Origin: Chitinophagaceae bacterium
Lineage (GTDB): Bacteria; Bacteroidota; Bacteroidia; Chitinophagales; Chitinophagaceae
Length of the DNA: 64,000 nt
Direction: 5' to 3'
NCBI GenBank assembly: GCA_019745155.1
Contig: JAIETM010000002.1
Span: 62,001 to 126,000, forward strand
Of the stretch, positions 1 through 64,000 are shown in pieces; position 1 is the stretch's first letter; each line of letters begins with the position of its first letter. The translations under genes were made by a program, and so were the position numbers. The notes beneath the pieces are model-generated. The model made no database searches. It saw nothing but the letters and a program-made list of their open reading frames with translations, and was not told where the DNA came from.

Positions 1-551
1 CCATCTTCTAAAGCTATCACATGTACTGCTTCTCCCTGTCCGTCATCTACGCCCATAATACTTCTGGCTTTACCATCTTTAGCGGTGTTCACGCCTAGTC
101 CGCCCATTTCCCAACCTTCTTTATTGTTCCAAGTCATACCCGAAGATTCAAACATTCTTTTGCCGCTGTTTGGATCTGCAAGTTTATCACCCATAAGTAC
201 GCGATCAAAACCTTGCTCATTCATAACAACCATACCAATTGTACTATGGTAATAGTTTTTATACCATTCCATGTATTGATTCGGATCATCATAGTTCTTG
301 GCCCAGTATTTTCTAACGAGTGCTGTATCTGTTCTTACTCTGTATCGGGAAGCCGGAATAGGTGCACCAATCAGGATTCTGTCTCTACCTAAACTATCCT
401 CAATAATGATACCCTTGGTACGAATCAGTTTTGAATCGTCGTTTTTTGTGAAGCTGCTGACAATAAAAAATGTCAGCACCATACTGCAACTAAGCAAACC
501 AAGACTTAAGTATCTGATTTGCTTTTTGAGTTGATTGATTTCTGTATGCAT
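1..551 (-). CDS. Membrane-anchored hypothetical protein, 3' end cut by window edge
   Basis: An open frame of 183 codons begins at the ATG read from 551 down and has no stop before the window edge, so the C-terminus is missing. Residues 14-34 form one hydrophobic segment after a short Lys/Arg-containing N-terminus, which fits a signal anchor. The rest is soluble and contains a recurring strand-turn motif: DRILIGAP near residue 57 and DRVLMGDK near 118, each preceded by a hydrophobic strand and an acidic or Gly turn. A similar pattern (RSIMGVDD) follows near 166. I do not recognise the family. The start lies 2 nt past the stop of the RidA-like gene, so the two are almost certainly co-transcribed. 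A repeat-built beta structure is my inference. Confidence 0.8.
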   Translation of the reverse strand, partial: MHTEINQLKKQIRYLSLGLLSCSMVLTFFIVSSFTKNDDSKLIRTKGIIIEDSLGRDRILIGAPIPASRYRVRTDTALVRKYWAKNYDDPNQYMEWYKNYYHSTIGMVVMNEQGFDRVLMGDKLADPNSGKRMFESSGMTWNNKEGWEMGGLGVNTAKDGKARSIMGVDDGQGEAVHVIALED

Positions 552-553
552 GG

Positions 554-991
554 TTATTTGTTTTCGGGCAATACCGCAACCACTTCAATTTCCAGCTTTG
601 CCTCGGGCATAAACAGTCTGCTTATCTGTACCCAAGTAGAAGTTGGATAATCACCGCCATAGGCTTTTTTTCGCACGTGATTCAAAGCCTTCATCGCTTC
701 TATATCGGTAGTGTAGATGGTTTCTTTCATGACATGTTTTAGTGATGCACCAAAATGTGCTAGGCTTTTCTCAATCACCTTATACACATAAGACACATCT
801 TTCTCGGTGATGTTGGTAGCCACTGTTCCAGACACATAGATCGTATTACCCGTTCTAATCACCTGTGTATATCCACCCACTGTATCTTGTTGACCCAGTG
901 TAAAGTGGAACTTTTCTTTATACGGGTGTGTTTGTGCAAATGTTACACATCCCATAAATAATGCTAACATGATTAAGCTTAGTTGTTTCAT
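554..991 (-). CDS. Exported RidA (YjgF/UK114) family protein
   Basis: The 145-aa product starts with a clear Sec signal peptide (MKQLSLIMLALFMGCVTFAQ), followed by a complete Rid domain from about residue 35 to 143. The family's C-terminal signature is present: an Arg in QISRLFMPEA, matching the imine-binding Arg of E. coli RidA, followed by KLEIEVVAVL. Classical RidA hydrolyses reactive enamines and imines released by PLP enzymes in the cytoplasm. An exported copy must act on something else or serve another role, so the substrate is unknown. It sits between a lipoprotein gene (9 nt upstream) and an anchored protein gene (2 nt downstream), probably in one transcript. The family call is secure and the function is not. 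Confidence 0.9.
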   Translation of the reverse strand: MKQLSLIMLALFMGCVTFAQTHPYKEKFHFTLGQQDTVGGYTQVIRTGNTIYVSGTVATNITEKDVSYVYKVIEKSLAHFGASLKHVMKETIYTTDIEAMKALNHVRKKAYGGDYPTSTWVQISRLFMPEAKLEIEVVAVLPENK

Positions 992-1000
992 AAAAATGTT

Positions 1001-1588
1001 TTACTGACCTGCAAGAATGGGTTTATTGGGTGTTGTACACCAGGCTGCGCGATGTAGGGTAATGGTGCCATTGTGGACATTGGTGCTGATTTCAACCCAT
1101 CCATAGTGTACCTGTTGTGCTTTTACCAGCTGAAAAGGCAGGTATTTTCTGGATTGCCCCAGCCAATTACCAAACCACTGTACCGTTCCTGTTTCATGTT
1201 CATGTCTTTCTATCAAAGCCACTTCTGAAAACTCATACCAATTATGTCCAGTAACTGTTGTACCAATCGACGTATTTTTTTGTAGTGCTGGTACGGTTTC
1301 TTCCGGACTCACCGGCAAGCGCGTAGTGATACTACTGAGTACGAGGTATCTTCTTTTATCGGTTTTATTGATAAAGTCGCCAACCAGTTCTGTATAGAAC
1401 ACGAGGTCAAAGCGTTGATTATTATCGAAGTCATACACAATTGGATCGGCACCCCATCTTAGTGTAGTATCCTTCAATTGATGATAAGTGATATCGGCAG
1501 GAGGCGCCGGATTTGCAGGCGTTGTCGGTTGTTTACTGCAAGACACCAGTATTAAGGCCAGTGCGGAGAGCAATAAGTATGGTCGCAT
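1001..1588 (-). CDS. Hypothetical lipoprotein
   Basis: I start this gene at the ATG read from 1588 rather than at the longer in-frame start at 1684. From 1588 the protein begins with MRPYLLLSALALILVSCSK, a signal peptide ending in a lipobox (LVSC), so it is probably a lipoprotein. A Pro-rich linker (PTTPANPAPPAD) follows, then a domain of about 160 residues. The end of that domain, with HYGWVEIS followed by a strand and AAW..TPNKPILAGQ, resembles the C-terminal part of many Bacteroidota secreted proteins of unknown function. No enzyme motif was seen. The gene precedes the exported RidA-like gene by 9 nt and probably shares its transcript. Confidence 0.75.
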   Translation of the reverse strand: MRPYLLLSALALILVSCSKQPTTPANPAPPADITYHQLKDTTLRWGADPIVYDFDNNQRFDLVFYTELVGDFINKTDKRRYLVLSSITTRLPVSPEETVPALQKNTSIGTTVTGHNWYEFSEVALIERHEHETGTVQWFGNWLGQSRKYLPFQLVKAQQVHYGWVEISTNVHNGTITLHRAAWCTTPNKPILAGQ

Positions 1589-1699
1589 GTTTTTTTTGCA
1601 AACATGCTTATTTGCGTAAGTTTTTACAACCGCATGAATATGTGAAAAGACGGTAATTGCTGCCTGTTTAAACCAGCTATTCAATACGTAAAAATCGAT

Positions 1700-2398
1700 T
1701 TACCGAATTAGCTCAAACTGCTCAACATAAATACCTAATAAGATGTGCCAGATACAATAATGGCCAAGGCGTAAAATCAACGAAGCCAGAAAGCCCGCCT
1801 TTTTGTAATACCATGCTTGTAGAAAATTCATCGCAAAGCCAGTGGCAAAAGCATAGACAATAAACCACCAATCGCCATCCGGCCATTGTTCTAGCGGTTC
1901 TCTCAAAGCGCTTAATATGGCTACTACTATGAAGTAATGGTATTGCCATTTTGGTGCAATCCATTTTTTCCCAATCAATAATAAAATAGTGAGCGGTATC
2001 ATGCGATACCAAAGTTCAATTTCCAATGCACCAGCGCAATACAGAAAAATGCTGTAGGGAAAAGGTTGCAGAAAAGGCGGCAAACTAGTATATGGCTGCG
2101 GGTGTAATAAGAACTTTATTACCAATACATCAGCTATGCCAAAAGCCATGCCCCACAGTAACACTTTTTGATACATCCTGCGCGCGTGTTGATCTGCACT
2201 GGCAATAGTAGGCAGGCCCGCTTTAGATTGCAGGGCGGTTAATGGAATCAGTGGCAATAGCCACAAGAGGTTTGACCAGTCCCATAACCGTAAGCCTGTT
2301 GCTGTCTGCGATAATGCTTGACCATAGTATATAGTCATTGTTGGAATCAGCAATAATAAAGAGGCAATCAGCAGGGATCTTTTGTTGTCTTCCAGCAT
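1700..2398 (-). CDS. Integral membrane protein, CPBP-protease-like
   Basis: This 232-aa, highly hydrophobic protein has six to eight predicted membrane segments. It has a weak match to the CPBP (Abi/CAAX-type) intramembrane protease motifs: E126-x-E128-x3-R132 in place of the canonical EExxxR, and His213 and His218 in a late membrane segment (LGHYCIWH). The double Glu is interrupted by Ile, so catalytic activity is uncertain and it could be a degenerate member. The start lies 11 nt after the AT3 acyltransferase stop, so the two are probably co-transcribed. Prenyl-protein or peptide processing would be the family expectation, but the evidence here only supports a CPBP-like membrane protein. 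Confidence 0.6.
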   Translation of the reverse strand: MLEDNKRSLLIASLLLLIPTMTIYYGQALSQTATGLRLWDWSNLLWLLPLIPLTALQSKAGLPTIASADQHARRMYQKVLLWGMAFGIADVLVIKFLLHPQPYTSLPPFLQPFPYSIFLYCAGALEIELWYRMIPLTILLLIGKKWIAPKWQYHYFIVVAILSALREPLEQWPDGDWWFIVYAFATGFAMNFLQAWYYKKAGFLASLILRLGHYCIWHILLGIYVEQFELIR

Positions 2399-2409
2399 AA
2401 TGAATTAGC

Positions 2410-3519
2410 TTATTGAAGTCCACGATCTCCAGTGGTAATGGAATACCACTTAGGCAATATGGCTCTAAAGATGGCTCCTATGGCAATACAGAGCAGTATC
2501 ACAATCGTGGGTACTACCAGAAAATTGAATAATCGATGATAAGCAAAAGACTGCGTGAACTGCGTACTCATCCGCATCAAGTAGTTTACCAAAGGATTGT
2601 GCAGCGCATAAATGATGAAAGAAAACCCGCTCATCCAAACCAGCCATGGTTGTTGTTTAAACCATTTCACCACAGCATCCAGGCCATACCAAACCGCGAT
2701 CAATCCTGTGAATACAGTTGTTTTATGCAAGACGGATAAAATCCAAAAACTGCTGGCTGCTGCAGAAGATAGTTTAAACGCAAGAAAGGTCTTTACCAAT
2801 GCTGTTGTAATGAATACGATCCAAACTGCAGGCATCAATATCCATTTGGGTTTTTCTTCTATCCAGTTGTTTCTTTTTTGTAGCCAAATACCTAAGCTGA
2901 AAAAGAGCAAGCCTTCTCCTTCCAGAAAATACACGTTGGCAGTTACCAACCAGAAAAACCCAATGATCAAAAACCAGATGAGTGCTCCTTTCTGTGTCAC
3001 CCAACGGAGGAAGGGATAAATTGCGTTATAAATCAATAATACACGGATAAACCACAATTGAAATGCAATTGGCGCTAGTGTCCATCTTTCTAATAACTGT
3101 TGCCAAGTCATTTCCCAATAAGGCCTGTTATCTCCCATCTGATCCAGTTGGGCCTGTTGTAAAAACTGCATCGTGAAGGGAAAGTATTGCCAGATCAGGG
3201 TGATGAGCATACCCACCGCACTCCAGATTAAGTAAGGAAGACCCAAGGTGCGGAGTCGCTTACCCATGCGTTGCTTCCATGGTTTGCTATCATGCATTGC
3301 ATATAGATAACCCGAGATGATGAATAGCATGGGTATACGAAAACGAAACAATCCGTTTGCTAGAAAGTATTCAGTAAAAGTGGTAAGGTTGAGTGGTTCC
3401 TCAACAGAGGAAAAGGGTTGTAGGTAGGTATTCTGCAGATTGTATCCATGTACAAATACCAATAAGAGCATGCTTACAAAAGCATAGAACCTGAATTTTG
3501 TTCCTGTAAAGTCTAGCAT
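2410..3519 (-). CDS. Acyltransferase family 3 (OafA/NolL-like) membrane protein
   Basis: The 369-aa protein has about ten membrane segments and the layout of the AT3 family, whose members transfer acyl groups (often acetyl or succinyl) from the cytoplasm to extracellular or periplasmic sugars. Its marks are the first-helix His24 (VFVHGYN), the RIPMLFIISGYLYA segment near residue 62 and the basic KQRMGKRLRTLGLPYLIWS stretch that follows. The length is normal for the family. It is the first gene of the minus-strand group running to the left edge and faces away from the secreted-protein gene at 3631. The substrate cannot be read from the sequence; an outer-surface glycan is likely. Confidence 0.88.
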   Translation of the reverse strand: MLDFTGTKFRFYAFVSMLLLVFVHGYNLQNTYLQPFSSVEEPLNLTTFTEYFLANGLFRFRIPMLFIISGYLYAMHDSKPWKQRMGKRLRTLGLPYLIWSAVGMLITLIWQYFPFTMQFLQQAQLDQMGDNRPYWEMTWQQLLERWTLAPIAFQLWFIRVLLIYNAIYPFLRWVTQKGALIWFLIIGFFWLVTANVYFLEGEGLLFFSLGIWLQKRNNWIEEKPKWILMPAVWIVFITTALVKTFLAFKLSSAAASSFWILSVLHKTTVFTGLIAVWYGLDAVVKWFKQQPWLVWMSGFSFIIYALHNPLVNYLMRMSTQFTQSFAYHRLFNFLVVPTIVILLCIAIGAIFRAILPKWYSITTGDRGLQ

Positions 3520-3630
3520 GCCGTTAGTTTCTACAAAGTAACCCAGATTAAATTATGCCCGCAACCACACAATCATGTGGTTAAGCCTTTTGTATAAAAT
3601 ATTCTGTATTTTACTAGTAAACTATTGTGC

Positions 3631-5769
3631 ATGAGAAAATTGCCCTTATTGCTCTTGTCTTGTCTTCTTTTCATGCAGCTGCAAGCGCAGTATAGTTATC
3701 AAGCAAGCATTGGAAATGTGGAGGCCGAACAAAATGCCTTTCGAAAGTTTGTACTGGAATCATCCATCAATATTGATGTAAAGCCGGCCTTATTGCGTTT
3801 TTCACGATTAACCGTTGATAGCTTACAACGTGTTATCGCTAAAGACAGCATCAGTACAGATGCAACAAAGTCTATGGCTTCACAGAGTCTTGCTTTATTC
3901 CTGAAGCGTATCAGGGCCGATTTGAAAGCGAAACGCTATGAGGTATTTCTCTTACCAGATGCCATGAAGCAATTTCCACTAATCTGGCACAATCTCTTGC
4001 ACAATGGAAACTGGCAGCAGTATTTTACTGGCTTTGGTGTTCCAAGAACCGAGATAATGCTGTTGGCTTTCAGCGATTTCCCTCAATATCCCGCCATCAA
4101 GGAAATAGCGATGCTGAAAAAATTGCAACGCGATCCCGAGAAGATAGCCGACTATGCTATTGAGCATCGAAACTTTCCATACATCGACACACTGGCATTC
4201 ATGGTAGCTAATGAGCAACCAGAAATCATCTTACATCTTTTTGAACAATCGTCTAAGCAACAGGCGCAGCAATATCTACTGCAACATCAACATCCGCTGG
4301 TGCGCATGGTGGCTGAACTATCTACAAGCCCTAACAAGAAAAACTATTTGCCTTTTGCTTATAAAATATTGCGTGGAGAAATTACCAAGGAACGTATTGA
4401 TCAATTAAGGCAAACACCCTCAGCCTATTTTGCTGCACTAGTAGATGAAGTCTTGTATCTGCGCGGAGAAATGCTGGCAGGTAAAAAAGTGTATTACACA
4501 GGCGCGCTTCGTTACTATATTAGAAAATATGCAGTTGATTTCTATGTAAGTCAGATGAATCAATTGCACGAGCAATCTGATAAGCAGCGATTTTTTAGTC
4601 TGGAAGGATTGCGCCCGGAAGATTTGTATTTCATCATTGTTGGCGGTGATGCGGCTTTTTATACCTCTAGTTATTTGTATACCTACAATAAGCTCATGTC
4701 TTTTTATCAAAAGAAAAACGCACATGAGTTATTTGATCGTGTAAATAATGTGGTGTTCAGAAAATTTGTTCAAACAACAGTTTACTACAACAACTTCAGC
4801 ACACTATTGAGCAGTATGCCTACGGATAGTGCAAAAAATTTATTGAAACGATTTGTGACAGGTATTGAGCGAAGTACCGACTACACGCTCAATGAAGCGA
4901 TGGACGTAGCAGAAGCCATACCGGGTATTATGGCCAATCCTGTTTTGTCTGATGAGCTTAAAGTGCTGCTGCAAGTGAATAAAACTTACTGCCGTAGATC
5001 AGGTAATTATTATGGCACTTATGTATACGGACTTTTACAACAGATCTACAATACCGTGGCAGATGACAAAGCCGGAAAGCGCACACAGATACTCTTGCCT
5101 TATCTGAATTTAACACGGAAAGAAGTAGAGCAAAAAAACCAAGAGGTAGTGCAGCAGGTATTTTTCTATGGCGATGAAGATGGGAAAGCTTCATTCGACA
5201 ATTTCATGAGTGGCTTTAAAGATGCAAAGCAGTGGAAGCAGGAACAGAATGGTTTATGGGTTACACTACGTGCTTTGACTGGAGCACCGATGATGATTTA
5301 TGCCAACCTTCCTTTAAGCAATGATGAAGGAAAAGATTTGATGGCCATCGATTCTTTGAGTCGGTATTTAGATCAGCAAGGTGTACAGCCGCATATCCTT
5401 ATTCATCGTGGACATAGTTATCATGTAGAGCATACAATAGATAGAATTACTTCTGCAACACGATTGGCTATTTTGGGTTCTTGCGGTGGACATAAAAACT
5501 TGAGTGAAGTGATTTATCGAAGTCCCGATGCACAAGTCATCGCTACCAAGCAGATTGGTTCTAAGTTGGTGAATGAGCCTTTGTTACGAATGTTTAATGA
5601 TGCCATGCTTTTTGGAACAGGTGTACAATGGAAACCATTTTGGCAAAACCTCGGCAACAAATTGAATAAGGATGCGAAGGCCGCCGGTTATTTCAAGGAT
5701 TATATACCGCCCTATCAAAACATGGGTATGCTCTTGTTGCGTTTACATAAGTTGGATGAAACCTCTTAA
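3631..5769 (+). CDS. Secreted protein of unknown function with possible clan-CD-like His/Cys pair
   Basis: I use the ATG at 3631; an in-frame TTG lies two codons upstream at 3625. The product begins with a signal peptide (MRKLPLLLLSCLLFMQLQAQ) and has 712 residues. Most of it is helical and Tyr-rich and matches nothing I know. Near the C-terminus, after a hydrophobic strand, comes HILIHRGHSYH (His592, His595, His598) and then, after a second strand, AILGSCGGHKNL (Cys618). A His after a strand and a Cys after the next strand is the arrangement of clan CD cysteine peptidases and CHAT-type domains, so a peptidase-like domain at about residues 540-700 is plausible but unproven. The gene is monocistronic, with a terminator-like hairpin about 190 nt downstream. 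Confidence 0.85.
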   Translation: MRKLPLLLLSCLLFMQLQAQYSYQASIGNVEAEQNAFRKFVLESSINIDVKPALLRFSRLTVDSLQRVIAKDSISTDATKSMASQSLALFLKRIRADLKAKRYEVFLLPDAMKQFPLIWHNLLHNGNWQQYFTGFGVPRTEIMLLAFSDFPQYPAIKEIAMLKKLQRDPEKIADYAIEHRNFPYIDTLAFMVANEQPEIILHLFEQSSKQQAQQYLLQHQHPLVRMVAELSTSPNKKNYLPFAYKILRGEITKERIDQLRQTPSAYFAALVDEVLYLRGEMLAGKKVYYTGALRYYIRKYAVDFYVSQMNQLHEQSDKQRFFSLEGLRPEDLYFIIVGGDAAFYTSSYLYTYNKLMSFYQKKNAHELFDRVNNVVFRKFVQTTVYYNNFSTLLSSMPTDSAKNLLKRFVTGIERSTDYTLNEAMDVAEAIPGIMANPVLSDELKVLLQVNKTYCRRSGNYYGTYVYGLLQQIYNTVADDKAGKRTQILLPYLNLTRKEVEQKNQEVVQQVFFYGDEDGKASFDNFMSGFKDAKQWKQEQNGLWVTLRALTGAPMMIYANLPLSNDEGKDLMAIDSLSRYLDQQGVQPHILIHRGHSYHVEHTIDRITSATRLAILGSCGGHKNLSEVIYRSPDAQVIATKQIGSKLVNEPLLRMFNDAMLFGTGVQWKPFWQNLGNKLNKDAKAAGYFKDYIPPYQNMGMLLLRLHKLDETS

Positions 5770-6173
5770 AATAAAAACCGGAATGGCAGAAGCCGCTCCG
5801 GGGTTCATTCAGCCTGCTGCAGCTGAATACAAACAAAAAAAGACAATATGCAAAGCAGTAAGACTACTGCCTATATACAGCTGCTAAAGTATTGGCTGAT
5901 TGCCCCGCTTCTTTCCAAAGAATCTGCAATTAGTAAAAAGGAATCGGCAAAAAAAATCCCCCACATTTTCTGTGGGGGTTAATTTTTTGCGCAGGCGTCC
6001 CTGCGGGATTCAAGGAATTGGATGGATATGCTTTTCAGCGGATTGGATTCATATCTATATACGCCAATTCCGTGCCAACGGATTTAATTCTTTTAAGTGA
6101 TTGAAAATCATTCATATAGGAAACTGATCAATTGCCAATCTCTTCCCATAATGGGAAATTTTTTCCCGTTTTG
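5770..6173. other. 404-bp intergenic region without a gene
   Basis: This gap lies between two convergent genes. Apart from the strong GC-rich hairpin at 5951-5988 I see no gene, RNA or repeat in it. Short open frames here have no recognisable protein features. Confidence 0.6.
5951..5988. terminator. Bidirectional intrinsic terminator
   Basis: The 8-bp stem CCCCCACA (5958-5965) and TGTGGGGG (5971-5978) encloses a 5-nt loop. It has an A-tract on the left and a T-rich tract on the right, so it can terminate transcription from either side. It sits between the convergent genes at 3631 (+) and 6174 (-). Confidence 0.8.
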
Positions 6174-6596
6174 CTATGCGTGACCTTCAACGTACAATTT
6201 AAAATTGTTCAAAATGGCCTGCCACCCCTGCTTTTGTAACTCGGGCGGGTTTTGGGTTTCGGTTTCAAACATCTCTACCAAACGGGTTTGGGTATTGTCT
6301 GCTTCGGGTACCATCAGCACATGTACCAAACGGTCATCATCCAAGCGATAGCGTAAACGATCATTGGTAATCACTACCTCATATACGCCACCCAGGTCAA
6401 AACCCATGCTACCATCTCTGGCTTCCATGCGATAGGTAAACCTGCCGCCAGGTCTAAGATCATTGCTGGCCGAAGGGGTATGCCAATCTGCAGATGCGGC
6501 ATTCCATTGAACAATATGTTCGGGCTTTGTGAACTTTTCCCATACGGTCTCAACGTTTGCAGCAATGGTTACTTCAACAGAAATCAATGTTGTCAT
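6174..6596 (-). CDS. SRPBCC / AHSA1-domain protein
   Basis: The start is placed at the ATG read from 6596 (MTTLISVEVTIAANVETVWE), because the upstream extension to 6692 looks unlike protein and the family usually begins here. The 140-aa product has the Bet v1-like START fold of the AHSA1 family: an opening strand, then ETVWEKFTKPEHIVQWNAAS, the PGGRFTYRME strand, and a C-terminal helix with the common GWQAILNNFKLYVE ending. Members bind hydrophobic ligands or act in stress responses, and no catalytic residue is diagnostic. It is a single gene convergent with the secreted protein gene to its left and divergent from recA. Confidence 0.85.
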   Translation of the reverse strand: MTTLISVEVTIAANVETVWEKFTKPEHIVQWNAASADWHTPSASNDLRPGGRFTYRMEARDGSMGFDLGGVYEVVITNDRLRYRLDDDRLVHVLMVPEADNTQTRLVEMFETETQNPPELQKQGWQAILNNFKLYVEGHA

Positions 6597-7007
6597 GTGG
6601 GGGTATCTGTAAGGTGAAAAAATTAACCTGTTCAAACAAGGCATCCCCTGGCAGTAAAAAGCAATCTGACTTTGGGTAAGACAGGGTTGCACTTATGTAC
6701 ATAAAATCATTCAGGCAGTTGTGGGGGAACGCCATGTTGGTTGTTTAGGGTGAATAAAAATAGCCTATACGACTGGATTGCTGAAAATTTTATATAACAG
6801 CTTTGTTTAATACTTGTATCATGCATTGGCACAGGCGGTTATCATCTATATTACCGGAAGCGCCAACCAAATCGGAATGACAATTCGTTTAGCAAAAAAT
6901 ACTAAAAAAATTAGTGTTGATAAGTAAAATGCCCTAACTTCACACCCGTATTAATTTTGTTCCGGTCGCAGCGCGACTGCCCAAAACACCCATAAAAACT
7001 GAATAAA
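6597..7007. other. 411-bp divergent intergenic region upstream of recA
   Basis: This region lies between the AHSA1-type gene and recA. It is AT-rich and should hold the promoters of both. A -7 element for recA is visible at 6952-6959. I found no palindrome resembling a LexA (SOS) box and no small gene. Confidence 0.5.
6952..6959 (+). promoter_or_regulatory. Putative -7 promoter element of recA
   Basis: TAATTTTG matches the Bacteroidota -7 consensus TAnnTTTG. It would start transcription about 40 nt before the recA ATG, in an A-rich leader. No convincing -33 TTG is found at the usual spacing, so this is tentative. Confidence 0.4.
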
Positions 7008-8027
7008 ATGAGTAATGCAGAAAAATTAAAGGCCCTGAAACTGACGATTGATAAGATTGACAAGGATTTTGGTAAGGGTAGTGTGATGATGATGAGTGAT
7101 AAGGCCGAACATGCCATGGAAGTGGTATCAACAGGTTCTATTGGTTTAGACACTGCACTTGGTGTAGGTGGTTTTCCTAAGGGAAGAATCATCGAAATCT
7201 ATGGACCTGAATCTTCCGGTAAAACAACCATTGCGATTCATGCTATTGCAGAAGCGCAGAAAAAAGGTGGCATGTGTGCCATCATTGATGCGGAACATGC
7301 TTTTGATAGTGCTTACGCGCAGAAACTGGGCGTAGATGTAGATAACCTGCTGATCTCTCAACCAGATTATGGTGAGCAGGCTTTGGAAATTGCTGATCGT
7401 TTGATTCTTTCTGGTGCATTGGATGTAGTGGTGATTGACTCTGTTGCGGCATTGGTACCTAAAGGAGAACTGGAAGGTGAAATGGGCGATAGTAAAATGG
7501 GTTTACAGGCACGTTTGATGAGCCAGGCTTTGCGTAAACTGACTGCTACAATTAATAAGACCAATACAATTTGCATTTTCATCAACCAGTTGCGTGAGAA
7601 GATTGGTGTCATGTTTGGTAATCCTGAAACCACTACTGGTGGTAATGCGCTGAAGTTCTACGCGTCTGTACGTTTGGACATCAGAAGAATGAGCCAGATT
7701 AAAGATGGTGATACTGCAGTAGGTAACCGCGTTAAAGTAAAAGTGGTGAAAAACAAAGTAGCACCTCCTTTCCGTGCTGCTGAATTTGATATTGTATTTG
7801 GTGAAGGTATCAGCAAGGTTGGTGAGATCATTGATATGGGTGTTGAGCTGAGCATCATTCAAAAAAGTGGTAGCTGGTTTAGCTATGAAGGCAATAAACT
7901 AGGTCAGGGTCGCGAAGCGGTGAAGCAATTGTTGCACGATAATCCAGAATTATCAGGAGAGATCGAAGCAAAGATTCGCGCAGCAATCAGCACACAAACT
8001 GCACCCGCAGTTGCCGCAGAAGAATAA
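7008..8027 (+). CDS. recA: RecA recombinase
   Basis: This is a full-length 339-aa RecA, the ATP-dependent strand-exchange protein of homologous recombination. The Walker A loop GPESSGKT is at residues 66-73, the Walker B strand [12 protein letters not shown] follows near 142-153, and the loop-L2 segment with [27 protein letters not shown] is intact. The C-terminal tail is short and Ala-rich (TAPAVAAEE) rather than strongly acidic, as is common in Bacteroidota. The start [27 protein letters not shown] is typical and lies behind an A-rich leader. The gene stands alone with its own promoter region and a strong intrinsic terminator. Confidence 0.99.
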
Positions 8028-8050
8028 AGTTTTGATGGGTTAGTAATACA

Positions 8051-8078
8051 GCCATGCCGTTCCCGGCGTGGCTTTTTT
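8051..8078 (+). terminator. Intrinsic terminator of recA
   Basis: A 9-bp stem GCCATGCCG / CGGCGTGGC with one G-U pair and a TTCC loop is followed directly by six T residues, 24 nt after the recA stop. Confidence 0.9.
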
Positions 8079-8218
8079 ATTACCCATCATACCCCCCTTA
8101 AACTAGGGATATTCAACGTAGACAAGGCTTTCAAAGCTCAAAATATCCTTAAAAAAATTCTCGGTTTCACCAGAAGGCCGTTATCCTGTACTACCTTACG
8201 GCCAAAACTAGGTTCGTG

Positions 8219-8226
8219 TATTTTTG
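8219..8226 (+). promoter_or_regulatory. Putative -7 promoter element of the first esterase-like gene
   Basis: TATTTTTG fits TAnnTTTG and ends 21 nt before the ATG at 8248. It overlaps the upstream in-frame TTG at 8224, which argues that translation starts at 8248 instead. No clear -33 element was seen. Confidence 0.35.
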
Positions 8227-8247
8227 CAATCACTTATTTCAGTAGGC

Positions 8248-9576
8248 ATGATGAAACAAATAGCTATTGTCTTGTTGTTTTGTGGAGCGTTGATGAATGC
8301 AATGGCGCAACCACCTGCTGGTCCGGGTACCAGAACAGGATTGGAATATGATATTCGACCGTTTAAGAAAAATGGTTTATTCCGCGAAGATGATAAAGTG
8401 GGTTATGATGTTCGTTTGAAAAACTCCACTTACACTAAGCAACGTGGCTCTATGCACATTGATGTGTTCGATGCCAAAGGTGCTTCTGTTTTTAATCAGA
8501 CTGTGAGTTTTTTCACCGACTCTAGGAAAACGTTTGCTACAGACCTGAACCTGGATTATGCAAAACTTACAGCAGGTTTTTATGATGTCAACATTATTGT
8601 AAGCACCACCAGTGCTGCAGATACGTTGCGTTATGTATTTGGATTAGACCCCGATAAGATTTTTACAGATATCAATAAGCCTGAAGATTTTGAAGAGTTC
8701 TGGTCTGAAGCCAGAAGAGAAATGCTGCGTAAAGAACCCCGCTTTCGTATCATTAGTCGCGGTAATTCCAGCACCAAGTATGTAAATGTATATCAGGTAG
8801 AGTTTCAGTCGGTAGATGATGTGGTGGTAAGAGGTTGGTTAACCATACCCAAGGGCGGAGCAAAATATCCGGTTATTTATCAGCTGCCCGATTATTATGA
8901 AGATCAGCGTCCAGACTCTAACAGAAGTGATATGGCTGTATTCCGCTTGAATGTGCGCGGCCATGGCAACAGTGCGGATAAAGTATTCTCAGATTATAGT
9001 ACACTGAATACCATGAATCTCTATGATAGAGATAAGTATATCTACAAGGGTATTTACATGGATTGCTTGCGTGGTCTTGACTTTATCTATAAATACGCCA
9101 ATCAATTAAACCTTGATGCAGACCGTGTAGTAGTCTATGGCGAAGGTCAGGGTGGTACGCTTGCGGGTGTTACCTGTGCTATGGATCAAAGACCGAAGTG
9201 TTGTATCATGGTTCGTCCCGTTTATGGTGATCTGCGTGGCTTGTTTGAAATGAATCAGGACAACCCCGTATTGCCTTGGCCGGTATCAGCTTTCAATGAT
9301 TATATCAACAGCGGTGAGGGCGGCATCAACAAACAGCGCTTTTATGAAAACTGGGATTTTTATGATCCTGTAAACTTCATGAGTAATATCAAGTGTAAAG
9401 TGTTGTTTGCTTTACCATTGATCAATAGTTCTGCACCTCCACAAACAGCTTTCTCTATTTATAATCAGCTCAAAGGCGATGTGAAAGAAATGTATGTGTG
9501 TTCAGGTAACACAATGGATTATGTTTATTACGCGTATCAAAACCTTTGGATCAAAAAAGTGCTGAGACTTCCTTAA
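8248..9576 (+). CDS. Secreted acetyl-xylan-esterase-like protein lacking the catalytic triad
   Basis: The start is taken at ATG 8248 (MMKQIAIVLLFCGALMNAMAQ, a signal peptide). The 442-aa protein has one N-terminal beta-sandwich-like repeat (about residues 30-135) and an alpha/beta-hydrolase domain of the AXE1/cephalosporin-C deacetylase type (about 145-442). It belongs with the genes at 13216 and 17188. In those two the nucleophile motif is GGSEG or GGSQG; here it is GEGQG, so Ser is replaced by Glu299. The acidic residue is replaced by Asn393 (LINSSAPP against LMDPYAPP) and the His by Met423. It is therefore probably a non-catalytic sugar-binding or scaffold relative. The reading frame is intact and the rest of the fold is well conserved, so this is not a decaying gene. 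Confidence 0.88.
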   Translation: MMKQIAIVLLFCGALMNAMAQPPAGPGTRTGLEYDIRPFKKNGLFREDDKVGYDVRLKNSTYTKQRGSMHIDVFDAKGASVFNQTVSFFTDSRKTFATDLNLDYAKLTAGFYDVNIIVSTTSAADTLRYVFGLDPDKIFTDINKPEDFEEFWSEARREMLRKEPRFRIISRGNSSTKYVNVYQVEFQSVDDVVVRGWLTIPKGGAKYPVIYQLPDYYEDQRPDSNRSDMAVFRLNVRGHGNSADKVFSDYSTLNTMNLYDRDKYIYKGIYMDCLRGLDFIYKYANQLNLDADRVVVYGEGQGGTLAGVTCAMDQRPKCCIMVRPVYGDLRGLFEMNQDNPVLPWPVSAFNDYINSGEGGINKQRFYENWDFYDPVNFMSNIKCKVLFALPLINSSAPPQTAFSIYNQLKGDVKEMYVCSGNTMDYVYYAYQNLWIKKVLRLP

Positions 9577-9653
9577 TTTGTTAGGAGATTGTTATCGCAG
9601 TATTTAATTGCTGTATTAGCATGAAATTTGCATAAACTGCTGCAAGCTCTCTC

Positions 9654-12600
9654 ATGTCTACAGGTAAACAAGTATTTCAAGCACATAACCCTACACGCTG
9701 GCAGCGCTTTAAGTGGGGTTCCCGCATTTTGGTGTTCATCCTGGTGATCATTGCTATTGCGATAGTGATTGCATTGCGTACCCTGTTTCAGCCAGACCTT
9801 CCAGTAGAAACAAGGGTGACCAAAAAACTGCTGTCAGAAGATGTACCGGTATATAAAGAAAGTGAGCTGATTGAAAAATACCGAGGCTTCAGAAAGTTCA
9901 TCGATGCAAAATATTTAAATAAGGACAGCGCGAAGCAAAATGCTGTAGTCAATAATAATAGTGCCTTATTTCCCGACAGCCTTGGGATTCGCGCAGCTTT
10001 TTATGTGGCTTGGGATGCGCAATCTTTTTTCTCCCTGCGTAGAAATATTGATAAGCTGAACCTGGTGATTCCAGAGTGGTTCTTCTTTGATCCAACTGCT
10101 GATACGTTGGTGGTAAGAATGGATAGACGAGGCAAGGAAATCATTGGTAACTCCAAAGTGAAAGTGATGCCCATGCTTACCAATAATGTGAACGGGGTAT
10201 TTCGTGGAGATATTTTGCACAGGGTGTTACATGATTCAGTGAAGAAAGAAAAGCTGATCAGCGCAATCATTAGAGAAGTAAGGAAAAACAAATTCATTGG
10301 TGTCAATATTGATTTTGAAGAAATGCAAGAAGACGATAATAGGATTCTTGTCAACTTTCAGAAAGAATTATATACCCGCATGAAGATGCAGGGCTTGATG
10401 GTTACACAAGATGTGGCGCCATTCAATGAAGACTATAACCACAAAGAATTATACAAGTACAACGATTACCTGATCTTGATGGCCTATGATCAGCACGCTG
10501 ATCATTCCAAGCCGGGGCCAGTGAGTAGTCAGAAATGGATAGAAGCAGCAGTTGATTATATCGCGAAAGAAATTCCCTCAGAGAAAATCATTCTTGCAAT
10601 GGCTTCTTATGGGTATGATTGGGGTGCAAACGGCAAGACAGAAACAGTTACATATCAGCAAGCGCTAACGCTGGCAAGAGAAAGTCAGGCCAAAGTCACT
10701 TATGACAACCATACCTATAACTTGTACTACACGTACAATGATGAAAATAACCAAACACATCAGGTACATTTTACAGATGCAGCTACCAATTTCAATACAC
10801 TTCGTTTTGCTACAGAATATGGATTAGCGGGAACCGCTATATGGCGTATGGGTAGTGAGGATAGCCGTATCTGGGATTTCTATAATCGATCTGTACACCG
10901 CGCTGCATTGAAGAATTTTGATTTTTCTGCACTCACTGTTGTGGAAAGTTCTGATGATGTAGACTATATCGGCGAAGGAGAGATTTTGGAAGTGTTGTCA
11001 AAACCAACCAAAGGGCATATCGAACATGAGATCGATAGTAATGAATTATTGATTAGTGAGCAACGATATGAAGTATTGCCTTCTATGTTCGTTGTGCGTA
11101 AATGGGGTAAGACTGAAGCCAAAAAACTTGTACTCACTTTTGATGATGGGCCCGATCCTTTGTACACCAAACAAATATTAGACACACTGGCTAAATACAA
11201 AGTGCCTGCTGTGTTTTTTGTGGTTGGCTTGGCAGCAGAAAACAATATTCCTCTAGTTAAGCGTATCTATCGAGAAGGGCATGAGATCGGCAATCATACA
11301 TTCACGCATACCAATATGGCTACAGCCAGTAGAAACAGAGCCATACTGGAAATGGACTTAACCCAACTACTGATAGAATGTATCACCGGCAGAAGCACGA
11401 CGATGTTTCGTGCACCATACAATGCGGATAGTCAGCCAGAGACCATGGAAGAATTGTTACCGGTGGCTATTAGTAAAGAGCGTGGTTATATTACCGTGAA
11501 TGAAAATATTGATCCGCTGGATTGGGAGAAAGAAGAGAACCCGTATTTAAATGGTGACTCCATCTTTCATCGTGTTGTGCGGCATGTGGATATGGGTAAT
11601 GTGATTTTGTTGCATGATGCAGGTGGCGATCGTTCTGCAACAGTTGAAGCAACGGGAAAAATCATCCGACATTTTCTAGCGCAAGGATATCAGTTCACGA
11701 CAATTGCAGATTTGCTTGGTAAATCGAGAGATGATATTATGCCGGAAGTGCCAAAAGGAAGAGGCTATGCATTACTGCAACTGAACCTATACATTTTTAC
11801 TATTCTGTATTATGTAGGACATTTTCTATTCTCTTTATTCCTACTCTTCTTAGTGCTGGGTACACTGCGTATTATTGCTTTGGCTGTATTGGCGTTGAAG
11901 CAGCGGAAAAGAGAAAAACAATTATCGGTAGATACGGTTCTACGAACAGATTATCCAAAAGTATCCATCATTGTACCTGCTTATAATGAAGAAGTAAATA
12001 TTGTAGGTACCATCATGAACCTACTGCAATGCGATTATCCCAACTTTGATGTGATTTTAGTGGATGATGGCAGTAAGGATGCAACCTTGCTTCGGGTAAG
12101 AGAAGTGTTTGAGCAATCTGCTCAGGTAAAAATCATTTCAAAAGTCAATGGTGGTAAAGCATCTGCATTGAATGAAGGTATTCGCCGCAGTGATGCGGAA
12201 TACTTGATATGCATTGATGCAGATACAAAGCTGAAACCAGATGCGGTGCGTATTATGATGGAGCATATGCTGCGTGATGCATCTGTTGGTGCTGTTGCAG
12301 GCACGGTGAAAGTAGGTAATCAGGTAAACCTGATGACGCGCTGGCAGCATTTGGAATATGTAACCAGTCAGAACTTCGATAGAAAAGCATTCGCTGTGAT
12401 CAATGCGATTACTGTGGTACCTGGCGCGATTGGTGCCTTTAGAAGAACAGCTATAGAAGAAGCCGGCTTATTTACTACAGATACTTTGGCAGAGGATTGT
12501 GATCTCACCATACGCATTCTGCGATGCGGGTATACGGTAGCCAATGAAAGCAGCGCTATTGCTTATACTGAAGCACCTGAAACTGTTGGACAGTTCATGC

Positions 12601-13052
12601 GGCAAAGAGTAAGATGGACTTTCGGCGTATTACAAACCATCTGGAAGCATAAGGATATTGCACTCGGCGGCAACAACAAGGCCTTAAGTTGGATTGCTAT
12701 TCCTGACATCATCATTTTCAAATATGTTATTCCGGCCTTCACGCCACTGGCAGATATCATTGCTTTAATCAGTCTCACTGCCGGTGTTTCTTCTACGGAT
12801 AACCAAATGCTCGATTATTACCTGCTCTTCCTGCTCGTAGATACAGGTATTGCACTTTTTGCCTTTTTATTGGAGGGCGAAAAGCTTTACCAGCTGGTTC
12901 TATTGATACCTCAACGCTTGATTTACAGGTGGTTAATGTTGGTAGTCCTGTTTCAATCTTTGCTGAGAGCGGTAAAAGGCGAACTGCAGCATTGGGGTGT
13001 TTTAAAGCGCACCGGCAATGTTAAAGACCTGCAAATCAATGTTTCAGAGTGA
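9654..13052 (+). CDS. GH18-like / CE4 deacetylase / GT2 glycosyltransferase fusion protein
   Basis: This 1132-aa membrane protein combines three activities. A membrane segment at residues 25-41 leads to an outside GH18-like domain (about 90-430) with the catalytic Glu222 in GVNIDFEE; the canonical first Asp of DxxDxDxE is not kept. Next is a NodB/CE4 polysaccharide deacetylase (about 485-690) with the metal and base residues in TFDDGPD (497-501) and HTFTH (548-552). Two membrane segments lead to a cytoplasmic family-2 processive glycosyltransferase (about 760-1010) with DAD (855-857), AEDCD (946-950) and QRVRW (984-988), then C-terminal membrane helices. The closest functional analogy is PgaB plus PgaC of poly-N-acetylglucosamine synthesis, or chitin/hyaluronan synthases. 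The polymer itself is inferred. It lies 77 nt after the first esterase-like gene. Confidence 0.93.
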   Translation: MSTGKQVFQAHNPTRWQRFKWGSRILVFILVIIAIAIVIALRTLFQPDLPVETRVTKKLLSEDVPVYKESELIEKYRGFRKFIDAKYLNKDSAKQNAVVNNNSALFPDSLGIRAAFYVAWDAQSFFSLRRNIDKLNLVIPEWFFFDPTADTLVVRMDRRGKEIIGNSKVKVMPMLTNNVNGVFRGDILHRVLHDSVKKEKLISAIIREVRKNKFIGVNIDFEEMQEDDNRILVNFQKELYTRMKMQGLMVTQDVAPFNEDYNHKELYKYNDYLILMAYDQHADHSKPGPVSSQKWIEAAVDYIAKEIPSEKIILAMASYGYDWGANGKTETVTYQQALTLARESQAKVTYDNHTYNLYYTYNDENNQTHQVHFTDAATNFNTLRFATEYGLAGTAIWRMGSEDSRIWDFYNRSVHRAALKNFDFSALTVVESSDDVDYIGEGEILEVLSKPTKGHIEHEIDSNELLISEQRYEVLPSMFVVRKWGKTEAKKLVLTFDDGPDPLYTKQILDTLAKYKVPAVFFVVGLAAENNIPLVKRIYREGHEIGNHTFTHTNMATASRNRAILEMDLTQLLIECITGRSTTMFRAPYNADSQPETMEELLPVAISKERGYITVNENIDPLDWEKEENPYLNGDSIFHRVVRHVDMGNVILLHDAGGDRSATVEATGKIIRHFLAQGYQFTTIADLLGKSRDDIMPEVPKGRGYALLQLNLYIFTILYYVGHFLFSLFLLFLVLGTLRIIALAVLALKQRKREKQLSVDTVLRTDYPKVSIIVPAYNEEVNIVGTIMNLLQCDYPNFDVILVDDGSKDATLLRVREVFEQSAQVKIISKVNGGKASALNEGIRRSDAEYLICIDADTKLKPDAVRIMMEHMLRDASVGAVAGTVKVGNQVNLMTRWQHLEYVTSQNFDRKAFAVINAITVVPGAIGAFRRTAIEEAGLFTTDTLAEDCDLTIRILRCGYTVANESSAIAYTEAPETVGQFMRQRVRWTFGVLQTIWKHKDIALGGNNKALSWIAIPDIIIFKYVIPAFTPLADIIALISLTAGVSSTDNQMLDYYLLFLLVDTGIALFAFLLEGEKLYQLVLLIPQRLIYRWLMLVVLFQSLLRAVKGELQHWGVLKRTGNVKDLQINVSE

Positions 13053-13215
13053 TTTTTAAGCTTTTTATTATCCCGCTTGCTTGGCTACCCCTGCCTCAGC
13101 CTTTATCTTGCAGTACCGATAGTTGTCTTTGGTCCATAACTAGTAAGTGTTGAACTAAAACCGGCAACCGAATCCCTCCTATGATCTGAATCGTGTAGAC
13201 GTTTGTCCGCAAGTT

Positions 13216-15024
13216 ATGATCAAGCAAAGCAAAAAAAGATATCTCCAGATAAGCTTGGCAACCTTTGTTGCCTTTCTCTTACCGCTATTTGTATTAGCGC
13301 AAGCTGATATCATTTTAACCCTCGATCCCATTACAAAAGCTGGATTTTTCAGCACAAAAAGTCCGGTCAAGTTTCGTTTACTCGTATCCAATAAAAGCAA
13401 GACCGATCTTAAAGGCACTGTTTCTTATACAGTAACCACAGTAAAGTCTGTTTATATCACCGATGCTTCAATGCCTGCTGCCGTAGGTGCAGGAAAAAAT
13501 TTAGATATCCCTGTTGATTTACCCATGATTGATGGAGAAGGTTTTTATGAAATCATCATTCGTGCAGAAATGGGTGATGTGGTTGAATCTATCTCTAAGC
13601 AGTTTGGGTATACCGATTTGAATAAGGTAAAGAAAAAAGCACCCGAGCCAGCACCGGTTACCGATATCAACTTTCCTCAGGCTGGTGTGAAGTCGGTCTC
13701 GAACGAAGATTATAGTCACGATGAAGGCCATGGTGAAGAAGGTGCTGAAGAAGATGAGGGTGAAATTGTTACTGTGCTAAAGCCTGCCGCAAAGGATGCC
13801 ATGTTTGGTATGTATAAGCCGGTGAAGTATACCGTAGTCTTACACAATAAGTATAAAGTAAAGCAAGAGGGATCGTTCAGTTATTATGTAACTACTGAAA
13901 CGGGTGAGCCTGTGTATGAGAATAAAGTGCCTGTTGTGATTCCTAAAAAGTATAGTAAGCAGTTCAGCTTTGATGTGCCAACGTTGAAGGGATCTGGTGT
14001 ATATAATTTCAAGTTCTGTTTGAATCTAAGTACTTACGATGACACAACCCGTCATGCATTTGTTTTTAATGCAGATAAGGTTAATACAGAGTTGCATAAG
14101 CCAGATGATTTTGATGATTTCTGGGATCAAACGATTAAAGAGTTAGATAAGATTGATCCACGCTATTCAATTGTCTATGATCCTTCAAAAAGTAATGTAT
14201 CGCATAGAGCCTATCGTGTAGATTTTACTTCATGGGGAAACGTTCGCGTATATGGATGGTTAACCATTCCCAAACTGAAAGGAAAGTTTCCGTTGGTGCT
14301 GGGCTTTGGTGGACATAAGATCGAAGTCTTTCCGCTCTACTTCCCAGATTTTGCTGTGTTTACTATGAACGTGCGTGGTATTGGCGAAAGCATGAAAGTG
14401 ATCAACCCGAAGAACGAAACCTTTGTGTCTTTGCACCTGAATGATCGGGATAAATATGTGTATCGTGGAATGTATATGGATTGCTTAAGGGCTGCAGACT
14501 TCTTATTCAAAGGCCCGCATGGTTTCAACTTTGATCTTAGTCGTGTCATGGTTTTTGGCGGTAGCGAAGGGGCTTCAAAATCATTGGTGACAATTGCTTT
14601 AGGCAGAAAAAGAGGATACCGCTTTGGGGCTTGTGTAGCAAATAATCCGGTATTAACAGATATTCATCAAATGTATGATGTGGCTGAGGTAAATGAGGAG
14701 ATCAAGTTTCCTATCAGCGATTTCAATAATTACATCGAAGGAACAAAGGGCATGACAAAGCAGGCTGTTTTAGATGTGTGGAAGTATTATGAGGTACAGA
14801 ACTTTATGTCTGAAATCAACTGTCCAGTTTTATTCGCATGTAGTTTGATGGATCCTTATGCGCCACCGGGCAGTGTCTTGAGTGCATACAATAAGATGCC
14901 AAAAGAGACAAAAGCCAAATCTGAGTTGTACATTTTTGCCGACCTTGGCCACGAGGTAACGCCAAGGCATAATGTATTTACCGGCTCCTGGTATTATGAA
15001 AAGCTAGCGAGCGTAATGAAGTAA
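13216..15024 (+). CDS. Secreted acetyl-xylan-esterase-like protein, triad intact
   Basis: The 602-aa product starts with a signal peptide ending in LFVLAQA. Two N-terminal beta-sandwich-like repeats (about residues 33-135 and 185-290) share the pattern of a strand, then K(x)PVK(Y/F), then a VTT strand, and are joined by an acidic linker rich in Glu and Asp (about 165-185). The C-terminal alpha/beta-hydrolase domain is of the AXE1 type with a full triad: Ser450 in GGSEGA, Asp546 in LMDPYAPP and His579 in DLGHEV. Such enzymes remove acetyl groups from sugars. The next gene, coding for a barrel-like protein, begins at the base after its stop, so the two are translationally linked. The substrate is unknown; the polymer made by the neighbouring synthase is a good candidate. 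Confidence 0.9.
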   Translation: MIKQSKKRYLQISLATFVAFLLPLFVLAQADIILTLDPITKAGFFSTKSPVKFRLLVSNKSKTDLKGTVSYTVTTVKSVYITDASMPAAVGAGKNLDIPVDLPMIDGEGFYEIIIRAEMGDVVESISKQFGYTDLNKVKKKAPEPAPVTDINFPQAGVKSVSNEDYSHDEGHGEEGAEEDEGEIVTVLKPAAKDAMFGMYKPVKYTVVLHNKYKVKQEGSFSYYVTTETGEPVYENKVPVVIPKKYSKQFSFDVPTLKGSGVYNFKFCLNLSTYDDTTRHAFVFNADKVNTELHKPDDFDDFWDQTIKELDKIDPRYSIVYDPSKSNVSHRAYRVDFTSWGNVRVYGWLTIPKLKGKFPLVLGFGGHKIEVFPLYFPDFAVFTMNVRGIGESMKVINPKNETFVSLHLNDRDKYVYRGMYMDCLRAADFLFKGPHGFNFDLSRVMVFGGSEGASKSLVTIALGRKRGYRFGACVANNPVLTDIHQMYDVAEVNEEIKFPISDFNNYIEGTKGMTKQAVLDVWKYYEVQNFMSEINCPVLFACSLMDPYAPPGSVLSAYNKMPKETKAKSELYIFADLGHEVTPRHNVFTGSWYYEKLASVMK

Positions 15025-15855
15025 ATGATCATGATAACAAAGCGCGTTATACTTACTTTTTTTATAGCATCCCTTGTACTAAATGCCAGAGCTGACTTTC
15101 CATTTGGTAAAGGAAGAAGAATCTTATTTCCATCTTTCGCATTTAGCAGCGCACAGCGAAACTATGATCGAAATGGAAGCACTGTTTCGATGGGTCAGGG
15201 TGGCGGTTTTTCTTCAACATCTTTCGCGCTCTTTTTTGGATATGGCATTAGTAGAAATCTAGACTTTTCAGCAAATATTCCATTCGCTAATCAGGTATTA
15301 AAAAACTCAGCGGCTAAATTGACGAATGCTGGATTTGGAGATGCTCACTTTAGCCTGGCCTATCATATTCCATCTGAGGACTTGAAAAACTTTTTAACGC
15401 TCAAAGCAGGAGTATATGTGCCTATGTATGCAGGTGCAGTAACACCAAGTCTTGGTTATGGAAATAATGGACTGAGCCTTGGGGCGAATTATTCTTTTAG
15501 TCCTTATAAGGATGGCTTTTGTATTGCAGACCTTACCCATATCAGGTACTTTGCCGATGATGGCTCTGGTCCAAATGTTACCTCATATGGCATAACATTC
15601 GGAAAATCGTTTAATGTATTCCATTTATTTACTGTTGGATTGACGCATACTAAATCAACTAGTGTCAATAAGAACTTTTCATTTGATTTACCTCAAAACA
15701 GAGACTTTTCAACAGGAAGGTTAACACTCGGTTATGGAAGAAGAGCAAACAGAATGATGATGCCCTTTTTCCAAGTGTACTATACGCCTTATGGCAGAAA
15801 TGCAGGCGTGAGCTATGGAGCAAGCTTGTCTATTATTTCCAAGCTGCCACTTTAG
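15025..15855 (+). CDS. Putative outer-membrane beta-barrel protein (family copy 1)
   Basis: The 276-aa protein has a signal peptide (ending NARA, before DFPFGKGRR) and an alternating hydrophobic/polar strand pattern ending in an aromatic-containing strand, which fits an outer-membrane barrel of about 12 strands. It shares with the genes at 18921 and 19811 the opening (F/W)P(F/V)GKGR or FPIGKNR, a central GFGDAHFSLAYHIPS-type segment, and a late NRDF or NKDF motif. The fold resembles the barrel family related to MetA-pathway phenol-degradation proteins. It starts immediately after the esterase at 13216; a second ATG lies at 15031. A role in passage or anchoring of the locus polymer is inference from context. 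Confidence 0.82.
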   Translation: MIMITKRVILTFFIASLVLNARADFPFGKGRRILFPSFAFSSAQRNYDRNGSTVSMGQGGGFSSTSFALFFGYGISRNLDFSANIPFANQVLKNSAAKLTNAGFGDAHFSLAYHIPSEDLKNFLTLKAGVYVPMYAGAVTPSLGYGNNGLSLGANYSFSPYKDGFCIADLTHIRYFADDGSGPNVTSYGITFGKSFNVFHLFTVGLTHTKSTSVNKNFSFDLPQNRDFSTGRLTLGYGRRANRMMMPFFQVYYTPYGRNAGVSYGASLSIISKLPL

Positions 15856-15983
15856 GGCGGCATAATAGGCAGCAGGTATAATTTTTTGGTCAAAATTTCG
15901 TTAAGGAACAGTATCTATTGCCGGAAATCGTCTTATGGAAGCGGGGATTCCACAATGGGTTCACTAATATTACAGACCGAACT

Positions 15984-17183
15984 ATGAAAGCAAACGCATA
16001 CATCCCTGCGCTTACCGGGGTAAGAGCCATTGCGGCGTTTTTGGTGTTTTTTCACCATGCCAATCAGGCTGAATTCCCCTTTCCTTTGTTTCGTGTATTG
16101 AATGAATTCCATATCGGGGTAACAGTGTTTTTTGTATTGAGTGGTTTTTTGATCTGCCTTCGATATTATGATACTTGTGAAATCACCGGTACCTGGTTCC
16201 GTAAATATTTGAAGAACAGGATTGCCCGCATCTATCCCATGTATATGGTGCTTACACTTGGCACATTTGCATACGCATGGTATACCAAAGATGAAAGTAT
16301 CTATAATGGCTTTACATGGCATTGGGGTGTATTGCTGATGAATATCTTTTTCTTCCGAGGCTTTTTTGACGACCTCAAGTTTACAGGTGTAGCACAGGGT
16401 TGGTCGCTTACCGTTGAAGAATGCTTCTACTTTTCTGCACCTTTCTTCTTTCGCCAGATTAAGAAAGATAAACGTGCCATGATCTATCTACCATTATTGG
16501 TTCTGGGTATTGGCATTTTGCTGGTAGCTATCTTCAGCAATTTTAACTGGTGGGGTTTCTATGGGAATTATCGTTTCAATTTTCTATACACATTCACGGG
16601 GCGTTGTACAGAGTTTTTTATTGGTATGTATCTGGCATTGTACATGTTGAAGCAAAAGGATGCGCCTAAGTATCAATTTCCTTGGGTAACACTACTGGGA
16701 TTTGTGGTCATTTGCGGCGCCATGGCTATCATGACTTCTATCCCCTTAACAGAATCCATGCCTTTTGGTCTCTATCATCCTTGGGGTATATTCTCTAATA
16801 ATGTCTTGTTGCCCATTGGTGTATGTCTGTTTTTTTACGGAGCAATTATGGAGAGATCGATCATCCGCTGGTTTTTATCTACCAAGCTGATGGATTTACT
16901 CGGTAAAAGTTCATACATCTATTATCTGGTACATATCGGATTTATTGCAACCATTTCGCATCATTATAGTGAAATCTGGACAGATGCTTTCTATGCCTGG
17001 TTAGATGCAAATGAATTTTACTGGTTATCAGCAAATATTCCCTATGCAGTTGTAAGTATTGGTATCGTGTTCATCCTATTGAATATTGTTTCTATCATCC
17101 TCTATAAGTTAATAGAAGAACCGATGAATCACTATATCAGAAAGTCATCTTTGCTAGAGAAAAAAGTAAAACCTGCGGTATAA
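15984..17183 (+). CDS. Acyltransferase family 3 membrane protein
   Basis: I start at ATG 15984 (MKANAYIPALTGVRAIAAFLVFFHH), where the family's typical first helix begins; an in-frame TTG at 15918 would add 22 unlikely residues. The 399-aa protein has about ten membrane segments and AT3 motifs: Arg14, the first-helix His24/His25 pair, FVLSGFLICLRYY near residue 52, and the basic FRKYLKNRIARIYPMYM segment. AT3 proteins add acyl groups to cell-surface or exported sugars. Lying between two esterase/barrel pairs and 4 nt before the third esterase gene, it could acylate the same glycan the esterases deacylate. Confidence 0.9.
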   Translation: MKANAYIPALTGVRAIAAFLVFFHHANQAEFPFPLFRVLNEFHIGVTVFFVLSGFLICLRYYDTCEITGTWFRKYLKNRIARIYPMYMVLTLGTFAYAWYTKDESIYNGFTWHWGVLLMNIFFFRGFFDDLKFTGVAQGWSLTVEECFYFSAPFFFRQIKKDKRAMIYLPLLVLGIGILLVAIFSNFNWWGFYGNYRFNFLYTFTGRCTEFFIGMYLALYMLKQKDAPKYQFPWVTLLGFVVICGAMAIMTSIPLTESMPFGLYHPWGIFSNNVLLPIGVCLFFYGAIMERSIIRWFLSTKLMDLLGKSSYIYYLVHIGFIATISHHYSEIWTDAFYAWLDANEFYWLSANIPYAVVSIGIVFILLNIVSIILYKLIEEPMNHYIRKSSLLEKKVKPAV

Positions 17184-17187
17184 ACTG

Positions 17188-18921
17188 ATGCGTTATCTGA
17201 GATCCATATTATCCTTGATTGTATTACTGGTTACACAGATAAGTCTGAATGCGCAACAGCCAGTTCAGGTAACCATAACACCTGCTGCAAAAGACGGAGT
17301 ATTCTCTTATAAACTACCAGTACAGTTTACGATTAAGATTGAGAATGCTGGTAAAACACCACAGTCGGGTAATATCAATTATGTGCTGACGACTACTTCT
17401 GGTGCTTATGTATTAGAAGGTAATCTTGATCTGAATATCAAACCAGGTGCGGCTGCCGTTCAGGCAATACGACCCTCGGTAGAAACCACCGGAAGTTATG
17501 AACTAACCATTCGTGTTAACCTCACAGACTTTAATGAAGCTTTTGTACAACCATTCACTTATGAGAGTAAGCAAATAAAGGAAGAGAAAAAAAAGGAGGA
17601 AGAACAGAAAAAAGTAGAAGAAGCATTAGAAGATGAGAATGGAGAAATTGTTACCACTTTAAGACCCTTATCTAAGAATGCATTGTTCTCTTCTAAAAAT
17701 CCGGTACGCTACAATGTTGTCTTACACAATAAGTATAATGTAAAACAGGAAGGCAAAATCAATTATCAGATTACTACTGAAACAGGTGAATGGGTTTGTG
17801 AGTACAACCTGCCGGTTAGTTTGCCGAAAAAAACCATTCGTCAATACAATTTCGATATCCCTGATATCAAAAAAGCTGGTATCTATAAAGTATCACTTAG
17901 ACTGAATTTATCTTACTATGATGATACTACCCAGCATGCATTTATCTATGAATTAGATCAGGTGCAATCAGAAGAAAACAAGCCAGAAGATTTTGATGAT
18001 TTTTGGGACAGAACCATCAAGGAGTTGGAGTTGATTGATCCGGAATATGAAGTAATACCGGCTGCGGATAAAGATATCTCTACGCATCATGTGTATCGCG
18101 TAGAATTTATGTCGCTCGATAAAGTGAAAGTGTATGGCTGGTTATCGGTGCCTAAATTAAGAGGCCGCTATCCGGTGCTAGTCGCTTTTGGTGGTTATCG
18201 AAAACTATTGGATCCAATTTACTTCCCCGACTTTGCCGTGTTGTCTATGTTGCCCAGAGGTGTAGGCGATTATGAGAAAAAAGTAAACCCTACCAATCAG
18301 GAGTTGATTACGCTGGGTATCGAGGATAAAGAGAAATTTATTTACAGAGGTATTTATATGGACTGCCTACGTGCAGTTGATTTTTTCTTTTCCAATTCGC
18401 ACTTGTTCAAGTTTGATTTAAGCAGGGTAGGTGTTTTTGGTGGTAGTCAGGGCGGCTCTTTGGCGCTTGTGGTTTCTTCGCTGATCAAACGTACCGGCAA
18501 ACGTGTGAATACTTGTATGGCAGATACGCCTGTTTTCTGTGATTTTGATGTAAACCTGGCCATCGCAGAAAAAGCGAAAGAGATGCCACCCTTCCCTATT
18601 GGTTATATCGTGAAGTACATGAACGAAACCAAGACAGCCAGCAAGGAGAAAATTCTCAATAACCTAAAGTATTTCGCAATTAAAAACTTTGTGCCCGATA
18701 TTGATTGCTCTGTCTTGTATGCCGCAACTTTATTGGACGATCTGGCGCCACCCGGTTGCACCATACCAACCTATAATCGTTTGAATGAAAAAGTGCGTAA
18801 GGGCAGCGAATTATATGTGTTTCATGATCTTGGTCACGAAGTACCCGAGAGCTATAATAATTTCAAGAGCACCTGGTTTTTTGAAAAGCTGGCCAGGAGT
18901 ATCAGACAACCCGGAAACTAA
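17188..18921 (+). CDS. Secreted acetyl-xylan-esterase-like protein, triad intact
   Basis: This 577-aa protein is the third paralog of the set. After a signal peptide (ending LNAQ) it has two beta-sandwich-like repeats (about residues 27-130 and 153-262) separated by a charged Lys/Glu-rich linker likely to be helical (about 130-152). The AXE1-type alpha/beta-hydrolase domain has Ser420 (GGSQGG), Asp517 (LLDDLAPP) and His550 (DLGHEV). It should be an active carbohydrate esterase in the periplasm or at the outer membrane. Its stop overlaps the start of the next barrel-like gene (TAATG), repeating the esterase-plus-barrel arrangement of 13216/15025, which suggests duplication of a two-gene unit. 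Confidence 0.9.
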   Translation: MRYLRSILSLIVLLVTQISLNAQQPVQVTITPAAKDGVFSYKLPVQFTIKIENAGKTPQSGNINYVLTTTSGAYVLEGNLDLNIKPGAAAVQAIRPSVETTGSYELTIRVNLTDFNEAFVQPFTYESKQIKEEKKKEEEQKKVEEALEDENGEIVTTLRPLSKNALFSSKNPVRYNVVLHNKYNVKQEGKINYQITTETGEWVCEYNLPVSLPKKTIRQYNFDIPDIKKAGIYKVSLRLNLSYYDDTTQHAFIYELDQVQSEENKPEDFDDFWDRTIKELELIDPEYEVIPAADKDISTHHVYRVEFMSLDKVKVYGWLSVPKLRGRYPVLVAFGGYRKLLDPIYFPDFAVLSMLPRGVGDYEKKVNPTNQELITLGIEDKEKFIYRGIYMDCLRAVDFFFSNSHLFKFDLSRVGVFGGSQGGSLALVVSSLIKRTGKRVNTCMADTPVFCDFDVNLAIAEKAKEMPPFPIGYIVKYMNETKTASKEKILNNLKYFAIKNFVPDIDCSVLYAATLLDDLAPPGCTIPTYNRLNEKVRKGSELYVFHDLGHEVPESYNNFKSTWFFEKLARSIRQPGN

Positions 18922-19739
18922 TGATGAAAATTCGATTATTGATATTAGCCATTTGCTGCAGCTTGGTTGCCCGTGCTGATTGGCCTGTTGGTAAAGGACG
19001 TTTTGTGGTTTTACCCGGCTTCAATTATTTCTCTACTGCGGGTTTTTTCAACAAGAATGGTACGAGGGTTCCTCAAGGCAAAGACAATTCTTTTTCATCC
19101 TACTATTTTGGTGTTGGTATTACACATGGCTTAGCGCGTAACTTGGACATCTTTACCAATGTTCCATATATACAGCAGAATCAAGTTGCATTCGGTACAA
19201 AAACAACAAGAGCCGGTCTTGGTGATGTGGCACTTGGTCTTGCGTTTCATATTCCTTCAGAATCTAAGCGTACACACTTTACTACAAGGATAGCTGCATT
19301 AATACCTACCTATACCAATACTACTACGCCTTTTCTGGGTTTTGGTGCCAACGGTATGCAAGTGGTAGCCAACTATTCATTCAATCCCGGTAACCAGCAG
19401 TTTACCATTTTTGAAGTAACACATAACCGCTTCTTTGCTGAAGATGGAACAGGCCCTAATCAATTTAGTGGTGCTGTTACTTGGGGTGTTAATTTCAACG
19501 ATTATTATATGGCCACAGCCAATTTTACCCATATGCAGTCTGCGAGTGCCGATAAAACATTCAGCACTAATCTTCCAGAAAACAAAGACTTTTCTTATGG
19601 TAAAGTTACCGTGGGCATCGGCAGAAAAATCAGCAGAACAGTTACACCATACCTGCAGGGCTTTTACACGGTGTATGGTAAAAACTCAGGAGTAGGCTGG
19701 GGTTTGGGCTTATCGCTCATCACCAAAATGCCTTTCTAA
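18921..19739 (+). CDS. Putative outer-membrane beta-barrel protein (family copy 2)
   Basis: The 272-aa product has a signal peptide (ending VARA) and mature start DWPVGKGRFVVLPGF. It parallels the protein at 15025 along its whole length: RNLDIFTNVPY, GLGDVALGLAFHIPS, TPFLGFGANGMQVVANYSF, EDGTGPNQFSG and LPENKDFSYGK all have counterparts there. The strand-rich pattern and the SLITKMPF C-terminus, ending in Phe, support an outer-membrane barrel. It starts inside the TAA stop of the esterase gene, so translation is coupled. The barrel and esterase may function together at the outer membrane. Confidence 0.82.
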   Translation: MMKIRLLILAICCSLVARADWPVGKGRFVVLPGFNYFSTAGFFNKNGTRVPQGKDNSFSSYYFGVGITHGLARNLDIFTNVPYIQQNQVAFGTKTTRAGLGDVALGLAFHIPSESKRTHFTTRIAALIPTYTNTTTPFLGFGANGMQVVANYSFNPGNQQFTIFEVTHNRFFAEDGTGPNQFSGAVTWGVNFNDYYMATANFTHMQSASADKTFSTNLPENKDFSYGKVTVGIGRKISRTVTPYLQGFYTVYGKNSGVGWGLGLSLITKMPF

Positions 19740-19810
19740 GTTCTGAACGTAATTTTTTGCCGGAAAAAGCGTTATAGACTTGATTTCGGGATTCACCAAT
19801 CTATCCGTAC

Positions 19811-20653
19811 ATGCAAGCATTTACCAAATCGGTTCTCTTTATATGCCTCATACTAATGGCAAATACCAGCTTTGCTGGTTTCCCCATTGGTAAAAATCGT
19901 TGGCTCTTAGCGCCATCTTATAACCTATACAATGCAAAAGGTTATTGGAACAAGGGTCGCGAATATTCAGGTTATAGCAATAGCGGCAAGTTTACCTCAC
20001 ACTATTTTGGTTTCTATGGAGGTACTGGTATTTCCGATAAAGCGGATCTGGTATTCAACCTGCCTTTTGTGATTTCCAGCTATCAGGAAACTGGTTTAAC
20101 ACAAACCAACTCTAGTCTGGGTGATGCCAGTGTTGGTATTTCTTACTTACTCAATGATTTTGATTACTACAAGTTTCTTAGTGTAACAGGATCACTTATC
20201 ATACCATTATACAATAATAGCGCAGGCAAACTGCCTACCATTGGATATGCCAAACCGGGCGCAGAAGTGAAATTGGGTTTCTCCGGTACCAATAGAACCC
20301 GGTTGAAGAATACTTACTGGGATGTATCAGCCGGTATTCGTCAGTTTTTTGATTCAGTTGGTCCAACGCAATTGTTCTTTGATGCCCTATTCGGCATGCC
20401 GCTCGACGAAAGTTGGAAGCTTACGGTTACACTCAGCAGCAATAGCTCAACCAGCCGTAATCGCGACTTCGACCCTAATAACCCCTTCATCAACCGTTAC
20501 TACTCAACATTCCGCATCACCCCTGCATTGTCTAGAAAAATCAGCGAAACCACCTCGATTAATTTCAGTGTATTTGCAGATCTTTCCGGTAAGAACATCG
20601 GTCGCGGTACTGGTGCTGCCCTCACGGGTATCATCAAATTTGGAACGCGGTAG
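19811..20653 (+). CDS. Putative outer-membrane beta-barrel protein (family copy 3)
   Basis: The 280-aa protein has a signal peptide (ending SFAG) followed by FPIGKNRWLLAPSY, the same opening as the barrels at 15025 and 18921, plus SSLGDASVGISYLL and GNN-type turns in matching places. It is the most divergent copy and is not paired with an esterase: it lies 71 nt after copy 2. Its strand pattern again suggests an outer-membrane barrel of about 12 strands. The function is unknown; the three copies within 6 kb suggest a specialised role in this locus. Confidence 0.8.
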   Translation: MQAFTKSVLFICLILMANTSFAGFPIGKNRWLLAPSYNLYNAKGYWNKGREYSGYSNSGKFTSHYFGFYGGTGISDKADLVFNLPFVISSYQETGLTQTNSSLGDASVGISYLLNDFDYYKFLSVTGSLIIPLYNNSAGKLPTIGYAKPGAEVKLGFSGTNRTRLKNTYWDVSAGIRQFFDSVGPTQLFFDALFGMPLDESWKLTVTLSSNSSTSRNRDFDPNNPFINRYYSTFRITPALSRKISETTSINFSVFADLSGKNIGRGTGAALTGIIKFGTR

Positions 20654-20674
20654 ATGCTTCTATAATCCTGAAGC

Positions 20675-21601
20675 TTGCTGTATCGACTCATAAAACCCTT
20701 AGTGCAATTCTGTCTGAGTATCTTTTTTTCAGATATCCGTATTTCGGGTAAAACAGTCTTGCGCAAATTGAAAGGGCCATTGATGATTGTGGCCAATCAC
20801 CCAGATTCTTTTTTAGATGGCATTTCTATCGCTACGCAATGCGACTCGCCTGCTTATTTTCTTGCCCGCGGGGATGTTTTTCGCAAAAGACCTTTTTATA
20901 AGCAACTGCTTTCAAGTTTACATGTGATTCCTGTACATCGTCTTAGTGAAGGCAAAGATCATTTACATGAGAACGAAGAAACTTTCAACGCCTGTAAAGC
21001 CATTCTACGTAATAATGGTATTGTGATCATTTTCATAGAAGGTATTTGCGTACTGAGCCACGAACTACAGCCTTTCAAAAAAGGTACAGCAAGAATTGTA
21101 CAAGGCAGCTGGGACGAAGGCGTGCCCACCAAGGTATTGCCAGTGGGCTTGTATTATGAAACCCTGCATGGCGTGGGCAAATCCTTACAAATCATCACAG
21201 GTCCCATTTTGAGTAGAGAAGATTTTCGGGCAGAAACCTTGTTGCCCCGACAGCTTAAAGCGTTCAATGACCTCATGTATGCACAGATTGATCAGTTAAT
21301 CAACAGTCGCGAAGAAGTAAGCACACATCATCATCCACTATTACTGAATATCACCCGACTACTGCACGCGCCACTCTATTATCCAATCAGCAGCTTTATC
21401 AATAAGAAAACACGGGGCACTGTATTTTATGATTCAGTATTGTTTGGCGCCTTGGTACTATTGTATCCAATCTATTTATTGATTGTGTTGATTATGCTTT
21501 TGTGGCTGCACTTGCCTTTACTCTGGTCCGTGGTTATTGTTGGTGTATTTCCACTCACTGCATATTTTTCTAGAAAAGCAGTGTATGGCAGCAAGCCATA
21601 A
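20675..21601 (+). CDS. PlsC-type 1-acyl-glycerol-phosphate acyltransferase family protein
   Basis: The 308-aa product has the acyltransferase block I in NHPDSFLDG (residues 41-49, an H-x5-D spacing common in Bacteroidota members), a basic block around ARGDVFRKRPFYKQLL, and block III as FIEGICV. Two strongly hydrophobic segments lie near the C-terminus (about 245-295). The start is a TTG at 20675: an in-frame stop at 20660-20662 rules out any longer form, and the next ATG would remove the N-terminal helix. Members acylate lysophosphatidic acid or related lipids at the inner membrane. It ends the barrel-containing gene run, so acylation of a lipid partner of the locus is possible but unproven. 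Confidence 0.87.
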   Translation: MLYRLIKPLVQFCLSIFFSDIRISGKTVLRKLKGPLMIVANHPDSFLDGISIATQCDSPAYFLARGDVFRKRPFYKQLLSSLHVIPVHRLSEGKDHLHENEETFNACKAILRNNGIVIIFIEGICVLSHELQPFKKGTARIVQGSWDEGVPTKVLPVGLYYETLHGVGKSLQIITGPILSREDFRAETLLPRQLKAFNDLMYAQIDQLINSREEVSTHHHPLLLNITRLLHAPLYYPISSFINKKTRGTVFYDSVLFGALVLLYPIYLLIVLIMLLWLHLPLLWSVVIVGVFPLTAYFSRKAVYGSKP

Positions 21602-21619
21602 ATGCAATAATTTTAAGGC

Positions 21620-22123
21620 ATGAGCAAGATTGTTTTGCGTCCCTGGCAAAAAGAGGATGCACAGGCTTTGGCGGCTATTGCGAATAATAGAAAAGTGTGG
21701 GATAATGTGCGCGATTTTTTCCCAACGCCCTATACTGTGCTGGATGCGGAGCAATGGTTGGACAGCATTCGCAAGACCAGACCCTTTCTCAATTTTGCCA
21801 TCTTGTATCAAGGTAGAATAGCCGGTAATATTGGTATTGTACCGAAAGAAGATGTGTACAGGATGAGCGTTGAAATTGGCTATTTTATTGGAGAGGAATT
21901 CTGGGGGAAGGGCATTGCTACCGAAGCAACACGTTTGTTGGTGGAGTATATTGAGCAGGAGTTTAACGTAGTACGTATTTATGCAGAAGTGTTTGAGACG
22001 AACAAAGCCAGTATGCGTGTGTTACAGAAAAACGGGTTTTATTTAGAAGGCATCCGTAGAAAAGCTGTGATTAAGAACGGGGAGATTATGGATGATTATG
22101 TTTGGGTAAAATTGATCAAATAA
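21620..22123 (+). CDS. GNAT family N-acetyltransferase (RimJ/RimL type)
   Basis: This 167-aa protein has the complete GNAT fold: an N-terminal VLRPWQKEDAQALAAIANN segment, the NIGIV strand, the acetyl-CoA loop in EEFWGKGIATEA (Q/RxxGxG/A type) and the terminal NKASMRVLQKNGFYLEG segment typical of RimJ/RimL-like enzymes. These transfer acetyl groups to protein N-termini, amino acids or drugs; the substrate cannot be told. It starts 18 nt after the PlsC-type gene and is probably in the same transcript. Confidence 0.93.
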   Translation: MSKIVLRPWQKEDAQALAAIANNRKVWDNVRDFFPTPYTVLDAEQWLDSIRKTRPFLNFAILYQGRIAGNIGIVPKEDVYRMSVEIGYFIGEEFWGKGIATEATRLLVEYIEQEFNVVRIYAEVFETNKASMRVLQKNGFYLEGIRRKAVIKNGEIMDDYVWVKLIK

Positions 22124-22134
22124 CCAATACTGCA

Positions 22135-23790
22135 ATGAGAAAACTACTATGCGCATTTGTCTTGTGCGCAACAACTGCTCAGCTACAAGCTCAGGATACG
22201 ATTCGTAAATCGGAGATTCCTGTTGTGGCCAAATTTGCCGACCTCAGCTTTACGCAACAAGAAATCGACTCCATGTTTGATGGCGTAAAAGAGAATGTAT
22301 TTGAGATTCGAAAGATGCACAAATACCCGCTTAGCAACAGCACGCCTATGAGCATGTGGCAAAGTCCGGTTGTTGCGGGAATGCAATTTGACATGAAGCA
22401 ACAGCCCATCAATTGGGAAATACCTGCGAACGTAGCGCTGCCAGCGAATAGAAATGAGTTGGCTTTTTATTCAGTGATGCAATTGGCTTCGCTGATCAAG
22501 AACAAAAAGATTAGTTCTGTTGAGCTGACTAAGTTTTTCATCGAGCGCATTAGAAAATATGGCGATACCCTGCAGTGTGTCATTTCTGTAACAGAAGAAA
22601 TTGCCATGCAGCAAGCCAAGGAAGCAGATGCACTTATTGCCAAAGGCAAGTACAAAGGCCCACTGCATGGTATTCCTTACGGCTTGAAAGATTTGTTTGC
22701 TGTAAAAGGCACCAAGACGACCTGGGGTGCAGCGCCGTATAAAGATCAAATCATTGATGAAGACGCCACTGTGTACAATAAACTGCGTGATGCAGGTGCA
22801 GTATTGGTTGCTAAATTCACACTTGGTGCTTTGGCCATGGGCGATCGTTGGTATGGTGGCCGTACCAATAACCCATGGAACCTGCGCTTTGGTTCATCAG
22901 GCTCTTCTGCAGGTTCTGCTTCAGCAACTGTTGCCGGTCTCGTGCCCTTTGCTATCGGTACAGAAACCTGGGGCTCCATCATTTCACCATCATCAACTTG
23001 TGGTGCAACAGGTTTTCGTCCAACATTCGGTCGCGTGAGCAGAGCAGGTGGCATGACTTTAAGCTGGAGTCTCGACAAAGTGGGTCCCATCACCCGCAGT
23101 GCAGAAGATGCAGCTTTGGTGTTTTCCTTTATTCATGGTGCAGACAATAAAGACTTGAGTGCAGTAAGCATGCCTTTCAATTATCAGCCTAAAGGCGATG
23201 TGAAAAAATTGAAAGTTGGTTACGCGAAAAATTATTTCGATCGCATCACCGATACCAGCCGTAACGAATGGAAGGTATTGGATGCCTATCGTAAAATGGG
23301 TGTTGAATTGGTTCCTATTGTCTTTCCTGATAGCGGTGTGTACAATTTCAATGTGATGGATATTGTGATCAGCGCAGAATGTGCAGCAGCTTTTGATGAT
23401 TTTACCAGAACCGGTTTGGATGATCAGATGACTTGGCAGAACAAATTCGATTGGCCAAATAGTTTTCGTGTATCCCGACTGATTCCTGCTGTAGAATACA
23501 TCAATGCCAACCGTCACCGCTATTTACTCATGCAACAAGTAAACGCAACATTGAAAGATATTGATGTGCTGATTTGTCCTACTCGCGGGAGTGGTAGCCA
23601 AAGTGCCATCACCAATCTTACTGGTCATCCGGCTATTTGTATGCCAACCGGATTTGATAAGCGTTTCAACACGCCTACCAGTATTACGCTGTTAGGCAAA
23701 TTATATGGAGAAGCAGCAATGCTAACTGCAGCGAAAACCTTACAACAAGCCACATCTTGGGACGATGTGCATCCACCGATGTTTCAATAA
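22135..23790 (+). CDS. Secreted amidase (amidase signature family)
   Basis: The ATG at 22135 is chosen because it gives a signal peptide (MRKLLCAFVLCATTAQLQAQ); an in-frame TTG at 22102 lies inside the GNAT gene. The 551-aa protein carries the amidase-signature catalytic set: Lys185 in YGLKDLF, Ser257 in GSSGSSAGSA and the nucleophile Ser281 in TETWGSIISPS, followed by GFRPTFGRVSRAGG. It should hydrolyse an amide in the periplasm or outside, but the substrate is unknown. Its start lies 9 nt past the GNAT stop codon, so the two share a transcript that ends at the hairpin at 23791. Confidence 0.92.
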   Translation: MRKLLCAFVLCATTAQLQAQDTIRKSEIPVVAKFADLSFTQQEIDSMFDGVKENVFEIRKMHKYPLSNSTPMSMWQSPVVAGMQFDMKQQPINWEIPANVALPANRNELAFYSVMQLASLIKNKKISSVELTKFFIERIRKYGDTLQCVISVTEEIAMQQAKEADALIAKGKYKGPLHGIPYGLKDLFAVKGTKTTWGAAPYKDQIIDEDATVYNKLRDAGAVLVAKFTLGALAMGDRWYGGRTNNPWNLRFGSSGSSAGSASATVAGLVPFAIGTETWGSIISPSSTCGATGFRPTFGRVSRAGGMTLSWSLDKVGPITRSAEDAALVFSFIHGADNKDLSAVSMPFNYQPKGDVKKLKVGYAKNYFDRITDTSRNEWKVLDAYRKMGVELVPIVFPDSGVYNFNVMDIVISAECAAAFDDFTRTGLDDQMTWQNKFDWPNSFRVSRLIPAVEYINANRHRYLLMQQVNATLKDIDVLICPTRGSGSQSAITNLTGHPAICMPTGFDKRFNTPTSITLLGKLYGEAAMLTAAKTLQQATSWDDVHPPMFQ

Positions 23791-23821
23791 AAAAATCCCC
23801 ACAATACTGTGGGGATTTTTG
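23791..23821. terminator. Bidirectional intrinsic terminator
   Basis: The 13-bp perfect inverted repeat AAAAATCCCCACA / TGTGGGGATTTTT with an ATAC loop lies just after the amidase stop and just before the stop of the convergent serine hydrolase. It works in both directions. The same core recurs at 41934. Confidence 0.92.
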
Positions 23822-23832
23822 TTTCTGCTATT

Positions 23833-24975
23833 TTATTTGGTGATGGCTTTCTCAACCAAATTCACCAGATCACTTAGTTTACTATCATCCAACCATCGGG
23901 CTACAATTACCAAATCTTTTTCCTGATCAATGACGATGTAGTTGCCACCAAATCCATTCGCATAGAACAATTGCTTAGGCAAACCTTTGAGGCGATCATC
24001 TTCATTGGTCCACCAGAGATAACCATAGGCTTTGTTGGCAGCAGATGGTTGATGAGCTGCATCAATCCATGTTTTTGAAATCAATTGCTGTTCCTTCCAC
24101 ATACCCTGACGTGCAAAGAGCAAACCAAATCGCGCATGATCCACTGTGTTGATGAATAGTCCTCCACCAAAATGCCCACCACCGCTGATGGATTGCACCA
24201 TCAGTCCGTCTATGGGCACATAAGAATTGTCATATCCATACCAGCGCCAGGTAGTAGATGCGCCAATGGGATCCATGATTTTTTCTTTGAACACTGTTGG
24301 CAATGGTTTGCGGAATACCTGCAGTAAGCTATACGCCAACAGGTTCACACGCACATCATTGTATTCAAATACGGTTCCGGGTTCTATCAATTTTCTGTTG
24401 CGCCAATCATCAATACTGCCTTCGCGTGGCGGCCTGTCGGCCCAATCGCATACACCAAACAAACAGCCCGACCAATCAGATGATTGCGTTAGTAAATGGC
24501 GCCAGGTGACTTTGCTGTTGTGTGGACCTTCAAAATATTCGTTCCATACATAATTACGTACGGGTTCATCCACTGAGCGAATCAGTTTTGCATCTGCAGC
24601 CAGACCAGCAACAGTTGATAAATAGCTTTTCGCTACGCTGAAAGTCATATCTACGCGCTGTACATCGCCCCATTGGCCAATGATATAACCATTCTTGATG
24701 ATGAGTCCGGCAGGCTTACCGCGATCTTTCATCGGTCCCAATATCTGATACCCCGGCTCACGCACATAGGCTTTGTAGTTGGCAAGCCTTAGGTCTACAT
24801 CCATTTTGGTTTCACTATTGATAGCTAGGCGAATGGCACTATCTACCAGTTGTGTATTCATGCCCAATTCGGCAGGCGTTTTTGTTTGCCAGTCGGCATC
24901 GGGATAGTATTTCTTTTGTGCGAATACAACAATTGGCAAGAGCACAAACAACAATAGGCGCAAGCGATTCATCAT
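23833..24975 (-). CDS. Secreted serine hydrolase (class C beta-lactamase-like fold)
   Basis: I take the ATG read from 24975 (MMNRLRLLLFVLLPIVVFAQ, signal peptide); the frame extends to 25083 without protein-like sequence. The 380-aa product has the penicillin-binding-protein/beta-lactamase fold of the serine hydrolase family: nucleophile and general base in TFSVAKSY (SxxK), the Tyr motif in FEYNDVRVN (YxN) and GGGHFGGGLF as the third motif (HxG). Many relatives are esterases or D-aminopeptidases, so beta-lactam resistance should not be assumed. It is a single gene, convergent with the amidase and divergent from the PepSY-like gene. Confidence 0.9.
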   Translation of the reverse strand: MMNRLRLLLFVLLPIVVFAQKKYYPDADWQTKTPAELGMNTQLVDSAIRLAINSETKMDVDLRLANYKAYVREPGYQILGPMKDRGKPAGLIIKNGYIIGQWGDVQRVDMTFSVAKSYLSTVAGLAADAKLIRSVDEPVRNYVWNEYFEGPHNSKVTWRHLLTQSSDWSGCLFGVCDWADRPPREGSIDDWRNRKLIEPGTVFEYNDVRVNLLAYSLLQVFRKPLPTVFKEKIMDPIGASTTWRWYGYDNSYVPIDGLMVQSISGGGHFGGGLFINTVDHARFGLLFARQGMWKEQQLISKTWIDAAHQPSAANKAYGYLWWTNEDDRLKGLPKQLFYANGFGGNYIVIDQEKDLVIVARWLDDSKLSDLVNLVEKAITK

Positions 24976-25116
24976 GTCATGATTTGCTCTAAAATTATTG
25001 AAACAAGCGTATCGCGAACGGTTTTTCCCGATTAAGGTGATTTTTTCCCTCTTTTTGATCATTGGCATGTTACAAATAGACAATTTGCCGTTCTAATAAA
25101 TACACAACTAATTGGC

Positions 25117-25620
25117 ATGACAATAAGCACTCGTTTTCGTATCTGGCACCGCTATCTTGGTTATTTTCTTGCAGGCATCATGGCAGTCTATGCTTTGAGC
25201 GGTATGTTATTGATTTTTAGAGACACTGATTTTTTGAAAGAAGAAAAGACGATTCAGAAAACAGTAAAGCCCAACGCAACTGGCGAGGAGTTGGGACAAT
25301 TAATTGGCATCAAGCAGTTGAAAGTGCAACAAGAAGATGCAACTACCATTGCATTTGAGAATGGCACATATAATAAGCAAACGGGCGAAGCCAGTTATGT
25401 GGTGAAGGAATTACCCAAGATGCTGAATAAGATGACCAAGTTGCACAAAGCCAAATCGGCCGAGCCGCTCTTCTTCTTGAATGTATTCTTTGGTGTTTCG
25501 CTGCTCTTCTTTGTGATATCAGCGTTTTGGATGTTTTTACCCGGCACCACCATTTTCCGCAAGGGTATGTATTTCACCATTGCGGGTATTGTACTCACAT
25601 TGGTATTATTGTTTATTTGA
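25117..25620 (+). CDS. PepSY-associated-type membrane protein
   Basis: The 167-aa protein has one membrane helix near the N-terminus (about residues 16-33) preceded by RIWHRYLGYF, a His motif typical of PepSY-associated transmembrane proteins, a soluble middle of about 85 residues with a short PepSY-like part, and two helices close to the C-terminus (about 122-140 and 147-166). Family members sit in the inner membrane and are often linked to iron uptake or regulation of peptidases. It has no obvious partner gene here and ends in its own terminator. Confidence 0.72.
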   Translation: MTISTRFRIWHRYLGYFLAGIMAVYALSGMLLIFRDTDFLKEEKTIQKTVKPNATGEELGQLIGIKQLKVQQEDATTIAFENGTYNKQTGEASYVVKELPKMLNKMTKLHKAKSAEPLFFLNVFFGVSLLFFVISAFWMFLPGTTIFRKGMYFTIAGIVLTLVLLFI

Positions 25621-25643
25621 TCAATATCAATCTATCGTTTTTT

Positions 25644-25671
25644 GAGCAGCTTCATCGGGGCTGCTTTTTTC
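25644..25671 (+). terminator. Intrinsic terminator
   Basis: AGCAGC (25645-25650) and GCTGCT (25660-25665) flank a 9-nt loop and are followed by T6, 25 nt after the PepSY-like gene. Confidence 0.75.
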
Positions 25672-25702
25672 TTTTTACATTTATTACCCATAAAGCAATT
25701 AC

Positions 25703-27904
25703 ATGAGAAAATCTTTGTTCAGTGCGGCATTGTTATTGGCCGCATCGGTATTCGCCCAACAACCCATTACCGGTTTTTCAGCCAAAGCTGCACAAGAGCA
25801 AGCTGCACTCGAAGCCAAGTTTGATGCGCAGTTAAGTGCACAGCGCATTGGTCAATACATCAAAGACATGAGCGCGAGACCACACCATGTGGGCTCACCC
25901 GGTGGCGAAGCGGTTGCACAATATTTGTTGAGCAAGTTCAAATCATTTGGTTTGGATGCACGTATTGAAACTTATCAGGTATTGTTTCCTACGCCTAAGA
26001 CAAGGGTCTTGGAAATGACGGGTCCTACTACTTATAAAGCCATTCTGAAAGAACCGGCATTGAAGGAAGATGCTACGAGTGGACAAACAAAAGAGCAACT
26101 CGATATCTACAATTGTTGGAGCGCCGATGGTGATGTGAGTGGCGAACTGGTGTATGTAAACTTTGGCTTGCCTGAAGATTATGACAAACTCGCCAGCATG
26201 GGCATCGATGTAAAAGGCAAGATTGTGATTGCGCGTTATGGTCGCTCTTGGAGAGGTATTAAACCTAAAGTAGCGCAGGAACATGGTGCGGTGGGTTGTA
26301 TCATTTATTCTGATCCCAAAGAAGATGGCTATTACCAAGGTGATGTGTATCCCAAGGGTGCATGGAAAAATGAATATGGTGCGCAGCGTGGTTCAGTAAT
26401 GGATATGGTGATTTATCCCGGTGATCCGCTTACGCCGAATGTGGGCGCTACAGCTGATGCCAAAAGATTGAAACGCGAAGAAGCCACCAACTTATTGAAG
26501 ATTCCGGTATTGCCGATTGGGTATAAAGATGCGTTGCCTTTGTTGTCTGCATTGGAAGGTCCGGTTGTGCCGGAAGAATGGCGCGGTGCATTGCCGATTA
26601 CCTATCATGCTGGTCCGGGCAAAGCCAAAGTGCATTTGAAACTGGAATTCGATTGGCAGATTCGTCCCGCACACAATGTGATTGCGATGGTGAAGGGATC
26701 GCAGTATCCTGATCAGTGGGTGATACGTGGTAACCACCATGATGCATGGGTGAATGGTGCGGATGATCCCATCAGTGGTATGGCTGCATTGTTAGAAGAA
26801 GCGTATGCGGTAGGTGAACTGATGAAGACCGGCTGGAGACCGAAGCGTACCATGGTGTTCTGCGGTTGGGATGCAGAAGAGCCGGGACTCATGGGTTCTA
26901 CAGAATGGGTGGAAGATCATGCGAAAGAATTGCAAGAGAAGACAGTAGTGTATATCAACTCAGATGGGAATAGTCGCGGTTTCTTAGGTGCAGGTGGATC
27001 ACATGCATTGGAGACTTTCGTCACAGAAGTAGCGCGTGATATAGAAGATCCGCAAACCAAAGTGAGTGTGTTGGAGCGCAAGAAAGCACAGGAAGCAGCA
27101 AGAGCAGGTTCTGTTGCAGCGAAGAAAGCAGCGCTTAGCAGTAAGGGATTGAAATTGGGTGCACTGGGTTCCGGTTCTGATTACTCGCCTTTCTTTCAAC
27201 ACTTGGGTATTCCCTCTTTGAATATTGGTTATGGTGGTGAAGGCGAAGGTGGTTCTTACCATTCTATTTATGATTCTTACGATCACTATGCACGTTTCAA
27301 AGATCCGGGTTTTGCATATTGCCATGCATTGGCAAAAACAACCGGTCGTGCTGCATTGCGTATGGCCAATGCAGATATAGTGCCATTTGATTTTAGAAGC
27401 TTGCACAAAACCATTCAAGGTTATGCTGGTGAAGTGATGGCGTTGACCGATCAGCTGCGCGAAACAACTGCAGTAGAAAATCAATTGATTGCTGAAAAGA
27501 AATATGTGCTGGCTGCTGATCCAACTGAAGTATACCATGCACCCACTGCTAAGGAACCTGTTCCATATTTAGACTTTTCTTCTTTACAGAATGCACTAAG
27601 CGCTTTCGAGAAAGCTGCTAGCACCAATACTACTGCTATTGCCAAACAACAGGGCAGTGCATCATTGAATCAGGCTTTGTACAAAGCTGAGCAAGTATTG
27701 TTATCACCCAATGGTTTACCACGCAGGGCTTGGTATCGTCATACCATTTATGCGCCGGGTTTTTATACCGGCTATGGTGTGAAAACCTTACCCGGCATTC
27801 GCGAAGCCATTGAACAGCGCGAGTGGAAGGAAGCACAAGAACAAATCAAAATAACTGCAGCTGCGATTCAAGATTTAGCAAACTATCTTGCAGCTATAAA
27901 ATAA
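25703..27904 (+). CDS. Secreted M28-family zinc carboxypeptidase (glutamate carboxypeptidase II-like)
   Basis: The 733-aa protein has a signal peptide (ending VFAQ), a protease-associated domain inserted at about residues 110-250, an M28 di-zinc peptidase domain and a C-terminal helical dimerisation-type region (about 590-733). The zinc and catalytic residues appear in order as GNHHDAWVNGADDP (His, Asp), CGWDAEEPGLMGS (catalytic Glu, Glu ligand), YINSDGN (Asp) and SYHSIYDSYDHY (His). The order matches the glutamate carboxypeptidase II / PSMA group, which removes C-terminal Glu or Asp from peptides. Length is normal for the group. It precedes the phytase-esterase-like gene by 5 nt, so the two are probably co-transcribed. 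Confidence 0.95.
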   Translation: MRKSLFSAALLLAASVFAQQPITGFSAKAAQEQAALEAKFDAQLSAQRIGQYIKDMSARPHHVGSPGGEAVAQYLLSKFKSFGLDARIETYQVLFPTPKTRVLEMTGPTTYKAILKEPALKEDATSGQTKEQLDIYNCWSADGDVSGELVYVNFGLPEDYDKLASMGIDVKGKIVIARYGRSWRGIKPKVAQEHGAVGCIIYSDPKEDGYYQGDVYPKGAWKNEYGAQRGSVMDMVIYPGDPLTPNVGATADAKRLKREEATNLLKIPVLPIGYKDALPLLSALEGPVVPEEWRGALPITYHAGPGKAKVHLKLEFDWQIRPAHNVIAMVKGSQYPDQWVIRGNHHDAWVNGADDPISGMAALLEEAYAVGELMKTGWRPKRTMVFCGWDAEEPGLMGSTEWVEDHAKELQEKTVVYINSDGNSRGFLGAGGSHALETFVTEVARDIEDPQTKVSVLERKKAQEAARAGSVAAKKAALSSKGLKLGALGSGSDYSPFFQHLGIPSLNIGYGGEGEGGSYHSIYDSYDHYARFKDPGFAYCHALAKTTGRAALRMANADIVPFDFRSLHKTIQGYAGEVMALTDQLRETTAVENQLIAEKKYVLAADPTEVYHAPTAKEPVPYLDFSSLQNALSAFEKAASTNTTAIAKQQGSASLNQALYKAEQVLLSPNGLPRRAWYRHTIYAPGFYTGYGVKTLPGIREAIEQREWKEAQEQIKITAAAIQDLANYLAAIK

Positions 27905-27909
27905 CCGAC

Positions 27910-29025
27910 TTGAAAAAAATCTGTTTAGGCATATTCTTGACTGCGTCTTTGCTTTTAGCGAAGGCGCAGTCGCCTTTTAGCATGCGCTATAAGGGTATGT
28001 TTGTATTGCCTTATAATACCAATGTGCAGCAGACATTGGTGGGCGGCCTATCTGGTATTGATTACGATGCCAAACAAGATCTGTATTATTTGATTTGTGA
28101 CGACAGAAGTGCCATCAATCCTGCACGATTTTATACGGCCTCTATCAAACTCAGTAACAAAGGCATTGATACTGTTTTGATCAAAGATGTTTTTTTTCTG
28201 AAAGATGCGGCCGGACAAAACTTTCCCAATAGCAAGCAAGACAAATTCAATGTGCCCGATCCGGAAGCGATGCGTATTGCGCACAAAGACAATCTATTGG
28301 TATGGAGCAGTGAGGGTGAACGAACCGTAAATCCAAAAGATACCATTTTATCTGATCCTGCGATTTATGTGGTGGATCGGCAAGGTGGTTATAAAAGCAA
28401 GATTGCTCTGCCGGATAATTTACGCATGCGTGTTACTGAAGCTGGTCCCAGACAAAACGGTGTGTTAGAGGGAATGAGTTTTCATCCCAACGGACATCAT
28501 TTATTCGTGAGTTTGGAAGAGCCGAGATATGAAGACGGTCCGCGTGCTGATCTGCGCGATACTACTGCCTATGTGCGTTTTTACGATATCAACTGGGCAA
28601 CCAAAAAGTTCCAGGGAGAATATGCCTATCAACTTGATACCATAGCAACTATTCCTACACCAGCCAATGCGTTTCGCATTAACGGGATTCCTGATATGCT
28701 TTCTTTAGGTAACGGACAGTTTCTGGTGATTGAGCGTTCGTTTTCAACTGGTCGCATACAATGTACGATCAAAGTATTTCTGGCTGATTTCACTCAAGCA
28801 ACTGATATTAGGAGTATTCCATCCTTATCTACAAACAGTCAATTCACACCAGCAACGAAAAAGTTGTTGTTGAATATGGATAGTCTGGGCGTGTTTACAG
28901 ACAATATCGAAGGTGTTTGCTGGGGACCGAAACTACCGAATGGAAAACGCAGTTTGATTTTTGTATCGGATAACAATTTCTCCCCCTTACAACAGACACA
29001 GTTTCTATTGTTTGAAGTGGATTGA
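27910..29025 (+). CDS. Phytase-esterase-like (PF13449) secreted protein
   Basis: The best start is the TTG at 27910, which gives a clean signal peptide (MKKICLGIFLTASLLLAKAQ) and leaves a 5-nt gap from the peptidase gene; the longer frame from 27823 would overlap it by 82 nt. The 371-aa product has the esterase-like-activity-of-phytase propeller pattern: GGLSGIDYD, YLICDDRS, NVPDPEAMRI, WSSEGERTVNP, NGVLEGMSF, LFVSLEEP, LVIERSFS and NIEGVCWGP, each a blade motif of this family. Members are secreted and calcium-dependent, with poorly known substrates. It ends exactly where the convergent GH53 gene ends. Confidence 0.88.
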   Translation: MKKICLGIFLTASLLLAKAQSPFSMRYKGMFVLPYNTNVQQTLVGGLSGIDYDAKQDLYYLICDDRSAINPARFYTASIKLSNKGIDTVLIKDVFFLKDAAGQNFPNSKQDKFNVPDPEAMRIAHKDNLLVWSSEGERTVNPKDTILSDPAIYVVDRQGGYKSKIALPDNLRMRVTEAGPRQNGVLEGMSFHPNGHHLFVSLEEPRYEDGPRADLRDTTAYVRFYDINWATKKFQGEYAYQLDTIATIPTPANAFRINGIPDMLSLGNGQFLVIERSFSTGRIQCTIKVFLADFTQATDIRSIPSLSTNSQFTPATKKLLLNMDSLGVFTDNIEGVCWGPKLPNGKRSLIFVSDNNFSPLQQTQFLLFEVD

Positions 29026-30192
29026 TTAACGTGGGAATGTGTATTTGCGTTTCATATAATCAATACCCGTGAGCAGATTGCCTTTGAAATCGAAATAAGT
29101 GGCATTCTCCCATGTGCTGCCAATGCCCCAAGGATCGCGCAGATTGGAAGTGATCCATGCAGGTTCCCAATACATCACACCTTTTCCTCCACCTGTGATG
29201 ACAGCCTGTGTAAGATCGCGCAGGTATGCTGCTTGTCCGGCAGGACTAATCGCATAGCCGGCTACTTCACTCGTGGTTTGGTACAGCATATTGTTGTAAT
29301 TGTCTGCATTATCGTTGGTCCAGGGGAAAGCTGTTTCTACCACCATCACTTCTTTGCCGGTATAATTGCGAAAGCTGCGGATGGAATCAGCGATGTTAGT
29401 CATATTATTGACTTCGCTCCACTTAAAATAATGTGAGATACCAAGAATATCATAATCAGCTACACCACCTTGCTGTTGCAGCGATTGTATCCATGGTCTG
29501 GTATTTTGAATTTGTGCAACGTGTAAAATCACTTTCGGCTTGATACTGCTGTTCGCAGAAAAATCTCGTACAGCTTTTACGCCACTATTGATGAGTTGTC
29601 CGAATGCGGCCCAGTTCTGATTATTGGTGATTTTGCCATAAGGCCAAAGCATGCCTTCATTGTTTTCATTACCCACCTGCACCATTTCAGGTGTGAGGTT
29701 TTTTGTAGCGAGGTAATTCAGTACGCGTAAAGTGTATTGATACACAGAATCCTTTAGTACACTTAGGTTGGCATTCTTCCATGCAGCTGGAATATTCTGG
29801 TGTGCGGGATCGGCCCAATCATCGGAATAATGAAAATCCAGATTCACCGCCATACCCAATGTCTTTGCTCTGCGGATGGTTTTTTCTGCATCATATAGAT
29901 CGCTGTAAAAGCGATTATTGTTTAATGCTGCCAGCCATTGCGGGTTATGCCAGATACGTACCCGAACAGTATTTGCGCCCATCGACTGCATGATGGCAAA
30001 AGGATCTTTCGCCTGACCACTTTGAAAGTATTTACCGCCAGCATCTTCAATCGCATTTACATAAGACAAATCAACACCCATAGAGAATTGATTCCAGGTA
30101 TAGTTGCTATCGGTTTGTGGTGCAGTTTGTGATTTGGCACAGGAACTCATCAAAAGCGCTGCGGGCAAAATCAGCCCAAGTATCTTTTTCAT
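29026..30192 (-). CDS. Arabinogalactan endo-beta-1,4-galactanase (GH53) lipoprotein
   Basis: The 388-aa protein starts with a lipoprotein signal (LLMSSCAKS, Cys18). The GH53 domain fills residues 35-385, with the acid/base Glu176 in VQVGNENNEG, the nucleophile Glu286 in VVETAFPW, and family segments MGVDLSYV, VRVRIWHNP, NLDFHYSDDWADPAHQ and LGISHYFKW. It cleaves beta-1,4-galactan side chains of pectin, probably while anchored to the outer membrane. No SusC/SusD pair or other pectin gene is nearby, so it is not in a classical polysaccharide utilisation locus. Its stop codon abuts the stop of the gene on the other strand with no spacer. Confidence 0.95.
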   Translation of the reverse strand: MKKILGLILPAALLMSSCAKSQTAPQTDSNYTWNQFSMGVDLSYVNAIEDAGGKYFQSGQAKDPFAIMQSMGANTVRVRIWHNPQWLAALNNNRFYSDLYDAEKTIRRAKTLGMAVNLDFHYSDDWADPAHQNIPAAWKNANLSVLKDSVYQYTLRVLNYLATKNLTPEMVQVGNENNEGMLWPYGKITNNQNWAAFGQLINSGVKAVRDFSANSSIKPKVILHVAQIQNTRPWIQSLQQQGGVADYDILGISHYFKWSEVNNMTNIADSIRSFRNYTGKEVMVVETAFPWTNDNADNYNNMLYQTTSEVAGYAISPAGQAAYLRDLTQAVITGGGKGVMYWEPAWITSNLRDPWGIGSTWENATYFDFKGNLLTGIDYMKRKYTFPR

Positions 30193-30265
30193 GTAGTGAA
30201 ATTACCGATTAATCCAGCTGAAAGAATGATGTATATCAGATTCTGGAAGGCGCTAACTTCGTTCC

Positions 30266-32302
30266 ATGCCTTTTGAATTACATGCACCGTATCAGCCGTC
30301 AGGCGATCAGCCTAGCGCAATTCGTCAGCTTACAGATACGATTCTGGAAGGAGAGCAATTTCAAACCTTATTGGGTGTAACGGGTAGTGGTAAAACTTTT
30401 ACCATGGCCAATGTGATTCAAAATATCCAACGACCCACACTGGTGCTAACACACAACAAGACACTAGTAGCGCAGCTATACGGAGAGTTCAAGCAATTCT
30501 TTCCTAACAATGCAGTGGGCTATTTCGTGAGCTATTACGATTACTATCAGCCGGAAGCCTATATGCCGGTGAGCGATACCTATATTGAAAAAGACCTCAG
30601 CATTAATGAAGAATTGGATAAGCTGCGATTACAGGCAACATCTGAATTGTTAAGCGGCAGAAGAGATATTATTGTAGTGGCGAGTGTAAGTTGTATCTAT
30701 GGTATGGGTAACCCTACCGAGTTTGAAAATGGCATCATTCGTATTCATAAAGGTCAGGTCATTTCTCGCCAAGGTTTTCTGCATGCATTAGTCGGTAGTT
30801 TGTATAGTAGGAGTCAGGGTGATTTTAACCGTGGTACTTTCCGCGTAAAGGGTGATACTGTAGATATTAATCTGCCTTACGTGGACTATGGCTATCGCAT
30901 TACTTTCTTTGGTGATGAGATTGAAGAGATTGAAAGTATCGAGAAGACAACAGCCAAGCGTATTGGTACGATGGAGAATGCGGCCATCTTTCCTGCGAAT
31001 CTATATCTAGCACCGAAAGATATGATGCAGCAAATCATGCATGATATTCAGGATGAGATGATGCTGCAGGTGGAATATTTCAAGAACAATGGTAAAGTAA
31101 TTGAAGCGCAGCGTTTGAAAGAAAGAGTGGAATATGATTTAGAGATGATGCGTGAGTTGGGTTATTGCAATGGTATTGAAAACTATTCTCGCTTTTTTGA
31201 TAGAAGAAAACCCGGCACAAGACCATTCTGTTTGCTGGATTATTTTCCCAAAGATTTTCTCTGCATTATTGATGAGAGTCACCAAACCATTCCGCAGGTA
31301 GCGGGTATGTATGGTGGCGATAGAAGCAGAAAGATGGTGCTGGTTGATTATGGATTTCGCCTACCCTCAGCATTGGATAACCGTCCGCTCAATTTCCATG
31401 AGTTTGAAAACCTGATTGGGCAAACGGTTTTTGTAAGTGCAACGCCGGGTGATTATGAATTAGAGAAAACAGGTGGTGTAGTGGTTGAACAAGTCGTAAG
31501 ACCAACCGGTTTATTGGATCCGCCAATTGAGATCAGGCCGAGTGTGAACCAGATTGATGATTTGCTGGAAGAGATTGATAAACGTGTGAAGAAGGGTGAT
31601 CGTGTACTGGTAACAACATTGACCAAGCGCATGGCAGAAGAGATGGACAAATATCTGGGTCGTATTCGCATCAAGAGTAAGTATATCCATAGTGATGTGG
31701 ATACACTGGAACGTGTAGAGATACTGCGTCAATTAAGATTAGGTGAGATTGATGTATTGGTAGGTGTAAACCTGTTGCGTGAGGGGTTGGACTTGCCGGA
31801 AGTTTCGCTCGTAGCCATTCTGGATGCAGATAAAGAAGGTTTTCTGCGCAACGAAAAATCATTGACGCAGACAGCAGGACGTGCTGCGCGAAATGTAGAG
31901 GGCTTGGTAATCTTCTACGCAGATACCATGACGGAGAGTATGCAACGCACCATTGATGAGACAAACCGAAGAAGAGAAAAGCAGATTGCCTATAATAGAG
32001 AACATGGTATCACTCCAAGAACTGTGAAGAAGAGTATTGAGCAGATCATGAAGCAAACCAGTGTACTGGATATCAAAGGCTATGATGAAAAGAACCCTTA
32101 TGCGGTTGTGGACGAGGGTGTGGTGAATGCAGCTGCAGAAGAGCAACATGAGTACAAAACCATTCCACAGCTGGAAAAAGTGATTGCCAAAACGCGTAAG
32201 GAGATGAAAAAAGCTGCCCGCGACTTGGATTTTATGGAAGCTGCCCGCCTGCGGGACATGCTTTTTGCTTATGAAAAAGAGCTCAAAAGCTTACAGATAT
32301 AA
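30266..32302 (+). CDS. uvrB: Excinuclease ABC subunit B
   Basis: This is a complete 678-aa UvrB of nucleotide excision repair. It has Walker A GVTGSGKT at residues 37-44, the beta-hairpin region around YYDYYQPEAY (residues 92-101), helicase motif V/VI sequences near the end (GVNLLREGLDLPEVSLVAI and QTAGRAARN), and a C-terminal UVR motif (QLEKVIAKTRKEMKKAA..DFMEAARLRD) that contacts UvrC. It loads on damaged DNA from UvrA and recruits UvrC. A CTAACTTCG sequence just before the ATG resembles a -7 element. The gene stands alone, divergent from the GH53 gene. Confidence 0.99.
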   Translation: MPFELHAPYQPSGDQPSAIRQLTDTILEGEQFQTLLGVTGSGKTFTMANVIQNIQRPTLVLTHNKTLVAQLYGEFKQFFPNNAVGYFVSYYDYYQPEAYMPVSDTYIEKDLSINEELDKLRLQATSELLSGRRDIIVVASVSCIYGMGNPTEFENGIIRIHKGQVISRQGFLHALVGSLYSRSQGDFNRGTFRVKGDTVDINLPYVDYGYRITFFGDEIEEIESIEKTTAKRIGTMENAAIFPANLYLAPKDMMQQIMHDIQDEMMLQVEYFKNNGKVIEAQRLKERVEYDLEMMRELGYCNGIENYSRFFDRRKPGTRPFCLLDYFPKDFLCIIDESHQTIPQVAGMYGGDRSRKMVLVDYGFRLPSALDNRPLNFHEFENLIGQTVFVSATPGDYELEKTGGVVVEQVVRPTGLLDPPIEIRPSVNQIDDLLEEIDKRVKKGDRVLVTTLTKRMAEEMDKYLGRIRIKSKYIHSDVDTLERVEILRQLRLGEIDVLVGVNLLREGLDLPEVSLVAILDADKEGFLRNEKSLTQTAGRAARNVEGLVIFYADTMTESMQRTIDETNRRREKQIAYNREHGITPRTVKKSIEQIMKQTSVLDIKGYDEKNPYAVVDEGVVNAAAEEQHEYKTIPQLEKVIAKTRKEMKKAARDLDFMEAARLRDMLFAYEKELKSLQI

Positions 32303-32383
32303 AACAAAGCCTACTAATTATGAAATCGTACTAAAGTATTAGTGCGTTCTGCCGAAAATTGTGCAATTTCACGGAAACCCCTA

Positions 32384-32782
32384 ATGCACATGAGTAGCAA
32401 GACAACCCCCCTGTTGTCTTTCTTCCTCCTGTTTCTGGCTAGTATTCGGTTATCTGCTGCAGTTGCGCATCATCCAATTTCCATCAATGAGAAGGCATAT
32501 AGTGCATACGCAGATACAGTAATTATTGACCAGATTCATTTGGAAAGGAAGAAGGATCAGCAGCAAACGATCTTTCATTTTAAAGCGTCACGACAGTTTA
32601 ACTCCACTGTTTATTTAAAGCGGGTAGACAGAGGCATTGTTTATAGTAAGCCTGTTGCGATTGTTTCCGGACTCAATGCAATTGAAATTGATATGAAGGA
32701 ATTGCCTGTAGGAAACTATATTATTTTTATTGATCATGCCATGACGCAATATGGAACAACTGGCTTTCTGGTTATGAAGTAA
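32384..32782 (+). CDS. Small secreted hypothetical protein
   Basis: From the ATG at 32384 the 132-aa product has a signal-peptide-like N-terminus (TPLLSFFLLFLASIRLSAAVA) and a mature domain of about 100 residues made mainly of strands. The C-terminal part, SGLNAIEIDMKELPVGNYIIFI, has the strand-turn-strand look of the T9SS sorting-domain fold, but the usual conserved N-terminal part of that domain is missing, so I do not call it one. A second in-frame ATG lies at 32390. It precedes the two-sensor cassette by 69 nt, and a link to it is only suggested by position. Confidence 0.6.
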   Translation: MHMSSKTTPLLSFFLLFLASIRLSAAVAHHPISINEKAYSAYADTVIIDQIHLERKKDQQQTIFHFKASRQFNSTVYLKRVDRGIVYSKPVAIVSGLNAIEIDMKELPVGNYIIFIDHAMTQYGTTGFLVMK

Positions 32783-32851
32783 ATCAGGAAATCACCCTTT
32801 TGGGTGAGCTGTGCTGGAAGAAAGATTTGGAATTTGCCTAACTTAAGGCAT

Positions 32852-34993
32852 ATGAAAGTCGCTTACCCCTTTACAACCTTGATTCTACTGTTGATGTTTC
32901 AAACTGTTGCTGCTCAGCAGGACTTGAATGCGTTGAAGCAGCAATTGAATAGCACATCCAATGAAACGATAATTGTACAAACTGTAGACCGGCTGAATAA
33001 TATTCTTGCACGAAATAAGCCAAGAGACTTCTTAGATATATTAAAGACGCTACGTGAACGGTCTGATCTTAAAACGAATAAGCTTGTACAGGAAGAGGTA
33101 TTGCATCAATATGGAATTTGCTATACCAATCTGCGCAAATATGATAGTGCTGTTTGGTATTTCCGAAGAGCATTAGACCTGAATCAAGCCACCAATAACA
33201 TACTACAACGCGGCATTATTCACCATGATCTGGGATACGCTTATTATGAGCAGAATGTGTATGATAGCACAATGTTGTATTACTATAAAGCACTAGAAGA
33301 GAAAAAGCAAGCTGGGAATAGTTTATCTGCTGCAGTTACTTTAAATGGCCTAGGACTGGTACAAAGAATGCGTAACAATATCGCTTCTTCCAGAGAATAT
33401 TATACAGAGGCTTTGAGCATTTATGAAAAAGCTAGTGATCGCAGAATGCTCTCCGTGATGATGAATATCGCCACCTTGTACAATCTGCAAAAGCGCTATG
33501 ATAGTGCAACAGCTGTTTTCAATAGAGTATATCAATTGGCTGAGGGGTATAAAGATCCCAATCTCATGTTTTCAGCGAAGGTCAATATTGCGCTAGGTTT
33601 AAACTATCAGTATAAGTATACAGAGGCTTTACCAGTTTTTCAGGAACTATCTAAAGACCCAAGGGTAAAGCAAATCGAAGATTTAAATAATGCAGTGCTC
33701 TATGGTTTGGGACAGGCCTACTATGGCACGAAAGATTATGCGAAAGCCATTCCAATTCTGCAGCAATGTTTAACCCTACGTTTCAAGAATACAAAATTTC
33801 AGACACTGGCGGCTATCACCAATCTGCTATACATGGCAGAAAAAGAACAGGGCCACTATGAACAGGCGCTACTCTATTACGAACAATTAAAAGGCTATAG
33901 TGATTCTTTGATGAATAATAGCCGTACGGCAATGCTGGAAGAACTGGATGCGAAATACAAAGCAACGCAAAAAGAACAGCAGATTGCTTTATTGAATAAG
34001 GAGAACCAGCTGAAAGAGATTGATCTGCAAAGGCAACGAAATGAAGTACTGTTACTTGCGGCTAAGGCACAGCAAAGAGAGCAGGAGTTGATCTTATTAA
34101 ACAAAGACAATGAATTAAAAGATCTATCTATTAAAGAGCAGCAAAAAACCTTATTACTATCTCAAGCACAAAACAAGCAGTCCACACAGGAACTTCTGTT
34201 ATTAAAGCAGCAGGCTAAACTCAAGGATCTTGAGATCAGGGATAATAAGAAACAGAAATTATTGTACACGCTTGGTATAGCATTAACAACATTATTAGCG
34301 GGTGGTGCTTTTTACTTATATAGCAATAAGCAAAAAACCACTGAACAATTAGCTGAGAAAAATGCCATTATCTCCAAAGCGCTGAATGAAAAAGAAACCT
34401 TGTTGAAAGAGATTCACCATCGAGTGAAGAACAACCTGCAGGTCATCAGTAGCTTATTGAAACTGCAAAGCAAAAGTATCAGTGATAATGTAGCATTAGA
34501 AGCGCTGAAAGAAGGTAGTAACCGGGTAAGGAGCATGGCATTGATTCATCAGAATCTGTATACAGATGAAAACCTGGTGAGCGTAGATGTAAAAGATTAT
34601 ATCGAAAAACTTTCTGAAAGCCTGTTTCATTCTTATAATATCGAACCAGGCAAAATACAGCTGACAACTCAGGTTGATCCCATTAAGTTGGATGTAGATA
34701 CCATTATCCCGCTCGGGTTAATCCTCAATGAGCTGATCACAAACGCATTAAAGTATGCTTTTACTGAAGGCACAGAACAAGGAAAGATTGGGGTTACCCT
34801 TAAAGAAAATACAAGGGGATTGCTTCTAGAAGTGCAGGATAATGGCAAAGGGCTTCCTGCAGGTTTTCAGCCAGAGACAGCTTCTTCTATGGGCTTTCAA
34901 CTCATTCGTTCTTTCGCCGCAAAGCTGAAAGCTGAATTGAATATTGTTAACGAGCAAGGCACTACAGTGCAAATGTTGATTGCAAAAGCATGA
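32852..34993 (+). CDS. TPR-containing sensor histidine kinase (HisKA_2 type)
   Basis: The start at ATG 32852 gives a signal peptide (ending VAAQ); the frame opens earlier at 32804. The 713-aa protein has a periplasmic array of tetratricopeptide-like repeats (about residues 60-350), a long Gln/Glu/Leu-rich coiled coil (about 360-470), one membrane helix (about 474-492), a HisKA_2 dimerisation domain with KEIHHRVKNNLQVISSLLKLQ (His522/His523) and a HATPase domain (about 600-713) with LNELITNALKYAF and DNGKGLP. It autophosphorylates on the His and passes the phosphate to a response regulator. Its stop overlaps the start of the next kinase (ATGA), forming a tight three-gene signalling unit. Confidence 0.93.
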   Translation: MKVAYPFTTLILLLMFQTVAAQQDLNALKQQLNSTSNETIIVQTVDRLNNILARNKPRDFLDILKTLRERSDLKTNKLVQEEVLHQYGICYTNLRKYDSAVWYFRRALDLNQATNNILQRGIIHHDLGYAYYEQNVYDSTMLYYYKALEEKKQAGNSLSAAVTLNGLGLVQRMRNNIASSREYYTEALSIYEKASDRRMLSVMMNIATLYNLQKRYDSATAVFNRVYQLAEGYKDPNLMFSAKVNIALGLNYQYKYTEALPVFQELSKDPRVKQIEDLNNAVLYGLGQAYYGTKDYAKAIPILQQCLTLRFKNTKFQTLAAITNLLYMAEKEQGHYEQALLYYEQLKGYSDSLMNNSRTAMLEELDAKYKATQKEQQIALLNKENQLKEIDLQRQRNEVLLLAAKAQQREQELILLNKDNELKDLSIKEQQKTLLLSQAQNKQSTQELLLLKQQAKLKDLEIRDNKKQKLLYTLGIALTTLLAGGAFYLYSNKQKTTEQLAEKNAIISKALNEKETLLKEIHHRVKNNLQVISSLLKLQSKSISDNVALEALKEGSNRVRSMALIHQNLYTDENLVSVDVKDYIEKLSESLFHSYNIEPGKIQLTTQVDPIKLDVDTIIPLGLILNELITNALKYAFTEGTEQGKIGVTLKENTRGLLLEVQDNGKGLPAGFQPETASSMGFQLIRSFAAKLKAELNIVNEQGTTVQMLIAKA

Positions 34994-36777
34994 TGCGAAA
35001 ACTGATTATATGTATGCTGTTTCCGTGTATGCTGCAAGCGCAGCAGGCAGATAGCCTTGCAGCAACTGTGTATACAAAAATTCCGGATACGAGTAAAATT
35101 GTGAACCTTTCTCTCGCATTGAATCTGTATGCAGCCAACGATATTGATAAAGCAGCACAGATGGCGCATATGGCAGATTCAATTGCCAAACTTGTTCCGC
35201 AAGTTTTCTATCAAGGTCGTGCTGTATTGATGCAGGGACTTGTACTGTACTTTCGCAATGATGCGGAAGCGGCTATTGCTGCTTTTACAAAAGCACTGCG
35301 TTTGTTTGAACAATCTGGTAATGTCTTTTATCAAGGAAGGACCCTGAATAATATTGCCAGTGCGTATAGGCTAAGGGAGAAGCCTAAAGAGACGGAAATA
35401 TTTTACTTGAAAGCGTTACAGCTATTCAGACAAGTAAAGCAGGAAGATTGGATTGCCAATGTTGCTTTTAACCTGGGCATTGTTCAGATTGATCTGAAAG
35501 AGCTGGATTCAGCTGAAACGCATATCAAAACCGCTTATCAGTACTTTTCAAAAACCAATAATGAAACATTCATTGTTCGGTGTCTGAATGAGTTAGGCAA
35601 TATCAGACTATTGCAAAAAGAATATAAGGAAGCACTTGGCTTCTTCTCACAAGCATATGATTTATTGAAAGAAACTGATGACCAGATCATGCTTGGTGCA
35701 GTTGCATCTGGTATGGGCGAAACCTATCTAGCCATGAAGCAATATGCTGCTGCTGAAAAATACCTCTTAAATAGCTATGCACTCTTCAGACAAATGGAGC
35801 AACTGGATTATACAAAGCAAGTACTTGCTTCACTAACCCAGCTCTATGAGGCAAAAGGAGATTTTCGTCTGGCTTTTCAATATCAGCATGAATTTATTCG
35901 AATCAAGGATAGTTTGTTCAATCAGGAGAAGGATCAGCGCATGCTGGAAACCATCAAAAAATATGAACTGGATATCAAAGAAGCACAGCTGAAGGCACAG
36001 GACGCGGTGATCCAGCAAAAAAAAATCGAACAGATTTTATATGTAACAGGCTTGCTCCTTTTATCAGGCTTGGTGATGGTACTCCTTTTTTACTATAGAC
36101 AGAAGCAGGCATCTAATCGCGCACTTGCGGAAAAAAATGAGATTATTGGTAAGGCATTACAGGAAAAAGAAGTATTGCTAAAAGAGATTCACCATCGAGT
36201 GAAGAATAACCTGCAGGTCATCAGTAGTTTGCTCAACCTACAAAGCAAAAATATTATTGATGAAAATGCTTTGGCTGCCATACGAGATGGTAGAGACCGA
36301 GTGAAGAGTATGGCTTTGATACACCAAAACCTGTATAGAGATGATGATTTGACTAGCGTTGATGTGCGCGACTATATCGATAAGCTTACGCAAAGTCTGT
36401 TTCACTCTTACAATATCAATAAAGAGCGGGTAAACCTAACAACACATATTGATGAGTTACAATTAGATGTTGATGTTGTTGTGCCACTGGGCCTGATTTT
36501 GAATGAACTCATTAGTAATGCATTGAAGTATGCATTTGAACAAGTAGAGAATGGTGGTTTGTTACGGGTTTCACTCACAAGAGAGTTTGATCAGTTGGTT
36601 TTACAGGTACAAGACAATGGAAGGGGCTTGCCTGAGAGTCTGAATATGGATAAGCCGGCATCTATGGGTTATCAGCTCATCAAATCTTTGACACAGAAAC
36701 TAAAAGCCACTATTTCAATAGAAGGTAATAATGGCACTTTGGCCAAAATGATCATCCCTTATAACTTTTCCTCATGA
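34990..36777 (+). CDS. Second TPR-containing sensor histidine kinase (HisKA_2 type)
   Basis: This 595-aa paralog of the upstream kinase has a signal peptide (ending MLQAQ), TPR-like repeats (about residues 60-310), a coiled coil, a membrane helix (about 356-374), HisKA_2 with KEIHHRVKNNLQVISSLLNLQ (His401/His402) and HATPase (about 480-595). The HisKA_2 DNA is nearly identical to that of its neighbour over the KEIHH motif region, while the sensor parts differ in length and sequence. It starts 4 nt inside the preceding gene and overlaps the response regulator by 4 nt. Two sensors feeding one regulator, or a heterodimer, are the natural hypotheses. Confidence 0.93.
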   Translation: MMRKLIICMLFPCMLQAQQADSLAATVYTKIPDTSKIVNLSLALNLYAANDIDKAAQMAHMADSIAKLVPQVFYQGRAVLMQGLVLYFRNDAEAAIAAFTKALRLFEQSGNVFYQGRTLNNIASAYRLREKPKETEIFYLKALQLFRQVKQEDWIANVAFNLGIVQIDLKELDSAETHIKTAYQYFSKTNNETFIVRCLNELGNIRLLQKEYKEALGFFSQAYDLLKETDDQIMLGAVASGMGETYLAMKQYAAAEKYLLNSYALFRQMEQLDYTKQVLASLTQLYEAKGDFRLAFQYQHEFIRIKDSLFNQEKDQRMLETIKKYELDIKEAQLKAQDAVIQQKKIEQILYVTGLLLLSGLVMVLLFYYRQKQASNRALAEKNEIIGKALQEKEVLLKEIHHRVKNNLQVISSLLNLQSKNIIDENALAAIRDGRDRVKSMALIHQNLYRDDDLTSVDVRDYIDKLTQSLFHSYNINKERVNLTTHIDELQLDVDVVVPLGLILNELISNALKYAFEQVENGGLLRVSLTREFDQLVLQVQDNGRGLPESLNMDKPASMGYQLIKSLTQKLKATISIEGNNGTLAKMIIPYNFSS

Positions 36778-37388
36778 GTGAAATACGCATTTTGATTGTT
36801 GAAGACGATCCCTTGATTGCAGCTGATATTGAACAGTGTTTGAACAGTATTGATTATGCAGTATCTGCTGTGGTGTACAATTACGCAGACGCGATTGCTG
36901 AATTAAAAGATCGCACCCCGGATGCAGCGCTGCTGGATGTGAATCTCGGAGAAGAAAAAGATGGGGTTGATATTGCATCTTTCATTCAGGAGCATATTAA
37001 AATACCCTTCATATTCCTGACTTCTTATGCCGATAAGCAGACCATTGCCAGAGCCAAAAAAGTACAACCCGCAGGCTATATCGTAAAACCCTTTGATGAA
37101 CGTGATCTGCTTGCTGGTTTGGATATTGCCATGTACAATTATGCCATGTTGCAGAATGCACAACAGCCTAAGCTTTCAATTATCGCGATTAATAAGGTGC
37201 TGAAGAACCCGCTCAGTCAACGGGAATTTGAAATTCTGGAAGCCCTGTATGAGGGGAAAACCAACCAGCAGCTGGCGGAGCAGTTTTATGTGTCCGTAAA
37301 TACGATCAAAACCCATGTTTACAGCCTGTATACCAAGCTGGACGTGTCTTCCAGAACAGAAGCCATAGCCAAAATCAGGCGACTCTAA
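36774..37388 (+). CDS. LuxR/NarL-type response regulator
   Basis: The 204-aa protein has a receiver domain (residues 1-125) with the acidic pocket EDD (10-12), phospho-acceptor Asp55 in LLDVNLG, the Thr/Ser switch in FLTSY and a Lys in VKPFDE. A C-terminal LuxR-type HTH (about 145-204) has the family sequence LSQREFEILEALYEGKTNQQLAEQFYVSVNTIKTH. It is the DNA-binding output of the two upstream kinases, with which it is translationally coupled. Candidate targets are the adjacent T9SS protein gene, 70 nt downstream, or remote genes; nothing in the sequence decides this. Confidence 0.95.
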   Translation: MSEIRILIVEDDPLIAADIEQCLNSIDYAVSAVVYNYADAIAELKDRTPDAALLDVNLGEEKDGVDIASFIQEHIKIPFIFLTSYADKQTIARAKKVQPAGYIVKPFDERDLLAGLDIAMYNYAMLQNAQQPKLSIIAINKVLKNPLSQREFEILEALYEGKTNQQLAEQFYVSVNTIKTHVYSLYTKLDVSSRTEAIAKIRRL

Positions 37389-37458
37389 TTTCATACTTTG
37401 GGGTGAGTAGCAGGGGATTAAGGTATTCTACTTTAGTAGTGCCTTAAACAATGATCAC

Positions 37459-40400
37459 ATGAAAAAAATGCTACGCACACTAATCATCTGCACTTTACTG
37501 TTCTTTTCGCATACGCTGGTAAAAGGACAAGCTTTTGTTGCTGATGTTGAAGCTATTTATGGTGGAACAATTCGCACGATTACTGGCGATGCCCTTACAG
37601 TTGATAGCTTTAAGCTGGTGGTATCTACAGAGAGCGCCAATTCCATTTTTTACGCCAATGTAACTGGCTTGGGAACACCCTCTATTGGTGCATTTAAAGT
37701 GCTTCCCGCAGCCAATAGTGCTGCCGGTTTTGGTAGTGGCATATCGCAACTAGCGTATCATGCAAATTCAAGAAGGATTTTCTGGAGTTTCAATGGGGCC
37801 ATATACTCTGCAACAGAAACGGCAACAACAGCAACCAAAGCCATTAATGGTGTTCAAACCATAGACCTCAAGATAAAAGGGAATAAGCTGTTATATACTG
37901 TGTATGATCCTGGTGCCAGCAGACTCACCCTTACAGAAGGCAATCTGGATGCCAGCGGTAATTTTACACTTGGCTCAAGCTTGAATATCAACTCATGGAC
38001 CAATCCTAATGCACAAGTAGTGATATCCAGAAATGGAGATAGTATTTACGTGTTTGGTCCTGGTAGTACACCTCAGATAGTAAGAGTGAATGCAAAATTT
38101 AATAGCAGTCTTAGCTTTTCAGCAACAACAACAGCTACAATCACACATACAATTGGCGCAACCAATAACTGGTCTGTAATGGGCGTAGCACCTGATGGAA
38201 GAATTTTTCTTGGTGCCACCGGTACCGGCAATACAAAAGTATTTGCATACAAAGATTATGGGGTTACAGCTTTTACAGAAGTCAATACAGGCATTGCGGG
38301 AGGTATAGGTTCCAATATTGATTTTGATAATAGTTTTTTTGGTAATTATTATGTGTACTGTGCTTCTGTTTACAGCAATAATAAAGGTGTTGCCGGTACT
38401 TGGCAAAATTTTGGTCATGCAGGCTTTCAAACACATCCCAACGACGGCGCTGTATTTTATCTCAAAGACGGCCTTGCCGGTGGTGTTGTTGCCATGACGA
38501 GTGATCAGGGCTTGGCTTGGAGTAGAAATGGTGGCGCCAATATGGTTGAAATCAATGATGGTATTGAAGCAGTACAGGTGAACGATTTTGATATGAACAC
38601 TGCTAAGACCCATGGCTGGTTAGCCAGTAAAGCAGGTGTTCGATTGGTGTCCAATTACAATACTGGTGCTAAGTCATGGTCTTCAGCGATGTTTCCAAAC
38701 GGTGATGGTTCACCCTACTATTCTGCTGAAATGATTGCAGATAATACCAATCAGGCTTATGTGGGTAATGTACGCATCTACAAAACAACCAATGGTGGTA
38801 CTACCTGGAATCAGGTTTTCACACCAGAAACGGCGCCTTATAACTTTACAAGCAGCGCTGTAGCCGAAGCGATAGAAGTATGTAAATACAATACCAATAT
38901 TGTGATGGTTGGTTATTCGCAGAATAATGGTGATGGTGGATGCTTCTACTCACTCAATGGCGGTACCAGTTGGACACAATTGCGTATCAAGGCGAGTGTA
39001 GATGGTCCTGATATTGATGTGAATGATATTGTCTTTACACAAGAAAGCGGAAAGATTATTGCATATATCGGTGTGGAATATACTGTAACACACAATGGTG
39101 TTTATAGAGCCGAGTTTGATGGCACCAGTACTTGGACGTTGACACAAAACACAACATTGGCTAATTCAGGAGACGGTATCTCCCTTCCATTCAATGTGCG
39201 CGATCTAGATGTAAGTGTTTCCGGTGATACGGTTTTATTTGTGGGTACCAGCGGTAGCGCAGGCTCTGGTAATGGTTTTTTCAAGATCATCAGTAGTGAT
39301 AATAAGTGGTATAAGATCAATGTCAACACCAGCAGTTTATCACTCACTTCTATTAATGCAGGCTGTCTTGGAAAGGATACTGTGTTCCTTAGTCAGGATA
39401 ATAAAATTGCCTATTCCTTGATTACAAAAGGCACCATGGTGCTGAAAGATTATTCGCAATTGGCAATTGGAACATACACCAATCACTTATACTACGATGC
39501 CCTAGTTGCGGGAGGCTCTACCGGATTTTACGCTTTTAATCCCATTGGTGAGTTACCCAGGGTTTCTGTTCCTATCGTTGGTGTGGCCATCTGTTCTGGA
39601 GGAACAGGTAGTATCAATGCCACGAGTAATGTAACAGGTACATATAAATGGTATCGGGATAGTGTGTTGATTCAGGGAGCAAATAGCGCCAGTTTAAGTG
39701 TTACGCAAGCGGGTACTTATGTGGCAGTGATTACCGCAAGCAATGGTTTGCAAGGTTCTTCAGATGAAGTGATTGTTACGGTGAATAGCGGACCAACACT
39801 TTCCACAGCTGCGGGTTCAGCCGTTACTTTCTGTCAGGGTGGTAGTGTAACACTCACTGCCACAGCTACAGCCACTGCTTATCAGTGGATGAAAGACAAC
39901 AGTAATATCTCGGGTGCGACAACAGCAACATATACAGCTACAAGCAGCGGTAGTTATACGGTGGGAGCAACAGGATCCAATGGTTGTATAACAGTATCCT
40001 CACCTATTACTGTTCAGGTGAATAGTCTGCCTACCACTACTGTAACAGCAGGTGGTACTACTACCTTCTGTGATCCGGGTAGCGTTACTCTTACAGCTGC
40101 ATCAGGAACAGGGTATGTGTATCAGTGGTTGAAAGACAATAGTGCTGTTAGTGGCGCCACCAATGCTGCTTATACAGCTACCTCCGGAGGCGCATATCGC
40201 GTGCGAGTGCAAGATGGTAATAGTTGTGTTGATACATCTGCTGCAACAACTGTAACGGTGAAAGCCAGTCCAACCGCGACAATCACGGCTGCTAGTGCCA
40301 CCAGCTTTTGCACACCGGGTTCTGTAGTATTGAATGGCAATACCGGTACCGGATTAACTTATCAGTGGTTGAAGGACAATAGTGCTGTCAGCGGTGCTAC

Positions 40401-40980
40401 CAATGCAAGCTATACTGCATCAGAGTCTGGCGCATATACATTGCGTGTAACCAATAGCAACAGTTGTTCCACTACCTCTGCAGCAACAACGGTACTTGCT
40501 TCGGTTGTGCCTAAGCCAACCATCAGTCAGCAGGCAGATACATTGATCAGCAGTGCGAGCTCAGGTAATCAGTGGTATCTCAATACAGCTGCCATCAATG
40601 GTGCAACCAATCAGAAGTATAAAATCATGAATAGTGGAACCTATACTTTACAGGTAACCAATACTCTTGGTTGTAAGAGTGAGACTTCAGCCAGCTTCCC
40701 TGTTGTGATCACCGCTTTGAGTAATATTGATGTAACTGGCAAAGAATGGAAATTGTATCCAAACCCAGTAGTTGGTAATACTTTATTCATCAGTAGAAGA
40801 ACTACTGCAACTGGTAAAGCCAGTGCACAGATTCTCTTGCAGAATGGAAGGGTACAGTCTGAAAAACAGATCAACAGTAATGATCAGATGGAGTTAAATC
40901 AATTACCCGCAGGTATCTATTTCCTCCGCATTACTGAGAAAAATGGAACCACTTCAATCATGCGCTTCATCAAATTATAA
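37459..40980 (+). CDS. Large secreted Ig-repeat protein with T9SS type A sorting domain
   Basis: The 1173-aa protein begins with a signal peptide (ending LVKGQ). Residues 30-700 are strand-rich with BNR/sialidase-like blades (NGGTTWNQVF near 440, NGGTSWTQL near 505). Five Ig-like domains of about 80 residues follow (about 705-1080), sharing the WxxDNSxxSGA motif, and then a complete T9SS C-terminal sorting domain (about 1095-1173) with WKLYPNPV, NQLPAGIYFLRI and MRFIKL. Such proteins are carried across the outer membrane by the type IX system and fixed to the surface or released. The Ig part suggests adhesion or display. It lies just downstream of the response regulator. Confidence 0.93.
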   Translation: MKKMLRTLIICTLLFFSHTLVKGQAFVADVEAIYGGTIRTITGDALTVDSFKLVVSTESANSIFYANVTGLGTPSIGAFKVLPAANSAAGFGSGISQLAYHANSRRIFWSFNGAIYSATETATTATKAINGVQTIDLKIKGNKLLYTVYDPGASRLTLTEGNLDASGNFTLGSSLNINSWTNPNAQVVISRNGDSIYVFGPGSTPQIVRVNAKFNSSLSFSATTTATITHTIGATNNWSVMGVAPDGRIFLGATGTGNTKVFAYKDYGVTAFTEVNTGIAGGIGSNIDFDNSFFGNYYVYCASVYSNNKGVAGTWQNFGHAGFQTHPNDGAVFYLKDGLAGGVVAMTSDQGLAWSRNGGANMVEINDGIEAVQVNDFDMNTAKTHGWLASKAGVRLVSNYNTGAKSWSSAMFPNGDGSPYYSAEMIADNTNQAYVGNVRIYKTTNGGTTWNQVFTPETAPYNFTSSAVAEAIEVCKYNTNIVMVGYSQNNGDGGCFYSLNGGTSWTQLRIKASVDGPDIDVNDIVFTQESGKIIAYIGVEYTVTHNGVYRAEFDGTSTWTLTQNTTLANSGDGISLPFNVRDLDVSVSGDTVLFVGTSGSAGSGNGFFKIISSDNKWYKINVNTSSLSLTSINAGCLGKDTVFLSQDNKIAYSLITKGTMVLKDYSQLAIGTYTNHLYYDALVAGGSTGFYAFNPIGELPRVSVPIVGVAICSGGTGSINATSNVTGTYKWYRDSVLIQGANSASLSVTQAGTYVAVITASNGLQGSSDEVIVTVNSGPTLSTAAGSAVTFCQGGSVTLTATATATAYQWMKDNSNISGATTATYTATSSGSYTVGATGSNGCITVSSPITVQVNSLPTTTVTAGGTTTFCDPGSVTLTAASGTGYVYQWLKDNSAVSGATNAAYTATSGGAYRVRVQDGNSCVDTSAATTVTVKASPTATITAASATSFCTPGSVVLNGNTGTGLTYQWLKDNSAVSGATNASYTASESGAYTLRVTNSNSCSTTSAATTVLASVVPKPTISQQADTLISSASSGNQWYLNTAAINGATNQKYKIMNSGTYTLQVTNTLGCKSETSASFPVVITALSNIDVTGKEWKLYPNPVVGNTLFISRRTTATGKASAQILLQNGRVQSEKQINSNDQMELNQLPAGIYFLRITEKNGTTSIMRFIKL
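39796..40515 (+). repeat. Three in-frame 240-bp repeats coding for Ig-like domains
   Basis: The sequence TATCAGTGG plus neighbours recurs at 39880, 40120 and 40360, exactly 240 bp apart, which is 80 codons. The second and third copies match closely around GACAATAGTGCTGT. More diverged Ig-like units flank them on both sides. Repeats of this kind can change number by recombination. Confidence 0.85.
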
Positions 40981-40997
40981 CATCCTAAATCACCAAT

Positions 40998-41378
40998 ATG
41001 AAAAAGCTATTTCTCTTAGGCCTGCTGTTTTTAAGCATCGCACAGTTTTCCTGTAAGAAAGCAGATAAAGAAGCACAGCTGGCCTTGAAACTGGTTACCG
41101 ATAACCCGGCAAAATCTACAAGCAATAGCCATGCTTTTAAGATTGAAATCACTAGTAAACTACCTGCTTCCGGCGTAGAAATTACAGTTGATGTTAAGCG
41201 GGAAGACAATAATGCGCAGGTGTACAGTTTGAAGTACACAGCCACACAAGCAAGTACCGATGTGACCATTACCGGTTTGCCTGCTGGTCAGACTTACTGT
41301 GTGGCCAATATATCTGCTGTTTCACTAAATACACCGTCTAATACCTGGGCTGGCTCGTTCAGGGTATTGTGGAAATAG
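40998..41378 (+). CDS. Hypothetical lipoprotein, beta-sandwich-like
   Basis: The 126-aa product has a lipoprotein signal peptide (FLSIAQFSCKKAD, Cys19) and a mature part of about 105 residues with an alternating strand pattern (HAFKIEITSKL, GVEITVDVKRED, TDVTITGLPAGQTYCVANI), like a fibronectin type III fold. No enzyme motif is present. It follows the T9SS protein by 17 nt and could be its co-transcribed partner. Confidence 0.8.
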   Translation: MKKLFLLGLLFLSIAQFSCKKADKEAQLALKLVTDNPAKSTSNSHAFKIEITSKLPASGVEITVDVKREDNNAQVYSLKYTATQASTDVTITGLPAGQTYCVANISAVSLNTPSNTWAGSFRVLWK

Positions 41379-41405
41379 ACAAACGCTTTTTTGAGGGGGA
41401 TTAGC

Positions 41406-41436
41406 AGGGGGCTTTGCATACGCAGGCCCCTTTTTT
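41406..41436 (+). terminator. Intrinsic terminator
   Basis: AGGGG (41406-41410) pairs with CCCCT (41427-41431) around a partly structured loop, followed by a run of T, 27 nt after the lipoprotein gene. Confidence 0.65.
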
Positions 41437-41482
41437 ACAATTTTTCTATTATACAATCGTTATTAGCTTATAACCTCATCCT

Positions 41483-41935
41483 ATGGCCGTTTTCCGTAGC
41501 CTCATGGCTTCTGAGCTAATCACGATCTTGCAGAATATCTCCGGTATTCGGCAATCCCTACCAACCAGATTTGAGTTAAAGCCACATGAGCGTCGCAGCA
41601 TGTTCAAGCTTAATACTAAGCGAATTGATTTTGTCAAGAAGGCATTGAACTTCATGAAGCGCTATCCTTCTACTGTGCCAGCTTATGTGGATGTGCAGCA
41701 TTGTAATACTTGCATGCATTTATATGAACAGTATAGTGAGATATTAGAAGAGCTGGAAAAAGTAAAGCAACAAGTAGAAGATACCAAGCACATGTTGGGG
41801 AATGAAATCATGAAACAAACCAAAGCCTATTTCCATCATTCAAAAAATGGGATGTCGGCAGGCAATAAAGAATATGCAGAAGTATACAAAGAACTAAAGC
41901 CAGATTATGCCGTTGGCAGAAACTGTGCTAAATAA
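41483..41935 (+). CDS. Hypothetical cytoplasmic protein with coiled coil
   Basis: The 150-aa product has no signal peptide. It has a helical N-terminus with RFELKPHERRSMFKLNTKRIDFVKKAL, a short Cys/His motif in QHCNTCMHLY (about residues 73-82) and a coiled coil from about 83 to 115 (EQYSEILEELEKVKQQVEDTK). I do not recognise the family. Two Cys and two His close together could bind a metal, but that is a guess. The stop codon overlaps the left arm of the terminator palindrome that follows. Confidence 0.65.
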   Translation: MAVFRSLMASELITILQNISGIRQSLPTRFELKPHERRSMFKLNTKRIDFVKKALNFMKRYPSTVPAYVDVQHCNTCMHLYEQYSEILEELEKVKQQVEDTKHMLGNEIMKQTKAYFHHSKNGMSAGNKEYAEVYKELKPDYAVGRNCAK

Positions 41936-41963
41936 AAATCCCCACAGTACTGTGGGGATTTTT
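41934..41963. terminator. Bidirectional intrinsic terminator (perfect 30-bp palindrome)
   Basis: The 15-bp arms AAAAATCCCCACAGT / ACTGTGGGGATTTTT separate the convergent genes at 41483 (+) and 41978 (-). The core ATCCCCACA...TGTGGGGAT is the same as that of the hairpin at 23791. Confidence 0.93.
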
Positions 41964-41977
41964 AATGATTTGCTTAT

Positions 41978-44900
41978 TTACTTAAGCTCTTTCATCAATT
42001 CTTTTACAGCAGCTTCTAACTGTTGGTCAACACCTTTCTTCACCTGCTCGTATTCATTCATCACTTTGATATCTGGTTCTGTTTGCCAGTTCTCTAAGTA
42101 GCGACCATTATTGGCTTTTACACCAACAGGAGGTGCGCCCCAACGAATACCAGTATCCATCAGGCCTTCCCATCCGGCGAAAGTACAGGTGCCAGGCACA
42201 GGCATACCAACCAGTTTACCTACATTGATTTCCTTTACCATGTATGCATAGCAGTGACCATCGCTATAGTTGGCTTCATTGGCGATAGAAATACTCGGCT
42301 TGGTCCAGCGGAAATTTGGTTCGTAACCATTGCTACGAATATCATTACCATATTCCATGAATTTCTTACCACTTAAGAATGTAGCCAGATCAGCAACCAA
42401 GTCGCCACCACCATTATTACGGGTATCTACCACAATTCCTTTTTTGTGGAAATACTTACCCATGATTTCTTCATAAGTAGTTCTGAACGCACCATCATTC
42501 ATACCTGGGATATGTACATAGCCCAAAGCACCACCGCTGAGCTTTTCTACTTCGTCGGCATTACGCTTCACCCAACGTCTGTAGAGCAACCCGTTTTCTT
42601 CTCCAGTAGAGATGGGCTTTACGGTAACCTCTTTCTTAGTGGTACCATCAATGATGGTCAGTAATGTTGGCTTGCCAGATTTTCTGTTCAGGTATTGTGC
42701 CAGGTCTTTATCCGCAGTGATGATTTCGCCATCAATAGATTCGATAATCATTCCAGCTTGAACATTTAAACCGGCTTTGTCTAGCGGACCATCTTTGATG
42801 ATTTCAAGAATCTTTACACCATTGCCCTTGTGTGCTGCATCGTAGAATGCACCTAGAGATGCAGTGGCATCACCGGAAGGATTGAATCCACTGTATCCGC
42901 TACCGCTATGGCTTACATTTAGCTCACCGAGTAATTCACTCAGCATTTCACTGAATTCGTAGTTATTGCCTATAGATGGGATGTACTTATCGTAATCGGG
43001 TTTATAGCTGTCCCAATCAATACCATGGAAGGTTTTGGTATAGAAAGTTTTCTTGGTTCTTCTCCACACATGATCAAACATGGCTTGTCTTTCTGCTGTA
43101 GTGTTCACCATCATCTCACCATTGATGCTCACACGATCTTGCTTAGAAGATGCAGGATCTAATTTGATCACACTACCATCTGTAGAGATGAAGATATTCT
43201 TCTGATCCTTATCCCAGCTCATGGCCGCAAAGCCAGCGTTCAAAGGAACCAGCATCTTGGTTTCACGTGAACGCAGGTTGGTGCTCCACAAGTTCATGCC
43301 TCTTTCAAAGCGTGCGAGGTAATAGAGTGTTTCTCCATCCTTGCTCACCAGTGCGTCTCCCATTGAAGAAGAGTGAATCGTTACTTTGGCTTTACGCAGC
43401 GTTAAGCCATCCCAATCAATCACAATACTATCTTTTGCAGGCGTCTTTTTCTTGCTGGTATCAGCTTTAGCTTTGTTGTCTTCGATTTCTTTCAACAGTG
43501 CCATTTCTTCTTTACTAAGTTTAAAGCGATCAAAGCTTTCTTTAGTGAAGAACATCATATAGGCATCGCTTTGCGCACTACCACTCATTGCTGCAGAACG
43601 TAAACCATCGCGATTACTCTGCCACAGCATGGCTTTACCACCCATTACCCACTTAGGTCTGTAGTCGTTGAAGCCGCTTTCAGTCAGGTTTACAATCTTT
43701 TTACCATCTGCACTTACCAAACCAACTTCACCTACAGCACTGCCCGGCATGGCATAATCAAATAACAACCACTTACTATCGGGACTCCATTGGAAGTACT
43801 GGTCATTTTCTACAAAAGCAAAGATTTGTTCTGTGTTCAGAATGGTTCTCGTTTGCTTAGAAGCCAGGTTGTATACTTTCACATAGTTTCTGTTCTCAAC
43901 AAATGCAATCTCTTTGCCATCTGGTGAATACAGGGGTTGTGTATTGTCATTATTATTTTCAATCAATGCATTTTCTTTCAGTAAAGTAGATGCATAGAAA
44001 TACAACTCATCTGCACGAACCATTCTGGTTTCATGAATACTCCACTTATTATTACGCTCAGAGGCATAGATAATAGACTTACCATCCGGTGAAAATCCAA
44101 CACTGTTTTCTTGTACCGGTGTATTGGTGATGCGCTTAGTAATACCACCTTCTACACTGCTTACGAAAACTTCTCCACGGAAGATAAAAGCGATTTCTTT
44201 TCCATTAGGCGAAACTGCAATACCACTACCACTATTCACACGAACCAGTTGCTCATCATTTCTGCGCGCATCAGCTGAAATACGCACATTCACTTGTTGT
44301 GCTTTGCTGCCAGCTTTCATAGTGTACAACTGTCCATCATAGCTAAAGCAGAGCGTTCCGTCATTGGCAGCACTCAGAAAACGAACTGGATGTTTCTTGA
44401 AAGAAGTGAGCTGCTCGCTCTTGCCACCAGTCAATGCCATTTTGTGTACGTTGAAACTGCCGCTTTCTTCGCTTAGGTAGAACATCGCTTTTTCACCATC
44501 AGTCAAAATGGGTGAACGATCTTCTCCATTAAAAGCAGTGAGCTTTGTATGCTTATCAGCTTTGCTGTCATAGATCCAGATATCACGGGCGATAGCAGAA
44601 GTATGGTGTTTACGCCATTCGTTCTCGCCGCCCTTTTTATCATGATAGATAATCTTGCTGCCGTCCTTACTGTATTTAGCATGCTCAGCAGGAGTAGTCA
44701 ACACTTGTACTGGTCGGCCACCGCCTACACCCACAGTATAGAGTTCGGGCATGGAACCTGTTGGGAACTGACGGTTGCTAGCCATATCCATTCTTGCAGA
44801 ACCGAATAAGATTTGCTTATCATCAGGAGAGAAGTCGTAGGGATATTCTGCAACAGAATGATAAGTAATACGCTTGGCTTCACCTCCATTGATTGAAATG

Positions 44901-45175
44901 GTGAAGACGTCGAAATTGCCATAGCGGTCACTGGCAAAAGCAATGGTCTTGCCATCATGGCTCCATACGGGCATGTAGTCATGTGCTTCATGCATGGTGA
45001 GTGCAACGGCATCACCGCCTGAGGCGGGCACTTTATACAAGTCGCCTTTATAGGTAAAGACAATGGTTTTGCCATCTGGTGAAATAGCTGAATGACGCAA
45101 CCAGGTTGGGTCGTTTTGCGCTTTACCAATGAAGGCTGCCAATAAGAGGAAAGAGGTAAAAATGGATTTTTTCAT
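41978..45175 (-). CDS. Tricorn-like S41 family protease, secreted
   Basis: The 1065-aa protein has a signal peptide (ending IGKAQ), two WD40/PD40-type propellers (about residues 25-320 and 320-650), a PDZ domain (about 740-840) with SLGAFYDAA and GPLDKAGLNVQAGMII, and a C-terminal S41 peptidase domain (about 850-1065). The nucleophile is Ser971 in NEANYSDGHCY, with VVDTRNNGGGDLV and the TFAGWEGL strand beside it. Tricorn proteases degrade peptides that enter through the propellers; bacterial members are periplasmic. The length is normal for the family. It is a single gene, divergent from the 5-oxoprolinase operon. Confidence 0.95.
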   Translation of the reverse strand: MKKSIFTSFLLLAAFIGKAQNDPTWLRHSAISPDGKTIVFTYKGDLYKVPASGGDAVALTMHEAHDYMPVWSHDGKTIAFASDRYGNFDVFTISINGGEAKRITYHSVAEYPYDFSPDDKQILFGSARMDMASNRQFPTGSMPELYTVGVGGGRPVQVLTTPAEHAKYSKDGSKIIYHDKKGGENEWRKHHTSAIARDIWIYDSKADKHTKLTAFNGEDRSPILTDGEKAMFYLSEESGSFNVHKMALTGGKSEQLTSFKKHPVRFLSAANDGTLCFSYDGQLYTMKAGSKAQQVNVRISADARRNDEQLVRVNSGSGIAVSPNGKEIAFIFRGEVFVSSVEGGITKRITNTPVQENSVGFSPDGKSIIYASERNNKWSIHETRMVRADELYFYASTLLKENALIENNNDNTQPLYSPDGKEIAFVENRNYVKVYNLASKQTRTILNTEQIFAFVENDQYFQWSPDSKWLLFDYAMPGSAVGEVGLVSADGKKIVNLTESGFNDYRPKWVMGGKAMLWQSNRDGLRSAAMSGSAQSDAYMMFFTKESFDRFKLSKEEMALLKEIEDNKAKADTSKKKTPAKDSIVIDWDGLTLRKAKVTIHSSSMGDALVSKDGETLYYLARFERGMNLWSTNLRSRETKMLVPLNAGFAAMSWDKDQKNIFISTDGSVIKLDPASSKQDRVSINGEMMVNTTAERQAMFDHVWRRTKKTFYTKTFHGIDWDSYKPDYDKYIPSIGNNYEFSEMLSELLGELNVSHSGSGYSGFNPSGDATASLGAFYDAAHKGNGVKILEIIKDGPLDKAGLNVQAGMIIESIDGEIITADKDLAQYLNRKSGKPTLLTIIDGTTKKEVTVKPISTGEENGLLYRRWVKRNADEVEKLSGGALGYVHIPGMNDGAFRTTYEEIMGKYFHKKGIVVDTRNNGGGDLVADLATFLSGKKFMEYGNDIRSNGYEPNFRWTKPSISIANEANYSDGHCYAYMVKEINVGKLVGMPVPGTCTFAGWEGLMDTGIRWGAPPVGVKANNGRYLENWQTEPDIKVMNEYEQVKKGVDQQLEAAVKELMKELK

Positions 45176-45264
45176 AAACAGCAGTATAAGGGGGAAAGAT
45201 ACAGAACTTGACAGGCTGAAAATTCAGAAAATGGATAAAAGGAAGGCAGTACTTTAGTAACGTA

Positions 45265-45990
45265 ATGCATCAACCATTAAGGATATATGCTTGTGGGGAA
45301 TCTGTCCTAACCATTCAGCTGACTGATATCATTAGTCCGGAAGCACATAGGGAGGTGATGGCTTTGGCTACATACCTACATGACGCAGCTTTTCCTTTTG
45401 TACAAGATATTATTCCAGCATATACAGGCGTAAGTGTGGTGATTGACCCAATAGCTTTTTTGCAGCAATATCCTGACCAAATACCTGAGCAATGGCTGCA
45501 AGTGCAACTGCATACTTGGCGATGGTCTGCAGAACAGCTGGTTGAACATCCTATCAAAAAAATACCGGTTTGTTATGCGCCAGATTTTGCGCCGGATATT
45601 ATTGCCTTAGCAGCAGCTAAAAACTTATCAGTAGATGAAGTGATTCAATTGCATACGCAAATGGTTTATCATGTATACATGATTGGCTTCATGCCCGGCT
45701 TTCCATATATGGGTAATGTGGCTGAAGCGATACAAATGCCGCGACTTTCGGTGCCCAGAACAAAAGTGGTAGCAGGTTCAGTAGGTATTGCCGGGCAACA
45801 AACAGGGATCTATCCGCAGGATTCTCCCGGGGGTTGGAATATTATTGGTAGAACACCGTATCGTTTGTTCGATGCTGCGCAAGAGCAGCCATGTTTGTTA
45901 CAAGCAGGAGATCGCGTACAATTCTATGCGATTGATGCAGATGAATTCGCTCTCTTATCGAAGGCTACACCAAAATTCTTTCCTTCATGA
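45265..45990 (+). CDS. pxpB: 5-oxoprolinase subunit B (KipI family)
   Basis: The 241-aa protein matches the PxpB/KipI family through its length, the FGESVLT-like opening (ACGESVLTIQL), YTGVSVVID, YHVYMIGFMPGFPYMG, PRLSVPRTKVVAGSVGIAGQQTGIYPQDSPGGWNIIGRTP and the closing DRVQFYAI. With PxpA and PxpC it hydrolyses 5-oxoproline (pyroglutamate) to glutamate using ATP. It is the first gene of a four-gene operon and overlaps pxpC by 4 nt (ATGA). All three subunits here are intact, so the pathway should work. Confidence 0.96.
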   Translation: MHQPLRIYACGESVLTIQLTDIISPEAHREVMALATYLHDAAFPFVQDIIPAYTGVSVVIDPIAFLQQYPDQIPEQWLQVQLHTWRWSAEQLVEHPIKKIPVCYAPDFAPDIIALAAAKNLSVDEVIQLHTQMVYHVYMIGFMPGFPYMGNVAEAIQMPRLSVPRTKVVAGSVGIAGQQTGIYPQDSPGGWNIIGRTPYRLFDAAQEQPCLLQAGDRVQFYAIDADEFALLSKATPKFFPS

Positions 45991-46907
45991 GTGCAGTCAT
46001 CATCAAAGCAGGATTATTAGATCAACTGGTTGATCTTGGTCGCAAGGGCGCTCAGCACTGGGGTATAACACCCGGTGGTGCAATGGATACTTATTCGATG
46101 CAAGTGGCTAACTGCTTGGTAGGAAATCCAAGAGTAACTGCTGTATTGGAGTTGCATTTTCCTGCCGCTGCTATTCGTTTTGATAAGCCAGCATTGATTG
46201 CCATTGCAGGCGCTGATTTTGGTGCTAAGCTGAATGATATTGATTGGTTCACCAATACCGCCGCATTGATACCTGCAGGCACTACGTTGCGCTTTACGAA
46301 GCAGTTGAAAGGTGCAAGGGCCTACCTAGCTGTGAAAGGTGGATGGTCAATAGCAGCGGGATTACAAAAGCCTTTGCAGAAAGGTGTATCAATTGCATAT
46401 AGTCCATTTCAACACGCCTCAGGCATTAAGCCATTACCTTGGCGCGCAAGCGCGCTTTTACCCAGATATACATTGCGTTTGCTCAGAGGGCCGGAGTTAG
46501 ATTGGTTAACACCGGATGCTCAACAAGCACTCGTACAACATGCATTTACCATTGCTCCTTCATCTAACCGAATGGGCTATCGTTTGCAAGGAATTGTATT
46601 GGAGAAACTGCATCAGCAAGAACTGATCTCTACTGCAGTGTCAAGAGGTGTCTTGCAGTTGTTGCCAGACGGACAAATGATCTTACTCATGGCAGATCAT
46701 CAAACCACGGGCGGTTATCCAAGACCAGCTGTTTTGATTCAAGCAGATCAACCATTAGCGGCTCAATGTGGTAATGGTGAAACCATCCAATTTGAATGGA
46801 TGGATATGCCAGAAGCATTACAGGCTTTGCAAGAACAAGAAAGGGATTTGCGCATCCTGCAACAAGCATGTAACTTCCGCTTACAGGAATACTTATGCAG
46901 TATATAG
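45987..46907 (+). CDS. pxpC: 5-oxoprolinase subunit C (KipA, biotin-dependent carboxyltransferase family)
   Basis: The 306-aa protein has the KipA/PxpC marks: GLLDQLVDLGRKGAQHWGITPGGAMD near the start, IAIAGADFGAKLN, RAYLAVKGGW, SSNRMGYRLQG, VSRGVLQLLPDGQMILLMADHQTTGGYPR. It forms the ATP-using part of the 5-oxoprolinase complex with PxpB. It overlaps pxpB by 4 nt and pxpA by 13 nt, so the proteins are made together. A biotin role is not expected despite the family name. Confidence 0.96.
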   Translation: MSAVIIKAGLLDQLVDLGRKGAQHWGITPGGAMDTYSMQVANCLVGNPRVTAVLELHFPAAAIRFDKPALIAIAGADFGAKLNDIDWFTNTAALIPAGTTLRFTKQLKGARAYLAVKGGWSIAAGLQKPLQKGVSIAYSPFQHASGIKPLPWRASALLPRYTLRLLRGPELDWLTPDAQQALVQHAFTIAPSSNRMGYRLQGIVLEKLHQQELISTAVSRGVLQLLPDGQMILLMADHQTTGGYPRPAVLIQADQPLAAQCGNGETIQFEWMDMPEALQALQEQERDLRILQQACNFRLQEYLCSI

Positions 46908-47635
46908 ACCTTAATTGCGATATGGGCGAAGGCATGGATACAGACGAAGCCATCATGCCATTTATCAGCAGCGCCAATATTGCTTGTGGCAAACATGCAG
47001 GCGATGTGGAAACTATGCAACAAACCATCGATTGGGCTTTGGAACATGGCGTAGCCATTGGTGCACATCCGGGTTTTGATGATCGAGCGAATTTTGGCAG
47101 AACCAATCAACAATTATCTGATTGTGCCTTGTATGATTTGGTGGCAGAACAGTTGCAGACACTACAGGATATCTGTTTTGAAATGGGCACCCGTATTCAT
47201 CATGTGAAACCACATGGTGCATTGTATAATATGGCAGCGAAGGATGCAACGATGAGTCGAATCATTGCAGAAGTCATCAAAGAACTCGATAGCAATATTG
47301 TGTTGTATGGATTGAGTAATAGTTTGCTGATTAGTGAAGCAAAAGTGGCAGGCCTCCGTGTGGGTGCCGAAGTGTTTGCCGACAGAACCTATCAGGATGA
47401 TGGTTCGTTGACGCCTAGAACAGCAGCCAACGCTTTGATTACAGATGCGGCGCAATCTATGCAACAAGTGATGCAATTGATTCAGGAGAAAACGGTACAA
47501 ACTGTTTCAGGTAAAATGATTTCCCTTCCTGCAGATACGATTTGTATTCACGGAGATGGCGCACATGCAGTAGAATTTGCGCAAAACATTCATCACTACT
47601 TAACAACAGCAGGTATTGGCATCAGGCCGCTTTAA
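46895..47635 (+). CDS. pxpA: 5-oxoprolinase subunit A (LamB/YcsF family)
   Basis: The 246-aa PxpA has the full family signature: DLNCDMGEG at residues 5-13, ISSANIACGKHAGD (29-42), IGAHPGFDDRANFGR, HHVKPHGALYN (with the metal-type His residues), AEVFADRTYQDDGSLTPR and ICIHGDGAHAVEFA. It is the subunit that attacks the activated 5-oxoproline ring. It overlaps both pxpC and the transporter gene that follows by 13 and 20 nt. Confidence 0.97.
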   Translation: MQYIDLNCDMGEGMDTDEAIMPFISSANIACGKHAGDVETMQQTIDWALEHGVAIGAHPGFDDRANFGRTNQQLSDCALYDLVAEQLQTLQDICFEMGTRIHHVKPHGALYNMAAKDATMSRIIAEVIKELDSNIVLYGLSNSLLISEAKVAGLRVGAEVFADRTYQDDGSLTPRTAANALITDAAQSMQQVMQLIQEKTVQTVSGKMISLPADTICIHGDGAHAVEFAQNIHHYLTTAGIGIRPL

Positions 47636-48806
47636 TATCAGCTCGCTTGGCGGTGTCGGTTTGGGCGCTGCTTTCTTGATGGCTAATTCATCCATTGGTC
47701 CGGGCTTTCTTACGCAGACAACCGTCTTCACCAAAGAGTTGATGGCAAGCTTTGGTTTTGTGATCCTGTTATCATCTTTATTGGATATTGGTGCGCAGTT
47801 GAACACTTGGCGTATTCTGTCGATCAGCGAATTGCGCGCACAAGATTTGGCTAATAAGTTATTACCTGGCTTGGGTTATGTGCTGGCTTTCTTAGTTGTG
47901 TTAGGTGGATTTGCTTTCAACATAGGTAACGTAGCTGGGTGCGGACTTGGCCTGAATGTCTTATTTGGCTTGAGTTACGAGCAAGGAGCCATCATCAGCG
48001 GCGGCGTTGCTTTACTCTTGTTTTGGATCAAGGAGATCGGCAGCATGCTAGATGGGTTCACGAAGATTTTGGGTACGATCAAAATTCTGCTCACACTGTT
48101 CATTGCGTACAATGCCCATCCGCCATTGGCAGAAGCTGTGTACCACACATTTGTGCCGGAGAAAATAAGTGCGGCAGCAATTGTGACGATTGTAGGCGGA
48201 ACTGTTGGTGGTTATCTCACTTTTTCTGGTGCGCATCGTTTATTGGATGCAGGCGTTAAAGGCAAAGCAGCTATTCCCGAAGTAAATAGAAGTGCAATTA
48301 GTGGTATAGTAATTTCCAGCATTATGCGCTTTGTGTTGTTTCTCGCCACATTTGGTGTGTTGGCACAAGGTGCAGTGTTGGATAGTAGTAATCCGCCTGC
48401 TAGTGTATTCGGATTTGCTGCAGGCAATATTGGTTTGCGCATTTTTGGTGTGGTCTTGTGGAGTGCTGCTATTTCATCTGTAGTTGGTGCTTCTTATACA
48501 TCTGTATCTTTCTTCAAAACATTTCATCCGGCATTTATACGCTATGAGCGATGGGTGATCTCGGGCTTTATTGTGATATGTACCACGCTGTTTGTATTAA
48601 TCGGTAAACCTGTACAACTCTTATTGGCGGCGGGTTTAATCAATGGTATGGTCTTGCCTTTTGCATTGGCAGTTATGTTGGTTGCTGTTACGCGCAAGCG
48701 TTTGATGAATAACTATCAACATCCAATATGGATGCAGTTATCTGGCTGGCTCGTAGTAGTAGTAATGGGTTGGATGGCTGTTAAAGCAATGATGGAGGGG
48801 TGGTAA
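47616..48806 (+). CDS. NRAMP-fold transporter without metal-binding motifs, probably linked to 5-oxoproline use
   Basis: The 396-aa protein has about 11 membrane segments and the NRAMP fold, but not the metal site: TM1 reads ANSSIGPGFLTQT where metal transporters have DPGN, and TM6 reads GGTVGGYLTFSGAH where they have MPHN. B. subtilis YcsG is a similar protein next to the same oxoprolinase genes. Manganese or iron transport is thus unlikely; import of 5-oxoproline or a related compound fits the operon and is inference. The start is TTG 47616, 20 nt inside pxpA; a later ATG at 47680 would cut into TM1. Confidence 0.85.
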   Translation: MASGRFNISSLGGVGLGAAFLMANSSIGPGFLTQTTVFTKELMASFGFVILLSSLLDIGAQLNTWRILSISELRAQDLANKLLPGLGYVLAFLVVLGGFAFNIGNVAGCGLGLNVLFGLSYEQGAIISGGVALLLFWIKEIGSMLDGFTKILGTIKILLTLFIAYNAHPPLAEAVYHTFVPEKISAAAIVTIVGGTVGGYLTFSGAHRLLDAGVKGKAAIPEVNRSAISGIVISSIMRFVLFLATFGVLAQGAVLDSSNPPASVFGFAAGNIGLRIFGVVLWSAAISSVVGASYTSVSFFKTFHPAFIRYERWVISGFIVICTTLFVLIGKPVQLLLAAGLINGMVLPFALAVMLVAVTRKRLMNNYQHPIWMQLSGWLVVVVMGWMAVKAMMEGW

Positions 48807-49119
48807 AATAGCAATGCCACAAACAGGTGCCTTCAAACATATAAAAAAATAATCGTTGCATATTGGTTCGGGTGAGGACACCCGAACGGGCGGGGTTGTT
48901 GAGTTTTGCCACAAGCCGGTGTCCTCACCGGCGCAATGAGGAGAAGGCATTATTGTTCGGGTGTGAATACACGAACGGGTGGAGTTGTTGTGTTTTGCCA
49001 CAAGCCGGTGTCCTCACCGGCGCAATGAGGAGAAGGCATTATTGTTCGGGTGTGAATACCCGAACGGGTGGAGTTGTTGTGTTTTGCCACAAGCCGGTGT
49101 CCTCACCGGCGCTTTTGCA
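48807..49119. other. Intergenic region occupied by REP/BIME-like repeats
   Basis: The gap between the transporter gene and the RAYT is filled almost entirely by the 89-bp tandem array described next. The apparent open frames across it come from the repeat itself. No other feature was seen. Confidence 0.75.
48864..49112. repeat. REP/BIME-like tandem array, three 89-bp units
   Basis: Three units start at 48867, 48956 and 49045, exactly 89 bp apart, and the third is cut short after its second hairpin. Each has two palindromes: TTCGGGTGAGGACACCCGAA (8-bp stem, partly decayed in units 2 and 3) and GCCGGTGTCCTCACCGGC (7-bp stem at 48915, 49004 and 49093). The two cores, GGTGAGGACACC and GGTGTCCTCACC, are reverse complements, so each unit is a head-to-head REP pair. 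The array ends 8 bp from the RAYT stop codon. Confidence 0.93.
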
Positions 49120-49629
49120 TTACTCATCGATGTGAACCAACCAATGATACTTCTTATCACCTAATTCATAAAATGAAGCAGGTGACCACGGATACAGATA
49201 AGCAGCATCTGCTAATTGCCAATGCGGTTGACATGGGTTGTTATGGATATAGGCTAGTTTCTGTAAGGTATAGCTTCTTGTAAAGCATATTTTAGTATAT
49301 GCTTTTTCCCAGAACTGATGTTGTCTATCATGTTTCAATACTTTGAACATTTGTAGCCCTCTGTCTTTTTCTAAATAATGTAAAAATTGACGACTGCAGT
49401 GTCTAAAAAAGGCGCCCTGAGATGATAATCTGGAATAATTACTATTCAATTGCCATAATACATGAAAATGGTTCGGCATAATTACAAATCCGTACACTTT
49501 TATCTTCTGTTGGGCAGATAGGTATTCAAAACTATTGATCAGCACTTCTTTGAAAAGGTTGTCATGTAAGAGATTTATCCTCTGATAAATACTTACTGAA
49601 GTAAACTCTAGTGAAAAGTCATCTTTCAT
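49120..49629 (-). CDS. REP-associated tyrosine transposase (RAYT, Y1_Tnp / TnpA-REP family)
   Basis: This complete 169-aa protein belongs to the HUH single-strand transposase superfamily. The HUH pair is in VYGFVIMPNHFHVLWQ (about residues 44-59, His-x-His) and the catalytic Tyr is in LQKLAYIHNNP (about residue 127), with QFWEKAYTK in between. RAYTs nick and rejoin REP palindromes. This one is flanked on both sides by such palindromes with the core GGTGAGGACACC, the expected arrangement for a self-propagating REP system. No frameshift was seen, so it may be active. The start read from 49629 gives an N-terminus of normal length. Confidence 0.93.
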   Translation of the reverse strand: MKDDFSLEFTSVSIYQRINLLHDNLFKEVLINSFEYLSAQQKIKVYGFVIMPNHFHVLWQLNSNYSRLSSQGAFFRHCSRQFLHYLEKDRGLQMFKVLKHDRQHQFWEKAYTKICFTRSYTLQKLAYIHNNPCQPHWQLADAAYLYPWSPASFYELGDKKYHWLVHIDE

Positions 49630-49960
49630 GGCATCTATTGATCATATGCTTAGTATCTGAATGCTGATTAACCTTACAAAAGATATCCTTCTTATTTAGT
49701 GAGTTTTGTTCAAGATGTTTGGGTGGGGACACCCCGAACTGGCGATTAGATCATCGCGCCACAAGCTGGTGTCCTCACCAGCGTAATAAGAAGCGCTATT
49801 GAATGGTTCGGGTGAGGACACCCGAACGGGCACAGTTATTCTATATTCCCAAGTCCGCTGTCTTGACTGGCGGGAGGAATGAAGCAATCAAATATGTTCT
49901 GGCCCATCTTACATTTTGAGTTGTTCTATGCTGCCATAAGCCGGTGTCCTCACTGGCGCA
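49630..49960. other. 331-bp region with degenerate REP copies
   Basis: This region lies between the RAYT start and the end of the selenouridine synthase gene. The first 85 bp should hold the RAYT promoter; the rest is a set of REP-like palindromes. No gene is visible. Confidence 0.6.
49717..49959. repeat. Degenerate REP-like palindromes upstream of the RAYT
   Basis: TTTGGGTGGGGACACCCCGAA (49718-49738) and GCTGGTGTCCTCACCAGC (49764-49781) form one pair with compensating base changes. GGTTCGGGTGAGGACACCC onward at 49805 is identical to the first palindrome of the left array. GCCGGTGTCCTCACTGGC (49939-49956) is a lone copy next to the selU stop. Spacing is irregular, unlike the left side. Confidence 0.88.
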
Positions 49961-51007
49961 TTATTTTGACGCTAATACTATTGATGAATTCAACACTAAA
50001 TCAGTTGTTTCTACTGCAATTTTTTGTATCTGTCTTTTTTCCTCCGGCTTGAAAGTGCTCTTCTCGTAGAATTTATCATAGTACTTCAGCAAAATGCGGA
50101 AGCAATTGGCAATATCATCTTCCAGCAAAAAGTTCACTGCATTTTTGGTTTCTAACCCGCCCAATCTTTTCTTGATACGTACAATAGTGGTGAGCAATTT
50201 TTCTTTTTCAAACTGTCCATACCCCTTGATGATATGTTGCAATCTTGCTTCAAAAGGAATATCTAAAAATAAGACAGGCTTGGTGCGCATCATGCGAAAG
50301 AATCTAAAATCAATATTGACGTGACCTATGCGCTGACTCTCATCTTCCAACCAAATGGTTTTGTTGGAATCCAACTTGCGAACCGCTTCGGCCAATAAGT
50401 TGTCAAACATTTCCTGCGTTGGTTGTGCCGGCATGCCTAGATTACCAAAAGCAGAACCTTTATGTGCAGCAAGGGCTTCCAGATCAATAATTTGTTCTCC
50501 TTTTTGTTGCAGTGTATATAATAATTCAGTTTTTGCCGAACCAGTATAACCACCAATGATGCGGATGGGATAATCCTGACTCAGGATATTGATAACATGA
50601 TTTCGATAAGCTTTATACCCACCAACAAGGGTGTACACTTTAAATCCATACAGATCTAATAACCAAGCTACACCTGCACTACGCATACCACCCCGCCAGC
50701 AGTGGACCAATATGGTTTTGCTTTTTGTATCTGCACCAGGATGAGTTGCCAAGATTTTTTCAGCAGTTTCCACCATCTCCACCATTCTGCCACCGAAGTA
50801 GCGTAAGCCAATCTTGATGGCTATCTGCTGACTCTGTTGTTTATACGCTGTACCAATTTCTTTGCGCTCTTCGTCGTTAAATAACGGAAAGCTGTAAGCG
50901 CCTGGAATATGTGCATGGGTGTATTCGCCCGGACTGCGCACATCTAATACAGGATGCTGTGCAGCCATTGCAAGAAACTCGTTGGTATTGAGGCGGGTGA
51001 TAGCCAT
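49961..51007 (-). CDS. mnmH: tRNA 2-selenouridine synthase (MnmH/SelU)
   Basis: The start is the ATG read from 51007 (MAITRLNTNEFLAMAAQHPV); the frame extends further but into non-protein-like sequence. The 348-aa enzyme has an N-terminal rhodanese domain with catalytic Cys103 in VHCWRGGMRS and a C-terminal P-loop domain with GGYTGSAKT (residues 152-160), the MnmH arrangement. It converts 2-thiouridine at the tRNA wobble position to 2-geranylthio- and then 2-selenouridine using selenophosphate. No selD is in the window, so the selenium donor gene must lie elsewhere. The stop abuts a REP copy. It diverges from sixA across 38 nt. Confidence 0.94.
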   Translation of the reverse strand: MAITRLNTNEFLAMAAQHPVLDVRSPGEYTHAHIPGAYSFPLFNDEERKEIGTAYKQQSQQIAIKIGLRYFGGRMVEMVETAEKILATHPGADTKSKTILVHCWRGGMRSAGVAWLLDLYGFKVYTLVGGYKAYRNHVINILSQDYPIRIIGGYTGSAKTELLYTLQQKGEQIIDLEALAAHKGSAFGNLGMPAQPTQEMFDNLLAEAVRKLDSNKTIWLEDESQRIGHVNIDFRFFRMMRTKPVLFLDIPFEARLQHIIKGYGQFEKEKLLTTIVRIKKRLGGLETKNAVNFLLEDDIANCFRILLKYYDKFYEKSTFKPEEKRQIQKIAVETTDLVLNSSIVLASK

Positions 51008-51045
51008 GGCAGCACAAAGTAATTCAGTTTGCGTAACTTTTGCGC

Positions 51046-51531
51046 ATGAAAACAGTATTGCTGATTCGGCATGCAAAAAGTGATTGGCCTCATGGTGTTG
51101 ACGATTTCGATCGGCCACTCAATCAACGTGGACTGCGCGATGCTCCTGAAATGGCCAAGCGTGTGTTGAAACGAAAGATTGCCATAGATGCATTCATCAG
51201 CAGTACAGCTAAAAGAGCATTTACAACATGCGCTTTTTTCGCAGAAGCATTTGATGCCAAGGACCGCATCATTCCCGTATCAAGACTTTACCACGCACCA
51301 CCTGAAATTTTTGCACAAGTGATTGCTAGCGCTGATGCACAATATGCAAGCATTGCCTTGTTTTCGCACAATCCTGGTATCACAGAATATATAAATGAGT
51401 TAGGGATTGCACGATTAGATAATATGCCTACCTGCGGCGTTTTTGCTGTACGAGCACACTGTAGTTTATGGCAGGAATTCGCTACTGCGCAAAAAGAGTT
51501 CCTATTCTTCGACTACCCCAAGGCGATCTGA
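51046..51531 (+). CDS. sixA: SixA-type phosphohistidine phosphatase
   Basis: The 161-aa protein is a short histidine-acid phosphatase: the RHG-like motif LIRHAKS with catalytic His9, DFDRPLNQRG (the usual D.dRPL..rG), SSTAKRAFTTC, and the second His108 in FSHNPGI. SixA removes phosphate from His residues of phosphotransfer proteins. ATG 51046 fits the family start; an in-frame TTG lies at 51040. It overlaps the convergent EamA gene by 30 nt at its 3' end. Its target here is unknown; the two histidine kinases are 14 kb away. Confidence 0.92.
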   Translation: MKTVLLIRHAKSDWPHGVDDFDRPLNQRGLRDAPEMAKRVLKRKIAIDAFISSTAKRAFTTCAFFAEAFDAKDRIIPVSRLYHAPPEIFAQVIASADAQYASIALFSHNPGITEYINELGIARLDNMPTCGVFAVRAHCSLWQEFATAQKEFLFFDYPKAI

Positions 51532-52416
51532 TACCGGCTTCTTATTAACGAGATAGACACCTGCAAATATCAATGCAGCTGCCAACAGTTTAGCAATGCT
51601 GAGTTGTTCACCCATTAATATCATCGCTACCACAGTTGCAAATACTGGTTGGGTATAGATATAGGCACCAACTACAGAAGAGCCCAATATCGCGATGCCA
51701 TACACATTGAAGAGATACGCAAAAAAGGTAGCACCCAATGCTGCAAAGGCTAGAGCGAAGTAGTGTGTATTGTTAAAAGCCGACCAATCTGTTGCCATCA
51801 TGGGCTGCCAACAAAAAGGCATCATCATCACCGTGCCGAAAGTAAACACCCATCTAATCACATGCACAGGACTATAGCGCAACATCAATGGTCTCACCCA
51901 AACGAGATAAAAGGAATAGGCAATTGCATTCACGATGATAAAAGTGTCGCCCAATAGTTGATTGCTGGCAGTTCCAGATAAGTCCTTACTTAAAATCAGT
52001 ACAACTGCACCAGAGATACCGAGCAGTAAGCCAAATGTTTTATTGAGTGTGAGCTTTTCATGCAGAATCCATACAGCCAGAATCGTAATCATTACCGGTG
52101 TGGTTAATGCCAGCAATGAAGCATGAATGGGACTGGTTAGCGAAACTCCTTTGATAAAGAAGAGTTGATTCACCACAACGCCCGATAAAGCGCAGCCAAT
52201 AAAACGAATGATATCGCTCTTATCAATACCCGATCTGCCGGGTTTGAAAGCATAGAGCAGCCAGAACAAAGGTAATGCGGTAAGCACTCGGATGCCATTA
52301 ATGGCAAAAGGTGCCATCACTGCCGGACTCAAATGTTTTACTGCAGATACTGCTGCGCCAAAAAAGAAATTGGCGCTGAGTACGGCTGCATGTGCTTTGA
52401 GTTTGTTAGACTGCAT
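51502..52416 (-). CDS. EamA-family (DMT superfamily) transporter
   Basis: The 304-aa protein has ten membrane segments in two EamA repeats (about residues 8-140 and 153-290), with LLALTTPVMITILAVWILHEKLT closing the first and YIYTQPVFATVVAMILMGEQLS closing the second, as is typical. Members export amino acids or metabolites across the inner membrane. Its 3' end overlaps sixA by 30 nt in the opposite direction. It lies 9 nt after the GT-B gene and is probably co-transcribed with it. Confidence 0.92.
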   Translation of the reverse strand: MQSNKLKAHAAVLSANFFFGAAVSAVKHLSPAVMAPFAINGIRVLTALPLFWLLYAFKPGRSGIDKSDIIRFIGCALSGVVVNQLFFIKGVSLTSPIHASLLALTTPVMITILAVWILHEKLTLNKTFGLLLGISGAVVLILSKDLSGTASNQLLGDTFIIVNAIAYSFYLVWVRPLMLRYSPVHVIRWVFTFGTVMMMPFCWQPMMATDWSAFNNTHYFALAFAALGATFFAYLFNVYGIAILGSSVVGAYIYTQPVFATVVAMILMGEQLSIAKLLAAALIFAGVYLVNKKPVSDRLGVVEE

Positions 52417-52425
52417 TCGGCAAAA

Positions 52426-53523
52426 TTAATGGCGACGCCAGACAATAGCCGATAATAATTCTTGTAAGCGATCTGTGTTAAAATAGGCAAGTGTTGGAAA
52501 GCGATAATGATATTCCGAAGCAGCCTGAAGAGTTGCTGATAAATCCAGGCTGTCCTGCGTTGATGCAAAGCCCCAGCCTTGCTGCATATAATAATCGGCC
52601 AGATATTGTTGTTCTGTTTGTCCCGGCGTTGGAATCAGGATCATCTTTCGCCGCATGGCCATCAACTCCATCAAAGAAGTATAGCCGCTTCTGCAAATGA
52701 TGTATTCGCTGGAAGCGAGTAATTGCATCAGCTCATCTGTTGCAGCATGTTGTACAATCGTGCAGTTTTTGGTGGCCGGCAAAGTCTGCTGCGCACCAGG
52801 TAAGCCTCGAATGAGTAAACATACAGCATCAAGCTGGTCAACTTGTGTAAGTATTTTTTTCTCCAGAATGCTGCGCTGAGGTTCTGGTCCCGACAAGAGA
52901 AAACAATATTTGTATTGAATACTTCTGTCCAATTGCTGCATGCGCGAAATAGGCCCCATATAGTGCATTGGCACATCAGGTAAGACTTGCGGATGCGATA
53001 AATTGCCTGCTAGTGAGGGCTGAATACTATCTGGAATCCAGCATTGTTGAAAGCGTTGAATGTATTTGTAGTTGATACGCTGAATCTTTTTTTCTAACCA
53101 GCTATTGGGTATTTGAATCTGTAATTGATGGGTGATGAATATGCTAGGAACGGCGCGATGCCATAAACCAAATCGGTTGTCGGAAACGATGAGGTTAAAC
53201 TGGTGAACTTTCTGTACCTGCTTCAGCCAGAGGTATTCTTCCCGTATGGTTTTCAGGATTCGCGGTGCTTGCAGCAATAAGCGTAGTGCGAGTGTTGTGC
53301 CTTTTTTACTATAGCGTACGGCATAGCCGGGCAGGGGTAAAAGCGTGAGTTGCGGAAATTCTTGTTTAAGTATCTGCGCCTGTGGGCCGGATGCAGCTAG
53401 CACAACTTCGCTGCCCATTGCTAAAAAGGATTGTATGATTGGAATACAACGGGTTGCATGACCTAATCCCCAATCCAGTGGGGCAATCAATACTTTCTGG
53501 GGTATGTTAAAATTCCCGTTCAT
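52426..53523 (-). CDS. GT-B glycosyltransferase, MurG/GT28-like
   Basis: The 365-aa protein has the two-domain GT-B layout. The N-terminal part begins VLIAPLDWGLGHATRCIPII (Gly-rich loop, residues 11-30). The C-terminal part holds the donor-binding segment CRSGYTSLMELMAMRRKMILIPTPGQTEQQ (about 292-321), typical of GT28/MurG relatives that use UDP-sugars. No signal peptide is present, so it acts in the cytoplasm or at the inner membrane. The acceptor is unknown. It is not MurG itself: the sequence is too divergent and no cell-wall genes are nearby. Confidence 0.85.
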   Translation of the reverse strand: MNGNFNIPQKVLIAPLDWGLGHATRCIPIIQSFLAMGSEVVLAASGPQAQILKQEFPQLTLLPLPGYAVRYSKKGTTLALRLLLQAPRILKTIREEYLWLKQVQKVHQFNLIVSDNRFGLWHRAVPSIFITHQLQIQIPNSWLEKKIQRINYKYIQRFQQCWIPDSIQPSLAGNLSHPQVLPDVPMHYMGPISRMQQLDRSIQYKYCFLLSGPEPQRSILEKKILTQVDQLDAVCLLIRGLPGAQQTLPATKNCTIVQHAATDELMQLLASSEYIICRSGYTSLMELMAMRRKMILIPTPGQTEQQYLADYYMQQGWGFASTQDSLDLSATLQAASEYHYRFPTLAYFNTDRLQELLSAIVWRRH

Positions 53524-53573
53524 CTGATACAGTCATAGCTTTACGAAAGGAAAATACTATTTTAGTTCCGGTT

Positions 53574-53708
53574 ATGAAACGCTCGTTCAACCAAATCATT
53601 TTTTTGCTGTTTATTATTGCTGTCATGGCAGCATCTTGCGGCATTTTCAATCGCTCCAATAAAGGCGGCTGTAACTGTCCTAATCAAAAAGCCATGCGCA
53701 AGCCTTGA
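53574..53708 (+). CDS. 44-residue lipoprotein with CxC motif
   Basis: This small gene runs from ATG 53574 to TGA 53708. Its product starts MKRSFNQIIFLLFIIAVMAASCG, a lipoprotein signal with the lipidation Cys at residue 22, leaving a mature tail of 23 residues that ends with GGCNCPNQKAMRKP. The lipobox, the fitting length and the clean ATG support a real gene. Short Cys-containing lipoproteins of this kind are common in Bacteroidota and have no known function. It lies 10 nt before the next small gene, so the two are likely co-transcribed. Confidence 0.68.
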   Translation: MKRSFNQIIFLLFIIAVMAASCGIFNRSNKGGCNCPNQKAMRKP

Positions 53709-53718
53709 TCATACACAC

Positions 53719-53976
53719 ATGTCCGGCTTACACAACCATAACAGAGACCTGCTGGTACTGTCCAGAAGCGGTGAGCTCAGTCCAGAAGAACTAGAGTACA
53801 CGGCTGAACAGCTGCATAAGATTCTTTTTCCTATAGAATCTCATTTGCATTTCTGTTCTGTGCATGAAGTGATTGATGTGAATCGATTCAAAGTCATCAC
53901 CAAGCCGCACAAAGTACAGCAGGTAATTGCCGACAGGGGCAGAAAGCCCTTTGTGTTTATCTGTTGCCGAAATTAA
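53719..53976 (+). CDS. Hypothetical 85-aa protein
   Basis: From ATG 53719 the 85-aa product has no signal peptide. It has a charged helix (SPEELEYTAEQLHKILFPIE), then SHLHFCSVHEVIDVNRFKVITKPHKVQQVIADRGRKPFVFICCRN, with a C-terminal Cys-Cys and several His. The frame opens upstream at 53617, but that part overlaps the small lipoprotein gene in another frame, so the later start is preferred. I do not recognise the family. It is convergent with the aminotransferase, with no spacer between the stops. Confidence 0.62.
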   Translation: MSGLHNHNRDLLVLSRSGELSPEELEYTAEQLHKILFPIESHLHFCSVHEVIDVNRFKVITKPHKVQQVIADRGRKPFVFICCRN

Positions 53977-55242
53977 TTACTGCAGTTTGGCCAAAGCTGC
54001 TTCCAGCTGTCCCAGCATCGTATCAATTTCTTCTTTCTTACAAGTACCTACGCTTAAGCGATACCAAGGACTAGTACTTCCTGCACCAAATGCATGGAAT
54101 GGTACCACAGCGATTTTTGCTTCAGATAAAATATAGGAAGTCACGTCAGCCTGCGATTCTAGTAATACACCTTCGGCAGTTTTCTTACCAGCTAAATCCA
54201 GTTGAACGGTTAAATAAATAGCCGCTTGTGGTGCTACACAATCTACCTGATAACCTTTCGCTTTAAGCTGCATAAAGCCGCGGTGAATACGACGCAATCT
54301 TTCTTCAATCTCGGCTTTGAAATGTTGCAGGTAACGTTCAATGGCTTCATTTTGCACCAAGTATTTTGCTACTGCTTTTTGTTCAGCCATTGGCGCCCAT
54401 GCACCTACGTGACTGAGAATAGCTTTCATTTTAGAAATCACCTCTGTAGGTCCTAATGCCCAACCAACGCGCACACCGGTTGCGGCAAACACTTTGGAAA
54501 TACCATCAATAAAAATGGTGTATTCTTTCATGCGTGGACGCAGACTCACTGGGTTGTGGTGTAACGTCTCGCCATAAGTCAGTGTCCAATACATCTGATC
54601 GAACATGAGGTAGAGCTTCTTATCATAATCGCCTCTGCGCTCATTTTCTTCTAAGATCAAATCACAAATAGCTTCAAGTGAATCCTTGCTTAGTGTAGTA
54701 CCTGTTGGGTTTTGTGGTGTACACAAACAAAGTAAGGTAGCGCCTTTGATGTGTTCTTTAATCTGGTCTACAGTGGGCATGAAATGATTGTCCACCTTAC
54801 ACTCAATCACACAATGCTCACCTTGGGTAAGATGTACGTAGTGGTTATTGTTCCAAGAAGGAACAGCATAGATCACTTTATCGCCTTTATCAACAATTGT
54901 CTTGAATAAAGTATAGATCAGTGGGCGGCCGCCAGATGCAATCTGTACTTCGTTGGGTGCATAATCGATACCTTCCCATTTTTTAATGAATGCACAAACA
55001 GCCTGACGCAACTCCAGAATACCATCAGCAGTTGGGTAGTTGGTATAGTGTTGCTGATAGGCTTCAATAATAGCTGCTTCTAATTCTTGGGGAATAGGAA
55101 ATACTTTCGGATCAAAATCACCAATCGTAAAGTTGTAAATCTTTTCTCCGTTACGAATACGCTCACTGATGGCGTTACCCAGTTTAACGATTTCACTACC
55201 GATCAGTGTTTCAGCCAGTTGGCTGAGTTTGGTATTGCCCAT
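53977..55242 (-). CDS. PLP-dependent aminotransferase, class I/II
   Basis: The 421-aa protein starts best at the ATG read from 55242 (MGNTKLSQLAETLIGSEI). It has the fold-type I aminotransferase features: NYPTADGILELRQAV, CTPQNPTGTTLSKDS (substrate/PLP Asn), MFDQMYWTLTYG (PLP Asp and Tyr), and the Schiff-base Lys in FIDGISKVFAATGVRVGWALGP, then an Arg near the end in SPWYRLSVGTC. Aspartate or aromatic amino acid transamination is likely, but the exact substrate is not clear. It is a single gene. Confidence 0.92.
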   Translation of the reverse strand: MGNTKLSQLAETLIGSEIVKLGNAISERIRNGEKIYNFTIGDFDPKVFPIPQELEAAIIEAYQQHYTNYPTADGILELRQAVCAFIKKWEGIDYAPNEVQIASGGRPLIYTLFKTIVDKGDKVIYAVPSWNNNHYVHLTQGEHCVIECKVDNHFMPTVDQIKEHIKGATLLCLCTPQNPTGTTLSKDSLEAICDLILEENERRGDYDKKLYLMFDQMYWTLTYGETLHHNPVSLRPRMKEYTIFIDGISKVFAATGVRVGWALGPTEVISKMKAILSHVGAWAPMAEQKAVAKYLVQNEAIERYLQHFKAEIEERLRRIHRGFMQLKAKGYQVDCVAPQAAIYLTVQLDLAGKKTAEGVLLESQADVTSYILSEAKIAVVPFHAFGAGSTSPWYRLSVGTCKKEEIDTMLGQLEAALAKLQ

Positions 55243-55370
55243 GACTCTTGTTTGAGCCGCAAAACTACGTTTTCGCAGGCAATAGCGCGTCATGGTTCTG
55301 TCGGAAGAATGATAGGCAGAAATAATGCTTCATTTCAAGCTATTCGCTAAGCCTTTCTTATTTTTAAAAA

Positions 55371-56510
55371 ATGAATGCTATACGTAAACTGTTGATTTTG
55401 CTTGTATTCCTGTTCATTAATCATGTACTTAATGCGCAGGATAGCTTAACGGTTTCGCTTTCATCTAACGCATTTAAAAATGGTGATTCGTTAGAATTAT
55501 TTTGTCAGCTACCTGCTGCCCAGATGAATAAACTCAAGGCAGCAACACTCCATGTATGGATTGATGATTTGAAATCTAAAAAGCGTTGGAAGTTTCGTTA
55601 TCCCTTTGTCAATGGTGCTGTTAATGCAGCATTATTGGTGAGCGAGGCGATTCCTACAGGAAATTATGCTGTGAATTTTCTGGTACAGTCGGGCTTTTAT
55701 AGAATCTATGGTAGTATCCCAGATGCGGGAAAGCGTGATTCTGTTGTCAATTATGTTATGCAAACAGGAAATAAAAAATCGCTAATTGATAAAGTATCTG
55801 TAAACAGAAATGGCGACTTTGTGATGAAACCCATGTTGTTTCAAGATACAGCAAGATTTGTTTTTTCTCCTGCAGTAAAAACCAAAGAAAACTATCTGGA
55901 AGTTAGCTTACGTATTCCTGTCGACTCTGTTTTTGAGCCGATATATACAAGTACCAGGTTTGTAAAAGTGGGTGATATTCCTACGGCTGCGTATAGCGCA
56001 GAAAGCTATCAGTTTTCTGTAGATGATCCTGAAGAAACGCAATTGTTGCCTGATGTGACCGTCTTTGCAAAGACAAAAACCAAGGCTCAGCTTTATGAGG
56101 AAGAGTATACTTCAGGATTTTTTAAGAATGGAGATGCTAAAACTTTTGATGGTATTGACTCTGATGAATTAGCTAAAGCGCCGTCCCTGGGTTGGTTTTT
56201 GCAACAGAAAGTTCCTGGAATTACAATCGAAACTGATTCTGCAGATAACGAAGTGTTTAAGTGGCGAGGAGAAATCTGTAATATTTTTATTGATGAGCAA
56301 TTAATGATGCCTGGCGAACATCAAACCATTATGCCAAGAGAGATTGCATTAATCAAAGTATTCAGCCCGCCTTTCAATTATAGTATGACTACAGGTTTTG
56401 CTGGCGCGATAGCTATCTATACCAAACGTGGTCGTTATGCAGATATGAATATGCCCAGATATGCTTTTAGGTTAAGAGGATATACACCTTTTGATGCAGT
56501 CTGGAAATAA
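55371..56510 (+). CDS. Secreted orphan protein with TonB-receptor plug-like C-terminus
   Basis: The 379-aa protein has a signal peptide (ending LNAQ), a macroglobulin (MG2)-like or immunoglobulin-like strand domain (about residues 25-115), a second strand region, and a C-terminal part (about 285-379) resembling the plug of TonB-dependent receptors: GWFLQQKVPGITIET, NIFIDEQLMMPGE, ALIKVFSPPFN and GAIAIYTKRG. The 22-strand barrel is missing, so it cannot be a receptor itself. Such plug-bearing orphans may bind TonB or a substrate in the periplasm; the role is not known. Confidence 0.8.
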   Translation: MNAIRKLLILLVFLFINHVLNAQDSLTVSLSSNAFKNGDSLELFCQLPAAQMNKLKAATLHVWIDDLKSKKRWKFRYPFVNGAVNAALLVSEAIPTGNYAVNFLVQSGFYRIYGSIPDAGKRDSVVNYVMQTGNKKSLIDKVSVNRNGDFVMKPMLFQDTARFVFSPAVKTKENYLEVSLRIPVDSVFEPIYTSTRFVKVGDIPTAAYSAESYQFSVDDPEETQLLPDVTVFAKTKTKAQLYEEEYTSGFFKNGDAKTFDGIDSDELAKAPSLGWFLQQKVPGITIETDSADNEVFKWRGEICNIFIDEQLMMPGEHQTIMPREIALIKVFSPPFNYSMTTGFAGAIAIYTKRGRYADMNMPRYAFRLRGYTPFDAVWK

Positions 56511-56513
56511 TAA

Positions 56514-56531
56514 ATCCCGCATTTGCGGGAT
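56514..56531. terminator. Possible terminator hairpin
   Basis: ATCCCGC/GCGGGAT with an ATTT loop follows the plug-like gene by 3 nt. There is no T-run on the plus side and only a T/A-rich stretch on the minus side, so its strength is doubtful. Confidence 0.5.
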
Positions 56532-56566
56532 CTATTGTTGAAACAGTCATCAAACCTTACCGTATT

Positions 56567-57151
56567 TTATTTGCCAGCCTTTTCTTTTTCCAGTTTTTTG
56601 ATAATGGCATTCACCACGGGCTGTACGTCTTTGTCAGTAATTTTTTTACTGTTGACTTCATCACTAGCCCAACCCTGCCAGATGGTTTTGTCGGTTGATG
56701 CATCAATGAGCGAGATAGTGAGTGTGCCTTCGTTGACAGTTCTGTTTGTTGGCTGATAACCCATAAACTGCGAAGGGTAAAAGATGGGCACCCATCTTCT
56801 GTTGAATGGACTATACACCCAGTTGGTAAACGGTTGTGAATACACAGCATTCTGATCTACACGCTGCTCTTTTTGTAGCAACACGTCATAAGTAACCAAT
56901 ACATCAGGATTGTTTTTCACTTCACGCATACCCATTTCTTGTAATTTCTCACCAATAGAATGTTTGATATTACGATCAGTTAAGTCACTAATACCTTTTT
57001 GCTGCTCTTGATTTTTTTCTGCCCATGCATATGTTTTGATAGAACCAATATCAGCAGTTTCATCTTTCTGTACTTTGGCAATAGTGCCACAACTGGTTAA
57101 TACAATAATCAAACTAAATAATCCAGTAATCCATGTGAGCTTCTTTTTCAT
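56567..57151 (-). CDS. DUF4136 lipoprotein
   Basis: The 194-aa protein has a lipoprotein signal (LIIVLTSCGTIAK, Cys21) and a DUF4136 domain (about residues 30-185), recognisable from SIKTYAWAEK, IKHSIGEKLQEMGMREVKNNPDVLVTYDV and the strand pair TLTISLIDASTDKTIWQGWASDEV. The domain is common in outer-membrane lipoproteins of Bacteroidota; the function is unknown. It is a single gene. Confidence 0.9.
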   Translation of the reverse strand: MKKKLTWITGLFSLIIVLTSCGTIAKVQKDETADIGSIKTYAWAEKNQEQQKGISDLTDRNIKHSIGEKLQEMGMREVKNNPDVLVTYDVLLQKEQRVDQNAVYSQPFTNWVYSPFNRRWVPIFYPSQFMGYQPTNRTVNEGTLTISLIDASTDKTIWQGWASDEVNSKKITDKDVQPVVNAIIKKLEKEKAGK

Positions 57152-57330
57152 AACGCATCTGTTTTAATTCATTAATCATGTGCTTACAGTATATCAGATT
57201 CAAACTATGTGCCTATGCTTACTAAAAAGAGCCTAAAGAAATCCGAAAGCTTTGTTAACAGCGCTGGTTATCAATTAAATAGAAAAGGCTCGCATAAGGA
57301 GCCTTGACAATGAGATGACCATTTTAAACC

Positions 57331-57732
57331 TTATTTAATACTGCGAAAGCGCATCAATTCTTTTTCGTTTTTATAGAAAATCAATTCATGATTATTGATG
57401 GCATATCGATTCACATCAAATAGTGTAGCATTAAAAAATTGTTCACCACGTCCGGGACAAGCCATCATGGTAGATGTCATATTACTATCAAAACGGAGTG
57501 TATCTTTTTTGATGCGCAGATTTCCATGAATTTGGTTACACCCATTATTGCCACTGAAATGTGTGTTTGCTGCATCTATCATTAGTGTGGGCATTTTATT
57601 GCGAAAAATTTCTTTCAATGGTTTTGCTGCACCTGTGAGTTCAGATAGTTCCCATTTGCCTGTTGGGCTCTTTTGCGTCCAGCCTGTGTAAGTAAGTATT
57701 GAGAGCAACAAAATTGTCGTAAGCTTTTTCAT
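57331..57732 (-). CDS. META-domain (HslJ-like) secreted protein
   Basis: With the ATG read from 57732, the 133-aa protein has a signal peptide (MKKLTTILLLSILTYTGWTQ) and a META/HslJ domain: GKWELSELTG, PTLMIDAANTHFSGNNGCNQIHGN, MTSTMMACPG, and ELIFYKNEKELMRF. The GNNGCN and MTSTMMACPG segments are diagnostic. Relatives include HslJ, linked to heat and novobiocin tolerance; the molecular role is unclear. It is a single gene. Confidence 0.92.
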   Translation of the reverse strand: MKKLTTILLLSILTYTGWTQKSPTGKWELSELTGAAKPLKEIFRNKMPTLMIDAANTHFSGNNGCNQIHGNLRIKKDTLRFDSNMTSTMMACPGRGEQFFNATLFDVNRYAINNHELIFYKNEKELMRFRSIK

Positions 57733-57858
57733 TGTATTTACTTTAATGATAAGTACGCCAAAGCTTATGCCACAAAATCCCATAGCCTATTTGGTAACAG
57801 CAGATTAACGAAATCTGTTAAACGGGGTTAATTGTTTGTTTTGTATTAAACCCAAATA

Positions 57859-57884
57859 AAAACCCACCGGATTCGGTGGGTTTT
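57859..57884. terminator. Intrinsic terminator
   Basis: AAAACCCACCG (57859-57869) and CGGTGGGTTTT (57874-57884) form an 11-bp stem with a GATT loop, placed 6 nt past the stop of the minus-strand gene at 57890. On the minus strand the stem is followed by a T-rich stretch. Confidence 0.85.
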
Positions 57885-57889
57885 GTCTG

Positions 57890-60800
57890 TTATTGAATAG
57901 GTTGATAGTCTCGGAAAAACTTGAGTGGTTTGGTTTCCACCAGTTGTCGGTAGCCCGTCCATTTGTTGGTGAAGAAATCGTTCACCTTATCTACTGTTTG
58001 CTTAATTACTTCTTCTGCTTCAGCAACCAGTCGCTCTTCCTGTTCGCCTGGTGTAACTGATTTACTGCTGATGTATTGCTGTGCAGTACGCACTACTGTC
58101 ATCACAGTTACTTGTGGTACCTGACCATAACCTTGTCTGTCTGATGTTTTACCATTGACAAACTCACGGATTTCTTTAATGGCTTCTGTAATCTTTGTAG
58201 TTGCCTTACGTACAGTATCTGCATCACGACCTGTTGCATCCTTCAGTAATGCATTCACTTTCGCGAGCACATCATCTGTTTCCTGCAAACGATCCATAGC
58301 TGCATTTAACTTATCACCGCTCTTGCGTAAGCGATCATACAAAGCTTTTTGTGCCAGCTTCACACTGTTCATATTGCCGATGCGTGGATCATCTTTTACG
58401 GTAACAAACAACGAATCTTTTTCCTTACCGAAACTCAGCACCATTTTATACGTACCAGATAAAACTTGCGCACCGCCCGGCTCAAATTCGCCGCCACCGC
58501 CGCCGCCAAAGCGACCGCCACCACGACCACCACCACCGCCGCCGGCACGTGGTGCACCGGGTGCACGGAATCCGCGTTCTTCTAATCCCCAGTATTGTCT
58601 ATTCAAACCACTATCTGCTTTCCAGCGTAGGTTGCGGATGATTTCATTCTTATCATCATAAATGCGCACCATAACTGTATCGCCACCCTTCATGGATGAA
58701 TCCTTGCCCTGATTCTTTACAAAGAAAGATACAGGGAAACCTCTGCGTCTGTTTTCTGCATCCCAGATGCCCCATGTGCTCCACTCATAACCGGGCGCAT
58801 TTTTATACGATGCTTGAATGGCTTCAGCAGGTGCAGATACAATAAAGTTTCTCGCAGGAACGCCTTTTGTAGCAGCCAGTTTGCGCAGGGGACGAATATC
58901 ATCCAATACCCACAAGCTGCGGCCAAATGTGGCGATAGCCAGATCCGCTTCTCTTTCCTGAATCGCTAAATCATAAGTAGATACTGAAGGATAACCATTC
59001 TTCCATTGCTGGAATGTGGCACCATTATCCAAGCTGATCCACAGACCTTGCTCAGTACCTACAAAAATTAAATTGGGTTCTGTTGGATCTTGCAATGCAC
59101 ACAAAGCATAACCGGTTACTTTTTTTTCATCAACCAATCTTGTCCAGGTTTTACCAAAATCAGTTGTGCGGAAAATATATGGTTTGAAATCACCGCGACG
59201 ATAATCATTTGCAATTACCAATGCCTCGCCAGCATTGTGGCGAGATGCACGAATTTGTGGTACCCATGCACCTGCAGGCAATCCCGGAATCTTTCCACGG
59301 AAATTGGTCCAAGTTTTACCACCGTCTGTTGTCAATTGCACATTACCATCATCTGTACCTACCCAAATCACACCTTGCTGTTTCGCAGAAGGTTCAATAG
59401 CAATAATGGTACAATGGTTTTCAGCACCAGTGATGTCTACACTTAAACCACCATTGTTACGCTGATCAATCTTAGCGCTGTCATTGGTTGAAAGATCAGG
59501 AGATATTACTGACCAGCTCGCGCCCTTGTTGGTGCTTTTGTGAACGTGCTGGCTGCCATAGTAAATGGTTTGCTTATCAAAAGGATCTTGTGCAATCGCT
59601 GCATTCCAGTTAAAACGTAAACGTGTTTTTGCATCAGGTGCCGGCGGACGAATCTGCCACTGCTCACCGGTTTGCACATTGTATCGGCCTACGTTACCGC
59701 CCTGGCTCATGGCATATACCCAATTGGCATCTTCAGGATCAGGCATTACATCAAAACCATCACCACCCCAAAGACTTTCCCAATAGTAGTTTTTGATACC
59801 ACCACTGATCCAAGTGTATGCTGGTCCGCGCCAACTACCATTATCCTGCATACCACCCATCACGTTGTAAGGTGTTTCATTATCTACATTGATATGATAG
59901 AACTGACCAACAGGTAATTTCTCATCAAACATCCAAACCTTACCGCCATCACGTGTAATACCAATACCACCATCATTACCATCTACTATAAAATTGGGAT
60001 CATCGGGGTGAATCCAGAATGCATGGTGATCTGGGTGAATACCACTGTAAGGAATCACAGTGGTGTAATTCTTACCACCATCAATACTTACAGAAACAGT
60101 TTGGTTAATCATCCACAACTTGTTTTCATTCTTTGGATCGCAGATGATATCCTGAAAATAGAAAGGACGATTGGTAACGATAGAAGGATCAGCAGTCACC
60201 AACTCCCACTTGTAGCCACCATCATCACTCTTGTACAAACCATTCTTAGTGGCTTCAATCAATGCGTAAACGCGATTGGGATTGCTGCGGCTGATGGCCA
60301 GACCAATACGGCCATAATTGCCGTCTGGTAAGCCATGTTCCTTGCCCAGTTTGGTGAATGATTTACCACCATCCACTGTCATGTATAAACCACTGCCCTT
60401 GCCACCACTCTGCAAACTGTAGGGAGTGCGATAGTGATGCCACATAGCTACAAATAATTTATTGGGGTTGGATGGATCCATGATCATATCTGCTACACCA
60501 GATGTGTCGTTGGTGTAGAGAATCTTGTTCCAGGTTTCGCCACCATCGGTTGTTTTGAACAAACCTTTATCAGGATATTGCGCATAAGGATTACCAATAG
60601 CGCCGGCATATACTGTATTTGGATTGTTTGGATCAACGATGATGCGATGGATGTTTCTGGTTTTCTCCAGTCCCATACGCTTCCAAGATTTACCACCATC
60701 CAGTGTTTTGAAAATGCCTTCACCAATATTGATGGAGTTACGGGGGTTGCCTTCACCGGTGCCTACCCAAACTACGCTGGGGTTAGATTGCTGTACGGCT

Positions 60801-61075
60801 AATGCGCCGATGTTTTGAATGGGTTGTTCATCAAACACGGGTGTCCAGCTATTGCCGGCATTGGAAGTTTTCCAAACACCGCCCGATGCTGCACCCAACC
60901 AAATGGTATTGGGGTCTTTTACCACCACGTCAATAGCAGTAATACGACCGCTCATACCTGCTGGGCCGATGTTGCGGGGTTTCCATGTTTTGAAATGCTT
61001 GTTCAGGTCAACTGTTTGCGCCTGTGCCAGCTGACAACAGAGTGCTGCAGCTGCTAATCCGATCAGTTTTCTCAT
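57890..61075 (-). CDS. Very large secreted BNR/sortilin-type propeller protein
   Basis: The 1061-aa protein has a signal peptide (ending LAQAQ) and a long array of BNR/Asp-box repeats typical of VPS10/sortilin-like and sialidase propellers: GVWKTSNAGNSWTPVF, GIFKTLDGGKSWKRM, LFKTTDGGETWNKI, LYMTVDGGKSFTKL, LYKSDDGGYKWELV and others to about residue 720. A Gly/Arg-rich linker (GGGGGGRGGGRFGGGGGG, about 845-865) precedes a final strand and helix region. It is often annotated as a glycosyl hydrolase, but no catalytic residues of a GH family are clear. There is no T9SS sorting domain. The substrate is unknown. Confidence 0.9.
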   Translation of the reverse strand: MRKLIGLAAAALCCQLAQAQTVDLNKHFKTWKPRNIGPAGMSGRITAIDVVVKDPNTIWLGAASGGVWKTSNAGNSWTPVFDEQPIQNIGALAVQQSNPSVVWVGTGEGNPRNSINIGEGIFKTLDGGKSWKRMGLEKTRNIHRIIVDPNNPNTVYAGAIGNPYAQYPDKGLFKTTDGGETWNKILYTNDTSGVADMIMDPSNPNKLFVAMWHHYRTPYSLQSGGKGSGLYMTVDGGKSFTKLGKEHGLPDGNYGRIGLAISRSNPNRVYALIEATKNGLYKSDDGGYKWELVTADPSIVTNRPFYFQDIICDPKNENKLWMINQTVSVSIDGGKNYTTVIPYSGIHPDHHAFWIHPDDPNFIVDGNDGGIGITRDGGKVWMFDEKLPVGQFYHINVDNETPYNVMGGMQDNGSWRGPAYTWISGGIKNYYWESLWGGDGFDVMPDPEDANWVYAMSQGGNVGRYNVQTGEQWQIRPPAPDAKTRLRFNWNAAIAQDPFDKQTIYYGSQHVHKSTNKGASWSVISPDLSTNDSAKIDQRNNGGLSVDITGAENHCTIIAIEPSAKQQGVIWVGTDDGNVQLTTDGGKTWTNFRGKIPGLPAGAWVPQIRASRHNAGEALVIANDYRRGDFKPYIFRTTDFGKTWTRLVDEKKVTGYALCALQDPTEPNLIFVGTEQGLWISLDNGATFQQWKNGYPSVSTYDLAIQEREADLAIATFGRSLWVLDDIRPLRKLAATKGVPARNFIVSAPAEAIQASYKNAPGYEWSTWGIWDAENRRRGFPVSFFVKNQGKDSSMKGGDTVMVRIYDDKNEIIRNLRWKADSGLNRQYWGLEERGFRAPGAPRAGGGGGGRGGGRFGGGGGGEFEPGGAQVLSGTYKMVLSFGKEKDSLFVTVKDDPRIGNMNSVKLAQKALYDRLRKSGDKLNAAMDRLQETDDVLAKVNALLKDATGRDADTVRKATTKITEAIKEIREFVNGKTSDRQGYGQVPQVTVMTVVRTAQQYISSKSVTPGEQEERLVAEAEEVIKQTVDKVNDFFTNKWTGYRQLVETKPLKFFRDYQPIQ

Positions 61076-61704
61076 GCAAAAGATTTTGGGATCGGTAAGT
61101 TCTGAAATAATGCTGCCCCAGCCAAAATTTCATGGATGAATGGCTGCCTGCTGCGTGGGGTCTTCCGCATTTGCGGAGACCCTGCGCCGTGACACTGGTT
61201 AAAGGGTTTGTTGCCCGTGTTGGTCGCGGTGTGGACACCGCTCATTGGCGGCAAATCAAAACCTGCCCACTTGGAACAGCCGAGCAGGGCTTGGTAGTTG
61301 TTCACCACAGTAGTAGAGGTGCTGATAGTAAGGTACACTTCGCTGGCCGTACATCAGCGAAGCGTCTCCTTCTTTGGTACTTTCTTGGAGGTGTTTACAT
61401 CCCGCTCGTGCGGGAAAAAGAAAGTACAGATAGGTTGTTTGATCAGTAGTATGTACTGCACATACGTACATGATTGCTATCGCTCAGGCCGCTGGGCCTC
61501 GTCCCTGCTTCCGGTCTGCTTTGGCTGCTATCAAAATCACCAAAGCTGATTTTGATTGACAATGCTGCGCTTGTCACCGCACCCAAAAAAGGCCCGTCCG
61601 CAGGGACTGGTGTTAGACATAGGCTTCTAATGCCCCTGTTGGTCTTCTGACCAACAGGAGTGTTTGTGGTTGTTAGTTGCTAGTCAGGCGAGCAGCAAGC
61701 GCAT
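61076..61704. other. 629-bp non-coding region rich in inverted repeats
   Basis: No convincing gene lies here. At least four hairpins were seen: TCCGCA/TGCGGA near 61165, GCGGTGT/ACACCGC at 61226, a long arm pair GTACTTTCTT (61378-61387) with AAGAAAGTAC (about 61420-61429), and CCTGTTGGTC/GACCAACAGG at 61635. The composition is more GC-rich than the flanks. It looks like accumulated repeat debris; the open frames across it are not protein-like. Confidence 0.6.
61635..61658. repeat. Perfect 10-bp hairpin, possible REP-type palindrome
   Basis: CCTGTTGGTC and GACCAACAGG enclose a TTCT loop. There is no T-run on either side, so it is not a simple terminator. It is 47 bp from the stop of the barrel-like gene. 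Confidence 0.7.
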
Positions 61705-62310
61705 TTATTTAAAAGTATATCCAAAGCTCAATCCAAATTGCAGCAAGGGAAATCCACCAACAGGACTATTCTTGTTATTTTCCTTAAAAGCATCGGCCAC
61801 AACAAAGCCAATATTTCCACCCCAGAAAAGCTGCTTATTAATTGCTCTTTGAAATCCATAGTGTACCTGCACACTATTGGTACTTTCAAAATTGATGCTT
61901 TGATTACTTTGGTTGAAAGGTGGAGTAGAACTGAAATATCTAAGGGCAAGATAATTGCCAGAAAAATCGCGAATACTTTTTTTGTTTTTATGGCGATGGT
62001 AGAAGTTTAAGTACCTGCGTGCTTCTACAGAAAAAAATCCTACGGTACTGGTGTTACCAAGATTTGTTGAATTGCTTTCCTTTTCAAAGCCTAATGCACT
62101 GATTATTCCTGCTTGTGTATGTATGGTGAGCTTAGGTAGTAGAGCCATTTCAGCAGAACCGGCAAGATGAATACCTATTGGGGCAGTTACCTGAGCCCTC
62201 CATACAATAGAGCTGTTATGCGGAAAGTTTCTGTTATCTGCTTTAGACTGACTCGTTCCTGAAAAGGGTATCAAAAGCAGCTGTACACAAAGCAATAAGT
62301 TGATTCGCAT
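61705..62310 (-). CDS. Putative outer-membrane barrel protein (pair member A)
   Basis: The 201-aa protein has a signal peptide (ending FSGTSQS) and a strand-rich mature part of about 180 residues with aromatic-ended strands, ending LLQFGLSFGYTFK. It is related to the next gene: both share FSGNYLALRYFSSTP or FSGYYAAFRYFASTP and GGNIGFVVA or GSHVGFVLA in the same order. The pattern fits a small outer-membrane barrel of about eight strands. The function is unknown. Confidence 0.75.
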   Translation of the reverse strand: MRINLLLCVQLLLIPFSGTSQSKADNRNFPHNSSIVWRAQVTAPIGIHLAGSAEMALLPKLTIHTQAGIISALGFEKESNSTNLGNTSTVGFFSVEARRYLNFYHRHKNKKSIRDFSGNYLALRYFSSTPPFNQSNQSINFESTNSVQVHYGFQRAINKQLFWGGNIGFVVADAFKENNKNSPVGGFPLLQFGLSFGYTFK

Positions 62311-62319
62311 AAAATTGAT

Positions 62320-62985
62320 TTAAAAGGCCCATCCAATTGAGCAGTTGAACTGGAATAATGGATAATTGGCCGGCTTATTTTTTTGAATTGAATTTTTTGC
62401 CAAAACAAAACCTACATGCGAGCCCATAAAAAAGTGTTTGCGTATCTGCGCTTGCCAGCCAAGGTTTATCTGCCAGGCACTAGTGTTTTCATAGCTATAT
62501 CGTGCTGCACTATTGCGTATGCTTGCAGGCGTACTGGCGAAGTAGCGAAAAGCTGCGTAGTAACCCGAGAAGTTTTTTAGGGTGCGTGTACCTGACTTAC
62601 TCTTAGGTATGTAATAATAATACCTCAATTCAGGTGCAACAAATGCAGAAAAACCAATCTTATCACTATCTGCTAATTCCTGTGGATCAGTTACATCCCA
62701 GCGAGCATAACCAGACAGATATGATGCACCGGTTTGTAAATGGAGCGTAGTTTTCTTGAATAGTTTGAGTTCTCCGCTCACAAAAGGTTGTAATCCTAGG
62801 GGAAAATTAACTCCTATTCGTGTTATTAAGTTTCTATTAAAATTATCATGATTTTCAAATGATGATAATTTTTTAACTTGAGCGATACTTGGTATAGAAA
62901 TAAAGTAAGAAAGAAGGCAAATAGCCAACATCATTGATGACTCTTCAAAATACTTTCTATTTGCCATCTTCCTTTGCAAAGTCAT
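62320..62985 (-). CDS. Putative outer-membrane barrel protein (pair member B)
   Basis: The 221-aa frame starts at 62985, but the ATGs read from 62967 and 62934 are also possible; the last gives a cleaner signal peptide (MMLAICLLSYFISIPSIAQ). The mature part is strand-rich and ends LFQFNCSIGWAF, with a terminal Phe that fits an outer-membrane barrel. It is similar to the neighbour at 61705, 9 nt away, so the pair arose by duplication and is probably co-transcribed. No known family was recognised. Confidence 0.72.
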   Translation of the reverse strand: MTLQRKMANRKYFEESSMMLAICLLSYFISIPSIAQVKKLSSFENHDNFNRNLITRIGVNFPLGLQPFVSGELKLFKKTTLHLQTGASYLSGYARWDVTDPQELADSDKIGFSAFVAPELRYYYYIPKSKSGTRTLKNFSGYYAAFRYFASTPASIRNSAARYSYENTSAWQINLGWQAQIRKHFFMGSHVGFVLAKNSIQKNKPANYPLFQFNCSIGWAF

Positions 62986-62987
62986 AT

Positions 62988-63992
62988 TTATTTGTATTTA
63001 ACTATTCTTATTCCGGCCCAATTATTACCAACTTTAGCTTTGCCAATAAAATTACCGCTTTTCATTTTATAATCATAAGGTGTATCCCCTATAGTTGAAA
63101 TCATTATATTCCAGTCAAATCTCCAATTATTATTATCTGAATATCCTTGCTTTTTATAAGCCTGAGCTGCGGTAAACCTTAGCATACTTTGTTGAGATAC
63201 ACTTTTATAACTTGTTATGTATACTGGTTCGTTTTTGTATCTATCTTTAAATGTGGGATCCACATATTGGTCTATAATACCAGGTATTATTTTCTTCATT
63301 TCATCATTAACTAAATTAGTTGCTTGTGGTGAATTAATTATACCATTAATAAAGTTTTGATGTGTTGCAAATGAAAATCTGTTCGGTATGAAAGGAAGGA
63401 TAGTTGAGCCAAATGCAAAATCTAAAAAGTCGGTAATATAGTTTCCTATTTTTAGTTTTTTAAAGCCCTTGAATTTTGGTAGAGCCATCTGCATTGCAGC
63501 CTGTTGCTGAGGTGTTGGAATGAAATAGTCAGTCTCTAAATCTAAATTATCAATTCCAATAATTATTTCATCACCAAAAGATTGGCCCCAATAAGATATC
63601 CATAATACTTTTCTTAGTCTTTGAACCTTTCCTTCAATACCTATAGAATTCCAGAAGATATACCTATTATTATAAGAATGAAAATTGAATCTTCTATTGT
63701 CTGGAAGACTAACTATTCCTTTGCCTTCACCTCTGCTGTTTGCAATAACAAGATTTAAAGGAATATTCGGACCAGCTGGAGAAGGTCCAGAAGATGGGGG
63801 CATTAGTATTACTGGTGGGGTTGAACTATTTGATGTTTCAACTATACTAAAAGCGTCTATTTCTTGTCTATAAAATCCTTCTGGGGTTTGATAAAGTCCA
63901 TTACCCATATTCGCTTCACCCTGAATTTGAAAATTCGGATCTGTCCAAATTTCTGTGCTATTTGTTTCAATCCAGTTGGTAAAGGTGTGCAT
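62988..63992 (-). CDS. Unrecognised protein, possibly partial at the window edge
   Basis: The 334-aa frame begins at the ATG read from 63992, but no stop is seen upstream before the window end, and no signal peptide is present at this Met, so the real start may lie outside. The sequence is rich in Asn, Ile and Lys, and the DNA is visibly more AT-rich than the rest of the window. A Pro/Ser-rich stretch (TPPVILMPPSSGPSPAGP, about residues 58-75) separates an N-terminal part from a Tyr- and Phe-rich domain. I do not recognise it. It is next to the barrel pair (2 nt), so the three genes may form a unit. Confidence 0.55.
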   Translation of the reverse strand: MHTFTNWIETNSTEIWTDPNFQIQGEANMGNGLYQTPEGFYRQEIDAFSIVETSNSSTPPVILMPPSSGPSPAGPNIPLNLVIANSRGEGKGIVSLPDNRRFNFHSYNNRYIFWNSIGIEGKVQRLRKVLWISYWGQSFGDEIIIGIDNLDLETDYFIPTPQQQAAMQMALPKFKGFKKLKIGNYITDFLDFAFGSTILPFIPNRFSFATHQNFINGIINSPQATNLVNDEMKKIIPGIIDQYVDPTFKDRYKNEPVYITSYKSVSQQSMLRFTAAQAYKKQGYSDNNNWRFDWNIMISTIGDTPYDYKMKSGNFIGKAKVGNNWAGIRIVKYK

Positions 63993-64000
63993 ATTTTCGG

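Follow-up and report, generated by a model that had tools for sequence, protein, structure and literature searches.

Paired CE7-fold proteins and outer-membrane barrels in a Chitinophagaceae genome: a candidate outer arm for an exopolysaccharide synthase of the BcsAB type encoded elsewhere

The window analysed here, a stretch of 64,000 nucleotides from a Chitinophagaceae bacterium, encodes three proteins of the acetyl xylan esterase type (AXE1, or CE7), three barrel-like proteins, a GH18-CE4-GT2 fusion, an AT3 acyltransferase and a PlsC-type enzyme side by side. The first-pass annotation had taken all of these genes for one candidate exopolysaccharide system, with the fusion as polymerase, the barrels possibly in the place of PgaA, and the esterases and the acyltransferase possibly tuning O-acylation. 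Comparison of the locus with its relatives suggests a different arrangement, in which the fusion is a neighbor with a polymer of its own, and the esterases and barrels assist a synthase encoded elsewhere in the genome.

Gene content of the locus

The nine genes are open reading frames, all on the plus strand and in the order of Table 1, and the domains originally claimed for all but the three barrels are borne out by strong Pfam matches. The 5' neighbor of the locus is recA (7008-8027), while a GNAT acetyltransferase gene and then an amidase gene follow on the 3' side. As previously stated of this region, SusC/SusD and Wzx/Wzy seem to be missing: none of the 20 open reading frames scanned between 554 and 25620 gave a match to them. 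PlsC genes are also found near a barrel gene in four other loci (L124, L125, L130, and L132). To evaluate selection on the locus, dN/dS was obtained for the nine genes and recA against a sister species of the same genus (G002), and for three other pairs of catalytically dead esterases, one of which had no usable dS. Across the nine genes, values range between 0.015 and 0.092 (AXE1a, 0.015; fusion, 0.029; barrels, 0.016-0.067; PlsC, 0.092), with dS at 0.9-1.9 and hence near saturation; such low ratios indicate that these genes are kept by purifying selection, and not by chance.

Table 1. Genes of the locus, with positions in the window and the basis for each assignment
Feature	Position	Strand	Basis
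AXE1a, Ig-like + CE7 alpha/beta-hydrolase domain, pseudo-esterase	8224..9576	+	Pfam AXE1 E 6e-34
GH18-CE4-GT2 fusion	9654..13052	+	Pfam GH18 E 2e-20, CE4 E 2e-31, GT2 E 3e-30
AXE1b, CE7 esterase domain, triad intact	13216..15024	+	Pfam AXE1 E 9e-37
Barrel 1, partner of AXE1b	15025..15855	+	Family by sequence; directly 3' of AXE1b
AT3 membrane acyltransferase, likely start 15984	15918..17183	+	Pfam Acyl_transf_3 E 1.7e-24
AXE1c, CE7 esterase, triad intact	17188..18921	+	Pfam AXE1 E 6e-48
Barrel 2, partner of AXE1c	18921..19739	+	Predicted 12-stranded outer-membrane barrel (AF2)
Barrel 3, probable ancestral partner of dead AXE1a	19811..20653	+	Groups with barrels of dead esterases
PlsC-type acyltransferase	20675..21601	+	Pfam PF01553 E 8e-16

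Esterases, barrels and their pairing

That the window encodes three AXE1-like esterases is correct as far as the family is concerned, but not with regard to catalysis. The Ser/Asp/His triad is present in AXE1b and AXE1c; in AXE1a, on the other hand, Gly, Asn and Asn are aligned to these residues and GEGQG replaces the GxSxG motif. Because the whole triad is missing, AXE1a should be regarded as a CE7-fold protein and not as a CE7 esterase, which leaves the window with two likely esterases and one pseudo-esterase. AXE1a carries what appears by eye to be a signal peptide, with a likely start near 8248-8251, and its AF2 model (pLDDT 92) combines an N-terminal beta sandwich with the CE7 fold, the closest solved structures being acetyl xylan esterases. 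In AXE1b the N-terminal region is longer, and the alignment suggests that it holds two beta domains. When all the AXE1 proteins longer than 300 aa were inspected (which leaves out one 140 aa piece in L124), 27 of 54 were found to keep Ser/Asp/His and 27 to have lost all three residues, with no intermediates seen. The 27 dead esterases, AXE1a included, make up one side of a branch with a support of 99 in a quick tree from which the catalytic columns had been excluded, and the two other dead pairs with usable dS gave dN/dS values of 0.095 and 0.064.

The two lines of esterases also differ in the gene that precedes them. When the 200 bp upstream of each esterase were checked for a gene related to the window's AT3 (E<1e-6), one was found directly before 13 of the 27 active esterases and none of the 27 dead ones (Fisher p 3.6e-5, uncorrected for ancestry and in effect a contrast of one clade against the rest); two of the 27 active esterases lie at a contig end. 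This association would fit the earlier suggestion that the esterases and the acyltransferase tune the acylation of a polymer.

The three barrels do belong to one family, as had been proposed, since a search with barrel 2 recovers both of the others (E 5e-70 and 4e-24). The three open reading frames gave no Pfam match at E<=0.1, none of them matched the COG4313/Phenol_MetA_deg sequence profile, the NCBIfam matches were all weak (OmpO porin, E 0.0036; FilC, E 0.18), and a barrel profile compared to the sequences of solved structures gave no match at E<=1. The AF2 model of barrel 2, built on a 57-sequence alignment (pLDDT 89, pTM 0.82), predicts a beta barrel of 12 long strands, as counted by hand from the DSSP elements, with no TPR. 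The closest solved fold is 4rl8, a COG4313 channel of Pseudomonas putida (VIA Z 26.1, rmsd 2.2, 245 residues), followed by 5o65, the FapF amyloid secretion channel (VIA Z 24.8, rmsd 2.1, 235 residues), by autotransporter barrels, and then by the 12-stranded porins KdgM (VIA Z 19-20) and NanC (VIA Z 18). PgaA, BcsC and AlgE are absent among the best 50 Foldseek or VIA matches, an absence that alone proves nothing; it is rather the 12 strands and the lack of TPR in the model that would rule out a PgaA-like barrel. For COG4313 channels, uptake of hydrophobic molecules has been proposed (PMC4493636). As the closest folds are one of these channels and FapF, the fold leaves both the direction of transport and the cargo unsettled.

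To see how far this arrangement extends, the barrel profile was searched in 394 genomes of the family and in 395 of the phylum, and 49 more loci were read. Among family barrels of at least 60 bits (two below this value, in L165 and L166, were omitted), 51 of 60 have an AXE1 gene directly beside them, which is upstream in 50 cases, with gaps of -106 to 46 bp, and downstream in one. The nine barrels with no adjoining AXE1 comprise the window's barrel 3, its counterpart in G002, those of L127, L132, L137 and L139, a piece in L168, and those of L163 and L164, which are located in BcsB operons; the barrels in G062 and G152 are among those seen with no AXE1 beside them. The esterase-barrel pair is a module of its own. 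Conservation of the whole neighborhood, in contrast, is narrow: among the loci read, the full gene order was found only in G002, where it is identical to that of the window. A lack of conservation in relatives, which the first-pass annotation had named as grounds for refutation, therefore applies to the full order, while the pair itself is conserved. A third genome of the same genus, G001, has only recA, a dead AXE1, a barrel, GNAT and the amidase, its AXE1 being 44% identical to AXE1a and its barrel 47% identical to barrel 3, and AXE1-barrel pairs also stand between recA and the amidase in several other genera. In a tree of the barrels (which omits three pieces, one in L167 and two in L168, counted among the 60), those with a dead partner form one side with a support of 83, a group that includes barrel 3 of the window. 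The simplest reading of these data is that the extra genes of the window came to stand between AXE1a and its own barrel 3, the two having probably been partners ancestrally and being parted today by other genes. A literature search that covered titles and the openings of abstracts returned no description of the esterase-barrel pair, of a Bacteroidota BcsB-MshEN system, or of a trimodular GH18-CE4-GT2 fusion.

The fusion and the BcsB/GT2 operon as candidate synthases

The fusion is made of a hydrophobic anchor, GH18, CE4, and finally a GT2 of the processive type that has hydrophobic segments, a layout that would place the GH18 and CE4 domains in the periplasm. Over all 22 aligned fusions (a first pass had been preselected on CE4 motif 1), the CE4 motifs DDGPD (1), two His (2), FR(A/P)P (3), DP.DW (4) and LLHD (5) are kept in 22/22, as are DAD, ED and QRxRW of the GT2, with DDG in 21/22; the GH18 catalytic Glu is found in 20/22 and is replaced by Asp in two. 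In the window's fusion, all the GH18, CE4 and GT2 motifs that were checked are intact. The idea that this protein contains the activities of PgaB and PgaC is supported in part by its intact CE4 and GT2 motifs, but the best NCBIfam match of the GT2, TIGR03937 PgaC_IcaA, reaches 205.6 bits and so falls below the cut-off of 422.3, and the hydrolase is a GH18. A contig search with the fusion identified, besides a partial match, one named full-length relative, which comes from a Sphingobacteriia MAG (RDYY01000016.1).

A single system with the fusion as polymerase, in which the barrels would stand in for PgaA and acylation of a hexosamine polymer would be tuned by the esterases and AT3, has some observations in its favor. 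At E<=1e-150, the fusion is found in 156 of the 394 family genomes, 32 of the 35 strong-barrel ones among them, as well as in all five f22 genomes; in both the window and G002 it sits among the cassettes, and it is no more than 10 kb away from a barrel in 9 of the 37 genomes that have both, these nine being from four genera and two families. Based on this co-occurrence and proximity, the fusion may belong to the same system. It is also found, however, in 124 of the 359 family genomes that lack strong barrels, and G001, G370 and G267 have cassettes with strong barrels and no full-length fusion match, so that the fusion is commoner where the barrel is present, yet each also occurs without the other. 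In the remaining 28 of the 37 genomes, fusion and barrel are farther apart on the same contig (5 genomes, 23-496 kb) or on different contigs (23 genomes). Genus g109 splits the two, with the fusion but neither strong barrel nor BcsB-type GT2 in G238, G283, G345 and G392, and barrel and GT2 without fusion in G370. Neither AXE1 nor a barrel adjoins the fusion in 12 other loci with a full-length copy, the first to be read. Ten genes that flank these fusions comprise three that resemble carB, two that resemble dnaX, two for sulfatases, and single genes for secDF, a histidine kinase and an S9 peptidase; in five cassette-less genomes, the fusion stands beside carB, dnaX or secDF. Hence, we regard a single system built on the fusion as unlikely. 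As the sole partner of the barrels the fusion is ruled out by the 124 genomes with no strong barrel, by the three reverse cases, and by the closer tracking of BcsB/GT2 reported below, and the proposal that the barrels of this locus replace PgaA for the fusion is not sustained. The likeliest reading is that the fusion is a stand-alone synthase of a hexosamine polymer, with a deacetylase and a hydrolase built in.

Relatives of the barrel lie, in fact, within the operon of another synthase. In G772 and G631, which belong to two distant families, the gene order is HK, BcsB, barrel, GT2 (with MshEN) and a homologue of u524, while in G588 and G485 weaker barrel matches (E 1e-9 and 2e-8, respectively) adjoin BcsB/GT2 genes; the link to exopolysaccharide suggested at the outset is thereby supported. 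The genome from which the window is derived has the same operon in trans, on contig C14, with a divergent GH5 gene, HK, BcsB (E 8e-24), a GT2 with QRSRW preceded by an N-terminal MshEN domain (Pfam E 1.4e-9), and u524, a protein of 524 aa rich in hydrophobic segments; there is no barrel there, and the closest solved relative of this GT2 by sequence is BcsA (5ej1, E 2e-8). Because of the barrels inside the operons of G772 and G631, and of the same operon on C14, we tested the co-occurrence of the two.

Strong barrels (E<1e-40) are present in 35 of the 394 family genomes. Full-length members score at least 153 bits, and 69 more genomes with only weak, partial matches (E 7e-12 to 1e-5) were left out; pieces that lie between these two groups come from fragmented genomes (G097, 102 bits; G177, 48 bits). 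The three family samples of 394 were taken as the same genomes based on their number and handles. The BcsB-linked GT2 (E<=1e-120) was found in 32 of the 394, that is, in 32 of the 35 strong-barrel genomes vs. none of the 359 others, and strong barrels and GT2 are both confined to the same 10 of 101 family genera, as counted by hand. Within g109, three genomes (G111, G370, and G413) combine the two, and at least five (G187, G238, G283, G345, and G392) yielded neither. With respect to strong-barrel genomes with no GT2 match, G069 has BcsB on a contig that ends just after this gene, G177 is 72% complete and yielded neither BcsB nor GT2, and G145, where again neither was found, is an exception left without explanation. 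Outside the family, GT2 is present in all the strong-barrel genomes of the 395-genome phylum search (the five f22 genomes, G772, and G631). In a sample of 277 phylum genomes, GT2 was found in 8, all eight with a barrel match in the 395-genome search, which in G485 and G588 is weak but beside BcsB/GT2. In that search, 29 genomes have weak barrel matches only and, besides G485 and G588, the other 27 are without explanation; for one of these, G478 (barrel E 2e-13), GT2 was looked for and gave no match. The module tracks the BcsB/GT2 (MshEN) operon better than it tracks the fusion, and the co-occurrence is inflated by shared ancestry. In the 15 synthase-operon loci that were read (L163, L164, L166, L172-L174, and L192-L200), a barrel is in or beside the operon in four (L163, L164, L166, and L192) and AXE1 in none, so that in AXE1-bearing genomes the coupling rests on co-occurrence. 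A GH5 homologue adjoins the operon in 9 of these 15 loci, that of the window's own genome included.

A proposed outer arm and its relation to known systems

The co-occurrence of module and synthase in the relatives sampled suggests that the pairs are the missing outer arm of the synthase. We are inclined to see the locus as a stack of esterase-barrel cassettes with AT3 and PlsC that would serve, in the periplasm and the outer membrane, as the acylation-tuning arm of an exopolysaccharide system whose BcsAB-type synthase is encoded in trans, and with the gene of a separate fusion synthase beside it. In such a system, the MshEN/GT2-BcsB complex would extrude a beta-glycan into the periplasm, a synthesis step that follows from the protein families involved; AT3 might then add O-acyl groups to the polymer, and the active CE7 esterases might remove them, while the dead clade, having kept binding only, could guide or gate the chain. 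The 12-stranded barrel would be the exit pore, as suggested by its operon linkage in distant genomes, and the fusion alone would make a second polymer, PNAG-like or chitosan-like. If so, a conserved export and acylation cassette acting in trans would supply the outer arm to the 11 of 15 BcsB/GT2 operons read that have no family barrel beside the synthase. Such a cassette would also provide a natural experiment, in that a family of pseudo-esterases, 27 dead vs. 27 active and the dead ones from one branch, is coupled to a pore. A broader version of this idea, which we put forward tentatively and which may well prove wrong, is that the outer arm can do without an exporter of the TPR-plus-16-strand type and consist instead of exchangeable, sometimes multiplied cassettes of a CE7-fold protein and a 12-strand barrel encoded away from the synthase, with an ancient line of dead CE7 proteins as guide or gate and active copies often accompanied by an acyltransferase, so that the acylation of one polymer would vary with the cassette expressed.

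The pair could alternatively be devoted to uptake and deacylation of acetylated oligosaccharides, as a KdgM/NanC-like porin joined to a CE7 acetyl xylan esterase and unrelated to export. The esterase profile does match the CE7 structure 1l7a (E 1e-50), and the two 12-stranded porins are structural neighbors of the barrel. This alternative is nonetheless quite improbable in our judgment, as half of the esterases are dead, the BcsB/GT2 synthase is absent from every one of the 359 family genomes lacking a strong barrel, relatives of the barrel lie within BcsB-GT2 operons, and the scanned open reading frames of the window include no SusC/SusD. Even less probable is a role of the cassettes, through AT3, PlsC and a COG4313-like channel, in handling lipids or some other hydrophobic compound of the envelope, their co-occurrence with BcsB/GT2 being lineage history only. 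The top fold match is to a proposed carrier of hydrophobic molecules (PMC4493636), and PlsC genes are near the barrel in several loci. By hand count, however, the co-occurrence spans 10 genera, and it extends to one genus from another family and to two distant families, where the genes are physically linked; in addition, g109 has three genomes with both and at least five where neither was found.

Taken as the outer arm of a BcsAB-type system, the locus and its synthase resemble Bcs, including the acetylated cellulose system Wss, in the BcsB-like subunit, the GT2 with QRSRW nearest to BcsA, the adjoining GH5 cellulase-type gene, and the presence of acylation genes. The differences are that the barrel has 12 predicted strands and no TPR, that barrel and esterases are encoded apart from the synthase, beside which no BcsC-like gene was recognized here, that the synthase has MshEN instead of the PilZ domain of Bcs, and that AT3 and CE7 proteins are found instead of WssF-I, the acylation genes of Wss. 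With the PNAG systems PgaABCD and IcaADBC, the fusion shares the joining of CE4 and PgaC-like GT2 domains, and AT3 has a counterpart in IcaC, which is an AT3-type protein. The hydrolase of the fusion, however, is a GH18, where the PgaB-type hydrolase is a GH153, its GT2 scores below the PgaC_IcaA cut-off, and the predicted barrel is unlike PgaA, which has a TPR domain and a barrel of 16 strands.

NfrB of E. coli, in which a GT2 is joined to MshEN, is reported to make a secreted polysaccharide under c-di-GMP control, and the NfrBA-YbcH system also has an outer-membrane partner (PMC8669469), as proposed here. In NfrB, though, MshEN is C-terminal and not N-terminal, NfrA is a TPR barrel, and it is the system described here that has a BcsB. 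The barrel would share its 12-stranded fold with COG4313 channels and FapF, from which it differs in sequence (11-13% identity), in the lack of a Pfam match, and in its pairing with a CE7 protein. Lastly, the esterases have the fold of CE7 acetyl xylan esterases and cephalosporin C deacetylases, and half of them also keep the triad of these enzymes, but they are set apart from these enzymes by an apparent signal peptide (judged by eye), an N-terminal Ig-like domain, the half of the family that is dead, and a barrel as partner.

Genes around the fusion, acyltransferase and synthase loci

In three loci the GH18-CE4-GT2 fusion has a neighbour from the sulfatase family (PF00884), about 660-810 aa long (see table). 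In window:1001-5769, upstream of recA, the second AT3 acyltransferase is accompanied by two ORFs and by a 714-aa ORF without Pfam matches. The last gene of the synthase operon in the window's own genome encodes 524 aa with many hydrophobic segments and no Pfam match. A DUF559 domain lies inside an adenine-deaminase-like ORF (L134:160-2307), and none was seen in its relative in L152.

Coordinates of the features discussed
Feature	Site	Strand	Remarks
PF00884 neighbour of fusion	L048:11420-13855
PF00884 neighbour of fusion	L049:5924-7897
PF00884 neighbour of fusion	L144:11828-14248
Second AT3	window:2410-3519	-
GH5 cellulase and synthase operon	L172:4435-12454		G000 contig C14; GH5 gene divergent from HK-BcsB-MshEN/GT2-u524 operon
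TPR-only protein	L159:9037-11061		directly 3' of barrel
TPR-only protein	L160:5880-7898		directly 3' of barrel; Pfam run
TPR-only protein	L161:5776-7797		directly 3' of barrel
TPR-only protein	L162:8532-10694		directly 3' of barrel; Pfam run

TPR proteins beside the barrels

Four species of genus g138 encode a TPR-only protein of 672-720 aa next to the barrel, with apparent signal peptides as judged by eye; the Pfam scan covered two of these proteins. Such an arrangement of barrel and separate TPR-only protein is possibly a split form of TPR-plus-barrel exporters.
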